Notes under the pieces: model-generated | What the model was told of the DNA's origin: nothing | What the model saw: the letters and a program-made list of their open reading frames with translations, nothing else | Database searches by the model: none | Program-made: the position numbers and the translations under genes | NCBI GenBank assembly: GCA_013373105.1 | Contig: JABXIJ010000002.1 | Span: 28,167 to 92,166 of the forward strand | From: Flavobacteriaceae bacterium | GTDB taxonomy: Bacteria; Bacteroidota; Bacteroidia; Flavobacteriales; Flavobacteriaceae | Direction of reading: 5' to 3' | DNA length: 64,000 nt | Shown here: piece by piece, positions 1 to 64,000 of the stretch | How the letters are laid out: each line of letters starts with the position of its first letter | Position numbering within the stretch: the first letter of the stretch is position 1

Positions 1-724
1 AATAGGTAAAGAAGGTTCTTTAAATACCGAAATTTTATTAGAGTTAAATCCTGATTTGATTGTTGGTTATAGTGTTTCTTCTGCTGATAACTCGTTAACT
101 ACACTTAAAAATTCTGGAATTCCTGTAATTTATAATTCAGATTGGTTAGAAGAAACTCCCTTAGGAAGAGCTGAATGGATTAAATTTTTTGGAGTTTTCT
201 TTGATAAAGAAAAAGAAGCTGATAGCATTTTTAAAAGTATTGAAAAAAGCTACCTTGATGCTAAGATTGTAGCTAAAAGCACTAAAAAATATTCAACAGT
301 TTTATCTGGTGCTATTATGAATAAAGGCATTTGGAATTTGCCTGCTGGAGAAAGTTTTGTGGCTCAGTTTTTAAAAGATGCAAATGTTAATTATTTATGG
401 GAAAACACCGAAGGTAAAGGAAGCCTATCTTTGAGTTTTGAGAGTGTTTTTAATAAAGGAATAAACGCAGATTTCTGGATTGCTCCTGGTTACTTTACCT
501 CAAAAGAACAAATGTTAGATTCTAACAAACTATATAAAGATTTTAAAGCTTTTAAAGATAATACTATTTATTCGCCAAGTTTAAAAACTGGTAAAACTGG
601 TGGTGTTCTGTATTATGAATTGGCACCAACAAGACCAGATTTAGTTTTAAAAGACATCATTAAAATTACCAAACCAAACTTGTTGCCAAATTACAATTTA
701 ACTTTCTTTGAGCAAATGAATTAA
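1..724 (+). CDS. ABC transporter substrate-binding protein (siderophore/cobalamin type), 5' truncated
   Basis: The reading frame is open from base 2, so the gene begins before the window; the TTG at 56 given in the ORF track is internal. About 240 residues are visible. They look like the second half of the Peripla_BP_2 (BtuF/FepB) family: a lobe beginning ELNPDLIVGY, the hinge strand ending GIPVIYNSDW, and the helical stretch LGRAEWIKFFGVFF. Such proteins capture iron-siderophore, haem or cobalamin complexes outside the inner membrane and pass them to a BtuCD-type permease. The stop codon directly abuts the stop of the converging racemase gene. The ligand cannot be told from the sequence, and the transporter partner is not in the window. 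Confidence 0.8.
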   Translation, partial: IGKEGSLNTEILLELNPDLIVGYSVSSADNSLTTLKNSGIPVIYNSDWLEETPLGRAEWIKFFGVFFDKEKEADSIFKSIEKSYLDAKIVAKSTKKYSTVLSGAIMNKGIWNLPAGESFVAQFLKDANVNYLWENTEGKGSLSLSFESVFNKGINADFWIAPGYFTSKEQMLDSNKLYKDFKAFKDNTIYSPSLKTGKTGGVLYYELAPTRPDLVLKDIIKITKPNLLPNYNLTFFEQMN

Positions 725-1414
725 TTATTGGTTTATAAACTCAAAAGCAGCAATAGCATGAATTTCAGTAGTATTAAAAATAGGTACATTAACATCTTTT
801 TGATGAATTAATAATGGTATTTCAGTACAACCCAAAATAACACCTTCTGCCCCATTTTCAACCAAATTATCAATAATTTCTAAAAAAGTGGCTTTTGATT
901 TTTCAGTAAAAATACCTTTTGCTAATTCTCCATAAATAATTTCATGTACAACTTCTCTTTCTTTTCTATTTGGTACAATAGTTTGAATATTATTATCTAA
1001 CAAAATAGATTTATAAAAATCTTTTTCCATAGTGTATTTAGTACCTAGCAAACCAACCTTAGAAATTCTTTTTTTTGAAATTGCATTTGATGTTGCATCA
1101 GCAATATGAATAATTGGAATATTAACTTTTTCTTGGGCATAATCATAACAAAGATGCATGGTGTTTGCACCAATTAATATACAAGATGCACCTGCTTTTT
1201 CTAGAGCAATTGCTGCATCTGCTATACAATTATTTAAAATATCCCATTCTTCTTTTTGTTGATGATATGAAATCATACCAAAATCGACTGAATTAACAAG
1301 TACTTTAGCTGTGTGTTGGTCGCCTAATTTATTGGCAGCTAAAGCATTTAAAATTCGATAATATAAAATTGTAGACTCTGGTGTTATACCTCCTATAATG
1401 CCAACTTTACTCAT
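725..1414 (-). CDS. Aspartate/glutamate racemase family protein
   Basis: A 229-residue protein of the cofactor-independent Asp/Glu racemase family (RacX/YgeA type). The N-terminal GIIGGITPEST and the C-terminal GCTEIPLL are family motifs. These enzymes epimerise amino acids with two facing thiols. The C-terminal Cys196 is present, but the position of the first catalytic residue in GANTMH is Ala83, where most relatives have Cys or Thr. It may therefore work with one thiol, act on a special substrate, or be impaired. Its start overlaps the end of the DUF2834 gene by 8 bases, so the two are probably cotranscribed, reading away from topoisomerase IV. Confidence 0.85.
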   Translation of the reverse strand: MSKVGIIGGITPESTILYYRILNALAANKLGDQHTAKVLVNSVDFGMISYHQQKEEWDILNNCIADAAIALEKAGASCILIGANTMHLCYDYAQEKVNIPIIHIADATSNAISKKRISKVGLLGTKYTMEKDFYKSILLDNNIQTIVPNRKEREVVHEIIYGELAKGIFTEKSKATFLEIIDNLVENGAEGVILGCTEIPLLIHQKDVNVPIFNTTEIHAIAAFEFINQ

Positions 1415-1742
1415 TTTTTTGAAGTTTTTCTATTGCATTTGCTCTTATGTACATAAATAGTGGAAATGCAAATGCTAAGGTAATCAAAAAAGTTACAGGA
1501 ATAAATAACCACCAATACTTAATTTTTAAGCGTATTGATTCTGGGGTTAAAAAAACAAAAAAGGTTAAACAAACAACAGTTAAATCTGCACCAAAAGATT
1601 TACCAGCAAAGTTATTTTGTGCATCTTGAAAAAAACTTACAAGAGTAGCGTTTTCCACGGAATTAAAATATTGAATATTATAATACCAAGTGTAACATAG
1701 TCCTAAAACAGCCAAAAACAGATAAATATGTTTTAGTTTCAT
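1407..1742 (-). CDS. DUF2834 domain membrane protein
   Basis: A 111-residue hydrophobic protein with three likely transmembrane helices: residues 5-22, about 51-68 and 76-97. The opening YLFLAVLGLCYTWYYNIQYF and the spacing of the helices match DUF2834, a small integral membrane family of unknown function. It sits 3 bases after the stop of parC and overlaps the racemase start by 8 bases, so it probably belongs to one leftward transcript running parE-parC-DUF2834-racemase. The plus-strand ORF at 1447-1629 is its shadow. No function can be given. Confidence 0.75.
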   Translation of the reverse strand: MKLKHIYLFLAVLGLCYTWYYNIQYFNSVENATLVSFFQDAQNNFAGKSFGADLTVVCLTFFVFLTPESIRLKIKYWWLFIPVTFLITLAFAFPLFMYIRANAIEKLQKNE

Positions 1743-1745
1743 ACG

Positions 1746-4469
1746 TTAAAATAAAGATGTTTGACTATCATCTGAACTATCTTTCTTTTTTTTAATTGCT
1801 TTTTTTAATGAAGCTGCTTGTTTTTCTTTTTTATCGGTTAAAGAATTTGTTGATGAGTTTTTAATTGTTGGTGTAGCAATTATATCTAGAGGAAGTTTAT
1901 CCTCAACAACTTCTTCATCTACAACTTCAACATCTTCTACCTTTTCTTCTTCTGGTTCTGAATAAGGTAGTGGATCTAATAAACTAACTTGCTTTATTTT
2001 TTCTGTAGTTAATTGATTACCAAGCGCTTTAATTCCTTTTACAGCTATAAAGTCTTCTAAATCTACTGTTAAATTATCTAAACTACGCTTAGAAAAAGTT
2101 ACCTCTGCAACTGGTCTATAATCTGTAGCTACAATTTCTAACTGACTTTTTGGATGTTCAGAAATGAATATCTCTTCTTTATCTGGACTTTCAATTACAA
2201 ACCTTTTAACAAAATAACGTTCTTTTTCACCATCATAATAAATGGCTGAAATAGGTTTATTTGGAATCCATTTTTCTAAAACTATCATGTCATCTTCAAA
2301 ATGCATTGCTAAGTCTGGTTTTACAGCTTTAGCTTTTCCACTTTGTGTTATAATTAAAAGCTTGTCTTCTGCTTTAAATTGACCCAATAATTCACCTCTT
2401 TCATCTACATTTAAACGTTGAACAGCATCATCAAACCAAATTTTTCGAGGTTTTAAGGTAGATACTCCTGCTTCTTTAAATTCAACTTTTTTAATAGCGT
2501 ATTTTGTAATTGTATTTCCACGAACACTTCTACCTTTTATTGCTAAATCAGCAAAATCAATATCCCATTTTAATTTCTTGATTGTACCAATAGCTCTTAA
2601 GTTGATGGTTACTACTTCAGCTTCTCCATTTGGATTAGCAGAAAAATAATGGACTAGAGATCCTTTTTTACCATTGGCTAAATCGTATTCTTTATCTCTT
2701 GTAATAGAAGTTACATTAAAACGCTTCATGTAACTTGGTCCTGTTTTTCCATCTCTATACATCATATTGTATACAGTACGTTTGTCTTTTTTCTTAAAGA
2801 CTGCTACATGAATTATATCTTTACCAACAAAAGTTTTAGAGTCTACTTTTGTAACCATCATTTTACCATCTCTTCTAAAGATTATAATATCATCTATATC
2901 AGAACAATCTGTTACAAATTCATCTTTACGTAAAGAAGTACCAATAAAACCTTCTGCTCTGTTAACGTAAAGTTTGGCATTATTCATTGCTACTTTAGTC
3001 GCCACAATGTCGTCGAAAATTCTAATTTCAGTTTTGCGCTCTTTATCATTGCCAAACTTATCTTTTAAATTTTTGAAATAGTCTATTGCAAAATCTATAA
3101 GGTTGGCAAGACTGTGTTTAACTCCAGCAATTTTATCTTCTAAACTCTCAATAAATTGTTTAGCTTTATCAATATCGAACTTAGAAATCTTTTTAATTCT
3201 TATTTCAGTTAAGCGAATAATATCTTCTTGAATTACTGCTCTTTTTAAATGTTTTATATGAGGTTTTAAGCCTTTATCTATAGCATCAATTACACCCTCC
3301 CAAGTTTCTTCTTCTTCAATTTCTCTATAGATTCTATTTTCTATAAAAATTCGTTCTAAAGAAGCAAAATGCCATTGTTCTTCTAATTCATTGAGTTGTA
3401 TTTCTAATTCTCTTTTAAGAAGATGAACTGTATTGTCTGTAGATATTTTAAGCATTTGTGAAACACCAATAAACAAAGGAGTATTATCTTCTATAATACA
3501 ACATAGAGGAGAAATTGAAGTTTCGCAACTAGTAAAAGCATAAAGTGCATCTATGGTTTTATCTGGTGAAACACTTGGTGGCAGATGAATTAAAATTTCA
3601 ACTTCAGCAGCAGTATTATCTTCTATCCTTTTAATTTTTATCTTACCCTTATCATTTGCTTTTAAAATGCTATCGATTAAAGTTGATGTTGTAGTACCAA
3701 AAGGAATTTCTGTAATAACTAAAGTTTTCTTATCAAGTTGCGATATTTTAGCTCTAACACGTACTTTACCACCTCGTTTTCCATCATTATAGTTAGAAAA
3801 ATCTGCAATACCACCTGTTAGAAAATCTGGTAAAATTTTAAAGCTTCTACCTTTTAGATATTTAATAGAAGCGTCTATTAACTCTATAAAATTGTGTGGT
3901 AAAATTTTTGTTGATAATCCAACAGCAATACCCTCTGCACCTTGAGCTAATAATAACGGAAATTTAACAGGTAAATGTACAGGTTCTTTTTTCCTACCAT
4001 CGTAAGAAGCTTGCCATTTTGTTGTTTTAGGATTAAAAACAACTTCTAAAGCAAATTTAGACAAACGAGCTTCTATATATCTTGATGCTGCAGCTCTATC
4101 ACCAGTAAGAATATTACCCCAGTTTCCTTGCATATCAATCAGTAATTCTTTCTGACCAATTTGCACCATTGCATCTGCTATACTTGCATCTCCATGAGGA
4201 TGATATTGCATAGTATGCCCAACGATGTTTGCAACTTTATTGTAGCGCCCATCATCTAAATCTTTCATAGAGTGTAAGATTCTACGTTGAACTGGTTTTA
4301 AACCATCATCAACTGCAGGTACAGCTCTTTCTAAAATTACATAAGAGGCATAATCTAAAAACCATTCTTTGTACATTCCTGTAACTTTAGTTATGGTTTC
4401 TTGATTTTCTTCTGTAAGGTTTATTCCCTCTTCTTGATTTTCTTCGTTTTCGTTTATTTCTTCACTCAT
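1746..4469 (-). CDS. parC: DNA topoisomerase IV subunit A
   Basis: The DNA-breaking subunit of topoisomerase IV, which with ParE unlinks daughter chromosomes. The track ORF has 913 residues; I prefer the start at its Met7 (base 4469) because it lies just past the parE stop (4471-4473), after an AGGAAG stretch. Visible features in track numbering are the winged-helix region with DGLKPVQRRIL (about 61-71), HPHGDAS (97-102) and the catalytic Tyr137 in AAASRYIEARL. A beta-propeller-type C-terminal region follows, then a low-complexity acidic and Lys-rich tail ending QTSLF. That tail fits the sliding-clamp binding pentapeptide (see findings). GyrA is the alternative, but the direct pairing with this ParE favours topoisomerase IV. 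Confidence 0.93.
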   Translation of the reverse strand: MSEEINENEENQEEGINLTEENQETITKVTGMYKEWFLDYASYVILERAVPAVDDGLKPVQRRILHSMKDLDDGRYNKVANIVGHTMQYHPHGDASIADAMVQIGQKELLIDMQGNWGNILTGDRAAASRYIEARLSKFALEVVFNPKTTKWQASYDGRKKEPVHLPVKFPLLLAQGAEGIAVGLSTKILPHNFIELIDASIKYLKGRSFKILPDFLTGGIADFSNYNDGKRGGKVRVRAKISQLDKKTLVITEIPFGTTTSTLIDSILKANDKGKIKIKRIEDNTAAEVEILIHLPPSVSPDKTIDALYAFTSCETSISPLCCIIEDNTPLFIGVSQMLKISTDNTVHLLKRELEIQLNELEEQWHFASLERIFIENRIYREIEEEETWEGVIDAIDKGLKPHIKHLKRAVIQEDIIRLTEIRIKKISKFDIDKAKQFIESLEDKIAGVKHSLANLIDFAIDYFKNLKDKFGNDKERKTEIRIFDDIVATKVAMNNAKLYVNRAEGFIGTSLRKDEFVTDCSDIDDIIIFRRDGKMMVTKVDSKTFVGKDIIHVAVFKKKDKRTVYNMMYRDGKTGPSYMKRFNVTSITRDKEYDLANGKKGSLVHYFSANPNGEAEVVTINLRAIGTIKKLKWDIDFADLAIKGRSVRGNTITKYAIKKVEFKEAGVSTLKPRKIWFDDAVQRLNVDERGELLGQFKAEDKLLIITQSGKAKAVKPDLAMHFEDDMIVLEKWIPNKPISAIYYDGEKERYFVKRFVIESPDKEEIFISEHPKSQLEIVATDYRPVAEVTFSKRSLDNLTVDLEDFIAVKGIKALGNQLTTEKIKQVSLLDPLPYSEPEEEKVEDVEVVDEEVVEDKLPLDIIATPTIKNSSTNSLTDKKEKQAASLKKAIKKKKDSSDDSQTSLF

Positions 4470-4470
4470 A

Positions 4471-6330
4471 TTAAACTTCCTCTTCAACGATATCTAATTC
4501 TACTTTTAAATTATTGATGATAAATTTTTGTCTATCTGGTGTGTTTTTGCCCATATAAAATTTAAGCATTTCGTCAATAGATTTATCTTTATCTAACATT
4601 ACTGGATCTAAACGAATATTATCACCAATAAAATGGATGAATTCATTTGGAGATATTTCACCTAAACCTTTAAATCTAGTAATCTCTGGCTTTGCTCTAA
4701 GTTTTTCAATTGCCTCTTTTTTTTCTTCTTCTGAGTAACAATATATCGTCTCTCTTTTATCACGAACTCTAAACAAAGGTGTTTCTAGAATGTAAAGATG
4801 ACCTTCTTTAATTAACTCTGGAAAAAACTGTAAGAAAAACGTGATTAATAACAAACGAATATGCATACCATCAACATCTGCATCTGTTGCAATTACAATG
4901 TTGTTGTAACGCAAATCTTCTAAACCATCTTCTATATTTAAAGCAGCTTGAAGTAAGTTAAACTCCTCATTTTCATATACAATTTTTTTACTTAAGCCAT
5001 AAGAATTTAAAGGTTTTCCTTTTAAACTAAAAACTGCTTGGGTATTTACATTTCTAGATTTTGTAATTGAACCAGAAGCAGAATCGCCCTCTGTAATAAA
5101 TAAAGTTGTATCTAGGTAGTTTTCTTTTTTAGTATCTCCTAAATGTATTCTACAATCGCGAAGTTTTTTGTTATGTAAGCTAGCTTTTTTAGCTCTGTCT
5201 CTAGCTAATTTTCGAATACCTGATAGCTCTTTACGCTCTTTTTCAGCTTGTAATATTTTCTTTTGTAATTTTTCTGCTACTACAGTGTTTTTATGAAGAT
5301 AATTGTCGAGTTTTCGTTTTATAAAATCATTGATGTATGTTCTTACTGTTGGAAGATCACCTCCCATTTCAGTTGAGCCTAACTTTGTTTTTGTTTGACT
5401 TTCAAATACAGGCTCCATAACCTTAATGGCTACAGCTGCAATAACAGATTTACGAACATCTGAAGACTCAAAGTTTTTACCATAAAACTCACGAATTGTT
5501 TTTACAATAGCTTCTCTAAATGCTGATTGATGTGTTCCACCTTGAGTAGTATGTTGCCCATTTACAAAAGAATAATATTCTTCTGAATACTGAGTTTTAC
5601 TGTGAGTGATAGCAACTTCAATATCTTCACCCTTTAAATGAATAATTGGGTAAAGCATATCATCTGTATTGTTGTTATCTTCTAATAAATCTTTTAAGCC
5701 ATTTTCAGAAATGAATTTTTCACCGTTAAATAATATGGTTAAACCTGGATTTAAATACACATAATTCTTAAGCATTTTAGCAACATACTCATGCCTAAAC
5801 TTGTAGTTTTTAAAAATAGATTCATCTGGTATAAAAGAAACTTTAGTACCTTTTCTTCTTGAAGTTTCTTCTAAAAATTCTTCATTTTCTAGATTTCCTT
5901 TTTCAAACTCAGCAGAAGCAGATTTACCATCTCTGGTACTTTCTACTCTAAAATATGTAGATAATGCATTAACAGCTTTAGTACCAACACCATTTAAACC
6001 TACAGATTTTTTAAAAGCTTTTGAGTCGTATTTACCCCCAGTATTCATTTTAGAAACTACATCTACAACTTTTCCTAAAGGAATTCCTCTACCATAATCT
6101 CTAACAGTTACCTTGCTGCCTTGAATAGAAATTTCTATGGTTTTACCTGCTCCCATTACAAACTCATCTATTGAGTTATCTAACACCTCTTTTAGAAGAA
6201 TATAAATTCCATCGTCTGCAGAAGAACCATCTCCTAACTTTCCAATATACATTCCTGGACGCATTCTAATGTGCTCTTTCCAGTCTAACGATTTAATATT
6301 ATCTTCTGTATATTTTGTTTCTTGACTCAT
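4471..6330 (-). CDS. parE: DNA topoisomerase IV subunit B
   Basis: The ATPase subunit of topoisomerase IV, 619 residues. The GHKL ATPase motifs are clear: [15 protein letters not shown] and [14 protein letters not shown]. The transducer domain carries the QGGTHQSAF loop, and the C-terminal TOPRIM domain has EGDSASGS and [10 protein letters not shown], which hold the metal-binding acidic residues. The length and lack of the long GyrB insert fit the short Bacteroidota ParE. It is the first gene of a leftward operon, with parC starting about 1 base after its stop. It faces lysA across about 220 bases of divergent promoter region. Confidence 0.95.
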
Positions 6331-6369
6331 GTAAACGCATACTATTATTAGGTTTGACGTACATGCAAT

Positions 6370-6405
6370 ATACCATTAACAAGAGAAAAAATAAATGGTA
6401 TTTTT
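6370..6405. repeat. Inverted repeat in the parE leader/promoter region
   Basis: ATACCATT (6370-6377) is repeated in inverse as AATGGTAT (6394-6401) with a 16-base loop, then TTTTT on the plus strand. No plus-strand gene ends here, so a terminator is unlikely. It lies 40-70 bases upstream of the parE start and could be an operator or leader hairpin. An 8-base match in AT-rich DNA can arise by chance. Confidence 0.3.
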
Positions 6406-6520
6406 AATTAGTTATTAACAGATTTTCAACGAGTTTGTTAGTGATTAAATTTTTAAAAATCACAAAAAATAACAATGTGTTGTATTTTTAAACAAATTAT
6501 ACTCAAGTAAGTATTTTATC

Positions 6521-6528
6521 TAATTTTG
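6521..6528 (+). promoter_or_regulatory. Putative -7 element of lysA
   Basis: TAATTTTG matches the Bacteroidota -7 consensus TAnnTTTG exactly. It predicts a transcript start near 6533, about 18 bases before the TTG start of lysA, which helps fix that start. No good -33 TTG was found at the usual distance. Confidence 0.5.
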
Positions 6529-6550
6529 AAGCGTATAAATTGATTACGTT

Positions 6551-7780
6551 TTGAAAAGAGAACAACTTTTAGAATTAGCAAATAAATATGGAAGCCCTTT
6601 GTATGTGTATGATACAGACAAAATAGCTTCACAATACAACAGACTTACAAACGCTTTTAGCGGAGTAAAAAACCTTAAACTTAACTATGCTGTTAAGGCT
6701 TTATCAAACATTAATATCCTTAAGTTTTTTAAAAATTTAGGAGCAGGTTTAGATACAGTGTCTATTCAAGAAGTTGAGCTAGGTTTAACCACAGGTATAG
6801 ACCCAAGAAATATAATTTATACACCAAATGGTGTTTCTCTAAAAGAAATAGAAGATGCTGTTGAATTAGGTGTACAAATTAATATTGACAACCTATCGAT
6901 CTTAGAACAATTTGGACAAAAACATCCTGAAGTTCCAGTTTGTGTTAGAATCAATCCACATATTATGGCAGGTGGTAATTCTAAAATTTCTGTTGGTCAT
7001 ATAGACTCAAAATTTGGAATTTCAATTCATCAAGTACCACACATTAAACGTGTTGTTGAAAATACAGGTATGAATATAAATGGAATTCATATGCATACAG
7101 GATCAGATATTTTAGATATCGATACTTTTTTACGTGCAACAGAAATTCTGTTTGATGTTGCTAAACAATTCGAAAATATAGAGTTTATAGATTTTGGAAG
7201 TGGTTTTAAAGTTCCTTATAAAGAAGGAGATATTTCTACTGATATAGAACAATTAGGAATTCAACTTTCTGAAAGATTCAATGAATTTTGTAAAGAAATT
7301 GGTAAAGAAATTACCTTAATGTTCGAACCTGGTAAATTTTTGGTATCAGAAGCTGGTGTATTTTTAGCTAAAGTAAATGTGGTAAAACAAACAACTTCAA
7401 CAGTTTTTGCGCATGTAGATTCTGGCTTTAATCACTTAGTTAGACCCATGATGTATAACTCCTACCATCATATAACTAATATTTCTAATCCAGATGGAAA
7501 AGATCGTTATTATTCTGTTGTAGGCTACATTTGTGAAACAGATACTTTTGGCTCAAACAGAAGAATATCAGAAATTTCCGAAGAAGACATTTTATGCTTC
7601 CACAATGCAGGTGCTTACTGTTTTTCTATGGCATCTAACTATAACTCTAGATATTTACCAGCAGAGGTTATGTTGGTTGATGGACAAGATTATTTAATTC
7701 GTAAAAGACAAACTTTAAAAGATATTTTAAACAATCAAGAAGTAGTTTCATTACCTAAAAAAGAAGAGGTAACTGCATAA
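6551..7780 (+). CDS. lysA: Diaminopimelate decarboxylase
   Basis: The last step of lysine biosynthesis: decarboxylation of meso-diaminopimelate to L-lysine with pyridoxal phosphate. It has 409 residues, with the N-terminal SPLYVYD strand, the PLP lysine in LNYAVKALSN (Lys49), HMHTGSD and the C-terminal FEPGKFLVSEAG and CETDTFG motifs of fold-type III decarboxylases. The start is a TTG: the frame is closed at 6536 and there is no in-frame ATG before residue 1. It stands alone as a transcription unit, with its own -7 element and a strong terminator just downstream. Confidence 0.95.
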   Translation: MKREQLLELANKYGSPLYVYDTDKIASQYNRLTNAFSGVKNLKLNYAVKALSNINILKFFKNLGAGLDTVSIQEVELGLTTGIDPRNIIYTPNGVSLKEIEDAVELGVQINIDNLSILEQFGQKHPEVPVCVRINPHIMAGGNSKISVGHIDSKFGISIHQVPHIKRVVENTGMNINGIHMHTGSDILDIDTFLRATEILFDVAKQFENIEFIDFGSGFKVPYKEGDISTDIEQLGIQLSERFNEFCKEIGKEITLMFEPGKFLVSEAGVFLAKVNVVKQTTSTVFAHVDSGFNHLVRPMMYNSYHHITNISNPDGKDRYYSVVGYICETDTFGSNRRISEISEEDILCFHNAGAYCFSMASNYNSRYLPAEVMLVDGQDYLIRKRQTLKDILNNQEVVSLPKKEEVTA

Positions 7781-7799
7781 TAATATATTTTTTTAATGC

Positions 7800-7845
7800 A
7801 ACCACAAAATGCAAATATTTATATTTGTTTTTGTGGTTTTTTTAT
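7800..7845 (+). terminator. Rho-independent terminator of lysA
   Basis: AACCACAAAA..CAAATAT pairs with ATATTTG..TTTGTGGTT around a 2-base loop, followed by a T tract. It starts 20 bases after the lysA stop and lies wholly inside the N-terminal extension the ORF track gives to the next gene, which argues against that extension. Confidence 0.85.
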
Positions 7846-7855
7846 TTGTAATCTT

Positions 7856-8374
7856 ATGAAAATTAGACATTCTACTTTACAAGATGTTTCAAGAATTCTA
7901 GAAATAATTAACGATGCTAAAGCATTATTAAAATCCATAGGTATAGACCAGTGGCAAAATGGATATCCAAATCAAGAACAAATTGAAAACGACATTCAAA
8001 ATGAAGAAAGTTATGTGGTTTTAAATGATGATGAAACTATTGTAGCTACCACAATGTTTACAACTCAAAAAGAACCAACTTATAAAAGCATAATCGATGG
8101 TAATTGGATAATTGATGAAGAAAAACCTTATGGAGTAATTCACAGACTAGCAATGAGTAAAAATTATAGAGGTCAAGGTGTTGCTAAGTTTGTGTTTGAT
8201 TATTTTCATGATTACTTAAAAGAAAAAAACATACAAAGCTTAAAGATTGATACCCATGAAGGCAACAAAACCATGCAAGCATTAATCAAAAAAATGGGAT
8301 ATGAATATTGTGGAATTATTTACACTTCTTATGGTGATAAACGTTTGGCTTTTGAGAGAGTTTTAAACCAATAA
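7856..8374 (+). CDS. GNAT family N-acetyltransferase
   Basis: A 172-residue acetyltransferase when started at the ATG at 7856 (Met21 of the track ORF). The upstream 20 codons lie in the lysA terminator and look non-biological. The GNAT core is recognisable: the acetyl-CoA binding strand and loop VIHRLAMSKNYRGQGVAKFVFDY (motif A, R/Q-x-x-G-x-G/A variant) around residues 97-119 of this frame, then the KIDTHEGNKTMQALIKKMGY segment. Proteins of this shape acetylate small amines or protein amino groups; the substrate is unknown. It sits alone between lysA and the topoisomerase III gene. Confidence 0.85.
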   Translation: MKIRHSTLQDVSRILEIINDAKALLKSIGIDQWQNGYPNQEQIENDIQNEESYVVLNDDETIVATTMFTTQKEPTYKSIIDGNWIIDEEKPYGVIHRLAMSKNYRGQGVAKFVFDYFHDYLKEKNIQSLKIDTHEGNKTMQALIKKMGYEYCGIIYTSYGDKRLAFERVLNQ

Positions 8375-8389
8375 TTTCATTTATTTTAT

Positions 8390-8397
8390 TACTTTCG
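8390..8397 (+). promoter_or_regulatory. Putative -7 element of topB
   Basis: TACTTTCG is one base from TAnnTTTG and lies 21 bases upstream of the TTG start of the topoisomerase III gene, the usual spacing in this window. Confidence 0.4.
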
Positions 8398-8418
8398 ACC
8401 TTCAAAATAAATCAAAAA

Positions 8419-10734
8419 TTGAAAGTCTGTATTGCCGAAAAACCAAGTGTTGCTAGAGAAATTGCAACTATTTTAGGCGCCAACACTAAACGTGATGGTT
8501 ATTATGAAGGTGATGGCTATGCAGTAACCTATACTTTTGGTCATTTATGTACTTTACTTGAACCAAAAGACTACAAACCACATTGGAAAAGTTGGGATTT
8601 AAATAATTTACCCATGCTTCCAGAACGTTTTGACACCAAAGTAAACACCAAAGATTCAGGAATTAAAAAACAGTTTAATATTATAAAGTCTTTATTTGAA
8701 AAAGCTGATGTAATAATAAACTGTGGTGATGCTGGGCAAGAAGGAGAACTTATTCAACGTTGGGTGATTAATCAATGCAATTATAAAGGGCCAGTAAAAC
8801 GCTTATGGATTTCTTCGCTTACAGAAGAAGCTATAAAAGAAGGTTTTGATAATTTAGTTTCTTCTGAAAAATACGACAACCTGTATTATGCAGGATACTC
8901 AAGAGCAATTGGAGATTGGTTGTTAGGTTTAAATGCTACTCGATTGTACACTTTAAAGTTTGGTGGTTATAAGCAAGTTTTATCTATTGGAAGAGTTCAA
9001 ACTCCTACTTTGGCTATGTTGGTAAATCGTCATAAAGAAATTCGAGACTTTAAACCACAGCCTTATTGGGAGTTACAAACAACTTATAGAGAAACTATAT
9101 TTAATTGTGAAGAAGGTCGTTTTTTAAAAAAAGAAGATGGTCAAGTATTTGCTGATAAAGTAGCTCAAGCTGATTTTGAAATAGTTTCTGTTACAAAAAA
9201 GAAAGGAAAAGAATACGCTCCTAAACTATTTGATTTAACCGGTTTACAGGTGTATTGTAATAATAAATTTGGGTTTTCTGCGGATGATACTTTAAAAATT
9301 GTACAGAAGTTGTATGAAATGAAAGTGGTTACTTACCCAAGAGTTGATACTACTTTTTTACCCAATGATTTGTATGCAAAAGTACCTGGAATATTAGCAA
9401 AATTAACAAATTACTCAGAACTCACTAATACCCTTTTAGGTAAAAAAATAAAGAAGACTAAACGTGTTTTCGATGATAAAAAAGTAACAGATCATCATGC
9501 TATAATTCCAACAGGAATTCAATCCAACTTACAATACAATCAGCAGCAAGTTTATGATATAATTACTAGACGATTTATTGCTGTTTTTTATCCAGATTCA
9601 GATGTTTCTAATACCGCAGTTATTGGTAAAGCAGATGAAGTAACTTTTAAAACTACAGGTAAAGAAATTTTAACTAAAGGATGGAGAATTGTTTTTGAAA
9701 CTGAAGAATCATCAATTAAAAAGAAACTAAAGGAGCAGCTAACTTTACCCTCATTTGTAAAAGGTGAAAAAGGAAAACACGAACCTTCATTTTTAGAAAA
9801 AGAAACTAAACCACCAAGAAATTATACAGAAGCAAGTTTGTTACGTGCAATGGAAACTGCAGGTAAACAAGTTGATGATGATGAAATGCGAGAGTTAATG
9901 AAAGAAAATGGTATTGGCAGACCATCAACGAGAGCTAGCATCATTGAAACTTTATTTAAGCGTAAATATATAGAGCGTCAAAAAAAACTAGTAATACCTA
10001 CACAAACTGGTATAGATTTAATAGAATTAATAGATAATGAATTATTAAAATCCGCTGAATTAACAGGACGTTGGGAAAAACGATTAAAAGAAATTGAGCG
10101 AGGTGAATTCAATGCTACCGTTTTTATCAATAATATGAAAAAAATGGTAGATGAATTAGTCTACGAAGTTCGCTCTTCAACCAATACAAAAAAGCTTTCG
10201 GCTTCAAACTTTAAAGAAGACAAAAAAACTTTTAAATCGGCTAACAATAAAAGCAAAACTGTAGTTGGTAAAAGTTGTCCAAAATGCAAACAGGGTAAAT
10301 TATTAAAAGGATCTTCTGCATTTGGTTGTTCTGAATATAAAGATGGATGTGGTTTTAAAATTCCTTTTAGGTTTTTAGATAAACAAATGACTGAAAACCA
10401 ATTACTAAGGTTAATAAAAAAAGGCTGTACTACTAATCTAAAAGGATTTAAAGTTGATGGAAAATCAATAGAAGGCTTAGTTAGATTTGATAATGATTTT
10501 AACCTAAAGTTTGAACCAAAAAAAGCTATAACTAATTCAAATTCAACAAAAGTTTCTGATAAAATATCCTGCCCAAAATGTTCCAAAGGAACTGTTATAA
10601 AAGGAAAAACAGCTTATGGTTGTTCTAATTATAAAAATGGCTGTGATTTTGTTTTTCCTTTTACAGAAATTAAAAAGCTTTCAAATGGTAGAACTTTGAC
10701 TAAAGAGTTGGTTTTAGAAATTATTTCGAAATAA
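8419..10734 (+). CDS. topB: Type IA DNA topoisomerase (topoisomerase III)
   Basis: A single-strand passing topoisomerase of 771 residues. The TOPRIM domain opens with KVCIAEKPSVAREIA and continues with NCGDAGQEGELIQRW, which carries the metal-binding acids. The DNA-gate motif SIGRVQTPTLAML follows, and the nucleophile is Tyr306 in TYPRVDTTFLP. GIGRPSTRASIIETL is the conserved C-terminal core motif. The tail holds two zinc-ribbon-like repeats: CPKCKQGKLLKGSSAFGCSEY and a second copy CPKCSKGTVIKGKTAYGCSNY. The start is TTG, with a stop closing the frame upstream. The minus ORF at 10161-10586 is a shadow. Topoisomerase III helps resolve recombination and replication intermediates. Confidence 0.93.
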   Translation: MKVCIAEKPSVAREIATILGANTKRDGYYEGDGYAVTYTFGHLCTLLEPKDYKPHWKSWDLNNLPMLPERFDTKVNTKDSGIKKQFNIIKSLFEKADVIINCGDAGQEGELIQRWVINQCNYKGPVKRLWISSLTEEAIKEGFDNLVSSEKYDNLYYAGYSRAIGDWLLGLNATRLYTLKFGGYKQVLSIGRVQTPTLAMLVNRHKEIRDFKPQPYWELQTTYRETIFNCEEGRFLKKEDGQVFADKVAQADFEIVSVTKKKGKEYAPKLFDLTGLQVYCNNKFGFSADDTLKIVQKLYEMKVVTYPRVDTTFLPNDLYAKVPGILAKLTNYSELTNTLLGKKIKKTKRVFDDKKVTDHHAIIPTGIQSNLQYNQQQVYDIITRRFIAVFYPDSDVSNTAVIGKADEVTFKTTGKEILTKGWRIVFETEESSIKKKLKEQLTLPSFVKGEKGKHEPSFLEKETKPPRNYTEASLLRAMETAGKQVDDDEMRELMKENGIGRPSTRASIIETLFKRKYIERQKKLVIPTQTGIDLIELIDNELLKSAELTGRWEKRLKEIERGEFNATVFINNMKKMVDELVYEVRSSTNTKKLSASNFKEDKKTFKSANNKSKTVVGKSCPKCKQGKLLKGSSAFGCSEYKDGCGFKIPFRFLDKQMTENQLLRLIKKGCTTNLKGFKVDGKSIEGLVRFDNDFNLKFEPKKAITNSNSTKVSDKISCPKCSKGTVIKGKTAYGCSNYKNGCDFVFPFTEIKKLSNGRTLTKELVLEIISK

Positions 10735-10777
10735 AACAGTTAATTTTATACAATGTAAAAATCGATTAAAACTAATT

Positions 10778-12415
10778 ATGTTTAAAAAATATACAATACT
10801 TGTTATGCTTTGTATAACAAGTTTAACTTTTGCTCAAACACCAAAATTCACTAAACAAGATACTTTAAGAGGTAGCATAACTAAAGAAAGATTTTGGTGG
10901 GATTTATTGCATTACAATCTAAAATTTGACATCCAAACCTCCACAAAAAGTATTTCTGGAAGCAATACTATCACCTACAAAGTTATAGAGAAAAATCAAC
11001 TCATGCAGATTGATTTGCAACCTCCAATGGAAATCACATCAGTCAGTCAAAAAAACAAAGAATTATCTTTTACAAGAGATGGAAATGTGTTTTACATCAC
11101 ACTAGATGAAAAACAAAAAGTAGGTAAAGAATATCAATTAAAAATTGATTTTAAAGGATCTCCTAAAATCAGTAAAAATCCACCTTGGGATGATGGTTTT
11201 ACTTGGAGAAAAGACGAAAATGGAAACGATTTTATAGCAACTTCTTGTCAAGGTGGAGGTGCAAGTATTTGGTGGCCTTGTAAAGATCATATGTATGATG
11301 AGCCAGATAATGGCATATTAATGGATATTACTACTCCTAAACATTTAGTTGGGGTTGGAAATGGACGTTTAATTGCAACAAAAGAAAATAAAAATAACAC
11401 CAAAACATACACTTGGAAAGTTGTTAATCCAATTAATAATTATGGTGTAAATGTAAATGTTGGAGATTATGTACATTTTTCAGAGGTATTTAAGGGTGAA
11501 AATGGAAATTTAGATTGCGATTATTATGTGCTATCCTACAATTTAGAAAAAGCAAAAACACATTTTATTGATGCCAAAAAAACATTAGAAGCTTTTGAAT
11601 ATTGGTATGGTCCTTACCCTTTTTATGAAGATAGTTTTAAATTAGTTGAAGTACCTTATTTAGGTATGGAACATCAAAGTTCAGTAACCTATGGTAATGA
11701 CTATAAAATGGGATATAGAGGAAGTGATTTAAGTAGAACTGGTTGGGGTTTAAAGTTCGATTTTATAATTATTCATGAATCGGGTCATGAATGGTTTGCA
11801 AACAACATTACCAATGTTGATATAGCAGATATGTGGATTCATGAAAGCTTTACAAACAACTCTGAAAGCTTGTTTTTAGATTATCATTATGGAACAAAAG
11901 CGAGCAATGAATATGTTATAGGGACTCGTAAAAACATCAGGAACAACAAACCTATAATTGGCTATTACAATGTTAATAATAGTGGTTCAGGTGATATGTA
12001 TTATAAAGGCTCAAATATGCTGCATATTCTACGTCAGATTGTAAATGATGATGAAAAATGGCGAGCAATTCTGAGAGGATTAAATAAGGATTTTTACCAT
12101 CAAACTGTAACAACCGAACAAATTGAAGACTATATTAGCAAGGCCATGAAAATGGATTTAAATGCATTTTTTACACAATATTTAAGAACTACCAAAATTC
12201 CTGAATTAACATATAAAATCGAAGGTAAAACTATAAAATACAAATGGAATAATGTTGTTGACGGTTTTTCGATTCCTATTAAAGTATTCATTAATGGACA
12301 AGAAAAATGGATAAAACCTTCTATTGATTGGAAAGAGCACACGTCAACTAATAAATTGCAAGAATTTAAAGTGGATAAAAACTTCTACATCTATTCGAAA
12401 GAATTAACAAATTAA
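10778..12415 (+). CDS. Secreted M1 family metallopeptidase
   Basis: A 545-residue aminopeptidase N-like zinc protease. A signal peptide covers roughly residues 1-20 (hydrophobic run ending LTFAQ). The zinc site is HESGHEWF followed, after the standard 18 residues, by the third ligand in IHESF. The exopeptidase motif GAMEN is seen as GMEHQ, a known sort of variation in M1 members. It probably trims peptides in the periplasm or outside the cell. It is shorter than E. coli PepN and lacks the large C-terminal helical domain. No T9SS sorting domain is present, and neighbours give no further clue. Confidence 0.9.
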   Translation: MFKKYTILVMLCITSLTFAQTPKFTKQDTLRGSITKERFWWDLLHYNLKFDIQTSTKSISGSNTITYKVIEKNQLMQIDLQPPMEITSVSQKNKELSFTRDGNVFYITLDEKQKVGKEYQLKIDFKGSPKISKNPPWDDGFTWRKDENGNDFIATSCQGGGASIWWPCKDHMYDEPDNGILMDITTPKHLVGVGNGRLIATKENKNNTKTYTWKVVNPINNYGVNVNVGDYVHFSEVFKGENGNLDCDYYVLSYNLEKAKTHFIDAKKTLEAFEYWYGPYPFYEDSFKLVEVPYLGMEHQSSVTYGNDYKMGYRGSDLSRTGWGLKFDFIIIHESGHEWFANNITNVDIADMWIHESFTNNSESLFLDYHYGTKASNEYVIGTRKNIRNNKPIIGYYNVNNSGSGDMYYKGSNMLHILRQIVNDDEKWRAILRGLNKDFYHQTVTTEQIEDYISKAMKMDLNAFFTQYLRTTKIPELTYKIEGKTIKYKWNNVVDGFSIPIKVFINGQEKWIKPSIDWKEHTSTNKLQEFKVDKNFYIYSKELTN

Positions 12416-12452
12416 ATATATTTTGCGACAGTTAAATTCAAGATTTTTTAAA

Positions 12453-12460
12453 TAATTTTG
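12453..12460 (+). promoter_or_regulatory. Putative -7 element of gcvT
   Basis: TAATTTTG matches TAnnTTTG exactly, 25 bases before the gcvT ATG. No glycine riboswitch-like structure was noticed in the short leader. Confidence 0.5.
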
Positions 12461-12485
12461 TCAAAAATTAAAGAATCATATAATT

Positions 12486-13571
12486 ATGAAGAATATTGCA
12501 TTACATGAAACCCATGTAAATTTAGGAGCAAAAATGGTTCCTTTTGCTGGTTTTAATATGCCTGTACAATATGAAGGTGTTACAGCAGAACATTTAACGG
12601 TTAGAAATGGCGTTGGTGTTTTTGATGTAAGTCATATGGGCGAATTTTTAATAACTGGTGAAAATGCTTTGGCATTAATACAAAAAGTAACTTCTAATGA
12701 TGCTTCTAAATTAGCTATTGGCGATGCACAATATTCGTGTTTCCCAAATGAAACAGGTGGAATTGTAGATGATTTAATTTGTTACAGAATAAAGGAAAAT
12801 CAATATTTATTGGTTGTAAACGCCTCTAACATCGAAAAAGATTGGAACTGGATTTCTAAATACAATGAAGAATTTGGAGCTGAATTGAGAGATTTATCTG
12901 ATGATTATTCTTTATTAGCCATTCAAGGACCTAAAGCTGTAGAAGCTATGCAATCTTTATCACCTTTAGATTTAGCAGACATCCCTTTTTATAAATTTAA
13001 AGTAGGTGATTTTGCTGGAATAGAACATGTAATTATTTCTGCAACTGGTTATACTGGTTCTGGTGGTTTCGAAATTTATTGTAAAAACTCTGAAGTTGAA
13101 CAAATTTGGAATAAGGTTTTTGAAGCTGGTGCTGATTATGGTATAAAACCTATTGGTTTAGCAGCTAGAGATACCTTACGCTTAGAAATGGGTTATTGCT
13201 TATATGGTAATGATATAGATGATACCACATCACCAATTGAAGCAGGTTTAGGTTGGATTACAAAATTTACCAAAGAATTTATAAATCATGAAGCTTTAGC
13301 ACAGCAAAAAGCAGACAAACCAAGTAGAAAACTAGTTGCTTTTGAATTAACAGAAAAAGGAATTCCAAGACAAGGTTATGAAATTGTAGATTCAAATGGA
13401 TCTGTTGTTGGTGATGTAACATCTGGAACTATGAGTCCTTCTTTAAGCAAAGGAATTGGTTTAGGATATGTACCATTAGACAATTCTAAATTAGGTTCTG
13501 AAATTTTTATTCAAGTACGTAAAAAACAAATTCCTGCAACAATAGTTAAACTACCATTTTACAAAGGATAA
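12486..13571 (+). CDS. gcvT: Glycine cleavage system aminomethyltransferase (T protein)
   Basis: T protein takes the aminomethyl group from lipoylated H protein, releases ammonia and forms 5,10-methylene-tetrahydrofolate. The 361-residue length is typical. Family motifs are [14 protein letters not shown] near the N-terminus, [10 protein letters not shown] (catalytic Asp region of the folate site is further on), [15 protein letters not shown], and [18 protein letters not shown]. The other glycine cleavage genes (gcvH, gcvP) are not nearby, a common dispersal in this group. The ATG start follows a -7 element and a terminator lies directly behind the stop. Confidence 0.95.
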
Positions 13572-13580
13572 TAAATAGGA

Positions 13581-13606
13581 AAAGGGAGCAAATTGCTTCC
13601 TTTTTT
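13581..13606. terminator. Bidirectional terminator between gcvT and the MBL hydrolase
   Basis: AAGGGAGCAA pairs with TTGCTTCCTT (one G-T pair), flanked by an A run on one side and a T run on the other. It lies between convergent genes and overlaps the stop of the leftward one. Confidence 0.8.
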
Positions 13607-14369
13607 ATTTTTTAAATTCTAGAATTTCTCCATTTAAAGGAATCTTTAAGTTTTCTTTAGAAATATTTGATTGTAAAACTGTTCTATACAAACTTGCTCT
13701 ACTCACAGTACAATGATCTAATGCTTCTAAGTGTACTGCAATTAAAATTGCATCTTTAGCATAATTAGCAATTTCAAGTGTTTCATGCTCATCTAAAAGA
13801 ATTAAATCTTTTTCATAACCAGGAATAAATGCACCACCAGAATTGGTAATGATAATTTCTGGTTTAAATTTTTTAATGGTTGCTTTTAATTCATCATTAA
13901 AAATAGTGTCACCTAAAATATAAATTGTAGGTTCATTTTTATTTTCTAAAACAAAACCCGAAACTTTACCCATTAATTTTTCAATAGGGCCTCTACCATG
14001 TTTACCTCCTACTCTATGAATTGTAGTAGAATTAAAGGTTTGAGATTCAAAAATTTCTGTAATGTTTCTAAAACCAGATTCTGCAATTGTTTCTTTATTT
14101 GTTGGTTGACAAAATATTTGTAAAACCTTTTTAATTAGATGTTTTGCTGCATCATCAAAATGGTCTTTATGAAGATGTGATACTAAAACAGCATCAACAT
14201 CAGCTAAGATTTCATCTGTAGAAATTGGAAGTTTTGAAATTGGATTTTTAGCAATATTACCATAAGATTCAAAAGAACCTTTTGCACCCAACATAGGATC
14301 AATTAAAAAGGTGGCATCACCAAATGTGATTTTTAATGTTGCGTTTCTTATTAATTGAATTTTTGCCAT
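13605..14369 (-). CDS. MBL-fold metal-dependent hydrolase (UlaG-like)
   Basis: A 254-residue metallo-beta-lactamase fold protein. The metal motif HxHxDH is complete in SHLHKDHFDD (His65, His67, Asp69, His70), with further ligand regions around ILGDTIFND and VHLEALDHC. The short N-terminus with FLIDPMLGAKG resembles the UlaG/lactonase branch (beta-lactamase superfamily domain 3). The substrate is unknown. It lies 2 bases behind ychF on the same strand and is probably cotranscribed with it. Confidence 0.85.
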   Translation of the reverse strand: MAKIQLIRNATLKITFGDATFLIDPMLGAKGSFESYGNIAKNPISKLPISTDEILADVDAVLVSHLHKDHFDDAAKHLIKKVLQIFCQPTNKETIAESGFRNITEIFESQTFNSTTIHRVGGKHGRGPIEKLMGKVSGFVLENKNEPTIYILGDTIFNDELKATIKKFKPEIIITNSGGAFIPGYEKDLILLDEHETLEIANYAKDAILIAVHLEALDHCTVSRASLYRTVLQSNISKENLKIPLNGEILEFKK

Positions 14370-14371
14370 GA

Positions 14372-15463
14372 TTATACATTAAATCTAAAATGCATAATAT
14401 CTCCATCTTTAACGATGTAATCTTTACCTTCAACTCGCATTTTTCCAGCTTCTTTTACTTTAGCTTCAGAACCATAAGCCACATAGTCGCTATAAGAAAT
14501 TGTTTCTGCTCTAATAAAGCCTTTTTCAAAATCAGTATGTATAACTCCTGCTGCTTGTGGTGCAGTTGCACCTACTGCAACAGTCCAAGCTCTTACTTCT
14601 TTAACACCAGCTGTAAAATAGGTTTGTAAGTTGAGTAATTTATATGCAGATCTAATCAATCTAGAAACACCAGCTTCTTCCAAGCCTAAATCATCTAAAA
14701 ATAGTTGACGCTCTTCATAATCTTCTAATTCAGCAATATCTGCTTCTGTAGCTACTGCCAAAACTAACACTTCTGCATTTTCATCTTTAACAGCTTCTTT
14801 AACTTTTTCTACAAAATCGTTTCCAGAAACTGCTGATGCTTCATCTACATTACACACATATAATACTGGCTTTGCTGTAATAAATTGAAGTGGAGAAACA
14901 AATTCTTCTTCTTTTTCTGTAAATGAAATTGAACGAACAGATTTACCTTCTAATAAAGTTGATTCAACTTTTAATAAAATATCTAATTCTATTTGTGCTT
15001 CTTTCTGACCAGTTTTAGCTGTTCTTTTAACTCGCTCTAAACGTTTTTGAACCGTTTCTAAGTCTTTTAATTGTAGTTCAATATCGATAGTTTCTTTATC
15101 TCTAATTGGGTCTACAGAACCATCTACATGCACAATATTGTCGTTCTCAAAACAACGTAACACATGCAAAATAGCATCAGTTTCACGAATGTTAGCTAAG
15201 AATTGATTTCCTAAACCTTCACCTTTACTAGCTCCTTTTACTAAACCAGCAATATCTACAATTTCAACAGTAGCAGGAACTACTTTTTCTGGATTTACTA
15301 ATTCTTCTAATTTTTTTAAACGTTCATCAGGTACATTTACCACACCTAAATTAGGTTCTATTGTACAAAATGGAAAGTTTGCACTTTGTGCCTTAGCGTT
15401 TGATAAACAGTTAAATAAAGTTGATTTTCCTACGTTTGGTAATCCTACAATTCCAGCTTTCAT
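14372..15463 (-). CDS. ychF: Redox-regulated ATPase YchF
   Basis: A universally conserved Obg-family P-loop protein, 363 residues. Motifs: G1 in [12 protein letters not shown], the switch [11 protein letters not shown]3 [10 protein letters not shown], and NVDE in place of the NKxD guanine motif. The last change is the known reason YchF prefers ATP to GTP. A coiled-coil insertion lies about residues 130-175 and a TGS domain forms the C-terminus. It binds ribosomes and has been tied to stress responses in other bacteria. An exact -7 element lies just upstream on the minus strand. Confidence 0.96.
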
Positions 15464-15483
15464 TTCTATAAAATTTGCGAGTG

Positions 15484-15491
15484 CAAATGTA
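15484..15491 (-). promoter_or_regulatory. Putative -7 element of ychF
   Basis: On the minus strand the sequence reads TACATTTG, an exact TAnnTTTG, 20 bases upstream of the ychF ATG. Confidence 0.5.
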
Positions 15492-15755
15492 GTTTATTTA
15501 TTTTTTATTTTCTTAAGTAAACTAAGATTTGAGTTGATTAAATACCAATTTTATAGCATCACAAAATAATGATAAAAGTTCTTAAAGGTTTCGCCTATAA
15601 ACTTAACTAGAACATTTTCTAAAAAATTAATAGTGCTCTGAGTATAACTTAAATTATACTTGTTTATTAAAATTGTTGAATTTCTAAAGAATTAAAATCA
15701 GAAATAATAGGATTCTTTAATACTTTCTTTTATCAAATTCAAATATGTAATTCAT
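15492..15755. other. Intergenic stretch with no recognisable gene
   Basis: About 260 very AT-rich bases between the ychF promoter and the ferredoxin terminator. Both strands are full of stops and I see no RNA fold or repeat I can name. It could be the remains of a lost gene. Confidence 0.5.
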
Positions 15756-15780
15756 AAAAAAAAACCTCACAAAAGTGAGG
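15756..15780 (-). terminator. Terminator of the ferredoxin gene
   Basis: Read on the minus strand: CCTCAC-TTTT-GTGAGG followed by a run of nine T. It starts 10 bases after the ferredoxin stop. Confidence 0.9.
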
Positions 15781-15789
15781 ATTTTAGTA

Positions 15790-16140
15790 TTATTCATTAT
15801 GCATAAATCGTTGTTTTTCTAACAGCTGTTCTTCTGTTTCAACAACATTTTCATCTGGCACACAACAATCTACAGGGCAAACTGCAGCACATTGTGGCTC
15901 TTCATGAAAGCCCATACATTCTGTACATTTATCTGGAGCTATATAATAAACTTCGTCTGAAATGGGTTCTTGCTCCTCATCTGCATTTGCAGACTTGCCA
16001 TTTGGTAGCACAATATTTCCACTTAAATCTGTACCATCTGAATATTTCCACTCATCAGCACCTTCATAAATTGCGGTATTTGGACATTCTGGTTCGCAAG
16101 CTCCACAATTTATACATTCATCTGTAATTATAATTGCCAT
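15790..16140 (-). CDS. 4Fe-4S dicluster ferredoxin
   Basis: An electron carrier of 116 residues when started at the ATG at 16140 (Met17 of the track ORF); the longer version would run into the promoter. The first cluster motif is [12 protein letters not shown]. The second is [22 protein letters not shown], with an expanded spacing of the kind seen in bacterial ferredoxins of the Azotobacter/Allochromatium type. About 40 residues, including a Glu/Asp-rich stretch, lie between them. It is divergent from the LuxC-like reductase gene and the two promoters overlap. The redox partner is unknown. Confidence 0.92.
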
Positions 16141-16159
16141 ATTTTCTTTTCTGATTTTG

Positions 16160-16167
16160 TACCTTTG
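16160..16167 (+). promoter_or_regulatory. Putative -7 element of the LuxC-like/serC/serA run
   Basis: TACCTTTG is an exact TAnnTTTG on the plus strand, predicting a start near 16172 and a leader of about 37 bases before the ATG at 16209. It is only 6 bases from the leftward -7 element of the ferredoxin gene. Confidence 0.5.
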
Positions 16168-16173
16168 CAATCG

Positions 16174-16204
16174 CAAAAATAAAGCCAAAAAAAGTTACAA
16201 CCAA
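16174..16204 (-). promoter_or_regulatory. Promoter of the ferredoxin gene
   Basis: On the minus strand TTG (16204-16202), a 20-base spacer and TATTTTTG (16181-16174) fit the complete Bacteroidota -33/-7 pattern. The predicted start near 16170 gives a leader of about 30 bases to the ATG at 16140. Confidence 0.65.
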
Positions 16205-16208
16205 ATAA

Positions 16209-17270
16209 ATGACTAGTATTCAAAAGAGAATTAACGCATTCGTAAAATTAGGCGCTTTTTTAAGTCAGTTTTCTAATGAAGAAATCCAAAAAAAAGAAGG
16301 AATTGAATTAAATGATCTCTTTTTTGATGGTTTTTTGTATCAAATTAAATTAAGCCAAGAAAGTAACGACTGGTTTACTAAAGAAAACATTTTATTTGCG
16401 ATTGAAAGCTGGAGTAAATCACTAACTAACAACAACTTAAATACTTTTACAAAAGGTTTAGATTTAGATAATATTACATCTAAATCAGTTGCAATTATTA
16501 TGGCAGGAAACATACCTTTAGTAGGTTTTCACGATTTTTTAAGTGTTTTGTTATCTGGACATGCTGTTTTAGTAAAGCAATCTTCAAACGACAAACATCT
16601 ACTACCCTTTATGGCAAAGTATTTAGAATATGTTGAACCAAACTTTAACGGTAGCATTTCTTTTACATCAGAAAGATTAAAAAATTTCGACGCCATTATT
16701 GCAACAGGAAGCAATAATACAGCACGTTATTTTGAGTATTATTTTAAAGATAAGCCTAATATCATTAGAAAAAATAGAAACTCTGTAGCAGTAATTACAG
16801 GTAAGGAAACTGAAGATGATTTTATAAAATTATCAGATGATATTTTTCAGTATTTTGGTTTAGGTTGTAGGTCTGTATCTAAATTATACGTTCCTAAAGG
16901 TTACAATTTTGATTTGTTCTTTAATGGCATGTATACTAAAAAAGACATCATAAATAATATAAAATACACTAATAATTACGATTACAATAAAGCTGTGTAT
17001 TTAATGAGTGAATTTGATTTATTAGAAAATGGCTTTATGATGATTAAAGAGGATGAAAGTTACGCTTCACCAATAGCAACTGTATTCTACGAATACTATG
17101 ATAATGAAGTAGACTTAAAAATAAAATTACATGAAGATAGAGATAAAATACAGTGTATTGTAGCAAAAGATTTTATTGAAAACGAAGTTAATTTTGGAGA
17201 AACTCAACAACCTAAGTTAACAGATTTTGCAGATGGAATAAATACACTTGAATTTCTATCAAAAATTTAA
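16209..17270 (+). CDS. LuxC-like acyl-CoA reductase
   Basis: A 353-residue protein of the LuxC acyl-CoA reductase family, related to aldehyde dehydrogenases, which reduce an acyl thioester to the aldehyde with NAD(P)H. Visible parts: the cofactor-fold segment with VAIIMAGNIPLVGFHDFLSV, FDAIIATGSNNTARYFEYYF, RKNRNSVAVITG, and the likely nucleophile Cys220 in GLGCRSVSKLYVPKG. No luxD or luxE homologue is near. It starts a plus-strand run with serC 3 bases behind and serA following directly. Its real acyl substrate is unknown; a link to the ferredoxin or to serine synthesis is only suggested by position. Confidence 0.8.
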   Translation: MTSIQKRINAFVKLGAFLSQFSNEEIQKKEGIELNDLFFDGFLYQIKLSQESNDWFTKENILFAIESWSKSLTNNNLNTFTKGLDLDNITSKSVAIIMAGNIPLVGFHDFLSVLLSGHAVLVKQSSNDKHLLPFMAKYLEYVEPNFNGSISFTSERLKNFDAIIATGSNNTARYFEYYFKDKPNIIRKNRNSVAVITGKETEDDFIKLSDDIFQYFGLGCRSVSKLYVPKGYNFDLFFNGMYTKKDIINNIKYTNNYDYNKAVYLMSEFDLLENGFMMIKEDESYASPIATVFYEYYDNEVDLKIKLHEDRDKIQCIVAKDFIENEVNFGETQQPKLTDFADGINTLEFLSKI

Positions 17271-17273
17271 AAT

Positions 17274-18341
17274 ATGAAAAAACATAATTTTAGTGCTGGC
17301 CCATGTATTCTCCCAGAAGAAGTTTTAAAACAAGCTTCTGAGGCGATCTTAAATTTTAATAATGATAATTTATCATTAATAGAAATTTCTCACAGAAGTA
17401 AAGCTTTTGTGAATGTAATGGAAAAAGCTCGTTCTTTAGCTTTAGAGCTTTTAGGACTTGAGAATAAAGGTTATAAAGCTTTATTTCTACAAGGTGGTGC
17501 TAGTTTAGAATTCTTAATGGTTGCTTATAACTTATTAAATAAAAAAGCGGCTTATTTAAATACTGGAACATGGTCAGATAAAGCAATTAAAGAAGCAAAA
17601 GCATTTGGTGAATTGGTAGAAGTAGCCTCATCTAAAGATAAAGGCTATTCTTATATTCCAAAAAATTACAGCATACCAGAAGATGCAGATTATTTGCATT
17701 TAACAAGTAACAATACAGTAGCAGGAACACAATTTAAAGAATTCCCTAAAACTAATGTGCCTTTGGTTTGTGATATGAGTTCAGATATTTTTTCTCGTCA
17801 ATTAGATTTTGAAAAATTTGACTTGATTTATGCTGGAGCTCAAAAGAATATGGGACCTGCAGGTACTACTTTAGTTGTAGTTAAAGAAGATATTTTAGGG
17901 AATGTAGAAAGACATATTCCTTCTATGTTAAATTATCAAGTACACATAGATAAAGATAGTATGTTTAACACACCAAGTGTATTTGCAGTATATGTTTCTA
18001 TGTTAACTTTACAGTGGTTAAAAGATTTGGGAGGAATTCCTTTTATTGAAAAAGTGAATCAGAAAAAAGCTGAACTTTTATATTCAGAAATAGATAGAAA
18101 CCCACTTTTTAAAGGTATTGTAGCTACTGAAGATAGAAGTACAATGAATGCTACTTTTACTTTAGTTGATGAAACTCACAAAGAAACTTTCGATAAACTT
18201 TGGCAAGAAGCTGGTATTAATGGTTTAAATGGTCACAGAAGTGTTGGAGGTTACAGAGCAAGTATGTATAACGCATTACCACTATATAGTGTTCAAGCAT
18301 TAGTAGATGTAATGCAAGAATTTGAAAGAAAAGTATCGTAA
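17274..18341 (+). CDS. serC: Phosphoserine aminotransferase
   Basis: A PLP enzyme converting 3-phosphohydroxypyruvate and glutamate to phosphoserine, also used on the pyridoxine route in some bacteria. The 355-residue protein begins HNFSAGPCILP, the typical SerC start; the PLP lysine is Lys191 in AGAQKNMGPAG, and GHRSVGGYRASMYNA near the C-terminus is conserved. It lies 3 bases after the reductase gene, and serA starts on the very next base after its stop, a clear serine operon. Confidence 0.96.
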   Translation: MKKHNFSAGPCILPEEVLKQASEAILNFNNDNLSLIEISHRSKAFVNVMEKARSLALELLGLENKGYKALFLQGGASLEFLMVAYNLLNKKAAYLNTGTWSDKAIKEAKAFGELVEVASSKDKGYSYIPKNYSIPEDADYLHLTSNNTVAGTQFKEFPKTNVPLVCDMSSDIFSRQLDFEKFDLIYAGAQKNMGPAGTTLVVVKEDILGNVERHIPSMLNYQVHIDKDSMFNTPSVFAVYVSMLTLQWLKDLGGIPFIEKVNQKKAELLYSEIDRNPLFKGIVATEDRSTMNATFTLVDETHKETFDKLWQEAGINGLNGHRSVGGYRASMYNALPLYSVQALVDVMQEFERKVS

Positions 18342-19292
18342 ATGAAAATATTAGCAAATGATGGAATTTCTCAAAGTGGAATTGACGCTTTAGAGAAAAA
18401 TGGATTTAAAGTAATTACCACAAAAGTGGCTCAAAATCAATTAGAAAATTTTATAAATGAGAATTCTGTAGATGCAATTCTCGTTAGAAGTGCTACACAA
18501 GTAAGACAAGAGTTAATAGATGCTTGTCCTTCTTTAAAATTAATTGGAAGAGGTGGTGTTGGTATGGACAATATTGATGTAGAATACGCCATAGATCAAG
18601 GTTTACAGGTTATAAATACGCCTGCTGCATCTTCTAATTCTGTTGCAGAATTAGTATTTGCTCATTTATTTGGCATGGTTCGTTTCTTACACGCGTCTAA
18701 CAGAGAAATGCCTTTAGAAGGCGATACTCGTTTTAAAGAATTAAAAAAAGTTTATTCTCAAGGAATTGAATTACGTGGTAAAACAATTGGTATTATTGGT
18801 TTTGGTAGAATTGGTCAAGAAGTTGCAAAAGTTGCTATTGGTTTAGGAATGTATGTACTAGCATGTGATAATCAAGTTGAATCTGCAGATATTACCTTAG
18901 ATTTCTTTAATGGTCAAAAAACTACATTTACAATAAATACTTCAGACAAAGAAATTGTTTTAAAAGAATCAGATTTTATTACATTACATGTACCAGCTCT
19001 AGACGATTATATAATTTCTGCAACAGAAATTAATAAAATGAAAGATGGTGTTGCCATTATTAATGCTTCTAGAGGTGGTATTTTAAATGAAGTAGATTTG
19101 GTAAAAGCATTAGAAAACAATAAAGTAATGTATGCTGGTTTAGATGTTTATGAAACTGAGCCATCACCAGCAGTACAATTATTAATGAACCCAAAAATTT
19201 CATTAACGCCACATATTGGTGCTGCAACTTTTGAGGCACAAGACAGAATTGGTTTAGAATTAGCAGAACAAATTATAAAACATCTAGGATAA
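18342..19292 (+). CDS. serA: D-3-phosphoglycerate dehydrogenase
   Basis: The first step of serine synthesis, oxidising 3-phosphoglycerate with NAD. It is a short 316-residue D-2-hydroxyacid dehydrogenase without the C-terminal ACT domain, so the usual serine feedback site is absent. Motifs: GRGGVGMDNID, the NAD fold GIIGFGRIGQE, substrate Arg in NASRGGILNE, the Glu in YETEPSP and catalytic His in LTPHIGAAT. The serC context gives the specific assignment; from sequence alone it could be another 2-hydroxyacid dehydrogenase. Its stop overlaps the next start as TAATG. Confidence 0.9.
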   Translation: MKILANDGISQSGIDALEKNGFKVITTKVAQNQLENFINENSVDAILVRSATQVRQELIDACPSLKLIGRGGVGMDNIDVEYAIDQGLQVINTPAASSNSVAELVFAHLFGMVRFLHASNREMPLEGDTRFKELKKVYSQGIELRGKTIGIIGFGRIGQEVAKVAIGLGMYVLACDNQVESADITLDFFNGQKTTFTINTSDKEIVLKESDFITLHVPALDDYIISATEINKMKDGVAIINASRGGILNEVDLVKALENNKVMYAGLDVYETEPSPAVQLLMNPKISLTPHIGAATFEAQDRIGLELAEQIIKHLG

Positions 19293-19948
19293 TGAGTATT
19301 ACTCAAAACCTTAATGAAATAAAACAAAATATACCTAAAGAGGTAACCTTAGTTGCTGTTTCTAAAACTAAACCAGTTTCAGATATTCATGAAGCATACA
19401 ATGCTGGACATCGTATTTTTGGTGAAAACAGAATTCAAGAAATGGTAGACAAGTATGAGCAACTACCCAAAGATATTGCTTGGCATATGATTGGTCATTT
19501 GCAAAGTAATAAAGTTAAATATATGGCTCATTTTGTCGATTTAATTCATGGTGTTGATAAATTTTCTACTTTAAAAGAAATTAACAAACAAGCCAAAAAA
19601 CACAATAGAACTATACGTTGCTTATTACAAGCTAAAATTGCCAAAGAAGACAGTAAATTTGGTTTGTCTTTTGATGATATTAAAGAAATTTTATCATCAG
19701 AAAAATTAAAAAACTTAGAAAATATCAGCATTGTTGGCCTTATGGGAATGGCTACTTTTACTGATGATTCAAAAATTTTAGAACAAGAATTTTCATCCTT
19801 ACAAAAGCTATATTTAGACTTAAAATCTGATTATAATTTAGAGGTACTATCAATGGGTATGAGTGGAGACTATTTTATTGCTATACAGAATGGTAGCAAT
19901 ATGATTCGAGTAGGCAGCTCAATATTTGGCAGTAGAAATTATAATTAG
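19292..19948 (+). CDS. YggS/PROSC family PLP homeostasis protein
   Basis: A 218-residue single-domain fold-III PLP-binding protein. The PLP lysine is in LVAVSKTKPVSDI near residue 26, followed by GHRIFGENRIQEMVDKY, WHMIGHLQSNKVKY, and SMGMSGDYFIAIQNGSNMIRVGSSIFG, all family hallmarks. Relatives carry PLP and balance B6 vitamers rather than catalyse a pathway step. The TAATG junction indicates translational coupling to serA, which fits because the operon includes the PLP enzyme SerC. Confidence 0.93.
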   Translation: MSITQNLNEIKQNIPKEVTLVAVSKTKPVSDIHEAYNAGHRIFGENRIQEMVDKYEQLPKDIAWHMIGHLQSNKVKYMAHFVDLIHGVDKFSTLKEINKQAKKHNRTIRCLLQAKIAKEDSKFGLSFDDIKEILSSEKLKNLENISIVGLMGMATFTDDSKILEQEFSSLQKLYLDLKSDYNLEVLSMGMSGDYFIAIQNGSNMIRVGSSIFGSRNYN

Positions 19949-19977
19949 TAGATTTATGGAAAAATTAGAAAAAGAAA

Positions 19978-21057
19978 TTGTATGCAATTCTAGATATAGA
20001 AACTACTGGGGGTAAATTTAACGAAGAAGGAATTACAGAAATAGCCATTTATAAATTTGATGGCCATACTACTTTAGATCAATTTATTTCACTCGTAAAT
20101 CCTGAAAAACCTATACAAGATTTTGTTGTAAAGCTAACTGGTATAAACAACAAAATGTTACGAAATGCACCTAAATTTTATGAAGTTGCAAAACGTATTG
20201 TAGAAATTACTAAAAATTGTATTCTTGTTGCACATAATGCAGCTTTCGATTACAGAATTTTAAGAACAGAATTTCAACGGTTAGGTTTCGACTTTGAACG
20301 AAATACTTTATGCACAGTTGAATTAAGTCAGCAATTACTTCCAGATCAAAAATCTTATAGCTTAGGTAAACTTACAAAATCTTTAGGAATACCAATGTCT
20401 GAAAGACATAGAGCAAGTGGAGATGCTATAGCAACTGTGAAGCTTTTTCAGTTATTATTACAAAAAGATTCTAATAAAAGTATCATTCAAAACTCCGTTA
20501 AATTTTTCGATAAAAGATTAGATAAAGAGAAACTTTTAAACCTAATAGAATCTATTCCAGCAGTTTCTGGCATATTTTATGTGCATGATACTAATGGAAA
20601 GGTAATTTACATTGGTAAAGGACATAATATAAAGCATGAAATTAATAAGCTTTTTTTAAAGGTTACAAAAAGAGCTATTAAAATTCAAGAAAGAGCAAGT
20701 TCTGTAACTTTTGATAGAACAGGAAATGAGTTATTTACTAGATTAAAATATTACATAGAATTAGAAAAACTTTCACCAAAATTTAATTTCAGAAAAAAGT
20801 TTAAACTAAAACTTGAAAAATTTAAAAGTGATAATTTCTTGATAATCGATAAAGGAAGAGAAGTTGAAGAACATTCTGTAATTTTAATCGAAAACAATGA
20901 AGTTTTTGGCTTTGGTTATACAAATCTTGCATTTCAAAAAAACAATTTATCAATTTTAAAATCGATATTAACGGTTTTTGAGGATAAAGAAATGGCAAAA
21001 ACTATTATAAAAAATTATTTACATAGACATAAAGTCCAGCAGATAATAAGGTTTTAA
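19978..21057 (+). CDS. DEDD exonuclease fused to a GIY-YIG domain
   Basis: A 359-residue fusion. Residues 1-165 are a DnaQ-like 3'-5' exonuclease with all three motifs: DIETTGG, HNAAFDYRIL and HRASGDA. Residues about 195-285 are a UvrC/Cho-like GIY-YIG domain (GIFYVHD..VIYIGKG). The Arg of the UvrC-type KKR motif appears as Glu221 in IKHEINKLF, and the GIY Tyr is Phe, so the second nuclease may be inactive. The start is TTG, the only possibility after an in-frame TAG at 19966. Family members are thought to act in DNA repair or proofreading. Gene order does not add more. Confidence 0.85.
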   Translation: MYAILDIETTGGKFNEEGITEIAIYKFDGHTTLDQFISLVNPEKPIQDFVVKLTGINNKMLRNAPKFYEVAKRIVEITKNCILVAHNAAFDYRILRTEFQRLGFDFERNTLCTVELSQQLLPDQKSYSLGKLTKSLGIPMSERHRASGDAIATVKLFQLLLQKDSNKSIIQNSVKFFDKRLDKEKLLNLIESIPAVSGIFYVHDTNGKVIYIGKGHNIKHEINKLFLKVTKRAIKIQERASSVTFDRTGNELFTRLKYYIELEKLSPKFNFRKKFKLKLEKFKSDNFLIIDKGREVEEHSVILIENNEVFGFGYTNLAFQKNNLSILKSILTVFEDKEMAKTIIKNYLHRHKVQQIIRF

Positions 21058-21137
21058 GAGTACTTAAAAATCTAAAAACGTTAAAGTTATCGTAATTTTT
21101 TTTTTATATTAGAACAAAAATTTTAAAAAAAACAATA

Positions 21138-22628
21138 ATGAAAAAGCTCACTATTCTCTTCGCATTTCTGTTCATCTCATTCTCTAGTTTCTCACAAGAT
21201 TTAGATGATGAGTTTGGAACTGGTTTAGAATTTGATCAAAACCTTTATGAGTCTGTTCCACAAACAGTACCATTGGTAACAAGAAGCTTTACTGCTTTAC
21301 CAAGCTCTTACAGTTTAAAAGCCTATACTCCTACTCCTAAAAGTCAGGGAAGGCAAGGCTCTTGTGTAGGTTGGGCAAGTGCATATGGAGCTAGAACAAT
21401 TGCTTACGCTGTTAAAAGAGGATGGAGAGGACAAACCTCTAAAATTACAGCTAATGCATTTTCACCTTCTTTTGTTTACAATCAAATTCGAGTAAACGAT
21501 AATTGTGCAGGATCCTATATAGAAAAAGCTATGGATTTAATGAATAGAGAAGGTGCAGCAAAGCTAAATGAGTTTATTTATACAGACCAAAATTGCACGA
21601 CAGTTCCATCTTATAACATAAAAAGCAAGGCTAAAAACAATAGAATTTTAACTTACGAAAGATTAGCAAAATGGAATAACCCATACAACTTAGTTGGTAA
21701 AGTGAAAAAGGCTATTTCTAGCCAAAAGCCAGTAGTTATTGGTTTATTTAGATACAACAGACTAATCTTAGATCAAAATCATGTTTGGATTCCAAATTCA
21801 GGTAATAAAGGTCATGCTATGGTTGTTGTTGGTTATGATGACAATAAAGCAGGAGGTGCTTTTGAAATTATGAATTCTTGGGGAACACGTTTTGGAAATA
21901 ATGGTTTTCTATGGATTAAATATGCAGACTTTGAAAGACAAGTTAAAACAGCTTATGTTGTTGTAGATAAGGCTAATGACTTTAATAACAACAATATTAA
22001 TATTAACAACAATAATAACAATAATAACAATAATAAGAATAATAATATTTCTTATACTTCAAATAAATTAGGAGGTGAATTAACTTTAAAACTTAGTAAT
22101 GGTGCTAATATGCCAATAAGTTTATCTGAAGGTGCTACTAGAAATTTTAATATTGTAAAAGCAACTAAAACAACTTATAAAGTAAATCAAACTTATACTT
22201 CAGGAACTCAATTTAGAATTTACTTAAAAAGCAAACAAACAGGTTATGTGTATTTGGTAGGCTATGGAGCATCAGACAAATCTGTAAGTAAATTGTATCC
22301 TTTTGCTAATTACAGTGATTATTTTAGTTACGTAAATAGTGAAATTGCAATTCCAAATGAAGATTATTTTATTGAGTTCGACAACAAACCTGGAAGAGAT
22401 ATTCTTTGCGTATTGTACAGTAAAGAAAAATTAGATATCAATAGTATTGTAAACAAAGTTAGATATGGTAATGGCGATTTTGTAACTAAAATGAAAAACG
22501 CATTATCTAGCAAAATGTTTAAGGGTACTAGTGTAAAATTTAGCAGTGATAAAATTTCTTTTGATGCAACATCTACAAGCAGTACTGCTAAAGTTGTTCC
22601 TATATTTATAGAAATGAATCATCAATAA
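21138..22628 (+). CDS. Secreted papain-like (C1) peptidase with DUF4384-like tail
   Basis: A 496-residue exported cysteine peptidase. Residues 1-20 form a signal peptide ending FSQ. The C1 catalytic set is complete: Cys76 in QGSCVGWA, His226 in GHAMVVVGYD and Asn246 in MNSWG. A run of about 25 mostly Asn residues (near 282-305) forms a linker. The last 180 residues resemble DUF4384, with FRIYLKSKQTGYVYLVGY and a KLYPF strand; this beta domain is found on other peptidases, often caspase-like ones. The next gene, 6 bases on, encodes a secreted caspase-like protein with similar Asn-rich linkers, so the two probably act together outside the inner membrane. The DUF4384 call is from memory of the family. 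Confidence 0.85.
   Translation: MKKLTILFAFLFISFSSFSQDLDDEFGTGLEFDQNLYESVPQTVPLVTRSFTALPSSYSLKAYTPTPKSQGRQGSCVGWASAYGARTIAYAVKRGWRGQTSKITANAFSPSFVYNQIRVNDNCAGSYIEKAMDLMNREGAAKLNEFIYTDQNCTTVPSYNIKSKAKNNRILTYERLAKWNNPYNLVGKVKKAISSQKPVVIGLFRYNRLILDQNHVWIPNSGNKGHAMVVVGYDDNKAGGAFEIMNSWGTRFGNNGFLWIKYADFERQVKTAYVVVDKANDFNNNNININNNNNNNNNNKNNNISYTSNKLGGELTLKLSNGANMPISLSEGATRNFNIVKATKTTYKVNQTYTSGTQFRIYLKSKQTGYVYLVGYGASDKSVSKLYPFANYSDYFSYVNSEIAIPNEDYFIEFDNKPGRDILCVLYSKEKLDINSIVNKVRYGNGDFVTKMKNALSSKMFKGTSVKFSSDKISFDATSTSSTAKVVPIFIEMNHQ
21983..22046 (+). repeat. AAT/AAC trinucleotide repeat encoding poly-Asn linker
   Basis: About 64 bases made almost entirely of AAT and AAC codons in frame, coding an Asn-rich linker between the peptidase and DUF4384-like domains. 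Short related tracts occur in the following caspase gene (near 23258 and 23839). Such tracts can change length by slippage without breaking the frame when units of three are lost or gained. Confidence 0.85.
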
Positions 22629-22634
22629 AAAATT

Positions 22635-25600
22635 ATGAAAATTCTACAAAACTTATTTTTCACCTTTTTATTAATATTAGTTACACCAGTCTTTTCTCAA
22701 AGCAGTAATTATGCTTACCAAGAAGAGTTTAGTAGTAAAGGAAACTGGCCAACTGGTAATAACAGTACAAGAGAACTAAGTGTCTACAATGGAAGCTATT
22801 ACTTTGAGCACAAAAGAAAAAAAGAATCTTGGAAAGTTACTACAAGAGAGTTTAACCTAAATATGTATCAAGATTTTGAAATAGAAACATCTATTCAAAA
22901 AATTTCTGGTGTACAAGATTATGGAACAACTTTCATGTACGATTATAAAGATAACGACAATTACAGAGAATTAGGGTTTACCTCTACTGGCTATTTTAGA
23001 GTTGCAGAATCTGTTGGCGGAAAATACAAAAACTTAAAATCTTGGACTAAGTCAAGTGCCGTAAAAACAGGTAATTACGCTACAAATATTTTAAAAATAT
23101 CTAAAAAAGGAAATACCATAACATTCTATGTGAATGGATCTTATGTGTACTCTACTACTCATAAAAACTTTATGGGTAAAAAGATGGCTTTTATGCTCTA
23201 CAGAAATCAAAAAATATCTATTGATTATGTAAGAGCAAAACAAGGATCGTCTTATAATAACAATAACAACATTAAAAAAACAACCTCTAAATCTATTTTA
23301 TTTGAAGGATTTACAAACAATAATAACAAATGGTCTACAGGAAGCTCTAAAGATCATTCATTAGCAATAAGTGGTGGCGATTATATTTTCGAACATAAAA
23401 GAGCTTCTGGTTCTTGGTTAACTTGGACAAAAAAATACATAAACACCTCTAGAAACTTCTATATAACAGCACAATTCAAAAAAATTAGTGGTATAAATAA
23501 TAATGGATTTGGATTAGTTTTTGGAAGAAAAGATAATGATAATCAAAACCAATTTTTTATATCGAGTAATGGCTATTACATGATTAAAAAAGAAGAAAAT
23601 GGAAAGGTTACCAATCTAAGAAACTGGACTAAATCTAGCACAATAAAAACTGGAAATGGGCAATACAACTATCTAAAAATTCAAAAAGAAGGAAGTGCTT
23701 ATAAATTTTATATAAACAACACATTGGTCTATACAAGTTATAGCATTAAATTCTACGATCAAAATACAGGTTTTGTTGTTTATAACAAACAAAAAATTAG
23801 TATCGGTTATCTCAGTATGATGTACACTGATGATGGTACTAATAACGATAATAACAATAATAACATAGATAACGTTACTATTGTTGATAATATTAGTAAC
23901 TACAGATATAATGATTCAGATTTTGATTTTAGCGACCAGTTTAATGACAATAAAAATGGTTGGTCAATAAAAAATGATAATGTTCGTGAATTTAAAATAA
24001 ATGATGGTAAGTATTACCTAAATCATAAGAGAACTGAAAAAGGTTATTTAACTTATAGAGATACTTATATAGACACCAATAGAGATTTTGAAATAGAAGC
24101 AAAAATTGATAAAATTAGTGGTGTAAGCAACTATGCTTATGGATTACTCTTTGGTGGTAAAGGAAAAGATGAGTTTAGATTTTATATTTCTTCAGGAGGT
24201 TATTACAAATATTCAAGAATTGTAGACGATAAAGAACAAAATATTCTTAAATGGACAAAAACAAGTGCAGTTAACACAGGTAATTCAAAATCAAACGTTT
24301 TAAAAATTAGAAAAGAGAATGATCAACTTAAACTTTATGTTAATGGCACTTATTTAGCTAAAACAGATTTTGAAGACTTTTATGGTAATAATTTAGGTTT
24401 TTCATTATTTAATAAACAAGTAATTGCTATAGATTATTTAAGAGTAAAATATATATCTAACAATAATATAATTGCAAAAAAAATAAGTGCTCCCTTAAGA
24501 GACGATTTTTCTTACAATACTAATAAATGGATTTTAGAAAATCAGACTAACTATTCTGTAGACATGAGTAATAGTAAGCTCTTAATTCATAGAAAAACTA
24601 AAGGTGGAATTTTTATTAGTAGGGAGGTTAATATAGATACTTACAAAGATTTTGTAATAGAAACATCAATTAGCCATACCAATACATCATCTGGTTATTA
24701 TGGATTCACTTTTGGTAGAAAAAACTCCTCAAATGAATTTTCTTTCTTGCTCTCTGGTAATGGAAGTTATAAATATAGAAAGTTTGAAAACGACCAATAC
24801 AAAGAAATAATAGCAAACTCCTTTTCTAGTGCAATAAATAAAGGGACTAATGAGGCAAACGTTATTAAACTAGTTAAATCTGGAAGTATATTAAGATTCT
24901 ATATTAATGGGCAGTATGTAAATGAAACACCATTTGAGAAATTCTACGGAGATAAAATTGGATATACAGTTTATCATGATAGAAAAATTGCTGTTGATTA
25001 TTTAGATATTAAATACCAAACAGAAAAATTCAACAGTCCTCCTATTGTTGAAATATTAGAACCAAGAGTAGAAAGAGGATTTAAAGTAGTAAAAACTAAG
25101 CGAATATTAGTTAAAGGTAAAGCTACAGATGCAGATGGTATATTCGAAATTATGGTGAATGGCGTTGAAGCAAATTATAATCCAAGTGATGGCATATTTA
25201 CAGCTAGCGTTCCTTTAAAGTATGGAGAAAATAAATTGATTGTAAATGCTACAGACATGAAACAATCTAAATCTAATAAAGAATTTGAAATTATTAGAGA
25301 ATCTCCAAACAATAACGAAACTATTGTAGATAACAACATTAAAAAACCTGAAAAGTTAGATGTTGGTTTTGGTAAATATTATGCTTTAATAATTGGGGTT
25401 AGTGATTATGAAGACCCTAAAGTACAAGATTTATTAGGAGAACCTACAAAAGATGCAGAAGCTTTAGCAGATGTTTTAAATACTTATTACAGCTTTCCTA
25501 AAAGTAATATAACTATTTTAAAGAATCCTACTGCAGCAGATATTAAGAGAAACTTTGTAATTCTTAGAAAAAAAGTTACCAAAAACGACAATGTTTTAAT

Positions 25601-26087
25601 CTTTTATGCTGGTCATGGTAATTACAATAAACAAATGGAATACGGTTATTGGATGCCAGCAGATGTTCAAATGGAATTTGAAGAGAATATTGTTTTAAAT
25701 ACAGAAATTGTTACGTATTTAAGAACAATAAAATCTAAGAATACTTTATTAATCTCAGATGCATGTTTTAGTGGAAGTATTTTAGTCAAATCTAGAGCTT
25801 ATAAAGACGCTTCTAAGGCTGTACAAATTAAACATGATACAGAAAGTAGAAGAGCAATTACTAGTGGTACATTAACAACTGTACCTAATAAAAGTATCTT
25901 TATGAAATATCTACTAAAATTACTTAGAGAAAACAAAGAACCCTATTTCTCTGCATCAGATATTTACCAAAGACTTGAAGTTGCAGTGTTGAATAATGGA
26001 GGTGAAAACCCTCAAAAACCAGTATATGCTCCAATTAGTCAAACAGGTGATATGGGAGGAGATTTTTATTTCATCAAAAAAAACTAA
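22635..26087 (+). CDS. Secreted caspase-family (C14) protein with four LamG-like repeats
   Basis: A 1150-residue exported protein. A signal peptide ends at VFSQ (about residue 22). Residues 28-795 hold four related beta-sandwich units of about 180-190 residues sharing DFEIE..I.KISG, WTKSSAV.TGN and FYGxxxGF; units 1-2 and 2-3 are joined by Asn-rich linkers. A short Ig-like domain (about 798-890) precedes the C-terminal caspase domain from residue 912, opening YYALIIGVSDYED. The catalytic pair is intact: His994 in YAGHG and Cys1044 in DACFSGS. It follows the papain-like gene by 6 bases. The repeats resemble LamG/DUF1080-type glycan-binding folds, so a carbohydrate or cell-surface target is possible. 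Target and trigger are unknown. Confidence 0.88.
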   Translation: MKILQNLFFTFLLILVTPVFSQSSNYAYQEEFSSKGNWPTGNNSTRELSVYNGSYYFEHKRKKESWKVTTREFNLNMYQDFEIETSIQKISGVQDYGTTFMYDYKDNDNYRELGFTSTGYFRVAESVGGKYKNLKSWTKSSAVKTGNYATNILKISKKGNTITFYVNGSYVYSTTHKNFMGKKMAFMLYRNQKISIDYVRAKQGSSYNNNNNIKKTTSKSILFEGFTNNNNKWSTGSSKDHSLAISGGDYIFEHKRASGSWLTWTKKYINTSRNFYITAQFKKISGINNNGFGLVFGRKDNDNQNQFFISSNGYYMIKKEENGKVTNLRNWTKSSTIKTGNGQYNYLKIQKEGSAYKFYINNTLVYTSYSIKFYDQNTGFVVYNKQKISIGYLSMMYTDDGTNNDNNNNNIDNVTIVDNISNYRYNDSDFDFSDQFNDNKNGWSIKNDNVREFKINDGKYYLNHKRTEKGYLTYRDTYIDTNRDFEIEAKIDKISGVSNYAYGLLFGGKGKDEFRFYISSGGYYKYSRIVDDKEQNILKWTKTSAVNTGNSKSNVLKIRKENDQLKLYVNGTYLAKTDFEDFYGNNLGFSLFNKQVIAIDYLRVKYISNNNIIAKKISAPLRDDFSYNTNKWILENQTNYSVDMSNSKLLIHRKTKGGIFISREVNIDTYKDFVIETSISHTNTSSGYYGFTFGRKNSSNEFSFLLSGNGSYKYRKFENDQYKEIIANSFSSAINKGTNEANVIKLVKSGSILRFYINGQYVNETPFEKFYGDKIGYTVYHDRKIAVDYLDIKYQTEKFNSPPIVEILEPRVERGFKVVKTKRILVKGKATDADGIFEIMVNGVEANYNPSDGIFTASVPLKYGENKLIVNATDMKQSKSNKEFEIIRESPNNNETIVDNNIKKPEKLDVGFGKYYALIIGVSDYEDPKVQDLLGEPTKDAEALADVLNTYYSFPKSNITILKNPTAADIKRNFVILRKKVTKNDNVLIFYAGHGNYNKQMEYGYWMPADVQMEFEENIVLNTEIVTYLRTIKSKNTLLISDACFSGSILVKSRAYKDASKAVQIKHDTESRRAITSGTLTTVPNKSIFMKYLLKLLRENKEPYFSASDIYQRLEVAVLNNGGENPQKPVYAPISQTGDMGGDFYFIKKN
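22719..25020 (+). repeat. Four tandem ~190-residue repeat units inside the caspase gene
   Basis: Unit starts are near 22719, 23293, 23921 and 24501. Conserved landmarks recur in order: a D/E-x-F start with a W about 12 residues on, KISG (absent from unit 4), an FGRK/FGGK strand, WTKSS, FYINGxxV, and a closing IDYL. Unit 4 is the most diverged. The similarity is at protein level; DNA identity is not obvious by eye, so the duplication is old. Confidence 0.8.
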
Positions 26088-26131
26088 CCAACTTTAATTT
26101 TTTTTAATAAATTGGCTCTTGACTCAATTTT

Positions 26132-26550
26132 ATGGATCAAGAGTTTTTAATTTTACATTTTCAGCAACAGGATGTTAAAGCCTATGAAAAACTATACAAT
26201 ATGTATTGTAATAGTATTGCTGGTGTAATAAACAATATCGTGAAAGATAATGATGTTACTCAGGAAATTACACAAGATGTATTTATAAAAGCTTGGAATA
26301 ACTCTGCTTCTTACTCATCAAAAAAAGGTCCGTTTTTTCACTTGGTTGCTTAACATTGCAAGAAATGCTGCCATAGATTATACAAGATCTAAGAAATTTA
26401 AACAATCTAAACAAAACCTAAACTCAGATTTTTTCGTAGATATAATAGTAAGCAATGATAACTTAGATGCAAAAGTAAATGCAATAGGTTTAAAGAAGTA
26501 TGTAGAGAAGCTTACATAAACATGTAAGTCTGTAATAGAGTTACTTTACT
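26132..26550 (+). pseudogene. ECF sigma factor pseudogene (frameshift, nonsense and 3' deletion)
   Basis: The frame from 26132 encodes sigma-70 region 2 (VKAYEKLYNMYCNSIAG, then QEITQDVFIKAWNN). At about 26330 an extra C (GGTCCG where GGTCG would continue the protein) shifts the frame. One frame over, the text resumes as RFFTWLLNIARNAAIDYTRS, the region 2.4 DNA-binding helix. A TAA interrupts at 26517, after which KSVIELLYF, the start of region 4, can still be read. The rest of region 4 is gone and the sequence runs straight into an anti-sigma gene. Three independent lesions make a sequencing error unlikely as the whole cause. It follows the two secreted peptidase genes. Confidence 0.88.
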
Positions 26551-26994
26551 TTAGAAGATCAAATAGTTAAAGAAAGAATTCGTTTAGAAGGTATGATTGA
26601 AGATTCATACAATAGTTTAGCAGAAACAGAAAAACTTTTAAACATCTTTAGAGATAAAGATATTATTACAGTTCCTTTAGCTGGTCAAAAAGCTTCTCCT
26701 GAAGCCTATGCTAAAGTATACTGGGATAAGAAAACAAACTCTATTTATTTAGATGCAAAAGGGCTACCAGTTCCTCCTAAAGGAAAAGTGTATCAGGTTT
26801 GGTCTTTAACCCTAGATCCTTTAACTCCAACAAGTTTAGGTACTATAGATAACTTTACAGTAGATACTAATAAGATATTTACCATATCTAATACAAATTC
26901 ATCAGAAGCCTTTGGTATTACTTTAGAACCTGAAGGAGGAAGTAAAACTCCTACTCTAGAACAATTGTATACTTTAGGTGCAATTTCATCTTAA
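26551..26994 (+). pseudogene. Anti-sigma factor (RskA-like) 3' fragment
   Basis: From about 26551 the frame encodes a coiled-coil-like segment (EDQIVKERIRLEGMIEDSYN), then the periplasmic RskA C-terminal domain with AYAKVYWDKKTNSIYLDAKG, VPPKGKVYQVWSL and EAFGITLEPEGGS. These match the ends of flavobacterial anti-sigma factors. The N-terminal sigma-binding domain and the transmembrane helix are missing, so the 133-residue ORF in the track (start 26593) cannot anchor or bind a sigma factor. A deletion has joined it to the middle of the sigma gene. It could still be translated as a soluble stub, but no start site is convincing. Confidence 0.82.
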
Positions 26995-27225
26995 TCTTTT
27001 TATTTCCATATTTTTAATACTTTTCTATATTTGCTAAATATTTGAATATTAAGTTTTTAAATGGATAATATTAGTTTTAGCTTGTATAATTATAAGCTTA
27101 ACGTATGGTTATAAAAAAGTGTATTTTATAATTATGATATACCCTTTTAAACATTAATAAATAGGGTACTAAAAATTTTTAAACTCAACTAATATTTGTA
27201 GTATTGTAAAACATATAGTAATCTT

Positions 27226-28050
27226 TTGAGCAAAAAAAACTCATATAAAAAATTAAAACATAAACTTCATGAAATAATTTATGAGGCAGATACTCCTACT
27301 GGTAAAATATTTGACATTGTTCTACTTATTGCCATTTTAGCAAGTGTATTATTTGTAATGTTAGAAAGTATAGATTCTATTCAAGAAAAGCATGGTTATC
27401 TATTAAATATTGCAGAATGGGTAATTACAATACTGTTTTCAATTGAATACATTTTAAGAATTTTTTCAATTAATAAACCTGCTAAATATATTTTTAGTTT
27501 TTATGGAGTTATAGATTTTCTATCAACAGTTCCAAAATACCTATCGTTAATTTTAGTAGGTTCTCATAATCTAGTGGCCTTAAGAGCTTTACGTTTATTA
27601 AGAGTTTTTAGAATTTTAAAAATAACACGTTATGTTGGTGAATCTAATCGATTAATGATTGCCTTAAAAGCAAGTAAAGCTAAAATAAGTGTTTTTTTAT
27701 TTTTCGTACTTATCTTATGTATAATTCTAGGGACTATTATGTATATGATTGAGGGAGCAGAAAATGGATTTACAAGTATTCCTAGAAGTGTATATTGGGC
27801 AATTGTAACTTTAACAACTGTTGGGTATGGAGACATAGCACCTCAAAGTCCATTTGGACAATTAATTGCAAGTATTATTATGATTTTAGGCTATGCTATA
27901 ATTGCCATTCCAACTGGTATTGTTTCATCACAATTAACAAAAGTTGAAATGACAGAAACCAATACACAATCTTGTCCAAATTGCTTAAAAAGTAATCATA
28001 AAGAAAACGCTGAATTTTGTTATAACTGTGGAAGTGTTTTAAATCCATGA
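27226..28050 (+). CDS. Voltage-gated-type potassium channel with C-terminal zinc ribbon
   Basis: A 274-residue six-helix ion channel. S1-S4 occupy about residues 28-140; S4 carries regularly spaced arginines in ALRLLRVFRILK. The pore has the potassium filter TTVGYGD (residues 197-203) and S6 ends near 232. A short tail holds a zinc ribbon: CPNC (250-253) and CYNC (265-268). The start is TTG at 27226 by frame; MSKKNSYKKLKHKL is a plausible basic cytoplasmic N-terminus. Its last 4 bases overlap miaA as ATGA, indicating coupled translation. Only potassium selectivity is supported by motif. Confidence 0.9.
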   Translation: MSKKNSYKKLKHKLHEIIYEADTPTGKIFDIVLLIAILASVLFVMLESIDSIQEKHGYLLNIAEWVITILFSIEYILRIFSINKPAKYIFSFYGVIDFLSTVPKYLSLILVGSHNLVALRALRLLRVFRILKITRYVGESNRLMIALKASKAKISVFLFFVLILCIILGTIMYMIEGAENGFTSIPRSVYWAIVTLTTVGYGDIAPQSPFGQLIASIIMILGYAIIAIPTGIVSSQLTKVEMTETNTQSCPNCLKSNHKENAEFCYNCGSVLNP

Positions 28051-28961
28051 GAAATACATTAATTACTATTATTGGGCCAACTGCTATTGGTAAAACCTCA
28101 CTAAGTATCAAAATTGCAAAGCACTACAATTCAGAAATAATTTCTTGCGATTCTAGACAGTTTTTTAAAGAAATGAATATAGGTACTGCAGTTCCTGAAC
28201 AAGAAGAGTTGACAGCAGTGAAACATCACTTTATTCAAAATAGAAGCATTTTTGATGATTATAACGTTGGTGAGTTTGAAAAAGATGCTCTCAAAAAATT
28301 AGATGACCTTTTTAAAGTAAACTCAATTCAAGTGATGGTTGGTGGCAGTGGTTTGTATGTTGATGCTGTTTTAAAAGGATTAGATAACTTTCCAAAGGTT
28401 GATGATGTAATTCGTAAAAATTTAACTGAAGAGCTTTCTAAAGAAGGATTAGCAAGCTTGCAAGAAAAGCTAAAAGAGCTAGATTTTGAAACTTATACTA
28501 CTATTGCGTTAGATAACCCCCAAAGGGTTTCAAGAGCTTTAGAAATTTGTATTGGTACTGGTTTACCTTATTCATCATTTAAAAATAAAGCAAAAGTTAA
28601 ACGTAACTTCAATAGTATTGTAATTGGTTTAACTGCTGATAGAGAATTAATTTACAATAGAATAAATGAACGAGTAGATATTATGATTAAAAATGGTTTG
28701 ATAGATGAAGCTAAAGAGCTATACAAACATAAAGATTTAAACGCATTACAAACTGTTGGTTACAAAGAGTTATTCAATTATTTTGAGGGTAATTTTACAA
28801 AGGATTTTGCCATTTCTGAAATTAAAAAAAATACCAGGCGTTTTGCAAAAAGACAACAAACTTGGTTTAAAAAAACTAAAAATGTTAGTTGGTTTAATTA
28901 CGATACTCCTTTAACAGAAATTGTTAACAAAATTGATGAAAGATTAACGCATTTTAACTAA
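28047..28961 (+). CDS. miaA: tRNA dimethylallyltransferase
   Basis: Adds the dimethylallyl group to A37 of tRNAs that read codons starting with U. It has 304 residues with the P-loop GPTAIGKTSLS, the substrate motif SCDSRQFFKEMNIGTA, VGGSGLYVDAVLKG and the C-terminal TRRFAKRQQTWFKK, all MiaA hallmarks. The ATG overlaps the stop of the channel gene by 4 bases. Downstream an independent promoter drives the OmpH gene. Confidence 0.95.
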   Translation: MRNTLITIIGPTAIGKTSLSIKIAKHYNSEIISCDSRQFFKEMNIGTAVPEQEELTAVKHHFIQNRSIFDDYNVGEFEKDALKKLDDLFKVNSIQVMVGGSGLYVDAVLKGLDNFPKVDDVIRKNLTEELSKEGLASLQEKLKELDFETYTTIALDNPQRVSRALEICIGTGLPYSSFKNKAKVKRNFNSIVIGLTADRELIYNRINERVDIMIKNGLIDEAKELYKHKDLNALQTVGYKELFNYFEGNFTKDFAISEIKKNTRRFAKRQQTWFKKTKNVSWFNYDTPLTEIVNKIDERLTHFN

Positions 28962-28970
28962 GCTAAATTT

Positions 28971-28998
28971 TTGTAATACAATCACTTTTATATCTTTG
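28971..28998 (+). promoter_or_regulatory. Promoter of the OmpH-like gene
   Basis: TTG (28971-28973), 17 bases, then TATCTTTG (28991-28998), an exact -7 element. It shows that the TTG start at 28996 in the ORF track lies inside the promoter, so translation begins at the ATG at 29017. Confidence 0.6.
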
Positions 28999-29016
28999 TC
29001 GTCCAAATTTACAATC

Positions 29017-29535
29017 ATGAAATCAATATTAAGTATACTCAGTATTTTTATTTTTACTTTAGGAAGTTTTGCTCAAACTAAAGTAGGTACTATTAACAAT
29101 GAATACATTATTAATTTAATGCCAGAAGCTAAAGTTGTTATTGAAAAATCTCAAGAATATGGTGCTAAATTAGACTCTTCTTTTTCTATAAAAATGAAAG
29201 ATTATCAAGATAAAGTTGCCAAATATAGAAAAGAAGAAAAAGAAATGGGCGAATTAATGAAAAAGACTACTTTAAAAGAATTATCTGCCCTAGAACAAGA
29301 CATTAAAAGATATCAAGACAATGGAACTAAATTAATGCAATTAAAGCAAAATGAATTAATGCGACCATTGTATAAAAAGTTAAATGATGCTATAGATGCT
29401 GTTGTGAAAGAAAACGGTTATACTCAAATTTTTACCAGAAATGGTAACCAATTTGCATACATAGATGAGAAATTTGACATCACTAAATTGGTAATCCAAA
29501 AATTAGGTTTAAAAGAACCAAAGGTTAAAGAATAA
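29017..29535 (+). CDS. OmpH/Skp family periplasmic chaperone
   Basis: A 172-residue exported protein starting at 29017 with signal peptide MKSILSILSIFIFTLGSFAQ. The mature part has the OmpH opening KVGTINNEYIINLMPEAK, a long charged coiled coil (about residues 45-120) and a C-terminal strand region NGYTQIFTRNGNQFAYID. Skp-like proteins hold unfolded outer-membrane proteins during transit through the periplasm. It is a single-gene unit with its own promoter and a strong terminator. Bacteroidota usually carry several OmpH paralogues, so this may be a minor one. Confidence 0.9.
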   Translation: MKSILSILSIFIFTLGSFAQTKVGTINNEYIINLMPEAKVVIEKSQEYGAKLDSSFSIKMKDYQDKVAKYRKEEKEMGELMKKTTLKELSALEQDIKRYQDNGTKLMQLKQNELMRPLYKKLNDAIDAVVKENGYTQIFTRNGNQFAYIDEKFDITKLVIQKLGLKEPKVKE

Positions 29536-29560
29536 AATTTATTTATATATAATTTTAAAA

Positions 29561-29587
29561 AAGCCTCACATTTGTGAGGCTTTTTTT
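29561..29587. terminator. Bidirectional terminator
   Basis: AAGCCTCACA-TT-TGTGAGGCTT with a T run behind it on the plus strand and an A run before it. It serves the OmpH gene and probably the converging serine hydrolase. Confidence 0.9.
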
Positions 29588-30765
29588 ATGCATTAAAGTG
29601 TTTGGAAACTATAGATTTTATCTTTTTGTTTAAGTATTTAAGTGAATTATAACTTGTATGTTCTAAAACAATTATAACCAAATCATCATCTAAATAGTTA
29701 GTTAAAGCAGTACTAAATCCATTCCATTTTCCATAATGGTAAATATTATTATCATTATGTCTATCAATTCTAAAACCAAAACCATAAGGTACTTTTCTAC
29801 CATAAATGGTTTTTCCTTTTTGATACATTAAATCTAGAGATTCTTTACTTAATAGTTTTCCAGAATTTAAACCATAAGTCCATTTAAATAAATCATCTAT
29901 GGTTGAATAAACATTCTTGTCGCCAACAACTGCATCATTTACGGTATTCCCTATTTTTATATGTTTCCAACCTCTATATAAACGATAACCAGTTAATTGA
30001 TTTTTGCGCAAAGTATCATTATCAAAACTATAGACGTATGAGTTTTTCATCTCTAAAGGATCAAAAAAGTTTTTCTTTAGAAAATTGTTGAATGACATGC
30101 CAGATACTTTTTCTACTATAGATGCAAGCACAAAATAACCTGTATTAGAATAATCAAAATTTCTGCCTGGTCTAAAGAAATGCATAACTTTTGAAGAGGT
30201 TAGCAACTTCATCATTTCTGTATTAGATGGTGGCTTTTGTTGATTCCATAAATTCTCTGCAACCCAAAAATATTTAGGTAAACCAGATGTATGATTCAGT
30301 AAATTTTGAATTGTAATGTTTTTGTAAGGAAAGTTTGGGAAAAAAGTATTTACAGTATCTGTAATCCTTAATAGTTTTTTTTCTCTAAGTAACATTATGG
30401 CTGCTGCAGTAAATTGCTTACTTACAGAAGCTAGTTGAAAAGTAGATTCTTCTTTTAAAGGGATTTTACTACGAAAATCTGCATAACCTATCTGATTTTT
30501 GTAGATAATTTTATTGTTTTTAGCCACTAAAATTGCCCCATGAAAATCGTGTCTTTTATTAATTCTTTTTAATAAAGAATCTAATTTATGATTTACTTTT
30601 TTTGTTTTTTCAAAAGGATGGTAATCAACCTTAACAATAGGCTCTGGTTCAAGATTTTATTTTTTGAATTAATGTTTCTTTTACTTCTTTTCTAGAACAA
30701 GAAATTGTAACACTCAGAAGTGCTGCACAAAATAGAGTAAATGTTTTTGAGTATGAATTAAACAA
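29586..30765 (-). pseudogene. Serine hydrolase (beta-lactamase class C family) lipoprotein gene split by one frameshift
   Basis: The 313-residue track ORF begins inside the protein. Upstream in the same frame the sequence continues (LDSLLKRINKRHDFHGAILV) until a TAA at 30657-30659. In the adjacent frame, a TTG at 30765 opens a lipoprotein signal ending SVTISC and continues KEVKETLIQKIKS to a TGA at 30649-30651. The two parts join as one protein after a single-base indel near 30652, next to A4 and A6 runs on the minus strand. The catalytic part is complete: SVSK (SxxK), YSNTGYF (YxN) and HYGKWNG. This is either a recent pseudogene or a read error. A shortened cytoplasmic product from the internal GTG would lack export. 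Confidence 0.8.
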
Positions 30766-30876
30766 AATTCTTAACTAATTCTAAGTTTGAGTAAAAGTAA
30801 ACAATCATTTTAAAAAAAATCAAAAGGATATTAATGATGAATGTTAAATGTTTAATAGAATAATTTAGTGTGTTTA

Positions 30877-32973
30877 TTAACTAATATTACTCCATATTTT
30901 AGAAGTCTTACTCATTTTAGCAAATGCCAATTTAATTGGTAAATTTTCTGGTTTAGCTAGATTTTCATCGTCTTTTAAAACATTTATTGCAATAATTCTA
31001 ACTAAACTTAAAATTTTAGAATCTTTTACAACATCAGCTATTTTTAAGTTTAAAACTCCACTTTGTTGAGTACCCATGATGTTTCCTGGTCCACGTAGTT
31101 TTAAATCTACTTCTGCTATTTTAAATCCATCTGAAGTTTCAACCATAGTCTGTAGTCTTGTTTTTGCTTCATCAGACAATTTGAAACTTGAAAGTAAAAT
31201 ACAATAGCTTTGGTCTGCTCCTCTACCAACTCTTCCACGTAATTGATGTAATTGACTTAAACCAAAACGTTCTGCACTTTCTACAATCATTACTGATGCA
31301 TTTGGTACATTAACACCTACCTCTATTACAGTTGTGGCAACCATAATTTGAGTTTCACCATTAACAAAACGTTGCATTTCAAAGTCTTTATCTTTGGGTT
31401 TCATTTTACCATGAACAATGCTTATTTGGTATTTTGGATTAGGAAATTCTCTTACAATACTTTCATAACCATCCATTAAATCTTTATAATCCATAACTTC
31501 AGACTCTTGAATTAAAGGATATACAACATAAATTTGTCTGCCTTTAGCTATTTCATCTTTCATAAATTTAAAGACACCTAATCTGTTACTATCATATCTA
31601 TGCACTGTTTTTACTTTTTTTCTGCCTGGAGGTAATTCATCGATTACAGATATATCTAAATCTCCATAAACAGACATCGCTAAAGTTCTAGGAATTGGAG
31701 TGGCTGTCATAACTAGAATATGTGGTGGTAATAAATTTTTAGACCATAATTTAGCTCTTTGTGCCACACCAAATCTATGCTGTTCGTCTATAATAGCAAT
31801 TCCAAGGTTTTTAAATTTTACTTTATCTTCAATCAAAGCGTGAGTTCCAATTAAAATATTTAAATCTCCAAGTTGTAATGCTTCGTCAATTTGCTTGCGT
31901 TTGCTATTTTTTGTTGAGCCAGTTAATAACTCAACTTGTAAACCCATATGTTTGGTAAGTTCTACTATTGCATTATAATGTTGTGTTGCAAGTATTTCTG
32001 TAGGAGCCATTATAGCAGCTTGAAATCCATTATCTATAGCCAACAGCATAGTGAGTAATCCTACAATTGTTTTACCTGAACCAACATCTCCTTGTAACAG
32101 TCTATTCATATGAGCACCAGATCCAACATCTTTTCTAATTTCTTTTAGTACTCGTTTTTGAGCATTGGTCAATTTAAATGGCAAGAAATTTTTATAAAAT
32201 TTATTGAAATTGTTACCTACTGTATTAAAATTAAAACCTTTAATTTTTGATTTATTTATGAGTTTTTTTCTTAATAATTGTAGTTGTATAAAAAATAATT
32301 CCTCAAATTTTAATCGAAATTGAGCATTGGCTAAACACTCTTGATTTTTTGGAAAATGAACATTTAACAAAGCGTCTCTTTTTAAAATTAAATCATAATC
32401 TTGAATAATTTCTTTAGATAATGTTTCTTCTATTGTATCATAAACAGCTTGTAACAAGTTTTGTAGATAGCTACTTATTAACTTATTACTTACTCCAGCA
32501 TTGGTTAATTTTTCAGTAGAATGATAAACTGGTTGCATTTTAGGTTGCAACTTTTTTTTGTATTCTGTAACCAACTCCATCTCTGGATGAGGAATACTAA
32601 AACTACCATTATAATAATTTAGCTTACCATAAATTACATAAGGTTCATTTATTTTTAAACTGTTTTTAATCCACTTTTGCCCTTTAAACCAAACTAACTC
32701 CATACTACCTGTAGCATCTTGAAAAGTTGCAACTAACCTACTGCCCCTTTTTTGAACAACAGATTTTACATGTGTAATTTTTCCAACAACTTGAACTTCT
32801 GATGAGTTAGGTTGTAAATCTTTTATTTGATAAAACTGAGTTTTATCTATATACCTAAATGGAAAAAAATGAAGGAGATCATCACAAGTTTTAATACCCA
32901 ATTCCATATACATTACAGATGCTTTTTTTAAGCTTACACCTTTTAAATATGTTATTGGTTGCTGTAAGTTCAC
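30877..32973 (-). CDS. recG: ATP-dependent DNA helicase RecG
   Basis: Remodels stalled replication forks and Holliday junctions. A 698-residue superfamily 2 helicase: N-terminal wedge/OB domain (LVWFKGQKWIKN about residue 105), Walker A GDVGSGKT, motif II DEQHRFG, motif III MTATPIPRTLAM, and motif VI QLRGRVGRG. The start is a GTG at 32973 with no in-frame ATG before it; LQQPITYLKGVSLKKA matches the expected RecG N-terminus. It is a single-gene unit. Confidence 0.96.
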   Translation of the reverse strand: MNLQQPITYLKGVSLKKASVMYMELGIKTCDDLLHFFPFRYIDKTQFYQIKDLQPNSSEVQVVGKITHVKSVVQKRGSRLVATFQDATGSMELVWFKGQKWIKNSLKINEPYVIYGKLNYYNGSFSIPHPEMELVTEYKKKLQPKMQPVYHSTEKLTNAGVSNKLISSYLQNLLQAVYDTIEETLSKEIIQDYDLILKRDALLNVHFPKNQECLANAQFRLKFEELFFIQLQLLRKKLINKSKIKGFNFNTVGNNFNKFYKNFLPFKLTNAQKRVLKEIRKDVGSGAHMNRLLQGDVGSGKTIVGLLTMLLAIDNGFQAAIMAPTEILATQHYNAIVELTKHMGLQVELLTGSTKNSKRKQIDEALQLGDLNILIGTHALIEDKVKFKNLGIAIIDEQHRFGVAQRAKLWSKNLLPPHILVMTATPIPRTLAMSVYGDLDISVIDELPPGRKKVKTVHRYDSNRLGVFKFMKDEIAKGRQIYVVYPLIQESEVMDYKDLMDGYESIVREFPNPKYQISIVHGKMKPKDKDFEMQRFVNGETQIMVATTVIEVGVNVPNASVMIVESAERFGLSQLHQLRGRVGRGADQSYCILLSSFKLSDEAKTRLQTMVETSDGFKIAEVDLKLRGPGNIMGTQQSGVLNLKIADVVKDSKILSLVRIIAINVLKDDENLAKPENLPIKLAFAKMSKTSKIWSNIS

Positions 32974-33260
32974 TTTTTAAATTTATAAAACTAAATTATG
33001 AAATTATACAGAAAGAAAGTTGATTATATAAAAAAACATAAGATAAGAAATTTGTAAATACTATATTATCACACAATAAATATAATTGTTGATTATAAAT
33101 TAATTAGGGCTTAAAAATATTACTAAGGGTTAATGAAGAATTGTTTTAGAGATATCTAGCTTAGATACAAGAATAATCTTTTTTTAATTAAACAACTAAA
33201 AATGTGAAAATTATACAATTAAATAAATCTTCTATTAATACTTTTAAATAATCTTATTCG
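32974..33260. other. Intergenic stretch between divergent recG and the methyltransferase gene
   Basis: About 290 AT-rich bases holding the two divergent promoters. An 18-codon reading frame (starting ATGAAATTATACAG, near 32998) is present but has no supporting feature. I see no RNA structure or repeat. Confidence 0.5.
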
Positions 33261-33268
33261 TACTTTTG
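33261..33268 (+). promoter_or_regulatory. Putative -7 element of the RsmB-like gene
   Basis: TACTTTTG matches TAnnTTTG exactly, 24 bases upstream of the ATG at 33292. Confidence 0.55.
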
Positions 33269-33291
33269 CCCACCAGAAATTATCACATAAA

Positions 33292-34503
33292 ATGAGACTA
33301 CATAGAAACTTAACTTTTGCTGTAATAGATAGTATACGCGATATTTTTAACGAAGGCGTTTATGCAGATAAAGCTGTAGAAAAAGCTTTAAAAAGAGATA
33401 AACGTTGGGGAGCAAGAGATAGAAAGTTTGTAGCAGAAACTATTTATGATATTGTTCGTTGGAATAGATTGTATGCAGAAATTGCAGATGTAAAAACTCC
33501 ATATAAAAGAGATGATATTTGGCGATTATTTTCTGTTTGGTGTGTTTTAAGAGGGATAAAATTTCCTGATTGGAACCAAATGCAAAATGTTCCTGAACGT
33601 AGAATTAAAGGACGTTTTGATGAATTATCAAAAATTAGAAAATTTAGAGAATCTATTCCAGATTGGATGGATGAACTTGGTGTTTCTGAGCTTGGAGAAG
33701 AGTTATGGACCAAAGAAATTGCAGCACAAAATGTTTTAGCAGATGTTATTCTTAGAACTAATACTTTAAATATAACAAAGGAGAAACTTCAAAAAGAATT
33801 AGAAGCCGAAAGTATTTTTACTAAGCCAATTAAAAATTATCCAGAGGCCTTAAAATTAGAAGAACGTGCAAATGTTTTTAAAACAAGCGCTTTTCATAAT
33901 GGTTATTTCGAAGTTCAAGACGCATCATCTCAATTAGTAGCGCATTATTTACAAGTAGAACCAGGAATGAAAGTGGTAGATACTTGTGCAGGCGCAGGTG
34001 GTAAAACTTTACATATTGCTTCTTTAATGCAGAATAAAGGGCAAATTATTGCCATGGATATTTATGAAAGTAAATTAAAAAAACTAAAAACAAGAGCTAA
34101 ACGCAATAAGGTTCATAACATAGAACTAAAGGTTTTAGATACTACAAAACCAATTAAAAAACTTTACAATAAGGCAGATAGAGTACTTATAGATGCTCCT
34201 TGTTCTGGTTTAGGAGTTATTCGTAGAAATCCAGATTCTAAGTGGAAACTTCAACCAGAATTTGTAGAAAACATTAAAAAAGTTCAACAAGAAATTCTAC
34301 AAAGCTACTCTAAAATGGTAAAACCAGGTGGTAAATTAGTATATGCAACCTGTTCTATATTACCATCAGAAAATCAACAACAAATTGACAAATTCTTAAC
34401 ATCAGAATCAGGAAAAGATTTTACCTTTGTTTCAGACAATAAAGTATTTGCCCATAAATCTGGTTTCGACGGCTTTTATATGGCGCTTTTAGAAAAGAAG
34501 TAA
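33292..34503 (+). CDS. RsmB/NOP family RNA (cytosine-5) methyltransferase
   Basis: A 403-residue SAM-dependent RNA m5C methyltransferase. The SAM-binding motif I is VVDTCAGAGGKTLH. The two cysteines of the class are present: motif IV DAPCSGLGVIRRNPD and motif VI YATCSILPSENQQQ, where the motif VI cysteine attacks the base and the motif IV cysteine aids release. An N-terminal NusB-like RNA-binding region occupies about residues 1-110. The exact rRNA or tRNA target is not certain; RsmB (16S C967) is the nearest textbook relative. Confidence 0.9.
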   Translation: MRLHRNLTFAVIDSIRDIFNEGVYADKAVEKALKRDKRWGARDRKFVAETIYDIVRWNRLYAEIADVKTPYKRDDIWRLFSVWCVLRGIKFPDWNQMQNVPERRIKGRFDELSKIRKFRESIPDWMDELGVSELGEELWTKEIAAQNVLADVILRTNTLNITKEKLQKELEAESIFTKPIKNYPEALKLEERANVFKTSAFHNGYFEVQDASSQLVAHYLQVEPGMKVVDTCAGAGGKTLHIASLMQNKGQIIAMDIYESKLKKLKTRAKRNKVHNIELKVLDTTKPIKKLYNKADRVLIDAPCSGLGVIRRNPDSKWKLQPEFVENIKKVQQEILQSYSKMVKPGGKLVYATCSILPSENQQQIDKFLTSESGKDFTFVSDNKVFAHKSGFDGFYMALLEKK

Positions 34504-34560
34504 TACTTTGTTTTAAATTGCTAAAAAAGAAATTGTTTCTAATATTGAATACAATTTTTT

Positions 34561-36702
34561 ATGTATAGAAAAACTTTTTTAATACTCAGTTTACTATGTA
34601 TTGCCTTTTCTTATGGGCAACAAGCATATTATAATGATGTAAATTTAAATCTTACAGGATTAACTTTAAAAGAAGAGTTAGCTTCTAAAGTTACTACAAC
34701 TCATACCAAGTTTTTATTTTATAGTGAGATTTGGGATGCCTCTAAAATAACAGATGTTAATCCGCAAAACAACCAAGAAGTATTATTGATTTATGGTTGG
34801 GAGAATGGTACAGATTTCGATGATACCAACGATAGAACTCGAGGTTTAAATAATAATGGTGGTAATGTTGGCGAATGGAACAGAGAACATGTGTATTCAC
34901 GTTCTTTAGGAACTCCTAATTTAGGATATCAAGGTCCAGGAGCAGATGCTCATCATTTAAGACCTTCAGATGTTCAACGAAACTCATCTAGAAATAACAA
35001 GAAATTTACTGCTGGTTCTGGAAATAGTGGAATTCAAGGAAATGGAGGTTGGTATCCAGGAGATGAATGGAAAGGTGATGTTGCTAGAATGATGATGTAC
35101 ATGTACATACGTTATAATGATAGATGTTTACCTACCAATGTTGGTTTTGGTAGTGATGCAAACACACCAGACGAAATGATAGATTTATTTTTACAATGGA
35201 ATGCAGAAGATCCAGTTTCTCAAATAGAAATACAACGTAATAATTATCATGGAGATACCAATAATGATTATGCTCAAGGAAATAGAAATCCGTTTATAGA
35301 CAATCCTAGATTAGCAACAAGAATTTGGGGAGGTCCTGAAGCTGAAGATATTTGGGGAATTTATACCAATCAAGACACAGAAGCCCCTACTACTCCAACA
35401 AATGTTACTGCATCTAATATTACTACGTTTTCATTAGACTTAACTTGGGATGCTGCAACAGATAACGTTGGTGTTTCAAGTTATGATGTTTATATAAATG
35501 GAAATCTAAGTACATCAACAACAAACACATCAATACAAATAACAGATTTAATACCTAATACTAATTATTCATTTGCTGTGTTAGCAAAAGATATTGCTAA
35601 TAATGAATCGTCTTTAAGTACACCTCTAGAAATAAAAACCTTAGAAGATACTACTCCACCTACTATTCCACAAAATGTAGTAATAAGTAACGAAACAGAC
35701 ATTTCTTTTGTGGTTTCTTGGGATGCTGCTACAGACGATACTAGTGTTGCACTTTATGAAGTTTATATAGATGATATTTTAATCGGTAACTCTACCTCTA
35801 CTACATACACAGTTAGTGGTTTAGCAGCATCTACTAGCTATAAGGTTGAAGTATTAGCAGAAGATATTGTTGGTAACCAATCAAGTTTATCAACACCAGT
35901 TACTGCAACAACTACTAATGGAACTGGATCTAATGCAAATGAAATTTTCTTTTCAGAATACTTAGAAGGAGAAAGTAATAATAAAGCTCTTGAATTAGTG
36001 AATTTAACAAATAATGATATTAATTTAAGTAGTTATAGTATTAAAAGACAATCAAATGGTGGTCAAAATGGAGATGACTGGCAAGGTGAATTAAAATTAT
36101 CTGGAACTATTTATGCAAAAGATGTTTTTGTAATTATAAATGGTAAAGCATCAATTCAGAAATTGATTGATGAAAAAGATTTTGAGCAACCAAATGAATC
36201 TCAAACCAATTGGGGTGAACCAATAAATTTCAATGGAAACGATCCAATTGGATTATTTAAAAATGGTATACTTATAGATATCATTGGAACATATAATGGT
36301 GGTTCATCAAATTTTGCAAAAGATAAAAACTTACGAAGAAAAAGTGGGGTTTCTCAACCAAATACTACATTTGACTTAGTTAATGAGTGGGATGAATTCG
36401 ATAAAAATGATGCAAGTGATTTTGGCTCACACAGTTCTATAGTTTTGTCTACAAACGATTTTGAACTACAAAATGTTTCTGTTTACCCAAATCCTAGTTT
36501 TAATGGGACTATAAACATAAAGCTAGATACTGCTACAACAATTAACTCTATTTCAATTTATTCGATAATAGGAAAAAAAGTATTCGAAAAGACTCAAAAT
36601 TTTACCAATCAAATAAAAATCAGTACTCTAAAAAGTGGTATTTATTTGTTAAAAATAAATAGCGTAGATGCTAGTGTAACAAAGAAAATTGTTATCGATT
36701 AA
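34561..36702 (+). CDS. T9SS-secreted endonuclease I with FN3 and lamin-tail domains
   Basis: A 713-residue exported nuclease. After a signal peptide (to about YGQ, residue 20), residues 30-270 form an endonuclease I domain: WNREHVYSRSLG and GADAHHLRPSD carry the His-metal centre. Two fibronectin III domains follow (about 275-360 and 365-450), each with SW/TWDAATD. A lamin-tail domain then starts IFFSEYLEGESNNKALEL (about 460-620). The last 75 residues are a type A T9SS sorting domain (VSVYPNPSFNG to KKIVID). The enzyme probably scavenges extracellular DNA or RNA for nutrients, held at or released from the surface by the type IX system. Confidence 0.92.
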   Translation: MYRKTFLILSLLCIAFSYGQQAYYNDVNLNLTGLTLKEELASKVTTTHTKFLFYSEIWDASKITDVNPQNNQEVLLIYGWENGTDFDDTNDRTRGLNNNGGNVGEWNREHVYSRSLGTPNLGYQGPGADAHHLRPSDVQRNSSRNNKKFTAGSGNSGIQGNGGWYPGDEWKGDVARMMMYMYIRYNDRCLPTNVGFGSDANTPDEMIDLFLQWNAEDPVSQIEIQRNNYHGDTNNDYAQGNRNPFIDNPRLATRIWGGPEAEDIWGIYTNQDTEAPTTPTNVTASNITTFSLDLTWDAATDNVGVSSYDVYINGNLSTSTTNTSIQITDLIPNTNYSFAVLAKDIANNESSLSTPLEIKTLEDTTPPTIPQNVVISNETDISFVVSWDAATDDTSVALYEVYIDDILIGNSTSTTYTVSGLAASTSYKVEVLAEDIVGNQSSLSTPVTATTTNGTGSNANEIFFSEYLEGESNNKALELVNLTNNDINLSSYSIKRQSNGGQNGDDWQGELKLSGTIYAKDVFVIINGKASIQKLIDEKDFEQPNESQTNWGEPINFNGNDPIGLFKNGILIDIIGTYNGGSSNFAKDKNLRRKSGVSQPNTTFDLVNEWDEFDKNDASDFGSHSSIVLSTNDFELQNVSVYPNPSFNGTINIKLDTATTINSISIYSIIGKKVFEKTQNFTNQIKISTLKSGIYLLKINSVDASVTKKIVID

Positions 36703-36898
36703 ATAAATAAAACTAACGTTTTATAAATTTTTTAAAAACTATTATTTAAGACTTTAAATCTTGAATTTTAAGTAGGTAAACACCTTTCGATAAAGAAGTT
36801 ATATCAAAAGTTTGAAATACCGAAATTTTTGTTGAAAACTACGTTTACAAGTCTATAAATTATTTCACTATTTCAAAGCTTTTTACATAGGAAAGTTT

Positions 36899-36906
36899 TA
36901 ATTTTG
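36899..36906 (+). promoter_or_regulatory. Putative -7 element of purL
   Basis: TAATTTTG, an exact TAnnTTTG, 26 bases before the purL ATG. The rest of the 230-base gap before it shows no gene. Confidence 0.5.
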
Positions 36907-36932
36907 TGTTTTAATGTGTTAATCCATTTTCA

Positions 36933-39900
36933 ATGATACATTTCTTCGGAAACCAAAACAGCAAAGTCTATGCTGTTCAAGCAACAAAAGAATTTTCAAC
37001 CGAAACAATTTCGAAATTAACATGGTTATTTGGTAACCAACCTAAAATAAATGCAGCGTCTCTAGACGCTTTTTTTATTGGTCCAAGAGCAGCTATGATT
37101 ACACCTTGGAGTACCAATGCTGTAGAAATTACTCAAAATATGGGTATTTCAGATATTGTAAGAATTGAAGAATTTTCAGCAACTACTGAAGATTTTAAAG
37201 ATTACGACCCTATGATTTATCAGAAATTTAAAGGGTTACATCAAGATACATTTACGATAAATATTGAGCCAGAACCTATTTTAGAAATAGAGGATATAGC
37301 TGCCTATAATATTCAAGAAGGATTAGCTTTAAGTGATGAAGAAGTTGCCTATTTAAATGAGGTTTCTAAAAAAATTGGAAGAAAATTAACAGACTCTGAA
37401 GTTTTCGGATTTAGCCAAGTAAACTCAGAACACTGTCGCCATAAAATATTTAATGGAACTTTTGTTATTGATGGTGAAGAAAAACCAACTTCACTTTTTA
37501 AAATGATTAAAGAGACTTCAAAACAAAATCCTAATGATATTGTTTCAGCTTATAAAGACAATGTAGCTTTTATTAAAGGGCCAAAAGTCGAGCAGTTTGC
37601 ACCAAAATCTGCAGACAAACCAGATTTTTATGACACTAAAGAATTTGAATCTGTAATCTCTTTAAAAGCAGAAACACATAATTTCCCAACCACAGTTGAA
37701 CCATTTAATGGTGCTGCAACTGGTTCAGGTGGTGAAATTAGAGATAGACTTGCAGGTGGTAAAGGTTCATTGCCCTTAGCTGGAACTGCAGTCTACATGA
37801 CTTCATATTCTAGATTAGAAAAAAATCGTCCTTGGGAACAAAAGTTTGAAGAAAGAAAATGGTTATACCAAACTCCAATGGACATTCTAATAAAAGCTTC
37901 AAATGGAGCTTCTGACTTTGGAAATAAATTCGGTCAACCATTAATTAGTGGTTCTGTATTAACATTTGAACATCAAGAAGAAGCAAGAAAATTAGGTTTT
38001 GATAAAGTAATTATGTTAGCTGGAGGAATTGGTTATGGTAAAGCTTCTCAAGCTATTAAAGATACCCCAAAGAAAGGTGATCAAATAGTTATTTTAGGTG
38101 GTGAAAATTATAGAATTGGAATGGGTGGTGCAGCAGTATCTTCTGCAGATACTGGTGAGTTTGCATCAGGAATTGAATTAAATGCCGTACAACGTTCTAA
38201 TCCTGAAATGCAAAAACGTGCTGCAAATGCTGTTCGTGGAATGGTTGAAAGTGATGAAAACTATATTGTTTCTATTCACGATCATGGTGCAGGTGGGCAT
38301 TTAAATTGTTTATCTGAATTAGTAGAAGAAACTGGAGGTAAAATCAATTTAGATAAATTACCTGTAGGAGACCCTACTCTATCTGCTAAAGAAATAATTG
38401 GTAACGAATCTCAAGAAAGAATGGGACTCGTAATCGATAAAAAACACGCAGAAACTCTAAACAAAATTGCTGAACGTGAGCGGTCACCAATGTATGTAGT
38501 TGGTGATGTTACAAATGATAATAGATTTACTTTTGAATCAGAATCTAAAGGTGACAAACCTATGGATTTAGCTTTAGAAGATATGTTTGGTTCATCTCCC
38601 AAAACCATTATGTCTGATAAATCTATAAAAAGGAAATATGCAGATAGTTCTTATTCTATTGATAATTTAAAAGATTATTTAGAGCAAGTTTTACAATTAG
38701 AAGCTGTTGCTTGCAAAGATTGGTTAACCAACAAAGTTGACAGGTGTGTTGGTGGTAGAGTTGCTAAACAACAATGTGCTGGAAACCTACAACTACCCTT
38801 AAATAATGTTGGAGTAATGGCATTAGATTTTAAAGGAAAAGAAGGTATAGCAACAACTATTGGCCACTCTCCTATTTCTGGATTAATCTATGATGAAGCT
38901 GGTAGTAGAAATTCAATTACAGAAGCCTTAACAAATATTATTTGGGCACCATTAAAAGACGGTTTACAATCTGTTTCTTTATCTGCAAACTGGATGTGGC
39001 CTTGTAAAAATGAGGGTGAAGATGCAAGATTATACAATGCAGTAAAAGCAGTCTCAGAATTTGCTATCAACTTAGGAATTAATGTTCCAACTGGTAAAGA
39101 TTCGCTTTCTATGAAACAAAAATATCCTAATGAAGAAGTAATTTCTCCAGGAACAGTTATCATTTCTGCAGCTGCAAACTGTAATGATATTACTAAAGTT
39201 GTAGAACCAATTTTACAGGTTGATGGTGGAAATATTTATTACATAAACATCTCACAAGATGCATATAAATTAGGTGGTAGTTCTTTCAATCAAGTATTAA
39301 ATACAATTGGTAGTGAAGCTCCAGACGTAAAAGATGCAGCTTATGTTAAAAATGTGTTCAATATGATACAACAATTAATTAAAGAAGATAAAATTGTTGC
39401 TGGACATGATGTTGCTTCTGGTGGACTAATTACAAGTTTATTAGAATTGTGTTTTGCTGATGCAGGTTTAGGAGCAGATTTTGATTTAACAGAATTAGAA
39501 GAAAAAGATTCAATTAAAGTTTTATTTGCTGAAAATGCTGGTATAGTTTTTCAAGCAGATAATAATGTTGAACAAGTATTTAAAGAAAAAAATATAGAAG
39601 TAATAAAAATTGGTTCAGCTAATCTATCTGGAAAAGTTACTATAAAAAATAATTCAGAATTTTTTGAGTTTAATGTATCAGATATTAGAGATACTTGGTA
39701 TAAAACCTCATTTTTATTAGACTCAAAACAAACTTCTAATAATTTAGCAACAGAACGTTTTAACAACTATAAAAAACAACCTTTACAATATAAATTCCCT
39801 ACTCATTTTACAGGCAAGCTTCCTAATTTCGATAATAGTAAGCCAAAACCAAAAGCAGCTATTTTAAGAGAAAAAGGTTCAAATTCAGAACGAGAAATGG

Positions 39901-40595
39901 CAAATGCTATGTACTTAGCTGGTTTTGATGTAAAAGATGTTCACATGACAGATTTAATTTCTGGTCGTGAAACACTTGAAGATATTCAATTTATTGGGGC
40001 TGTTGGAGGTTTTTCTAACTCAGATGTTTTAGGTTCTGCTAAAGGTTGGGCTGGTGCTTTTTTATACAATGAAAAAGCAAATAAAGCCTTAAAGAATTTC
40101 TTTGAAAGAAAAGATACATTATCAGTTGGTATCTGTAATGGATGTCAATTATTCATGGAATTAGAATTGATAAATCCCGATCACAAGGAACATGGAAAAA
40201 TGCATCATAATAATTCATTTAAACACGAAAGTTCATTTACATCTGTAAAAGTTCAGGAAAATAACTCAGTAATGCTTTCAAGTTTAGCTGGTACAGAATT
40301 AGGTGTTTGGATTTCACATGGTGAAGGAAAATTCCATTTACCTCAGCAAGAAAATGACTACAATATTGTAGCTAAATATGGTTATGAAGGTTATCCTAAT
40401 AACCCAAATGGTTCTGACTTTAAAACTGCAATGTTATGTGATAAAACAGGACGTCATTTGGTAACAATGCCACATATAGAACGTTCTATTTTTCAATGGA
40501 ACTGGGCAAATTACCCTAAAAATAGAAAAGATGAAGTTTCACCATGGTTAGAGGCATTTACTAATGCAAGACAATGGATTGAGAAAAACTCTTAA
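36933..40595 (+). CDS. purL: Phosphoribosylformylglycinamidine synthase (large type)
   Basis: The fourth purine-synthesis step, making FGAM from FGAR, glutamine and ATP. The 1220-residue length marks the single-chain type, with PurS-like, synthetase and glutaminase parts in one protein. Seen in order: NSEHCRHKIFNG, AETHNFPTTVEPFNGAATGSGG, HDHGAGGHLNCLSEL, VPTGKDSLSMK, HDVASGGLITSLLE, and the C-terminal class I amidotransferase with nucleophile Cys1068 in VGICNGCQLF and partner His in MPHIERSIF. It is monocistronic with its own terminator. Minus ORFs inside it are shadows. Confidence 0.97.
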   Translation: MIHFFGNQNSKVYAVQATKEFSTETISKLTWLFGNQPKINAASLDAFFIGPRAAMITPWSTNAVEITQNMGISDIVRIEEFSATTEDFKDYDPMIYQKFKGLHQDTFTINIEPEPILEIEDIAAYNIQEGLALSDEEVAYLNEVSKKIGRKLTDSEVFGFSQVNSEHCRHKIFNGTFVIDGEEKPTSLFKMIKETSKQNPNDIVSAYKDNVAFIKGPKVEQFAPKSADKPDFYDTKEFESVISLKAETHNFPTTVEPFNGAATGSGGEIRDRLAGGKGSLPLAGTAVYMTSYSRLEKNRPWEQKFEERKWLYQTPMDILIKASNGASDFGNKFGQPLISGSVLTFEHQEEARKLGFDKVIMLAGGIGYGKASQAIKDTPKKGDQIVILGGENYRIGMGGAAVSSADTGEFASGIELNAVQRSNPEMQKRAANAVRGMVESDENYIVSIHDHGAGGHLNCLSELVEETGGKINLDKLPVGDPTLSAKEIIGNESQERMGLVIDKKHAETLNKIAERERSPMYVVGDVTNDNRFTFESESKGDKPMDLALEDMFGSSPKTIMSDKSIKRKYADSSYSIDNLKDYLEQVLQLEAVACKDWLTNKVDRCVGGRVAKQQCAGNLQLPLNNVGVMALDFKGKEGIATTIGHSPISGLIYDEAGSRNSITEALTNIIWAPLKDGLQSVSLSANWMWPCKNEGEDARLYNAVKAVSEFAINLGINVPTGKDSLSMKQKYPNEEVISPGTVIISAAANCNDITKVVEPILQVDGGNIYYINISQDAYKLGGSSFNQVLNTIGSEAPDVKDAAYVKNVFNMIQQLIKEDKIVAGHDVASGGLITSLLELCFADAGLGADFDLTELEEKDSIKVLFAENAGIVFQADNNVEQVFKEKNIEVIKIGSANLSGKVTIKNNSEFFEFNVSDIRDTWYKTSFLLDSKQTSNNLATERFNNYKKQPLQYKFPTHFTGKLPNFDNSKPKPKAAILREKGSNSEREMANAMYLAGFDVKDVHMTDLISGRETLEDIQFIGAVGGFSNSDVLGSAKGWAGAFLYNEKANKALKNFFERKDTLSVGICNGCQLFMELELINPDHKEHGKMHHNNSFKHESSFTSVKVQENNSVMLSSLAGTELGVWISHGEGKFHLPQQENDYNIVAKYGYEGYPNNPNGSDFKTAMLCDKTGRHLVTMPHIERSIFQWNWANYPKNRKDEVSPWLEAFTNARQWIEKNS

Positions 40596-40611
40596 AACAT
40601 TTATATATAAA

Positions 40612-40642
40612 AAAAACCAGAATTAAATTTTCTGGTTTTTTA
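40612..40642 (+). terminator. Terminator of purL
   Basis: AACCAGAA, a 7-base loop, TTCTGGTT and a T tract, 16 bases after the purL stop. With an A run on the left it may also act on the converging receiver gene. Confidence 0.85.
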
Positions 40643-40651
40643 TTTTAAGAA

Positions 40652-41039
40652 CTATGATAAAAAATCTTTAAGTCTTTTTATATCTACAGGCTTGTTCATA
40701 AACCCAACAATACAATCGTAATTTTTAGCTTTCTCTCTATCATCTGGATTTTTAACTAGCTGTTAGTATTACAATCTTACATTTAACTTCATCGTTGTTA
40801 ACTGTATTTTCTATAAAATCTAATACTTCCCAACCATCCATTATTGGCATATTTAAATCTAGTAGAATTGCATCTGGGGTTATGGTTTTTTCATCACCTA
40901 AATACTCTATAATATTCATTCCATTATTAAAAACCTCAACATTTTTTGCTACATCATTTTTCTTTATTAAAATCTCATTTAAAAAGTTTGTTGAACTATC
41001 ATCATCAACGAGTAAGATATTATCTATAAGTGTGCTCAT
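40652..41039 (-). pseudogene. Single-domain response regulator split by a frameshift
   Basis: The 95-residue ORF in the track covers the receiver domain up to KIVILTAS, including the acidic pocket (VDDDSS) and phosphoacceptor Asp61 in ILLDLNMP. It then hits TAA inside AGTTAAAAAT. Skipping one base resumes the domain as KNPDDREKAKNYDCIVG and FMNKPVDIKRLKDFLS to a TAG at 40652-40654; this supplies the missing conserved Lys-Pro. A single-base insertion near 40757 therefore breaks a CheY-like protein of about 130 residues. Either a recent pseudogene or an error in a T/A run. Confidence 0.82.
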
Positions 41040-41229
41040 AATCTAATATTCGTGTAAACAAAAGTGTACGTTTTTGCATGTACAAGTTATAAAATTTACT
41101 AATATATTCAATAGTAATATGAGTAATATTTTATTTTAAGTTTAGTAAAAATTTAATCTTATTCTTTTTAAAATGTCACAATTTATAAATTTAATAGTCT
41201 TTTGAATAAAGATTATAAAATTTATAACA

Positions 41230-42018
41230 ATGAAAAAATACATTTCACTATCTATCTTCATGTTTTTAGCAACAAGTTTTTATGCTCAAAAAACTGTAAA
41301 TGCAACTTCAATAATGGCAGACATTAAAGCCGGTAAAGACATTAATTATAAAAATATTACAATAGTAGGTACTTTAGACTTTACTTTTATGGATGATGCC
41401 ATAACAAAATTACCAAAAAGAAAAAAGCGAAGTTGGTCTTGGTGGGGAAATAATAATAATTCTAACCAAGTAGAAAAGATGATAGAAGTAAGCGTATCTT
41501 TTGAAAACTGTACTTTCAAAGATGATGTTTTAGCTTATATACCTGATGAAGATTCTGGTTATACTTTTACTGCTGATTTTGAAGATAAAGCCATTTTTAA
41601 AAACTGTAAATTTGAAAGAAAAGCTATGTTTAAGTATTCTAAATTTGAAAAAGATTCTGATTTTTCAGGATCTGTTTTTAATGATGATTCAACATTTAAA
41701 TATGCAAAGTTTGACCAAAATGCTAATTTTGAAAAGACTAAATTCGATGAAATAGCTACTTTTAAATATGCAGAATTTAGAACTAAAGTTAGTTTTGCAA
41801 AATCTGTATTCGAAGACTCAGCAATTTTTAAATACACTAAGTTTAAAGATGGAGTATCTTTTAATTCAACTGATTTTCAAGAAGATTTAAACATAAAATA
41901 CATGAATGTTAGTGGAGATTTTGATGTAACTAACATGAAAGTAGCTTACGATATAGACTCTAAATACACCAAAATTAATGGAAGTGGTTTTAGTAAATAT
42001 TTACCGAAAAACAACTAA
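41230..42018 (+). CDS. Secreted pentapeptide-repeat protein
   Basis: A 262-residue exported protein with a signal peptide ending SFYAQ (about residue 20). From about residue 120 to 225 aromatic residues recur every five residues with a ten-residue period (AIFKNCKF, AMFKYSKF, SDFSGSVF, STFKYAKF, ANFEKTKF and so on), the pattern of a pentapeptide right-handed beta-helix. Before it lies an unusual basic, Trp-rich patch KRSWSWW followed by Asn residues. The role is unknown; the cytoplasmic Qnr/MfpA-type gyrase protection is unlikely because this one is exported. A strong terminator follows. Confidence 0.85.
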   Translation: MKKYISLSIFMFLATSFYAQKTVNATSIMADIKAGKDINYKNITIVGTLDFTFMDDAITKLPKRKKRSWSWWGNNNNSNQVEKMIEVSVSFENCTFKDDVLAYIPDEDSGYTFTADFEDKAIFKNCKFERKAMFKYSKFEKDSDFSGSVFNDDSTFKYAKFDQNANFEKTKFDEIATFKYAEFRTKVSFAKSVFEDSAIFKYTKFKDGVSFNSTDFQEDLNIKYMNVSGDFDVTNMKVAYDIDSKYTKINGSGFSKYLPKNN

Positions 42019-42036
42019 TAAAAAATAGATAATATT

Positions 42037-42068
42037 AAAAAGGATGATTTAACAATCATCCTTTTTTT
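42037..42068 (+). terminator. Terminator of the pentapeptide-repeat gene
   Basis: GGATGATT-TAAC-AATCATCC followed by seven T, 19 bases after the stop. Confidence 0.9.
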
Positions 42069-42102
42069 GTTTACATCAAATTTGTAAATTGTTTGCAAAT
42101 AA

Positions 42103-43872
42103 ATGTATATGTCTAATTCAATCTCTAGAATATTCGATCTTGCTTATCATCAACTAGAAAATTATCCACAAGAAAAATGTTTTAATTATAAAGAAAACAA
42201 CACTTGGAAATCTATTAATTCTAAAGATTTTATAGATAGTTCGAATAAAGTAAGTTGCTCTTTGTTAGAATTAGGCGTTCAACCAAATGACAAGATTGCT
42301 GTAATTAGTAGTAACAACAATCCTAATTGGCATATTTTAGATATTGGTGTTTTACAAATTGGAGCTCAAAATGTGCCATTATATGCAACTTTAGCTGCTA
42401 AAGATTATGCTTATATATTAAATCATTCAGACTCAAAATATTGTTTTGTTTCAGATAAGGAATTGTATCAAAAAGTTAAGTCAATACAAAGTCAAACAAA
42501 GCTTTTGGGTGTGTTTTTTTTAGAAGAAAACACCACTGATTATAGTTGGAATTCATTCTTAGAAATTGGCTCAAAAGCAGATAACGCCTCACAAATAATA
42601 GATTTAAAAAGTAAAGTAAAACCAGAAGATTTAGCTACAATAATTTATACATCTGGTACTACTGGTACACCAAAAGGAGTTATGCTATCTCATAACAATA
42701 TAGTTTTTACTGTTTTTAGAACTGCTAAAAGATTAAATCTTACAGGAAACCAAAATAGAATAATTAGCTACTTACCTATTTGCCATATTTTTGAAAGAAC
42801 TGCTTCTTATTATAATATTTATATGGGTTTTGAAATCTATTTTGCTGAAAGTATTGAAAAAATTGGTGATAATATTAGAGAAGTCAAACCAAATTACTTA
42901 GCTGTTGTTCCAAGATTATTAGAAAAAATATTCGACAAAATTGTTGATAAAGGTAGCATGTTAACCGGTCTTAAAAAACGATTGTTTTTTTGGGCTTTAC
43001 AGCTTGGAGAGCAATATGAAGCTTATGAAAAAAATGGAAAATTTTATCATTTTAAATTAAACATAGCAAGAAAAATAATTTTTTCTAAGTGGCAAGATGC
43101 CTTAGGTGGTTGTTTAAAGTTTATGGTTTCTGGAAGTGCTCCTTTACAGCCAAGATTAATACGTGTTTTTACAGCAGCTGGAATCGATATTTTTGAGGGA
43201 TATGGAATGACAGAATCTTCACCTGGTGGCACCTTAAATGATTTAAGAAATAATGGATTAAAAATAGGCACAGTTGGTAAACCACTAGAAAATATCGAAG
43301 TTAAAATAGCTGATGATGGTGAAATTTTAATGAAAGGAGAAAATGTAATGATGGGCTATTATAAGAATAAAGAATTAACCGACAAAACCATAATAAATGG
43401 CTACTTACATACTGGTGATATAGGTAATATAGATAAAGATGGTTTTTTAACTATTACAGATCGTAAAAAAGAAATTTTTAAAACATCTGGTGGTAAATAC
43501 ATTGCTCCTGCAGCACTAGAAAGTGATTTAAAACAGTCTAGGTTTATAGAACAAATTATGGTTATAGGTGAAGGTGAAAAAATGCCTGCAGCTTTAATAC
43601 AACCTAATTTTGAATTCTTAAAAGATTGGGCTAAAATAAAATCGTATGACATTATTGATTTTGCTACAGATCAAAGAGTAATAGATAGAATTCAAAAAGA
43701 AGTTAAATTTTACAATAAGAATTTTGGAAAATGGGAACAAATCAAAAAGTTCGAAATTACTCCAAATGAATGGTCAGTAGAGTCAGGTCATTTAACGCCA
43801 ACAATGAAAATGAAGCGTAAAGTAATCAAAGAAAAATACAAAGATTTATACGAAAAAATATACAATTCATAA
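42103..43872 (+). CDS. Long-chain acyl-CoA synthetase (AMP-forming), copy 1
   Basis: A 589-residue ANL-superfamily ligase that activates fatty acids through an acyl-adenylate. Motifs: the P-loop-like IIYTSGTTGTPKGVMLSHNN, FEGYGMTESSPGG for substrate/AMP binding, YLHTGDIGNIDKDGFLTITDRKKE with the hinge, and the catalytic Lys region KTSGGKYIAPAALE. The ATG at 42103 is followed by a second ATG two codons later, either of which could serve. The next gene is a paralogue of identical length, clearly a tandem duplication that has since diverged. Confidence 0.9.
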   Translation: MYMSNSISRIFDLAYHQLENYPQEKCFNYKENNTWKSINSKDFIDSSNKVSCSLLELGVQPNDKIAVISSNNNPNWHILDIGVLQIGAQNVPLYATLAAKDYAYILNHSDSKYCFVSDKELYQKVKSIQSQTKLLGVFFLEENTTDYSWNSFLEIGSKADNASQIIDLKSKVKPEDLATIIYTSGTTGTPKGVMLSHNNIVFTVFRTAKRLNLTGNQNRIISYLPICHIFERTASYYNIYMGFEIYFAESIEKIGDNIREVKPNYLAVVPRLLEKIFDKIVDKGSMLTGLKKRLFFWALQLGEQYEAYEKNGKFYHFKLNIARKIIFSKWQDALGGCLKFMVSGSAPLQPRLIRVFTAAGIDIFEGYGMTESSPGGTLNDLRNNGLKIGTVGKPLENIEVKIADDGEILMKGENVMMGYYKNKELTDKTIINGYLHTGDIGNIDKDGFLTITDRKKEIFKTSGGKYIAPAALESDLKQSRFIEQIMVIGEGEKMPAALIQPNFEFLKDWAKIKSYDIIDFATDQRVIDRIQKEVKFYNKNFGKWEQIKKFEITPNEWSVESGHLTPTMKMKRKVIKEKYKDLYEKIYNS

Positions 43873-43945
43873 TAAATTGTGTGTTGTATTATTAACTTGT
43901 AAAATACTACTAATTTTAGTAATTTGCCATAATAAAATTTGATAT

Positions 43946-45715
43946 ATGGCAGTAGAAGTTACAAGATTATTTGATTTTCCTTATTACCAACTAGAAACTT
44001 ATAATTTAAAGAAAGCTTTTTCAACTAAATATGATGGAAAATGGCAGTCGCTTTCAACACAAGAATTTATAGACAAAGCAAACCAATTAAGTAGAGGATT
44101 ATTAAAACTTGGTGTAAAACCAAATGATAAAATAGCCATAATTTCTACTACAAATAGAACAGAATGGAATATTTGTGATACAGGAATTTTACAAACTGGT
44201 GCTCAAACAATTCCTATTTATCCAACTATTTCTAAAGAAGATTATGAGTATATATTAAATCACTCAGAATCTGTTTACTGTTTTGTCTCAGATATAACTA
44301 TTATAGAGAAGCTAAATCAAATTAAAGAAAATACTAAGCTTAAGGCAATTTATACTTTTGATGATATTAAAGGTGAGAAAAATTTTAACGAGCTTTTAGA
44401 GTCAGGTTTAAGTGATGAAAACCAAAACGAAGTTGAAGAAAGAAAAAATACTGTCAAGCCAGAAGATTTAGCAAGTATAATTTACACATCAGGTACAACA
44501 GGTAGACCTAAAGGAGTTATGTTATCACACAATAACATAGTATCTAACGTTATTGCTTCAAAAAAACGTGTTCCTTTAGATTATGGTAATTCAAAGGCAT
44601 TAAGTTTTTTACCTGTATGTCATATTTTTGAACGAATGATTTTGTACTTATACTTATACTGTGGTGTTGATATTTATTTTGCTGAATCAATTGAAAAATT
44701 AACTGAAAATGCTCAAGAAGTTAAGCCTGAAGTAATGACTGCAGTACCTCGTTTGTACGAAAAAATTTATGATAAAATTATTTTAAAAGGTGAAGAACTT
44801 TCTGGTATAAAAAAGAAATTATTCTTTTGGGCAGTAAATCTTGGTTTAAATTATAAGCCTTATGGAGAAAATGGTTGGTGGTATGAAAAAAAATTAGGCT
44901 TAGCAAGAAAGCTTATTTTTTCTAAATGGCAAGCTGCTTTAGGTGGAGAACTTAAATTAATGGTTTCAGGAAGTGCTGCTTTACAACCTAGACTTACAAG
45001 AATTTTTGCTGCTGCTGGAATGCCAATTATGGAAGGTTATGGTTTAACTGAAACTTCTCCTGTAATTTCAGTAAACGATCAAATTGATGGTAATTTTAGA
45101 GTGGGTACTGTAGGTAAAATAATTGAGGGTGTAGATGTTAAATTTGGTAACGATGGAGAAATTTTAGTGAAAGGACCAAATGTAATGCAAGGTTATTATA
45201 AAGACCCTGAAAAAACAGCCTCTGTTATGAAAGATGGTTATTTCTGTACTGGAGATAAAGGTGAATTCGATAAAGATGGTTTCTTAAAAATTACAGGTAG
45301 AACTAAAGAAATGTTTAAAACTTCTGGTGGTAAATACATTGTTCCACCTTTATTAGAAGGTCAATTAAAACAATCTCTATTCATAGAACAAGTAATGGTA
45401 GTTGGTGAAGGTGAAAAAATGCCAGGCGCAATAATTCAACCTAACTTTGAGTATTTAAAAGATTGGGCAAAAGAAAATAAAATTTCTTTTAGTTCAAATC
45501 AAGAATTAGTTAGTAATAAAAAAGTTATAGATGCTATACAAAATGAGGTAGATGAATGTAACGTTCATTTTGGCAAATGGGAACAAATAAAACGCTTTGA
45601 ATTAACTGCTGATGAATGGTCTATAGATGCTGGTCATTTAACGCCAACAATGAAAATGAAACGTTCTGTTATTAAGGATATTTATAAAGACTTATACAAT
45701 AAAATTTATAGCTAA
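43946..45715 (+). CDS. Long-chain acyl-CoA synthetase (AMP-forming), copy 2
   Basis: A second 589-residue acyl-CoA ligase, alignable end to end with the preceding one: IIYTSGTTGRPKGVMLSHNN, MEGYGLTETSPVIS, YFCTGDKGEFDKDGFLKITGRTKE and KTSGGKYIVPPLLE. Both end in nearly the same way (HLTPTMKMKR). The retained motifs suggest both are active, with different chain-length or donor preferences. It lies 73 bases behind copy 1 and may have its own promoter. Fatty acid degradation genes are not adjacent. Confidence 0.9.
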   Translation: MAVEVTRLFDFPYYQLETYNLKKAFSTKYDGKWQSLSTQEFIDKANQLSRGLLKLGVKPNDKIAIISTTNRTEWNICDTGILQTGAQTIPIYPTISKEDYEYILNHSESVYCFVSDITIIEKLNQIKENTKLKAIYTFDDIKGEKNFNELLESGLSDENQNEVEERKNTVKPEDLASIIYTSGTTGRPKGVMLSHNNIVSNVIASKKRVPLDYGNSKALSFLPVCHIFERMILYLYLYCGVDIYFAESIEKLTENAQEVKPEVMTAVPRLYEKIYDKIILKGEELSGIKKKLFFWAVNLGLNYKPYGENGWWYEKKLGLARKLIFSKWQAALGGELKLMVSGSAALQPRLTRIFAAAGMPIMEGYGLTETSPVISVNDQIDGNFRVGTVGKIIEGVDVKFGNDGEILVKGPNVMQGYYKDPEKTASVMKDGYFCTGDKGEFDKDGFLKITGRTKEMFKTSGGKYIVPPLLEGQLKQSLFIEQVMVVGEGEKMPGAIIQPNFEYLKDWAKENKISFSSNQELVSNKKVIDAIQNEVDECNVHFGKWEQIKRFELTADEWSIDAGHLTPTMKMKRSVIKDIYKDLYNKIYS

Positions 45716-45787
45716 GTTGTAAAAATTTCATATTCGTTTGAATACAGTCATAGATTTCCCTATACATGACAATTAAAATTTATTGTA

Positions 45788-46146
45788 ATGAGCACCCCTC
45801 ATAACTCAAGGTTCTTTTCTAATGACATTAATAAAATGTATTTTAAAAAGGTACTAGCTTCTGTTGTTGGATTTTTAAGTATATTCGTTTTATTTGGGTG
45901 GATTACTAAAAATAGCAATTTAGTTTCTTTATTAGCAATTAGTGATTCTACCATGAAAGCAAACACATCTTTGGCGTTTATTTATCTGCAATAAATTTAA
46001 TTATATTAAAGAAAAAGAAATACACTTTTACACTTAACCTATTATCATTTTTAATGATAGCAATTGGTGTAATAAGTTTACTATCTTACTTTGAATTTTT
46101 CCTTCTTAGAGTATGGTATATCATGAATTTCATAAAAACGATATAG
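45788..46146 (+). pseudogene. Remnant of a membrane sensor (histidine-kinase-type) N-terminal domain
   Basis: The 68-residue ORF has one membrane helix (VLASVVGFLSIFVLFGWI) and a segment MKANTSLAFI that resembles the MxxNTALxFxLLG motif of the membrane-spanning front part of many PAS/histidine kinases. After a one-base loss near 45982 the text continues in another frame as LSAINLIILKKKKYTFTLNL and MIAIGVISLLSYFEFF, the next two helices of that type, ending at TAG 46144. No PAS, kinase or catalytic domain remains. It is a truncated, frameshifted gene fossil; the family guess is from pattern only. Confidence 0.65.
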
Positions 46147-46253
46147 AAATGGAAAATTTTGTAAAAAGTATCCAATTCTTTTCTGAAAACAATGATAAAC
46201 CTACAGAAACTATAGATTTGATTTGGAAGATAGCCAAGTTAATTGTTAATTAA
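46113..46253 (+). other. Short unassigned reading frame, probably a gene fragment
   Basis: A 46-codon frame overlapping the end of the sensor remnant and, by 4 bases, the stop of holA. It encodes an acidic, helical peptide (MVYHEFHKND, then ENFVKSIQFFSENND). It may be the tail end of the degraded signalling gene upstream or chance. I recognise no family. Confidence 0.3.
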
Positions 46254-47251
46254 TGTAATATTCTAAAGATTAATTCTTTTAAAATATCTCCTTGAGTTTG
46301 GTTGGCTCCTACTCCTTTACTTTTAACATCTGCCTCTCTTAGAATACTAATAACATTGGCAACTTTTCGCATGTTATAATTTCTTGCAGCTAAAAAATAA
46401 TCATCAACAAAATAAAAACCTACACCTAAAGATTTAGAAACAGCATCTTTAGATTTATTTTGTAAACCGTGAAATAACAAAAGTTTGGTAAAAAAGTTAT
46501 TTAGTAAAGACACTGTCATAACTGTAGGATTATTTTTAGGATTACTTATAAAATAATTAATAATTCTATTTGCCTTAACAACATCTTTGTTACCAATTGC
46601 TTTTAACAATTCAAAATTATTAAAGTCTTTAGAAATACCTATGTTTTCTTCTATATCATGATCAGATATAATAGAATTGTTTGGCAGTATTAACATTAAT
46701 TTTTTTAACTCATTAGCAATTTTACTCAAATCTGTACCTAAAAATTCTACTAACATTTGAGAAGCCTTTGGTTCTATCTTGTAATTTTTACCTTTTAGCA
46801 CTCTAGTTATCCAAGTTGCAACATCATTTTCATAAAGTTTTTTACTTTCAAAAATAACTCCAGTTTTTGCAATTGCTTTATGAAGCTTTTTGCGTTTATC
46901 TAGCTTTTTGTATTTGTAATTAATGACTAAAACTGTTGTTGGTTGACAGTTTTCTGCATAGCTTAACAGTTTATCTATAGACCTACTTAAATCTTGAGCT
47001 TCTTTAACGATCAAAACTTGTTTTTCTGCCATCATTGGAAAACGTTTAGCAGCCATAACAATATCGTCTATAGTTACATCTCTACCATACATTACTTGTA
47101 GATTAAAACCTTTTTCAGTTTCATCTAAAACATTGTCTTCAATAAAATCTGATAGCCAATCTATGTAATAAGGTTCATCACCCATTAAAAAGTAAATTGG
47201 CTTTGCATTTCCTTGTTTTATGTCGGCAACTATAGCGTTAATTTCATTCAT
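46250..47251 (-). CDS. holA: DNA polymerase III subunit delta
   Basis: The clamp-opening wrench of the replication clamp loader, 333 residues. The N-terminal AAA-like fold starts with KPIYFLMGDEPYYIDWLSDF, the standard HolA opening (no functional Walker A, as usual for delta). LLSYAENCQPTTVLVINYK and the C-terminal collar helices with NPTVMTVSLLNNFFTKLLLFHGL follow. It reads away from the HSDR_N gene across a 17-base gap between starts. Confidence 0.92.
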   Translation of the reverse strand: MNEINAIVADIKQGNAKPIYFLMGDEPYYIDWLSDFIEDNVLDETEKGFNLQVMYGRDVTIDDIVMAAKRFPMMAEKQVLIVKEAQDLSRSIDKLLSYAENCQPTTVLVINYKYKKLDKRKKLHKAIAKTGVIFESKKLYENDVATWITRVLKGKNYKIEPKASQMLVEFLGTDLSKIANELKKLMLILPNNSIISDHDIEENIGISKDFNNFELLKAIGNKDVVKANRIINYFISNPKNNPTVMTVSLLNNFFTKLLLFHGLQNKSKDAVSKSLGVGFYFVDDYFLAARNYNMRKVANVISILREADVKSKGVGANQTQGDILKELIFRILH

Positions 47252-47256
47252 TTTAT

Positions 47257-47264
47257 TACTTTTG
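47257..47264 (+). promoter_or_regulatory. Putative -7 element of the HSDR_N gene
   Basis: TACTTTTG matches TAnnTTTG exactly but ends only 4 bases before the ATG at 47269, so a transcript from it would be almost leaderless. No -33 TTG is seen. It could be a chance match. Confidence 0.35.
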
Positions 47265-47268
47265 ATTG

Positions 47269-47715
47269 ATGCAAAAACTCAATCTTCCTAACTACACATT
47301 TAAACTCAAAAGTACAGAAAATAAGACGCTTATTTTTGATAATTTCCGAAAAAAATATGTGGTATTAACTCCAGAAGAATGGGTACGTCAGCACTTTGCT
47401 ACATTTTTACTTAAAGAAAAAAATTATCCTTTGACACTAATTGCAATAGAGAAGCAACTTAAGGTTTTAAATTTAGTAAAAAGAACAGATATATTAGTGT
47501 TTAACACAAATGGTGAACCAAATATTATCGTTGAATGTAAAGCGCCAAATATTACTATAAATCAAGAAACTTTTGATCAAATTGCAAGGTATAATTTAAA
47601 GTTAAAAGCTGAGTTTTTAGTAGTAACTAATGGAATTCATCACTATTATTGCAAAATGGATTTTGAAAATGAATCCTATGTTTTTTTAAAAGATTTACCT
47701 AAGTACAAAAACTAA
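47269..47715 (+). CDS. Stand-alone HSDR_N (type I restriction R N-terminal) nuclease-like protein
   Basis: A 148-residue protein made only of the N-terminal nuclease fold of type I restriction R subunits (HSDR_N_2). The PD-(D/E)xK core is present: RTDILVFN for the Asp and IVECKAPN for the ExK pair, with Gln in FDQIARYN as the following helix motif. No helicase domain, hsdM or hsdS is nearby, so this is not a restriction system. Such single-domain proteins are common in flavobacteria without known function. The track start TTG at 47266 is followed by the better ATG at 47269. The glycosyltransferase starts 2 bases after its stop. Confidence 0.82.
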   Translation: MQKLNLPNYTFKLKSTENKTLIFDNFRKKYVVLTPEEWVRQHFATFLLKEKNYPLTLIAIEKQLKVLNLVKRTDILVFNTNGEPNIIVECKAPNITINQETFDQIARYNLKLKAEFLVVTNGIHHYYCKMDFENESYVFLKDLPKYKN

Positions 47716-47717
47716 AA

Positions 47718-48722
47718 TTGAAAGTAGCAATTGTAATATTAAATTGGAATGGAGAAAAACTTTTAGAAAAGTTTTTACCATCTGTAATAAAATATTCATT
47801 AGAATATGCTGATGTTTACATTGCTGACAACGCTTCTACAGATAATTCTATAGCTTTTGTAAAAGAAAACTACCCTGAAATAAATATTATTGTTAACAAA
47901 GAAAATGGAGGTTATGCAAAAGGTTATAATGATGCTTTAAAACATATAAAAGCTGATATTTTTTGTTTGTTAAATTCAGATATTGAAGTAACTAATAATT
48001 GGTTAAAACCAATTATTGATGTTTTTAATAAAAATGAAAAAACAGCAGTAGTACAACCAAAAATTTTAGATTTTAAAGATAAATCTAAGTTCGAATATGC
48101 AGGAGCAGCTGGTGGTTATTTAGATTTTTTTGGATTTCCTTTTTGTAGAGGAAGAATTTTTAACTCAATTGAAAAAGATTATAATCAATATAATGATGAA
48201 GCAACAATCTTTTGGGCTTCTGGTGCATGTTTATTTGTAAAAAGTGCTGTTTTTTTTGAAGCTAATGGATTTGATGAAGATTACTTTGCTCATCAAGAAG
48301 AAATAGATTTATGCTGGAGAATTCATAACCTAGGTTACACTATAAAGTATTGTGGTTTGTCTATAGTATATCATGTTGGAGGTGCAACACTAAACAATAT
48401 GCATCCTAAAAAAACATTTTTAAACTTTAGAAATAGTTTGTTTAATATTATAAAAAATACTCCTAGTAACTGGATGATAATTATAATATTATCACGTTTA
48501 TTTTTAGATGGTTTAGCAGGGATAAGATTTATTCTACAATTTAAAATCAATCATACATTTGCTATAATTAAAGCACACTTTAGTTTTTATTACTACTTCA
48601 TAAAATTTCTAAAAAAGAGAAAGAATGTAAAGCAATCTGTAAAATATTATAGAGTAAAAAGTATTGTATGGCAATATTTCGTTTTAAGAAAGAAAAAATT
48701 CTCTGTCTTAAAGAATGTCTAA
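47718..48722 (+). CDS. Glycosyltransferase family 2
   Basis: A 334-residue inverting GT-A glycosyltransferase. The nucleotide-sugar domain begins VAIVILNWNG, with ADNASTDNS, the LLNSDIEV (DxD-like) metal site, and the acceptor region with GFDEDYFAHQEEIDLCWR, characteristic of rhamnosyl-type GT2 enzymes. A hydrophobic C-terminal segment (about 248-300) suggests membrane association. It probably builds cell-surface glycans. The start is TTG. It is 2 bases behind the HSDR_N gene, and its end overlaps the converging Sua5 gene by 15 bases. Confidence 0.9.
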   Translation: MKVAIVILNWNGEKLLEKFLPSVIKYSLEYADVYIADNASTDNSIAFVKENYPEINIIVNKENGGYAKGYNDALKHIKADIFCLLNSDIEVTNNWLKPIIDVFNKNEKTAVVQPKILDFKDKSKFEYAGAAGGYLDFFGFPFCRGRIFNSIEKDYNQYNDEATIFWASGACLFVKSAVFFEANGFDEDYFAHQEEIDLCWRIHNLGYTIKYCGLSIVYHVGGATLNNMHPKKTFLNFRNSLFNIIKNTPSNWMIIIILSRLFLDGLAGIRFILQFKINHTFAIIKAHFSFYYYFIKFLKKRKNVKQSVKYYRVKSIVWQYFVLRKKKFSVLKNV

Positions 48723-49328
48723 GCTACCTTTACCTTCTCTTATAACTTCAGGGAAACCTTCAGTTAAATCAACAATTGTAGAACCTTCATTACTACCATA
48801 ACCTCCATCAACTACAACATCTACTAGATTATTCCATTTTTCAAAGATTAATTCTGGGTCAGTTGTATACTCTAAAATATCATCATCATCTCTAATAGAA
48901 GTTGAAACGATTGGGTTTCCTAATTCTTCAACTAATATTCTAATTATATTATTATCTGGAATTCTAATACCTACAGTTTTCTTCTTTTTAAAAATTTTTG
49001 GCAAGTTGTTACTACCAGGTAAAATAAAGGTGTAAGGACCAGGTAAAGCTCTTTTTAGAATTTTAAATGTTGGTGTATCTATTTGTTTAACATAATCAGA
49101 AAGGTGGCTTAAATCGTTACAAATGAAAGATAATTTAGCTTTTTCAATTTTGATACCTTTGATTTTTGCAATTTTTTCTAGAGCTTTTGCATTCATAATA
49201 TCACAGCCTAAACCATAAACTGTGTCTGTTGGATAAATCACTAAACCACCTGATTTTAATATATTTACAACCTTCTTAATTTCCTTAGGGTTAGGATTTT
49301 CATTATAAATCTTAACGAATTCTGCCAT
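48708..49328 (-). CDS. L-threonylcarbamoyladenylate synthase (Sua5/YciO/YrdC)
   Basis: Makes threonylcarbamoyl-AMP from threonine, bicarbonate and ATP for the t6A modification of tRNA. A 206-residue YrdC-domain protein: GLVIYPTDTVYGLGCDIMN, KAKLSFICNDL (near the KxR/SxN site), PGPYTFIL, VGIRIPDN and the SSTIVDL-like GSTIVDLTE motif. The plain YrdC length without a long C-terminal domain is like YciO/TsaC. The 3' end overlaps the glycosyltransferase gene. Confidence 0.9.
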   Translation of the reverse strand: MAEFVKIYNENPNPKEIKKVVNILKSGGLVIYPTDTVYGLGCDIMNAKALEKIAKIKGIKIEKAKLSFICNDLSHLSDYVKQIDTPTFKILKRALPGPYTFILPGSNNLPKIFKKKKTVGIRIPDNNIIRILVEELGNPIVSTSIRDDDDILEYTTDPELIFEKWNNLVDVVVDGGYGSNEGSTIVDLTEGFPEVIREGKGSLDIL

Positions 49329-49341
49329 ATTATAAAGATAT

Positions 49342-49375
49342 AAAAAAACTCAACTAATTTACGTAGTTGAGTTTT
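49342..49375 (-). terminator. Terminator behind the two-component operon
   Basis: AAAACTCAACTA pairs with TAGTTGAGTTTT around a 7-base loop, with a T run on the minus strand. It lies about 23 bases after the response regulator stop and just before the Sua5 start. Confidence 0.85.
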
Positions 49376-49397
49376 ATATGATTGGAAAGAATTGTTT

Positions 49398-50099
49398 TTA
49401 GGATTTGTCTACTAACCTAAAGCCTTCTCCATGAATATTTAAAATTTCTACATTCTCATCAGATTTTAAATACTTTCTAAGCTTAGCTATGTATACATCC
49501 ATACTTCTTGAAGTAAAGTAGTTATCATCTCTCCATATTTTTGTCAATGCCAATTCACGAGGCATTAAATCGTTTTTATGAATAGCTAACATTCTTAATA
49601 ACTTGCTCTCTTTAGGCGAAAGTTTAGTTGGCTCACTATCTTCTCCCTTAGATAAATGTCTTAATTTAGAGTTAAAGAAGAATGATCCAATATTAAATTC
49701 AAATTGTTCTGATTCTGGACTTGCGTCTTTTTCTTTACGTTGTAATATTGCTTTTATTTTATGCAATAGCACTTCAGAATCAAAAGGTTTATTTAGATAA
49801 TCATCTGCTCCAACTGAATAGCCTTTTAAAACATCTTCTTTTAATGTTTTAGCTGTTAAAAAGATAATTGGAATATCTTTATTTGTTGATCTAATATCTT
49901 CTGCTAAAGAAAAGCCGTCTTTACGAGGCATCATAACATCTAATATGCATAAGTCATAATCACTATTTTTAAACATAATTAAACCTTCAATTCCGTCCTT
50001 AGCATGTGTTACATTGTAATCGTTTAATGCTAAATAATCTTTTAAAACTGTTCCAAAATTTGGATCGTCTTCTACTAATAAAATTTTTTTACTTCCCAT
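49398..50099 (-). CDS. OmpR-family response regulator (RprY-like)
   Basis: A 233-residue transcription factor. The receiver has the acid pair in LLVEDDPNF, phosphoacceptor Asp54 in CILDVMMPRKDG and Lys104 in LNKPFD. The C-terminal winged helix (about 140-230) has LSPKESKLLRMLA and SRSMDVYIAKLRKYL. The gene is 11 bases behind its histidine kinase. The pair resembles RprXY of Bacteroides; targets are unknown. Unlike the broken receiver gene at 40.7 kb, it is intact. Confidence 0.92.
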   Translation of the reverse strand: MGSKKILLVEDDPNFGTVLKDYLALNDYNVTHAKDGIEGLIMFKNSDYDLCILDVMMPRKDGFSLAEDIRSTNKDIPIIFLTAKTLKEDVLKGYSVGADDYLNKPFDSEVLLHKIKAILQRKEKDASPESEQFEFNIGSFFFNSKLRHLSKGEDSEPTKLSPKESKLLRMLAIHKNDLMPRELALTKIWRDDNYFTSRSMDVYIAKLRKYLKSDENVEILNIHGEGFRLVDKS

Positions 50100-50110
50100 T
50101 TTTAATATTT

Positions 50111-51679
50111 TTAATTTAAAGGTAATTTTACTGTGAAAATACTACCATGTCCCTTTTCACTTTCCACAAAAACAGTACCATGATGTTTATCTATAATTTC
50201 TTTTACATATGCCAAACCTAATCCATGACCTTTTACATCATGAATGTTTCCTTTTTGTTCTCTATAAAATTTATCGAACACATGTTTTTGAGCAGCTTTG
50301 CTCATACCAATTCCTTCATCTTTAATTTTTACAATAAAGTTCTTATTTGTACTTTCTGTAAAAACATCTATAATTGGTGCATTTTCTGAGTATTTAATAC
50401 TATTTTCTAGCATGTTTACAAATACATTTGTTAGGTGAAAATCATTCCCTGGTAATTCTATACTTATTGCTTCAAAATGTGTTCTAATAGTTCCACCTTT
50501 ATTACTTACAATTAAGCTTACATGACTAATTGCATCATCTATTATGTCGTGAATATCTACTATACTCTTACTAATTGTTAACTGATTTTTTTCTAACCTA
50601 GAAATTCTTAACACATTTTCTACTTGTGTATGCATTCTTTTGTTCTCATCTCTAATCATTTTAACATAACGCATTACTTTTTCGTTATCGTTTAAAATTT
50701 TAGGATTCTTAATTGAATCTAAAGCCAAGTTTATGGTTGCTATTGGCGTTTTAAATTCATGGGTCATATTATTTATAAAATCGGTTTTAATTTCTGATAT
50801 TTTTTTCTGCTTAATTAATTGATATAATGAACTTGAAAAAGTTACAATTATGATGAAAATAAAAAATAAAGAGAGTAACAAAATATTAGATATACCTGCT
50901 AAAATATGTTCATTTTTCTTTGGAAATGTTACATGCAAAATATATTCTGGCTCATTATCATAATTAAAAAATAAAGGATATTGGTAACTATTTTCTGGAC
51001 TTACTGTGTAGTAACCAGATTTTAACTTTGTTGCCAAACCATCTGAACCATAAACACCATATTTAAAGTCTATATCTATATTTCTCTTATTTAATTCGTC
51101 TTTTATTGTATTGTTTAATTCTCTATTACTTATTCGTTGATGAATTGGTTTTAAGGTGTTGTAATCTTTAAAATAACTATCTATCTGACTTTGTTCTATA
51201 CTGTTTAATCTTTTTGTAAAAGTGAACTTTTTTTCGTCTGTAGTACTGAACAAATTATCTGGACTCTTGATTAACTTAGATTGAAAGAAATCTTTTTTTC
51301 CAGTTACTCTTTTGTAAATAATAGTATCATTATCTAAAAAATCTACAGGTATTTCAAAGTTTTCTTCTAAAATGGTAGAACCAAATGATATTTTTTGCTT
51401 GTTAACAGTATCTATTTCTTGAAAAAACATACTTTTTATTTGAGCATCATTGGCAAGTAATTGTTTACTTAAAATACCCTCTAACATGTTTTCGAAAAGA
51501 TCTTTTTCTTTGGTGTTAATTCTTTCTGCTACACTACCTAAAGATTTTTGAACATCATTTTTAAATTGTTCTTTTTTACTCTCTACAGTATTGTTTATCC
51601 AATAGAGTTGAACAGCAATAATTCCTATTAAGGAAATGCTCATTAAAACTACTATGAGAACAAACATTTTTTTCCCCAT
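50111..51679 (-). CDS. Membrane sensor histidine kinase (RprX-like)
   Basis: A 522-residue kinase with two membrane helices (about 5-27 and 262-288) around a periplasmic sensor region. The cytoplasmic part has His307 in NNMTHEFKTPIATI, the N box MLENSIKYSE, G1 KDEGIGMS and G2 GHGLGLAYVK. It phosphorylates the regulator encoded 11 bases downstream. An exact -7 element ends 4 bases before the ATG at 51679, so translation may really start at Met5 (51667), giving a 518-residue protein. Confidence 0.93.
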   Translation of the reverse strand: MGKKMFVLIVVLMSISLIGIIAVQLYWINNTVESKKEQFKNDVQKSLGSVAERINTKEKDLFENMLEGILSKQLLANDAQIKSMFFQEIDTVNKQKISFGSTILEENFEIPVDFLDNDTIIYKRVTGKKDFFQSKLIKSPDNLFSTTDEKKFTFTKRLNSIEQSQIDSYFKDYNTLKPIHQRISNRELNNTIKDELNKRNIDIDFKYGVYGSDGLATKLKSGYYTVSPENSYQYPLFFNYDNEPEYILHVTFPKKNEHILAGISNILLLSLFFIFIIIVTFSSSLYQLIKQKKISEIKTDFINNMTHEFKTPIATINLALDSIKNPKILNDNEKVMRYVKMIRDENKRMHTQVENVLRISRLEKNQLTISKSIVDIHDIIDDAISHVSLIVSNKGGTIRTHFEAISIELPGNDFHLTNVFVNMLENSIKYSENAPIIDVFTESTNKNFIVKIKDEGIGMSKAAQKHVFDKFYREQKGNIHDVKGHGLGLAYVKEIIDKHHGTVFVESEKGHGSIFTVKLPLN

Positions 51680-51683
51680 AAAT

Positions 51684-51691
51684 CAAAATTA
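51684..51691 (-). promoter_or_regulatory. Putative -7 element of the two-component operon
   Basis: The minus strand reads TAATTTTG, an exact TAnnTTTG, just upstream of the sensor kinase gene. It supports use of the internal ATG at 51667. Confidence 0.45.
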
Positions 51692-51790
51692 AACTAATTA
51701 AAAAATTGATTATTCTTTTTAACTTAGATTAACAAATTGTATATTATTTTAAGAGTAATTTAACAAAAAATATAAGAATAATTAAATTAC

Positions 51791-52378
51791 CTAACGATAA
51801 TTTGTTAAAATATTATGGATTTTTTGAACCTGAAGCTTAGTGTCTTTTAAATTATAATTATAAATAATATAGTTTGAAAGTAACATTTTTTTACTGTCTT
51901 TCCATTGATTTTTTATTCTACTTTCAACCTCTTCTCTAGTTGTGTTATCTCTATCTAAAACCCTTTTAATTCTTGTTTCTTTATCTGTATAAACTGTAAT
52001 TACTTTATCACATAAAACATCTGCATTAGCTTCAAATAATATTGCAGCTTCGTAAACAATATAACTCTTATTAGCATTCATTGCTGCAAACTCATAAAAA
52101 TTTTTTCTTACTTCTGGATGTATTATTGCATTTAACCTTTTTAGCTTTTCTGTATTATTAAAAACTATACTAGATATATAAGACCTATTCACCTCATTAT
52201 TTTCAACTGCTAATTTACCAAATTCCGTAATCAATTTATCTTTTATTACTGATGATGTGTTCATTAGTTTTTTTGCTTCAATATCTGCTATGTAAATAGC
52301 TATATCATTGAATTCAGCAAACATGTTAACAACTGTGCTTTTACCACTACCAATTCCACCAGTTAAACCTATTATCAT
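51791..52378 (-). CDS. coaE: Dephospho-CoA kinase
   Basis: The last step of CoA synthesis, phosphorylating the ribose 3'-OH of dephospho-CoA. It has 195 residues; P-loop GLTGGIGSGKSTV, IHPEVRKNFYEF, and the lid segment DRDNTTREEVESRIKNQW are typical. The start overlaps the end of the YbbR gene by 4 bases, so these two are translationally coupled. Confidence 0.95.
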   Translation of the reverse strand: MIIGLTGGIGSGKSTVVNMFAEFNDIAIYIADIEAKKLMNTSSVIKDKLITEFGKLAVENNEVNRSYISSIVFNNTEKLKRLNAIIHPEVRKNFYEFAAMNANKSYIVYEAAILFEANADVLCDKVITVYTDKETRIKRVLDRDNTTREEVESRIKNQWKDSKKMLLSNYIIYNYNLKDTKLQVQKIHNILTNYR

Positions 52379-53316
52379 TTTTTACGAATTAAGTAATCTA
52401 TTTTATTTGGTATAATCTTATAACTTTTAATAAAATCTGGCTTATAAACTAACTTAGGAATTAAATATGATAAATTGTTTTCTTTAGTTGTAGCATAATC
52501 GCATTCTATCTGAAGAGAATTAGTTGAAACCTTATTAAAGTTTGATAAGGCTACTATATATTTTATTTCTATTTGTTCTAATAAAGTAGTTATTTTGATG
52601 CTGTCTGGTACATTTTTTACTAAAAAAGGAATTTTTATTGAACCTTCTGTAAACTTGTCTACTTTTCCCGAAATTTGAACTTGTCTATTTTTAAGTTTTA
52701 ATCCCTGCTTTAAATAACTTTCTTTTACTTCTACAGTTGCATTAAAATCTTCTTTTACATCATTTAGAATTAATGGTTTTAGCTTAATATCATTTAACTT
52801 TTTAAGTTTTATTTCTGGTCCAGAAACTACTACCGAATCTGGGTTTAGCACAATATTATCTATTAAATCATATCCTATATGATAATTGAGTTGAATGTCT
52901 GGTTTTATTGCAACTTTTTTTGAGCTTAAAGTTCCTAAATTAAGAAACAATGTATCATTTTGTATGGCTTGAATTTCTAAACCAGATTGTATTTGATTTT
53001 TAAATGTGTTAAGCTCTTTATCAACTAAAATATAATAATTAGATAACTTACCTTTATTAAACTTAGAGGCGTCTAGAGTTATAGTTTTATCTATTAAACT
53101 GGCTGCAAAAATCCTAAAACCAGTTCCCTTAACTTGAATGCTAATTTCTTTTAATGGTTCATTTAGTAATTGCATTTCTAAAGGAATGTTTTCGTAGTTT
53201 ATAGTGTAGGTAACTTCTGAGTTATACTCTTTAGAAAAAGTTATTAATAACCATATGAATGTGGAAGCTACAAGAAATACAAAAAAGGTTTTAGATATTT
53301 TACTGGTATACTTCAA
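52375..53316 (-). CDS. YbbR/CdaR-like domain protein
   Basis: A 313-residue protein with one N-terminal membrane helix (about 9-27, FFVFLVASTFIWLLITFSKEY) and extracytoplasmic YbbR-type beta repeats (a conserved SVVVSGPEIKLKKL-like strand near 185). In Firmicutes such proteins regulate the cyclic-di-AMP synthase CdaA; whether this holds here is unknown, and no cdaA is next to it. The coupling to coaE is a conserved flavobacterial arrangement as far as I recall. Confidence 0.85.
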   Translation of the reverse strand: MKYTSKISKTFFVFLVASTFIWLLITFSKEYNSEVTYTINYENIPLEMQLLNEPLKEISIQVKGTGFRIFAASLIDKTITLDASKFNKGKLSNYYILVDKELNTFKNQIQSGLEIQAIQNDTLFLNLGTLSSKKVAIKPDIQLNYHIGYDLIDNIVLNPDSVVVSGPEIKLKKLNDIKLKPLILNDVKEDFNATVEVKESYLKQGLKLKNRQVQISGKVDKFTEGSIKIPFLVKNVPDSIKITTLLEQIEIKYIVALSNFNKVSTNSLQIECDYATTKENNLSYLIPKLVYKPDFIKSYKIIPNKIDYLIRKK

Positions 53317-53355
53317 TACTTTAAATTTTATGCAATCTACTTAAAAAACAGACAT

Positions 53356-53391
53356 AAAAAAAGAGCTTTTATTCAAATAATAAAAGCTCTT
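53356..53391 (-). terminator. Terminator of the yajC transcript
   Basis: A perfect 13-base stem AAGAGCTTTTATT/AATAAAAGCTCTT with a 5-base loop and a T run on the minus strand, about 20 bases after the yajC stop. Confidence 0.92.
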
Positions 53392-53410
53392 AAATCTATT
53401 TTTTTTGATT

Positions 53411-53728
53411 TTACTTTTTAACTTCTGGCATGTACTTTTTGCTGAGTTCCATTGAAATTGCAGATCTTTCAAATTTAATTTTACCTGCACCTGTTTCAAT
53501 AGTAACAGTATTATCATTTGTATGAATATCTATAACCTTTCCATGAATTCCACTAGTAGTAATAACTTTTGTGCCTTTTTTTAATTGAGCCTGAAAAGCC
53601 TTCTCTTTCTTTTGCTTTTTCATTTGTGGTCTAAGCATAAAAAAGTACAAAACAGCTATCATTGCAATAAAAGGCAACATACTTGCTAAGCCACCTGAAC
53701 CAGATTGTAATACAATGTTTAAAATCAT
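53411..53728 (-). CDS. yajC: Preprotein translocase subunit YajC
   Basis: A 105-residue single-pass membrane protein that associates with SecDF. The helix MLPFIAMIAVLYFFMLRPQM is followed by the conserved RPQMKKQKK stretch and the beta domain LKKGTKVITTSGIHGKVIDI. It lies 3 bases behind the DUF1573 gene on the same strand, ahead of a strong terminator. Confidence 0.95.
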   Translation of the reverse strand: MILNIVLQSGSGGLASMLPFIAMIAVLYFFMLRPQMKKQKKEKAFQAQLKKGTKVITTSGIHGKVIDIHTNDNTVTIETGAGKIKFERSAISMELSKKYMPEVKK

Positions 53729-53731
53729 AAT

Positions 53732-54190
53732 TTATCTTGATTTAGGAGTAACCATACCTTTTAGAGTTAATATTTCTCTTCCAGATTTTGTATTGGTAAT
53801 TAAAGTAATGTTTTTAGATTGTCTATTTAATTTACCATTGGTATTAAATTTAACTTTAACATCTTCTGTTTGTCCTGGTTTAATTGGCGCTTTTGGCCAA
53901 ACAGGAACTGTACAACCACAAGTAACTTGTGCATCTGTTATAATTAAATCTGTTTTACCTGAATTGGTTACTTTAAATGTAGTTTCTACAATTGTACCTT
54001 CTACAACAGTACCAAAATCATGTTGCGATTTATCGAAAGTAACTTCTGCTGCACCACTGTTTATTTTTACATCTCTTTTCTTTGCAGTTTCTACATTGTC
54101 TGCATTAATTTTTGAAGTTGCATCGTTGTTTTTACAAGAAGTTAAAACTATTGATGACACTAAAACTATTGCTGTTAAAATTTTTCTCAT
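53732..54190 (-). CDS. DUF1573 lipoprotein
   Basis: A 152-residue exported lipoprotein: signal peptide with lipobox LTSC (Cys19), then one DUF1573 domain, an immunoglobulin-like fold common in Bacteroidota, with the hallmark HDFGTVVEG, FKVTNSGKTDLII and VTCGCTVP. The function is unknown. The plus-strand ORF at 53715-54194 is its shadow. It sits between nusB and yajC on the same strand. Confidence 0.9.
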   Translation of the reverse strand: MRKILTAIVLVSSIVLTSCKNNDATSKINADNVETAKKRDVKINSGAAEVTFDKSQHDFGTVVEGTIVETTFKVTNSGKTDLIITDAQVTCGCTVPVWPKAPIKPGQTEDVKVKFNTNGKLNRQSKNITLITNTKSGREILTLKGMVTPKSR

Positions 54191-54206
54191 GTGATATTAT
54201 TTTTGG

Positions 54207-54236
54207 TAAAAATACTAAATAAATTTTCTTAAACAA
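54207..54236 (-). promoter_or_regulatory. Possible promoter of the DUF1573-yajC pair
   Basis: On the minus strand TTG (54236-54234), 19 bases and TATTTTTA, one mismatch from TAnnTTTG; it lies 17 bases before the ATG. Confidence 0.4.
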
Positions 54237-54240
54237 TTAA

Positions 54241-55179
54241 TTAGAGTAAACCTCTACCAATTTTTTTAAGGGTTCCATTTGCCATAAATTCTTTAGAAAT
54301 TTTATCTAAAACTCCATTAATAAAATAGCTGCTTTTTTGAGTAGAATAATCTTTTGCTATTTCAATATATTCGTTAATGGTAACTCTAACAGGTATTGAT
54401 GGAAAATACAAAAACTCTGTAATTGCCATTTTTATCAAAATCATATCAATATCGGCAATTCGATCTTTTTCCCAATTTGGAGTTTTTATAGCTATTTCAT
54501 CTTCAAATTTATGTTGATGAAGCATTGTTTTCTTAAATAAGTCAGAAACAAAGTCTTCATCATCTTTGTCTTTATACAAACTTCCTAAAACAAAGGGTTT
54601 ATTTGCTTTTTGTTTACTTAGAGTTTTAACAATCCAAGTATTTACAAAAGGAATATCATCTACCCAAGAAATCATCTTGTCTTCATAATATTCAGCTAAC
54701 TTTTCGTTTGGAGCAATAATTTCTTTATAAAAATCAATAACAAAAGATTTATCTATTTTAAAAGAAGATTCAGTTGTGTTTAAATACCTTTTATAGAGAT
54801 TACTATTTTGTAATTCGTCAAAAATAATTTTTACATATTCGTCATCATCATTCCAATTAAACAACTTATTTAAATGTAAATAACTATCTAAACTAACGCT
54901 CTCTTTAATTGCGTTAATTAGCTTATTATCAATAAATTTAGTGTTGGGTTTTAAATCTTCTTTGGTAGCAAGAATTTTCTTTTTCGAAAGTTCTAATTTT
55001 TTATTGGCTAATTTTTGTACTTGTACAATTATATGCAGATTTAGCACATATAAATCAGCCATTTTTAAAATACTGTGTTTTAAGAATTTTTCTTCTTTTA
55101 TTAAATCATCATTCTTAGCATGCAACATTGCATATACAGATTGCATTACTTTTACACGAATATGTCTTCTGTTAATCAT
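54241..55179 (-). CDS. nusB: Transcription antitermination factor NusB, long form
   Basis: A 312-residue protein when started at Met47 of the track ORF (MINRRHIRVKVMQSVYAML), since the extra codons overlap the promoter at 55218-55246. The C-terminal half is the NusB fold, with AITEFLYFPSIPVRVTINEYIEIAKDYS and FINGVLDKISKEF. The first half is an extension seen in Bacteroidota NusB. NusB with NusE binds boxA and supports rRNA transcription. It is divergent from the ABC exporter gene. Confidence 0.92.
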   Translation of the reverse strand: MINRRHIRVKVMQSVYAMLHAKNDDLIKEEKFLKHSILKMADLYVLNLHIIVQVQKLANKKLELSKKKILATKEDLKPNTKFIDNKLINAIKESVSLDSYLHLNKLFNWNDDDEYVKIIFDELQNSNLYKRYLNTTESSFKIDKSFVIDFYKEIIAPNEKLAEYYEDKMISWVDDIPFVNTWIVKTLSKQKANKPFVLGSLYKDKDDEDFVSDLFKKTMLHQHKFEDEIAIKTPNWEKDRIADIDMILIKMAITEFLYFPSIPVRVTINEYIEIAKDYSTQKSSYFINGVLDKISKEFMANGTLKKIGRGLL

Positions 55180-55217
55180 ATAAAAAGAACTTAAATTTGC
55201 TAACTTTTTTTGCACGA

Positions 55218-55246
55218 CAAAAGTACTATTAATTTGATTGCCACAA
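55218..55246 (-). promoter_or_regulatory. Promoter of nusB
   Basis: On the minus strand TTG (55246-55244), 18 bases and TACTTTTG (55225-55218). The predicted start near 55211 leaves a leader of about 30 bases and excludes the longer nusB ORF. Confidence 0.65.
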
Positions 55247-55325
55247 TTATTTTTTAAGTGTTTTTTAAGGAAATTTTTCTTTTTTAAACTTGTATCTTCG
55301 TGCTTTGTTTTAAACAACTATTTCT

Positions 55326-57080
55326 TTGAAGGCACTTCAGTATCTTAATAAATACTTTGCAAAATATAAATGGCGAATTCTTTTAGGTTTGCTAATAACC
55401 GTTTTTTCTAAGCTTTTAGCTTTAAAAATTCCTCAAATTATTAGAAATTCTCTTAATACAGTTGATGAATATAAAAATGGTTCCTCAGTAACATTAGCAG
55501 AGGTTAAACACGATTTACTAATTAACGTATTAATAATTATTGGTGTTGCATTACTCAGTGGTTTTTTTACTTTTTTAATGCGTCAAACTATAATTGTTAC
55601 TTCTAGACTTATTGAATTTGATTTAAAAAATGAAATTTATGAGCAATACCAAAGACTATCTTTAAACTTCTATAAAAAAAATAGAACTGGAGATTTAATG
55701 AATAGAATCAGTGAAGATGTTTCTAAAGTTAGAATGTATGTAGGCCCTGCAATTATGTATAGCATGAACATGATTGTACTTTTTATTGTTGGTTTTACAC
55801 AAATGATACAAGTTGACTTAAAACTTACCCTTTACACACTTATTCCTTTTCCACTTTTATCAATTTCGATTTTTATATTAAGTAAAGTAATTCATAAAAG
55901 AAGTACAATAGTTCAGCAGTATTTATCGAAACTAACCACTTTTAATCAAGAAACTTTTTCAGGAATTGGAGTACTTAAATCTTATGGTATTGAAGCTTCA
56001 ATTATAAAAGATTTTGACACAATAGCAGATAAAAACAAGGAGAAAAATATAGACTTGCAAAGAGCTAATGCTTTGTTTTTTCCTACAATGATATTTCTAA
56101 TAGGTATTAGCAACTTAATTGTGATTTATGTTGGAGGAATGCAATACATAAACAAAGAAATTCAAATTGGTGTAGTCTTAGAGTTTCTTTTATATGTCAA
56201 CATATTAACTTGGCCTGTTGCTGTTGTTGGTTGGGTAACCTCAATGATTCAGCAAGCTGAAGCATCTCAAACAAGAATAAATGAATTTTTAAACGAAAAA
56301 CCTGAAATTGCAAACAACAACCCAAACAGTTCAGAAATTAATGGTAAGGTAACTTTTAAAGATGTAACTTTTACTTATGATGACACAAATATTACTGCAT
56401 TAAAAAATATAAACTTTACTGTTGAGCCAGGAGAAACTTTAGCTATTTTAGGTAAAACAGGTTCAGGAAAATCAACAATTATAGAATTAATAGCAAAGTT
56501 GTATGACACAACTAAAGGAGAAATTTTACTTGATGATGTACCAATAGAAATAGTAAACCTTAATGATTTAAGAAATCAGATAGGTTTTGTACCTCAAGAT
56601 CCATTTTTATTTTCAGATTCTATTGAAAACAACATAAAGTTTGGTAAGCAAAATGCTAGTAAAGAAGAAATAATTGCAGCTGCAAAAAATGCTGATGTGC
56701 ATAAAAATATAATAGAATTTTCTAATCAATATAATACCATTCTTGGAGAAAGAGGTGTTACGTTATCTGGTGGACAAAAGCAAAGAATATCTATTGCAAG
56801 AGCTATAATAAAAGATCCTAAAATTTTAATTTTTGATGATTGTTTATCAGCTGTAGATACAGAAACTGAAGAAAAAATATTAAATAATTTGCAAAAAGTT
56901 TCTAAGAGTAAAACCACCTTTATAATTAGTCATAGAGTATCATCTGCTAAAAATGCAGACAAAATTATAGTGTTAGATGAAGGTAAAATTATTCAACAAG
57001 GTACTCATAATCAATTAATAACACAGCAAGGGTTTTACAAAGAGCTTTATGAGCAACAACTTTTAGAAAAAGAAATTTAA
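55326..57080 (+). CDS. ABC exporter, fused permease-ATPase (MsbA/multidrug type)
   Basis: A 584-residue half-transporter. Six membrane helices lie in residues 15-310. The nucleotide-binding domain has Walker A LGKTGSGKSTI, Q loop GFVPQDPFLFSD, signature LSGGQKQRISIARA, Walker B ILIFDDCLSAVD and the H loop IISHRVSS. The residue after the Walker B Asp504 is Asp505 rather than the catalytic Glu, as in the weak site of heterodimeric exporters. The start is TTG. It is divergent from nusB. The substrate is unknown. Confidence 0.9.
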   Translation: MKALQYLNKYFAKYKWRILLGLLITVFSKLLALKIPQIIRNSLNTVDEYKNGSSVTLAEVKHDLLINVLIIIGVALLSGFFTFLMRQTIIVTSRLIEFDLKNEIYEQYQRLSLNFYKKNRTGDLMNRISEDVSKVRMYVGPAIMYSMNMIVLFIVGFTQMIQVDLKLTLYTLIPFPLLSISIFILSKVIHKRSTIVQQYLSKLTTFNQETFSGIGVLKSYGIEASIIKDFDTIADKNKEKNIDLQRANALFFPTMIFLIGISNLIVIYVGGMQYINKEIQIGVVLEFLLYVNILTWPVAVVGWVTSMIQQAEASQTRINEFLNEKPEIANNNPNSSEINGKVTFKDVTFTYDDTNITALKNINFTVEPGETLAILGKTGSGKSTIIELIAKLYDTTKGEILLDDVPIEIVNLNDLRNQIGFVPQDPFLFSDSIENNIKFGKQNASKEEIIAAAKNADVHKNIIEFSNQYNTILGERGVTLSGGQKQRISIARAIIKDPKILIFDDCLSAVDTETEEKILNNLQKVSKSKTTFIISHRVSSAKNADKIIVLDEGKIIQQGTHNQLITQQGFYKELYEQQLLEKEI

Positions 57081-57089
57081 TCTTAGCCT

Positions 57090-57118
57090 TTGCCAAGTAA
57101 AATATTTTATTAGATTTG
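57090..57118 (+). promoter_or_regulatory. Promoter of the DUF3276 gene
   Basis: TTG (57090-57092), 18 bases, TAGATTTG (57111-57118): a complete -33/-7 pair with an exact -7 element, leaving about 35 bases of leader before the ATG. Confidence 0.65.
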
Positions 57119-57158
57119 TGCGAGTAACTGATTAATGAAAACGATTATTTAGAAAATT

Positions 57159-57518
57159 ATGGCTGAGAGAATTGAACAAGAGGAGATTTTTTCACAGGTA
57201 TTGAGAGCAGGAAGAAGAACTTATTTTTTCGATGTAAGAGCAACCAAAGCTGATGACTATTATTTAACAATAACAGAAAGTAAAAAATTTACTCACGATG
57301 ATGGATCTTTCCATTATCAAAAGCATAAAATATATCTTTATAAAGAAGATTTTAATGATTTTCAAGATATGCTTAAAAATGCAACAGACTTTATAGTTAC
57401 TGAAAAAGGTGACGAAGTTATTAGTGAACGTCATCAAAAAGATTACAAAAAAGAAGAACAGGTTTCTACTGAAAAAACTACAGAAAACTTTACAGATATA
57501 TCATTTGATGATATATAG
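57159..57518 (+). CDS. DUF3276 (PUR-like nucleic-acid-binding) protein
   Basis: A 119-residue protein of the DUF3276 family, which is typical of Bacteroidota and related to the PUR repeat fold of eukaryotic Pur-alpha and Borrelia BpuR. Residues 8-85 form the domain: IFSQVLRAGRRTYFFDVRAT, DYYLTITESKK and KHKIYLYKEDFNDFQDML. The tail is charged and low in complexity. It probably binds single-stranded DNA or RNA; targets are unknown. It is a single-gene unit with promoter and terminator. Confidence 0.88.
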   Translation: MAERIEQEEIFSQVLRAGRRTYFFDVRATKADDYYLTITESKKFTHDDGSFHYQKHKIYLYKEDFNDFQDMLKNATDFIVTEKGDEVISERHQKDYKKEEQVSTEKTTENFTDISFDDI

Positions 57519-57564
57519 TAAATTCAAATACAATTAAGTATTAATTCAAATTCGATTTACACTA

Positions 57565-57596
57565 AAAACCGTAAGTACTTTTGCTTGCGGTTTTTT
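57565..57596. terminator. Terminator between DUF3276 and the isochorismate synthase gene
   Basis: AAAACCGTAAG and CTTGCGGTTTT (one T-G pair) around an 8-base loop, with T and A runs on either side. It can serve both convergent genes. Confidence 0.8.
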
Positions 57597-57597
57597 A

Positions 57598-58677
57598 TTA
57601 CAAAACACTTTTCATTGTTGTGGTTTTGGCTACTGTTTCTTGCCACTCATGCTCTGCAATACTATCTTTTGTAATACCACCTCCAACATAAATATTTGCT
57701 TTATTAGCAATTATATTCATACAACGTAAATTCACAAATAAATTAGATTTCAATTTATTATTTGTTTGCCTATTAATTTCTCCTAAAAACCCTGTGTAAA
57801 AGTCTCTTTTGTAGTTTTCATTATTTACAATAAAGTCTCTAGCCATATCTCTTGGTAAACCACATACTGCTGGAGTTGGATGCAAAGCCATAATTAATTC
57901 TTTCAAAGTAGAATTTGATTTTAAGCTACCCTCTACTCTACTTTTTAAGTGCAATAAAGATCCAGCTCTAATACTTTTCGCTTTTTCAATTGTAAAGTTT
58001 TCTGATAATGAAGAGATTTGATGTTCTATAAAATCTGAAACAAGCTGTTGCTCTTCTATTTCTTTGTTTTTCCAAACAACATTTAAATCTCCTTTAAACA
58101 ATTGCGTTCCTGCTAGAGACATGGTTGTAAAAATTGAGTCTTCTAAAGTTAAAAGTGTTTCAGGAGTAGCTCCTAACCACAGTCCTATTTTGGGATGAAA
58201 CCAAACATAAACCATTGCATTAGGGTAATTATTTAATAACTTCTTAAATGTATTTAAAAAATTAAACTCCGCTAATAAAACCTCTTCTTTCCTAGAAATT
58301 ACAACTTTCTGTAAATCAGTATTCTTTAAAGTTTTAACTGCTTTATTAACTAGTTCTATATGAAAATCTTTACCAAACTCACTTTTAAAATGTTCATTTT
58401 TATTTTCATTGATTGATAATTCAACTATTTCTTCTTCAACAAAAGTTGAATTTTTATGACTAAATAAAATTGTTTTTGATTCATTATTAAAAGGTGCAAA
58501 AACAAATCCAGATTCTTTAAATGTATCTGTAAATATTAAACTATTATTTTCGCAAAAAAAACCACATATACTTTCTGAGTTTGGCTTTCTGTATACAACA
58601 AATGGAAGTTCTTTTTTATAGTTAAGGTTAAGTAAGTCTAAAACTTTCAAATTGTAGATTTTTTTTATGGTAATCAA
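57598..58677 (-). CDS. menF: Isochorismate synthase
   Basis: Converts chorismate to isochorismate, the entry to menaquinone. A 359-residue chorismate-binding enzyme: LQKVVISRKE with the catalytic Lys, LGATPETLL, TMSLAGTQLFKG, FIEHQISSL, and HPTPAVCGLPRD plus GFLGEIN around the metal site. It starts with TTG directly after the TAG of the thioesterase gene. The partner thioesterase supports a menaquinone rather than a siderophore role, since flavobacteria respire with menaquinone. An EntC-type role is the alternative. Confidence 0.88.
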   Translation of the reverse strand: MITIKKIYNLKVLDLLNLNYKKELPFVVYRKPNSESICGFFCENNSLIFTDTFKESGFVFAPFNNESKTILFSHKNSTFVEEEIVELSINENKNEHFKSEFGKDFHIELVNKAVKTLKNTDLQKVVISRKEEVLLAEFNFLNTFKKLLNNYPNAMVYVWFHPKIGLWLGATPETLLTLEDSIFTTMSLAGTQLFKGDLNVVWKNKEIEEQQLVSDFIEHQISSLSENFTIEKAKSIRAGSLLHLKSRVEGSLKSNSTLKELIMALHPTPAVCGLPRDMARDFIVNNENYKRDFYTGFLGEINRQTNNKLKSNLFVNLRCMNIIANKANIYVGGGITKDSIAEHEWQETVAKTTTMKSVL

Positions 58678-59094
58678 CTATTTTTTATCTAAAACTATGT
58701 TTGTTAGTTTACAAAGAGAAATTAGGTTTTGGTCTTCATCTTCTATTCTAATTTCCCATAAATGTGTAGTTCTACCTTGATGAATTGGTTTAGCAATACC
58801 AAAAACAAAACCTTCTTTTTTACTCTTTAAATGGTTTAAACTTAACTCAATACCTTTAATAATTTTTGTTTTTGTATCTACAGACAAAGCAGACGCACAA
58901 CTACCAACAGTTTCTGCAAGTGCTGCTGTTGCACCACCATGTAAAATTCCAAAAGGTTGATATACTTTAGAATTTACTGGCATTTTGGCTTTTAAATAAT
59001 TATTATCAACATCAACAAACTCAATTTCAAGAGTTTCCATCAATGTATTTTTATTCATATTATTAAGTGTGTTCAATATCTTTTCTTTGTCCAT
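58678..59094 (-). CDS. menI: Hotdog-fold thioesterase, likely DHNA-CoA thioesterase
   Basis: A 138-residue PaaI/YdiI-type thioesterase. It follows E. coli YdiI closely in layout: ATMPV-like KAKMPVNSKVYQPFGILHGG, the catalytic Glu in ALAETVGSCAS, and GIELSLNHLKSKKEGFVFG. YdiI hydrolyses DHNA-CoA in menaquinone synthesis, and the gene here runs directly into isochorismate synthase. EntH-like proofreading in siderophore synthesis is an alternative but no such genes are near. Confidence 0.82.
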   Translation of the reverse strand: MDKEKILNTLNNMNKNTLMETLEIEFVDVDNNYLKAKMPVNSKVYQPFGILHGGATAALAETVGSCASALSVDTKTKIIKGIELSLNHLKSKKEGFVFGIAKPIHQGRTTHLWEIRIEDEDQNLISLCKLTNIVLDKK

Positions 59095-59135
59095 TATTCT
59101 AATATTCTATGCATAAAAATACGCATAAAAAGTTG

Positions 59136-59143
59136 TATTTTTG
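59136..59143 (+). promoter_or_regulatory. Putative -7 element of the PRiA4_ORF3 gene
   Basis: TATTTTTG is an exact TAnnTTTG, 23 bases before the ATG at 59167. Confidence 0.5.
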
Positions 59144-59166
59144 TTAACTAATTCCTAACAAATTCT

Positions 59167-59658
59167 ATGTATAAAATTCGAGTTATTCTTGACACAAAAG
59201 AAGATGTAATAAGAACTATTTTAGTTGATGATTCTATTAATTTAGAAGACTTACATAAATCTATTTGTGAAGCTTTTGGTTTTGATGGACAAGAAATGGC
59301 ATCTTTCTACAGAACTGATGATGAATGGAATCAAGGTGAAGAAATTCCGCTTTTTAACATGGCAGAAGAAGGAGAAGCAATCTCTATGAAAAATTGTTTT
59401 TTAAAGGAAACTTTACCTTTAGAAAACGATAAACTAATTTATGTTTACGACTTTTTAAATATGTGGACATTCTATGTTGATGTTGTTGAAATTTCAGATG
59501 AACAAAAAGAAGATTTACCTATGGTTATTCTAAATGTAGGTGAAGTACCAAAGCAAGCTCCTGAAAAAGAATTTGTTGCTGAAAACTTTGAAGAAGAGGA
59601 AGACGACTTTAAAGACGAATTCGACCCTTTTGATGATTTTGATTTTAACGAATACTAA
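59167..59658 (+). CDS. PRiA4_ORF3-like protein with acidic tail
   Basis: A 163-residue protein of the plasmid pRiA4b ORF-3 family, with VILDTKEDVIRTILVDDSIN, LEDLHKSICEAFGF and LIYVYDFLNMWTFYVDV. The family fold is small alpha-beta with unknown function. The last 30 residues are almost all Glu, Asp and Phe (EEEEDDFKDEFDPFDDF), a strongly acidic tail that may bind a basic partner. The ORF at 59540-59734 is a shadow. Confidence 0.85.
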   Translation: MYKIRVILDTKEDVIRTILVDDSINLEDLHKSICEAFGFDGQEMASFYRTDDEWNQGEEIPLFNMAEEGEAISMKNCFLKETLPLENDKLIYVYDFLNMWTFYVDVVEISDEQKEDLPMVILNVGEVPKQAPEKEFVAENFEEEEDDFKDEFDPFDDFDFNEY

Positions 59659-59823
59659 TTTTAATATGCTTTTTTTTAAAGATTTCTTTTCCCATAAAAA
59701 AGCTGAATATTTTAGATTTTATTCTTGGAGTTAATTGCTAAACTTCAAATGCAAACTTCTTATATGTGTAACAAAATTGTAAATTAGTCGTCATAAATAG
59801 TATAACTGACTAAATCAACTTTT

Positions 59824-60723
59824 TTGGAAACAATCTTATCTCTTAAAAATTTAGACAAAAAATATGGTAAAGTTCATGCAGTAAACAATTTGTCTTTTGA
59901 TATTCAAAAGGGAAATGTTTATGGAATTTTAGGACCAAATGGTAGTGGTAAGTCTACTACACTTGGTATCATATTAAATGTTGTAAACAAAACTTCTGGC
60001 GAATTTTCATGGTTCGATGGAAATCTATCAACTCATGAAGCCTTAAAAAAAGTAGGTGCAATAATAGAACGCCCTAATTTTTATCCTTACATGACTGCTG
60101 TTCAAAACTTAAATTTAATTTGTAAAATTAAAGGAGTTTCATCAGACAATATAGATGATAAATTAAAGATTGTAAACCTTTATGAACGAAGAGATAGCAA
60201 GTTTAGAACTTATTCTTTAGGTATGAAACAACGTTTAGCAATTGCATCTGCATTGTTAAATGATCCAGAAATTTTAATTCTAGATGAACCTACAAATGGC
60301 TTAGATCCTCAAGGAATTCATGAAATTCGTCAAATCATTAAAAAGATTGCAGCCAATGGTACTACTATTTTATTAGCTTCTCACCTATTAGATGAAGTTG
60401 AAAAAGTTTGTTCACATGTAGTTGTAATTCGAAAAGGAGTAAAATTATATAGTGGTAGAGTTGATGAAATGACAGCTTCTAATGGATTTTTAGAAGTAAA
60501 AGTTGAATCGAATGAAGAGAAATTAATTGAAACTTTAAAAAATCATGATGCAATAGCTGATGTTAAAAAAGACCAAGATTTAATTATTGCTACTCTGAAT
60601 AAAGAAATTTCATCAACAATAGTAAACAAATATTTGTTTGATAATGGCTTTGTGTTATCGCATCTAGTAAAACGTAAGCCAAGCTTAGAACAACAGTTCT
60701 TAGATTTAACAAAAAACAACTAA
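59824..60723 (+). CDS. ABC transporter ATP-binding protein
   Basis: A 299-residue ATPase of the ABC-2 class. Walker A is GPNGSGKSTT, signature YSLGMKQRLAIA, Walker B ILILDEPTNGLD and the H loop LLASHLLDE. The C-terminal extension (about 215-299) is usual for this class. The start is TTG at 59824. The permease gene follows after 21 bases. Pairs of this type export lipids, antibiotics or polymers; the cargo is unknown. Confidence 0.92.
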   Translation: METILSLKNLDKKYGKVHAVNNLSFDIQKGNVYGILGPNGSGKSTTLGIILNVVNKTSGEFSWFDGNLSTHEALKKVGAIIERPNFYPYMTAVQNLNLICKIKGVSSDNIDDKLKIVNLYERRDSKFRTYSLGMKQRLAIASALLNDPEILILDEPTNGLDPQGIHEIRQIIKKIAANGTTILLASHLLDEVEKVCSHVVVIRKGVKLYSGRVDEMTASNGFLEVKVESNEEKLIETLKNHDAIADVKKDQDLIIATLNKEISSTIVNKYLFDNGFVLSHLVKRKPSLEQQFLDLTKNN

Positions 60724-60744
60724 TTTAAACTTAAAAATACAGTC

Positions 60745-61590
60745 ATGTTTAGACTACTTACTATAGAATTTCATAAATTAAAATACAATAAAGCCAGTAA
60801 AGTATTATCTATAATTTACTTTGGTTTACTAACTTCAATTGCTTTAATAGCAGCTATAAAATTTGAGTTTGGCGATTTTAAACTACATCTTGCTGATGCT
60901 GGAATTTTTAATTTTCCTTACATCTGGCATTTTAACACTTACATTGCTGCTATTCTTAAATTCTTCTTGTTATTAGTTATTGTTTCTATGATGTCTAACG
61001 AATACAGCTACAAAACATTAAAACAAAACTTAATAGATGGTTTAAGCAAAAAAGAATTTATACTCTCTAAATTTTATACTGTTATTGCTTTTGCACTAAT
61101 TTCTACAATTTTTGTTTTTGTAGTTTCTTTAGTCTTAGGCTTAATTTATTCAGATTATAATGAATTAGCCATTATAACTTCTGATTTAGAATACTTATTA
61201 GCCTTTTTTATAAAATTAGTAGGATTCTTTTCTTTTGGATTATTTTTAGGAATTCTAGTAAAACGTTCTGCTTTTGCTGTTGGAGCTATGTTTGTATGGT
61301 TAATTGCAGAAAGCATGTTTAAAGGTTATTTATATTGGCAGTTTAAAGATGTTGATAACACAGGTGATAGAGTTGATGCAATTATGCAGTTTTTACCACT
61401 TGAAGCCATGACAAACTTAATTAAAGAGCCTTTTTCTAGACTAGGTGCAGTTAGATCTGCAGCCAATACAATGGGAGAAACTTTTACTAAGAGTTATTCA
61501 GTTGAATTCTCTACTGTACTTATAGTTTCTGTATGGACATTTATCTTTATTTATTTATCATATACACTGTTAAAGAAGCGAGATTTGTAA
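60745..61590 (+). CDS. ABC-2 type permease
   Basis: A 281-residue membrane protein with six predicted helices (about 20-38, 68-86, 113-138, 152-174, 178-195 and 253-275) and an N-terminal MFRLLTIEFHKLKYNK, the usual opening of ABC-2 permeases. SMMSNEYSYKTLKQNLIDGLS matches the coupling region. It is the partner of the ATPase 21 bases upstream. Confidence 0.9.
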   Translation: MFRLLTIEFHKLKYNKASKVLSIIYFGLLTSIALIAAIKFEFGDFKLHLADAGIFNFPYIWHFNTYIAAILKFFLLLVIVSMMSNEYSYKTLKQNLIDGLSKKEFILSKFYTVIAFALISTIFVFVVSLVLGLIYSDYNELAIITSDLEYLLAFFIKLVGFFSFGLFLGILVKRSAFAVGAMFVWLIAESMFKGYLYWQFKDVDNTGDRVDAIMQFLPLEAMTNLIKEPFSRLGAVRSAANTMGETFTKSYSVEFSTVLIVSVWTFIFIYLSYTLLKKRDL

Positions 61591-61601
61591 TACTTTTTAA
61601 A

Positions 61602-61609
61602 TATATTTG
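61602..61609 (+). promoter_or_regulatory. Putative -7 element of the surface protein gene
   Basis: TATATTTG is an exact TAnnTTTG. It predicts a start near 61614, too close to the ATG at 61617 but a good 24 bases before the ATG at 61638. Confidence 0.5.
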
Positions 61610-61637
61610 ACGTTATATGTTTTTTGATAACGTTAAC

Positions 61638-64000
61638 ATGAAGTTTAGGCACTTATCTTTATTATTTTTTCTTTTATTATTTTCAAATGTTTATAGTCAA
61701 TTAAGTAAAAAACATTACATACCACCTTTAACTTCAGGTGATAATTTTGGAGAACAATTTATTTATATTTCTACTCCTAAAACGTTTAACGTAAGTTACA
61801 AAATTATTCCCATAGGAAAACCAGAATTAGCAAGTTATAGTGGAGTCGTTTCTAATGGTAGCCCAATTGAGCAAGCTATTTTAGATGAAAATGGAATTAC
61901 AGATGTTGATAGTGATACACAATTACATATCAATAGAAATAATATAAATGGTAATAAAATTGCTAATAAAGGATTTATCATAGAAGCTAGTGATGTAATT
62001 TATGTTTCTATTAGAGTTAGAAGCTCTACTTTATTTAATGGAATACCTGTTCACGCTGGTGCTCTTGTAAGTAAAGGGAGTTCAGCTTTAGGAACAGTAT
62101 TTAGGCTTGGTGGCATGGTTAATGAACCAGGTATTCCTGCTGAACACACTTCTTTTGGTTCTTTTATGGCAACTGAAGATAATACAACTGTCTTAATTTC
62201 AGGACTCCCAACTGGTTCTCAATATCCTACAGGCGACCCAATACCTAATTCAGTAACTCTAAATGAAGGTGAAAGCTTCATTATAGCTATGGGCGGAAAT
62301 GAAGATCCTGCTACATTATATGGGACATTATTAACTAGTGATAAACCAATAGTTGTTAATTCTGGTTCTGCACAAGGAAGTTTTGGCATAAATATGCCAA
62401 ATCAAGGTGGCCAAGATTATGGTTTTGACCAAATTGTTGGGGCTGATAAAATTGGTAATGAATACATTTTAGTAAGAGGAAGTGGTACTAATGAAGTTGA
62501 AAACGTCTTAGTTGTTGGTCATGAAGATAACACTGCAATAAATATAAATGGAAATTTTGTAACAAATATAAATGCAGGTGAATATCAAGTTATTGAAGGT
62601 GAAAGTTATGGCACTAATGGTAATATGTATGTTTCTACTTCAAAACCTGTGTTTGTATATCAAGGAATTGGAGGAACAGGAAGTAGAGCAAACCAAAGTT
62701 TATTCTTTGTCCCTCCATTAAGCTGTGAAAATAAAGGTAATGTAGATAATATTCCTTTTATTAACAGTATAAATAATGCAATATTTAATGGAACAGTTTC
62801 AATAGTAACAAATACTGGAGCTAATGTAGAAATTAATGGCCAACCAATTAATAATATTAATAATGTTTCTGGTCCTTTTAATGTTATAGGTAATAATAAC
62901 TATATAACTTATAAAGTTGGAGGCTTATCAGGAAATATTAAAGTAACTAGTGATCAAGAATTATACTGTGCTTATTTTAATGCAAATACATTTGCAACAA
63001 CTGGTGCTTTCTACTCAGGATTTCCAAATGCGCCACAAATAGAATTTAATGCTACAGTGCAAGCACTAGGTAATTGTGTTCCAAATGTTACGCTACAAAC
63101 ATCTGCAGACACCAACTTATTTGAATATAAATGGGAATATTTTGATGAAAACACCTCAACTTGGGTTCAAAAAGGTGAAATAAATAAACCATACAAACCA
63201 TTAGAAACCGAAACCGGTAGATATAGACTTGTAGCAAAAATAATATGTACTAACGAAGAATTACCACCATTTGAAGTACCTGTAAGTTTATGTCCAGACG
63301 ATTTTGATGGAGATTTAATTATAGACAATTTAGATGTAGATTTAGACAATGATGGAATTTTAAATTGTGATGAATCTTTAGGAAATGCAAATATTGATTT
63401 AACTGCTAGTGCCAGTCCAAGTATTATATTTCAAGATAGCTCAACTAATAGTGCAATAATCTCTGCAACACAGACTTCTACTCTAGTTACAAGTTCTTTT
63501 ACAGGTACAAATACTGGTAATTTTTTAGCAACTATAGAGCCTGATACTAGTGATTCAGATTTATTGTATCAATTAGATTTTACACAAAATGTAAATTTAA
63601 AATTTACACAAACTGCAGATGCTACTAATAACGACGATGTATTTTATATCATAAAAATTGGGCCAAATTCTAAAAATGTAACACTCTTAGATCCAGATGA
63701 TCAGGTGTTAGTAGACACCAATTTTGATGGTGCTTTTGATGGTAATGATGACCAATCAGCACAAATATCAGCCTCAGAAATCCGCTTTAAAATAAACCCA
63801 AGCTTTACCTCAGGTGCAGCAACGTATCAGTTTGTTGCAAATCAAGTAAATCAATTTTCGATTGAATTTAAATCAAATGGGTTATCAAACCCTACTACAT
63901 TTAGTGGTAATATTCAATTAACTTGCTTTTCAAAAGATTCTGATGGAGATGGAATTGAAGATGCTTTAGATTTAGATTCAGATAATGATGGAATTCCTGA
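61638..64000 (+). CDS. Large secreted surface protein with IgGFc-binding-like and TSP3 repeats, 3' truncated
   Basis: Absent from the ORF track because it has no stop before the window ends. My translation is open for 787 codons from the ATG at 61638, which follows a good promoter; an in-frame ATG at 61617 is less likely. Signal peptide: residues 1-21 (LLFFLLLFSNVYSQ). Residues about 25-460 resemble the IgGFc-binding N-terminal domain, with SGSAQGSFGINMPNQGGQDY and DQIVGADKIGNEYI. Thrombospondin type 3-like calcium motifs follow (DFDGDLIIDNLDVDLDNDG near 555, DSDGDGIEDALDLDSDNDG at the edge). Such proteins in flavobacteria end in a type B T9SS signal and act as adhesins. The minus ORF at 63167-63349 is a shadow. 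Confidence 0.82.
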   Translation, partial: MKFRHLSLLFFLLLFSNVYSQLSKKHYIPPLTSGDNFGEQFIYISTPKTFNVSYKIIPIGKPELASYSGVVSNGSPIEQAILDENGITDVDSDTQLHINRNNINGNKIANKGFIIEASDVIYVSIRVRSSTLFNGIPVHAGALVSKGSSALGTVFRLGGMVNEPGIPAEHTSFGSFMATEDNTTVLISGLPTGSQYPTGDPIPNSVTLNEGESFIIAMGGNEDPATLYGTLLTSDKPIVVNSGSAQGSFGINMPNQGGQDYGFDQIVGADKIGNEYILVRGSGTNEVENVLVVGHEDNTAININGNFVTNINAGEYQVIEGESYGTNGNMYVSTSKPVFVYQGIGGTGSRANQSLFFVPPLSCENKGNVDNIPFINSINNAIFNGTVSIVTNTGANVEINGQPINNINNVSGPFNVIGNNNYITYKVGGLSGNIKVTSDQELYCAYFNANTFATTGAFYSGFPNAPQIEFNATVQALGNCVPNVTLQTSADTNLFEYKWEYFDENTSTWVQKGEINKPYKPLETETGRYRLVAKIICTNEELPPFEVPVSLCPDDFDGDLIIDNLDVDLDNDGILNCDESLGNANIDLTASASPSIIFQDSSTNSAIISATQTSTLVTSSFTGTNTGNFLATIEPDTSDSDLLYQLDFTQNVNLKFTQTADATNNDDVFYIIKIGPNSKNVTLLDPDDQVLVDTNFDGAFDGNDDQSAQISASEIRFKINPSFTSGAATYQFVANQVNQFSIEFKSNGLSNPTTFSGNIQLTCFSKDSDGDGIEDALDLDSDNDGIP

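Follow-up and report, generated by a model that had tools for sequence, protein, structure and literature searches.

The main finding of this work is a pair of adjacent genes, encoding an exported papain-like protease with a DUF4384 tail and an exported caspase with an array of LamG-like domains, which recurs as a unit in the genus and, with other arrays on the caspase, in distant phyla. Across the pairs compared, the pattern is one of a constant C1-DUF4384 partner and a caspase whose putative sensor part is exchanged, and that the two proteases would work together is well supported by these sequence comparisons. It seems reasonably likely, judging from gene content and predicted structure, that the pair constitutes one extracytoplasmic two-protease module, probably located in the periplasm or the envelope, in which the DUF4384 domain would provide the coupling and the array of the caspase would act as the sensor.

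Organization of the gene pair

The two genes lie within the window (the whole stretch of DNA that was analysed, 64,000 nucleotides) and comprise the following features:

21138..22628, + strand: gene 1, for the constant component, an exported 496-aa papain-like C1 protease ending in a DUF4384 tail (Pfam, structure and PDB match, relatives)
21138..21197, + strand: signal peptide, aa 1-20, MKKLTILFAFLFISFSSFSQ (by inspection)
21306..21965, + strand: C1 protease domain with Gln70, Cys76 (codon 21363-21365), His226 and Asn246 (Pfam, alignment, model, PDB match)
21984..22049, + strand: disordered Asn-rich linker, aa 283-304, lineage-specific (pLDDT <50)
22191..22427, + strand: DUF4384 core, aa 352-430, within a larger beta domain at aa ~305-496 (Pfam, model)
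22635..26087, + strand: gene 2, for an exported 1150-aa caspase with the LamG array as its exchangeable part (NF047832, PADLOC, model, Foldseek)
22710..25016, + strand: four LamG/LNS-like domains, at 22710-23243, 23292-23825, 23922-24452 and 24495-25016 (model, structure matches)
25044..25298, + strand: Ig-like domain (PF09136-like), directly N-terminal of the caspase (Pfam, relatives, model)
25302..25367, + strand: disordered segment joining the Ig-like domain to the caspase, aa 890-911, differing between orthologs (alignment, model)
25377..26084, + strand: caspase domain with His994 (25614-25616) and Cys1044 (25764-25766) (NF047832, PADLOC, alignment, model)
Within the caspase domain, + strand: predicted S1-pocket acids Asp940 and Asp1042, and a disordered loop at aa 1053-1068 (alignment, model)

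Both reading frames are intact and on the same strand, with a stop-to-start gap of 6 bases. The N-termini of both proteins resemble Sec signal peptides, and a crude signal-peptide rule was positive in 78 of 96 family members, as compared with 330 of 893 other ORFs; a Pfam search detected no type IX sorting tail in either protein. The Asn-rich linkers are real and, among the ORFs of the window, confined to these two proteins. The sequence-only reading of this DNA had described two adjacent exported proteins with complete catalytic sites, 6 bases apart and both with Asn-rich linkers, and the residues, folds and signal peptides reported here confirm that description. Scans for an operon promoter or terminator gave scores no better than those of shuffled sequence, and no paralogs of the pair were found elsewhere in the genome. 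Just downstream (26133-26994), an apparently broken ECF sigma factor, recognized by eye only, whose frame is disrupted following a poly-A run and by a stop further on, is followed by an anti-sigma ORF (26593-26994) with an RskA_C domain (PF10099, E 2e-16); this stretch may be a decayed sigma/anti-sigma pair or an assembly error.

The papain-like protease

The product of gene 1 belongs to papain family C1, as shown by its fold and by its Gln/Cys/His/Asn set. It matched PF00112 with an E-value of 9e-13 (49.2 bits, cut-off 20.7) and the DUF4384 family PF14326 with 4e-8 (33.8 bits, cut-off 27), and had no match among the NCBIfam models. AlphaFold with a 45-sequence alignment gave a confident two-domain model (pLDDT 88.7, pTM 0.87), in which DUF4384 is a folded domain; in the PDB this model is matched best by xylellain, a papain-like protease of bacterial origin (E 5.5e-17). 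Gln70, Cys76, His226 and Asn246 are invariant in all 80 full-length C1-DUF4384 relatives. The I29 inhibitory prodomain, which is common in C1A zymogens and optional for membership in family C1, had no Pfam match in this protein, and only ~35 residues separate the signal peptide from the catalytic domain.

The caspase and its LamG-like array

The four beta domains of the gene 2 product, of ~178 aa each, find their best fold matches in the PDB among neurexin LNS and laminin LG domains, with galectin matches as well, and Foldseek aligned the repeats to neurexin 1 alpha LNS1-6 (E 2.6e-19). By sequence, no Pfam match to LamG was obtained in the repeats; the "LamG-like" label given to them earlier therefore proved right at the level of the fold, as judged from structure prediction. 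A sequence search of the PDB returned no relatives of this protein.

PF00656 did not match the window caspase itself, and matched its ortholog from the same genus at 1e-13; plain Pfam annotation would thus miss this caspase. The domain is matched by NF047832 (E 5e-17, 62.1 bits, below the curated cut-off of 140) and by the PADLOC caspase model, and its assignment to the caspase superfamily (C14) follows from a His-Cys dyad, GHG and DxC motifs and the p20 fold. His994 and Cys1044 are invariant, the catalytic set being intact in 62 of the 62 domains compared. That either protein of the pair might lack its catalytic fold is set aside by the models, both of which display it. An Asp is conserved in the KDA-type motif (61/62) and another in DxC (62/62), and these are predicted, as in the T. 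brucei MCA2 structure, to form an acidic S1 pocket. Since cleavage after Arg or Lys is expected from the acidic S1 pocket of orthocaspases and metacaspases, these residues predict the same specificity for the window caspase.

Co-occurrence of the two genes within the genus

The C1 gene was found in 14 of 60 genomes of the same genus, and the LamG-caspase gene adjoins it in those same 14, while the 44 assessable genomes besides carry neither (Fisher p 1e-12, without correction for relatedness). In G515 the caspase-side match is a fragment at a contig end and cannot be judged. G519 encodes, elsewhere in its genome, an 830-aa LamG-array protein with no caspase domain, and has no C1 gene, which indicates that the C1 gene tracks the caspase domain and not the array. 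In all 14 carriers the pair occupies one chromosomal slot beside an exonuclease gene (window 19978-21057), and in 17 non-carriers the slot is cleanly empty, with the exonuclease gene and an ion-channel gene 15-346 bp apart as read from the coordinates. This finding indicates that the pair has been gained and lost as a unit. The two proteins also co-diverge beyond the yardstick set by the exonuclease (partial r 0.50, 0/2000 permutations); such co-divergence, like the co-occurrence, can also be expected of linked genes that simply travel together, by inheritance or by transfer.

The earlier proposal that the two proteins are components of one proteolytic system beyond the inner membrane gains support from this strict co-occurrence, and the recurrence of the pair in the genus and in distant phyla disposes of the concern that it might exist by chance in one strain only. 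In eight relatives, a DUF3857/transglutaminase-like exported protein (L028:10764-12716), missing in the window, lies between the exonuclease and the C1 gene. We also considered a defence island and rejected it: the pair sits at a fixed slot among housekeeping genes, and the PADLOC match is to a generic caspase model only.

C1-DUF4384 proteins in distant lineages

A C1-DUF4384 profile search of the genome collection yielded 80 loci, in Bacteroidota, Chlorobiota, Rhodobacteraceae, Sulfurovum and Spirochaetes. In 56 of them a caspase gene lies immediately before or after the C1-DUF4384 gene, on the same strand and mostly within 50 bp. The caspase profile was built from linked caspases and is biased toward finding linked ones; a PF00656 survey is independent of it and less sensitive. 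PF00656 matches occurred in only 106 of 297 Bacteroidota genomes, and we therefore estimate chance C1-caspase adjacency at well under 1%. Within this sample of 297 genomes, ten full-length loci fall outside a clade with cytosolic-looking N-termini, and nine of them have a caspase no more than three genes away; none of the six loci inside that clade does.

The remaining 24 of the 80 loci have no directly adjacent caspase, some of them being at contig ends; at one such end (L107) the start of a protein resembling the WD40-caspase partners is visible. At L031 and L032, both from the family sample, a secreted M48 metallopeptidase takes the place of the caspase. Taken with the caspase-free loci, these indicate that the caspase is not an obligatory partner. 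The M48 gene is present there in one to three exported copies, with a small uncharacterised exported protein between. At L085 the gene preceding C1-DUF4384 encodes a TPR-CHAT protein. The caspase-free clade (L184, L185, L186, L187, L188, L117) has a Gly-rich N-terminus, mostly starting MPIRM, with no evident signal peptide, and offers a natural control for the role of DUF4384 in the absence of a caspase. In Flavobacteriaceae, WD40-caspase partners were observed at L029, L030, L033, L095, L107, L112 and L121, with Porph_ging (GLPGLI) proteins and a CarboxypepD_reg outer-membrane barrel protein upstream of these pairs. A CHASE2 membrane protein of ~390 aa lies by C1-DUF4384 at ten loci with a caspase or M48 partner (L178, L177, L179, L031, L032, L067, L069, L070, L076, L114), often with an uncharacterised exported protein of ~260-310 aa.

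The partner caspases span several deep subfamilies and do not form one clade. On the caspase tree, a quick tree from which change counts are rough, the C1-linked label has to change 15 times, and well-supported branches force no fewer than 6 of these changes. Their active-site motifs differ (DACFSG, DACRNN, DACQSA, DVCFGG, DICHSG), as do their N-terminal parts, which are LamG-like, TPR, WD40, MORN, Sel1, WG, or OmpA plus WD40; an Ig-like domain often precedes the caspase. Because the arrays of other pairs are TPR, WD40, MORN or Sel1, glycan binding cannot be the general function of the array. The adjacency at 56 of 80 distant loci and the re-pairing with different caspase subfamilies add further weight to the two-component claim of the sequence-only reading. 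Its suggestion of a cascade through cuts in the Asn-rich linkers did not hold as a general mechanism: across the family the linker between C1 and DUF4384 has a median length of 10 residues, is of low conservation and is Asn-rich only near the lineage of the window. The Asn-rich linker was accordingly discarded as a conserved cleavage site, being short and poorly conserved in most of the family; cleavage there could still take place in the window's own lineage.

DUF4384 and its association with caspases

DUF4384 is present in 39 genomes of the 297-genome sample and, outside the C1 proteins, 21 of its 33 matches are fused to a caspase or lie within three genes of one (our own count). Together with its presence on cyanobacterial orthocaspases (PMC7475262), this agrees with the earlier remark that DUF4384 is often fused to caspases. 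One DUF4384 family (L222, L223, L225) has no caspase neighbours. The domain looks like a caspase partner that may be located in cis or in trans, a role that would explain why the DUF4384 tail is found here on the C1 protease rather than on the caspase. In the literature searched, only five papers name DUF4384.

A recurrent layout of three genes was seen at L207, L204, L210, L211, L212 and L213, where a WD40-caspase is followed first by a short exported protein with DUF4384 and then by a CHASE2-cyclase, the last annotated as a CHASE2-adenylate/guanylate cyclase in L207 and L211. It may represent a related system in which a caspase is linked to cyclic nucleotides.

Proposed mechanism and alternative explanations

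From these patterns we infer physical contact between the two proteins, the sensing of a ligand, an order of activation and a set of substrates. We hypothesize that the LamG array binds a ligand, which may be an envelope or foreign glycan or a protein, and that binding would bring the caspase into an active, self-processing state. The DUF4384 domain would tie the papain-like protease to the caspase and in this way let one of the two activate or deliver its partner. The caspase is favoured as the initiator, the one reason for this direction being that it carries the sensor array, and the papain-like protease would be the executioner, acting with or after it.

The order may also be the reverse: C1-DUF4384 would then activate the caspase by cutting it either within aa 890-911, the Ig-caspase linker, or within aa 1053-1068, the loop that follows Cys1044, and the array would aim the caspase, as the effector, at a target. 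Both segments are predicted to be disordered, the C1 protease, lacking an inhibitory prodomain by Pfam, may be active on export, and the C1 protein is what stays the same from pair to pair. However, the linker varies in length and sequence among orthologs, and in some lineages a C1-type protein occurs with M48 or with no second protease, and we regard this order as rather unlikely. Still less probable is that the two are envelope proteases for turnover or nutrient digestion, sharing a promoter and co-inherited with no signalling between them. Such a role would suit the 6-base gap and the common orientation, which suggest co-transcription, as well as LamG-like domains, which often bind sugars or extracellular proteins, and the accessory nature of a pair that is absent from most of the genus; yet it sits badly with the repeated pairing of C1-DUF4384 with caspases of several subfamilies, in either gene order, the general tie of DUF4384 to caspases calls for a functional link, and TPR and WD40 arrays are atypical of digestive enzymes.

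A function in conflict or cell death, in which the pair senses envelope damage or invasion and responds by killing or lysing either its own cell or a competitor, is likewise unlikely, at a level between the two foregoing explanations. The combination of a constant component with a caspase bearing exchangeable domains resembles the EACC1-caspase conflict system (PMC7159879), the PADLOC caspase model matches, and the presence of the pair is patchy, with empty sites. Against this, the pair includes no immunity gene and no known defence gene, its neighbours are housekeeping genes at a fixed slot, and the proteases are extracytoplasmic, where most known anti-phage effectors do not act. Returning to the module in which the caspase would sense and the papain-like protease execute, a broader version can be put forward only tentatively: a widespread, undescribed envelope signalling system, in the form of a caspase-papain relay with the DUF4384 protease constant and the sensor arrays (LamG, TPR, WD40, MORN, Sel1, WG) exchanged according to the signal. 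If true, such a relay would parallel, outside the cell, the scheme of initiator and executioner proteases.

Significance and comparison with known systems

To our knowledge, caspase genes are widespread in bacteria, but partners or roles are known for few of them, and they are mostly discussed as cytoplasmic. A recurrent, exported caspase with a fixed second protease amounts to a defined unit of two genes, open to deletion and reconstitution, and the pair gives DUF4384 a role; if the proteases regulate each other, it would be an extracytoplasmic protease relay with exchangeable sensors. The C1-DUF4384/caspase pairing was not described in the literature searched, outside the scope of which lay most subscription journals and preprints, and no publication found there combined "caspase family protein" with "C1 family peptidase". 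This suggests that the two-protease system is unreported in that literature, the limited coverage of which leaves novelty unproven.

Among known systems, xylellain and the bacterial C1A proteases (PDB 3ois) share the papain fold and the catalytic set with the window protein, whereas identity to xylellain is only 22%, and the DUF4384 tail and caspase partner are features of the window protein. CHASE2 modules have been found beside caspases, and CHASE2 also lies near some C1-caspase pairs (e.g., L067, L069, L070, L076, L114, L177, L178, L182); CHASE2-cyclase genes come after caspase-DUF4384 genes, and in the genome of the window a CHASE2 gene with an exported 260-aa neighbour is on another contig, away from the pair. 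Prokaryotic orthocaspases and metacaspases, as far as the portion of PMC3501461 consulted goes, likewise combine a caspase domain with protein-interaction repeats, namely WD40, TPR or Sel1 arrays, some with possible signal peptides, and proteolysis genes were noted in 23 of 217 of their operons; that portion neither names the C1-DUF4384 pairing nor mentions a LamG-Ig-caspase architecture.

The EACC1-caspase system (System 4, Kaur et al. 2020, PMC7159879) is also made of two adjacent genes, with one conserved component and a caspase-superfamily protein fused to many alternative domains. Its constant component, however, is a membrane helix protein and not a papain-like protease with DUF4384, and its caspase is N-terminal with the variable domains C-terminal, whereas here an Ig-like domain leads into a caspase at the C-terminus. 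A further difference is that the two window proteins bear signal peptides. Membership in that system was rejected: NF047832 scored 62.1 bits against 140, no EACC1 gene (short, with one membrane helix) lies next to the window caspase, and the neighbour is the 496-aa C1-DUF4384 protease. The trypsin-pseudo-orthocaspase-DUF4384 fusions of Alphaproteobacteria (PMC6426788) bring a second protease, a caspase p20 domain and DUF4384 together in one unit, as here; these are single proteins with a trypsin-like protease and a mutated (Gln-Cys) dyad, whereas the window pair consists of two genes, with a papain-like protease and an intact His-Cys dyad.
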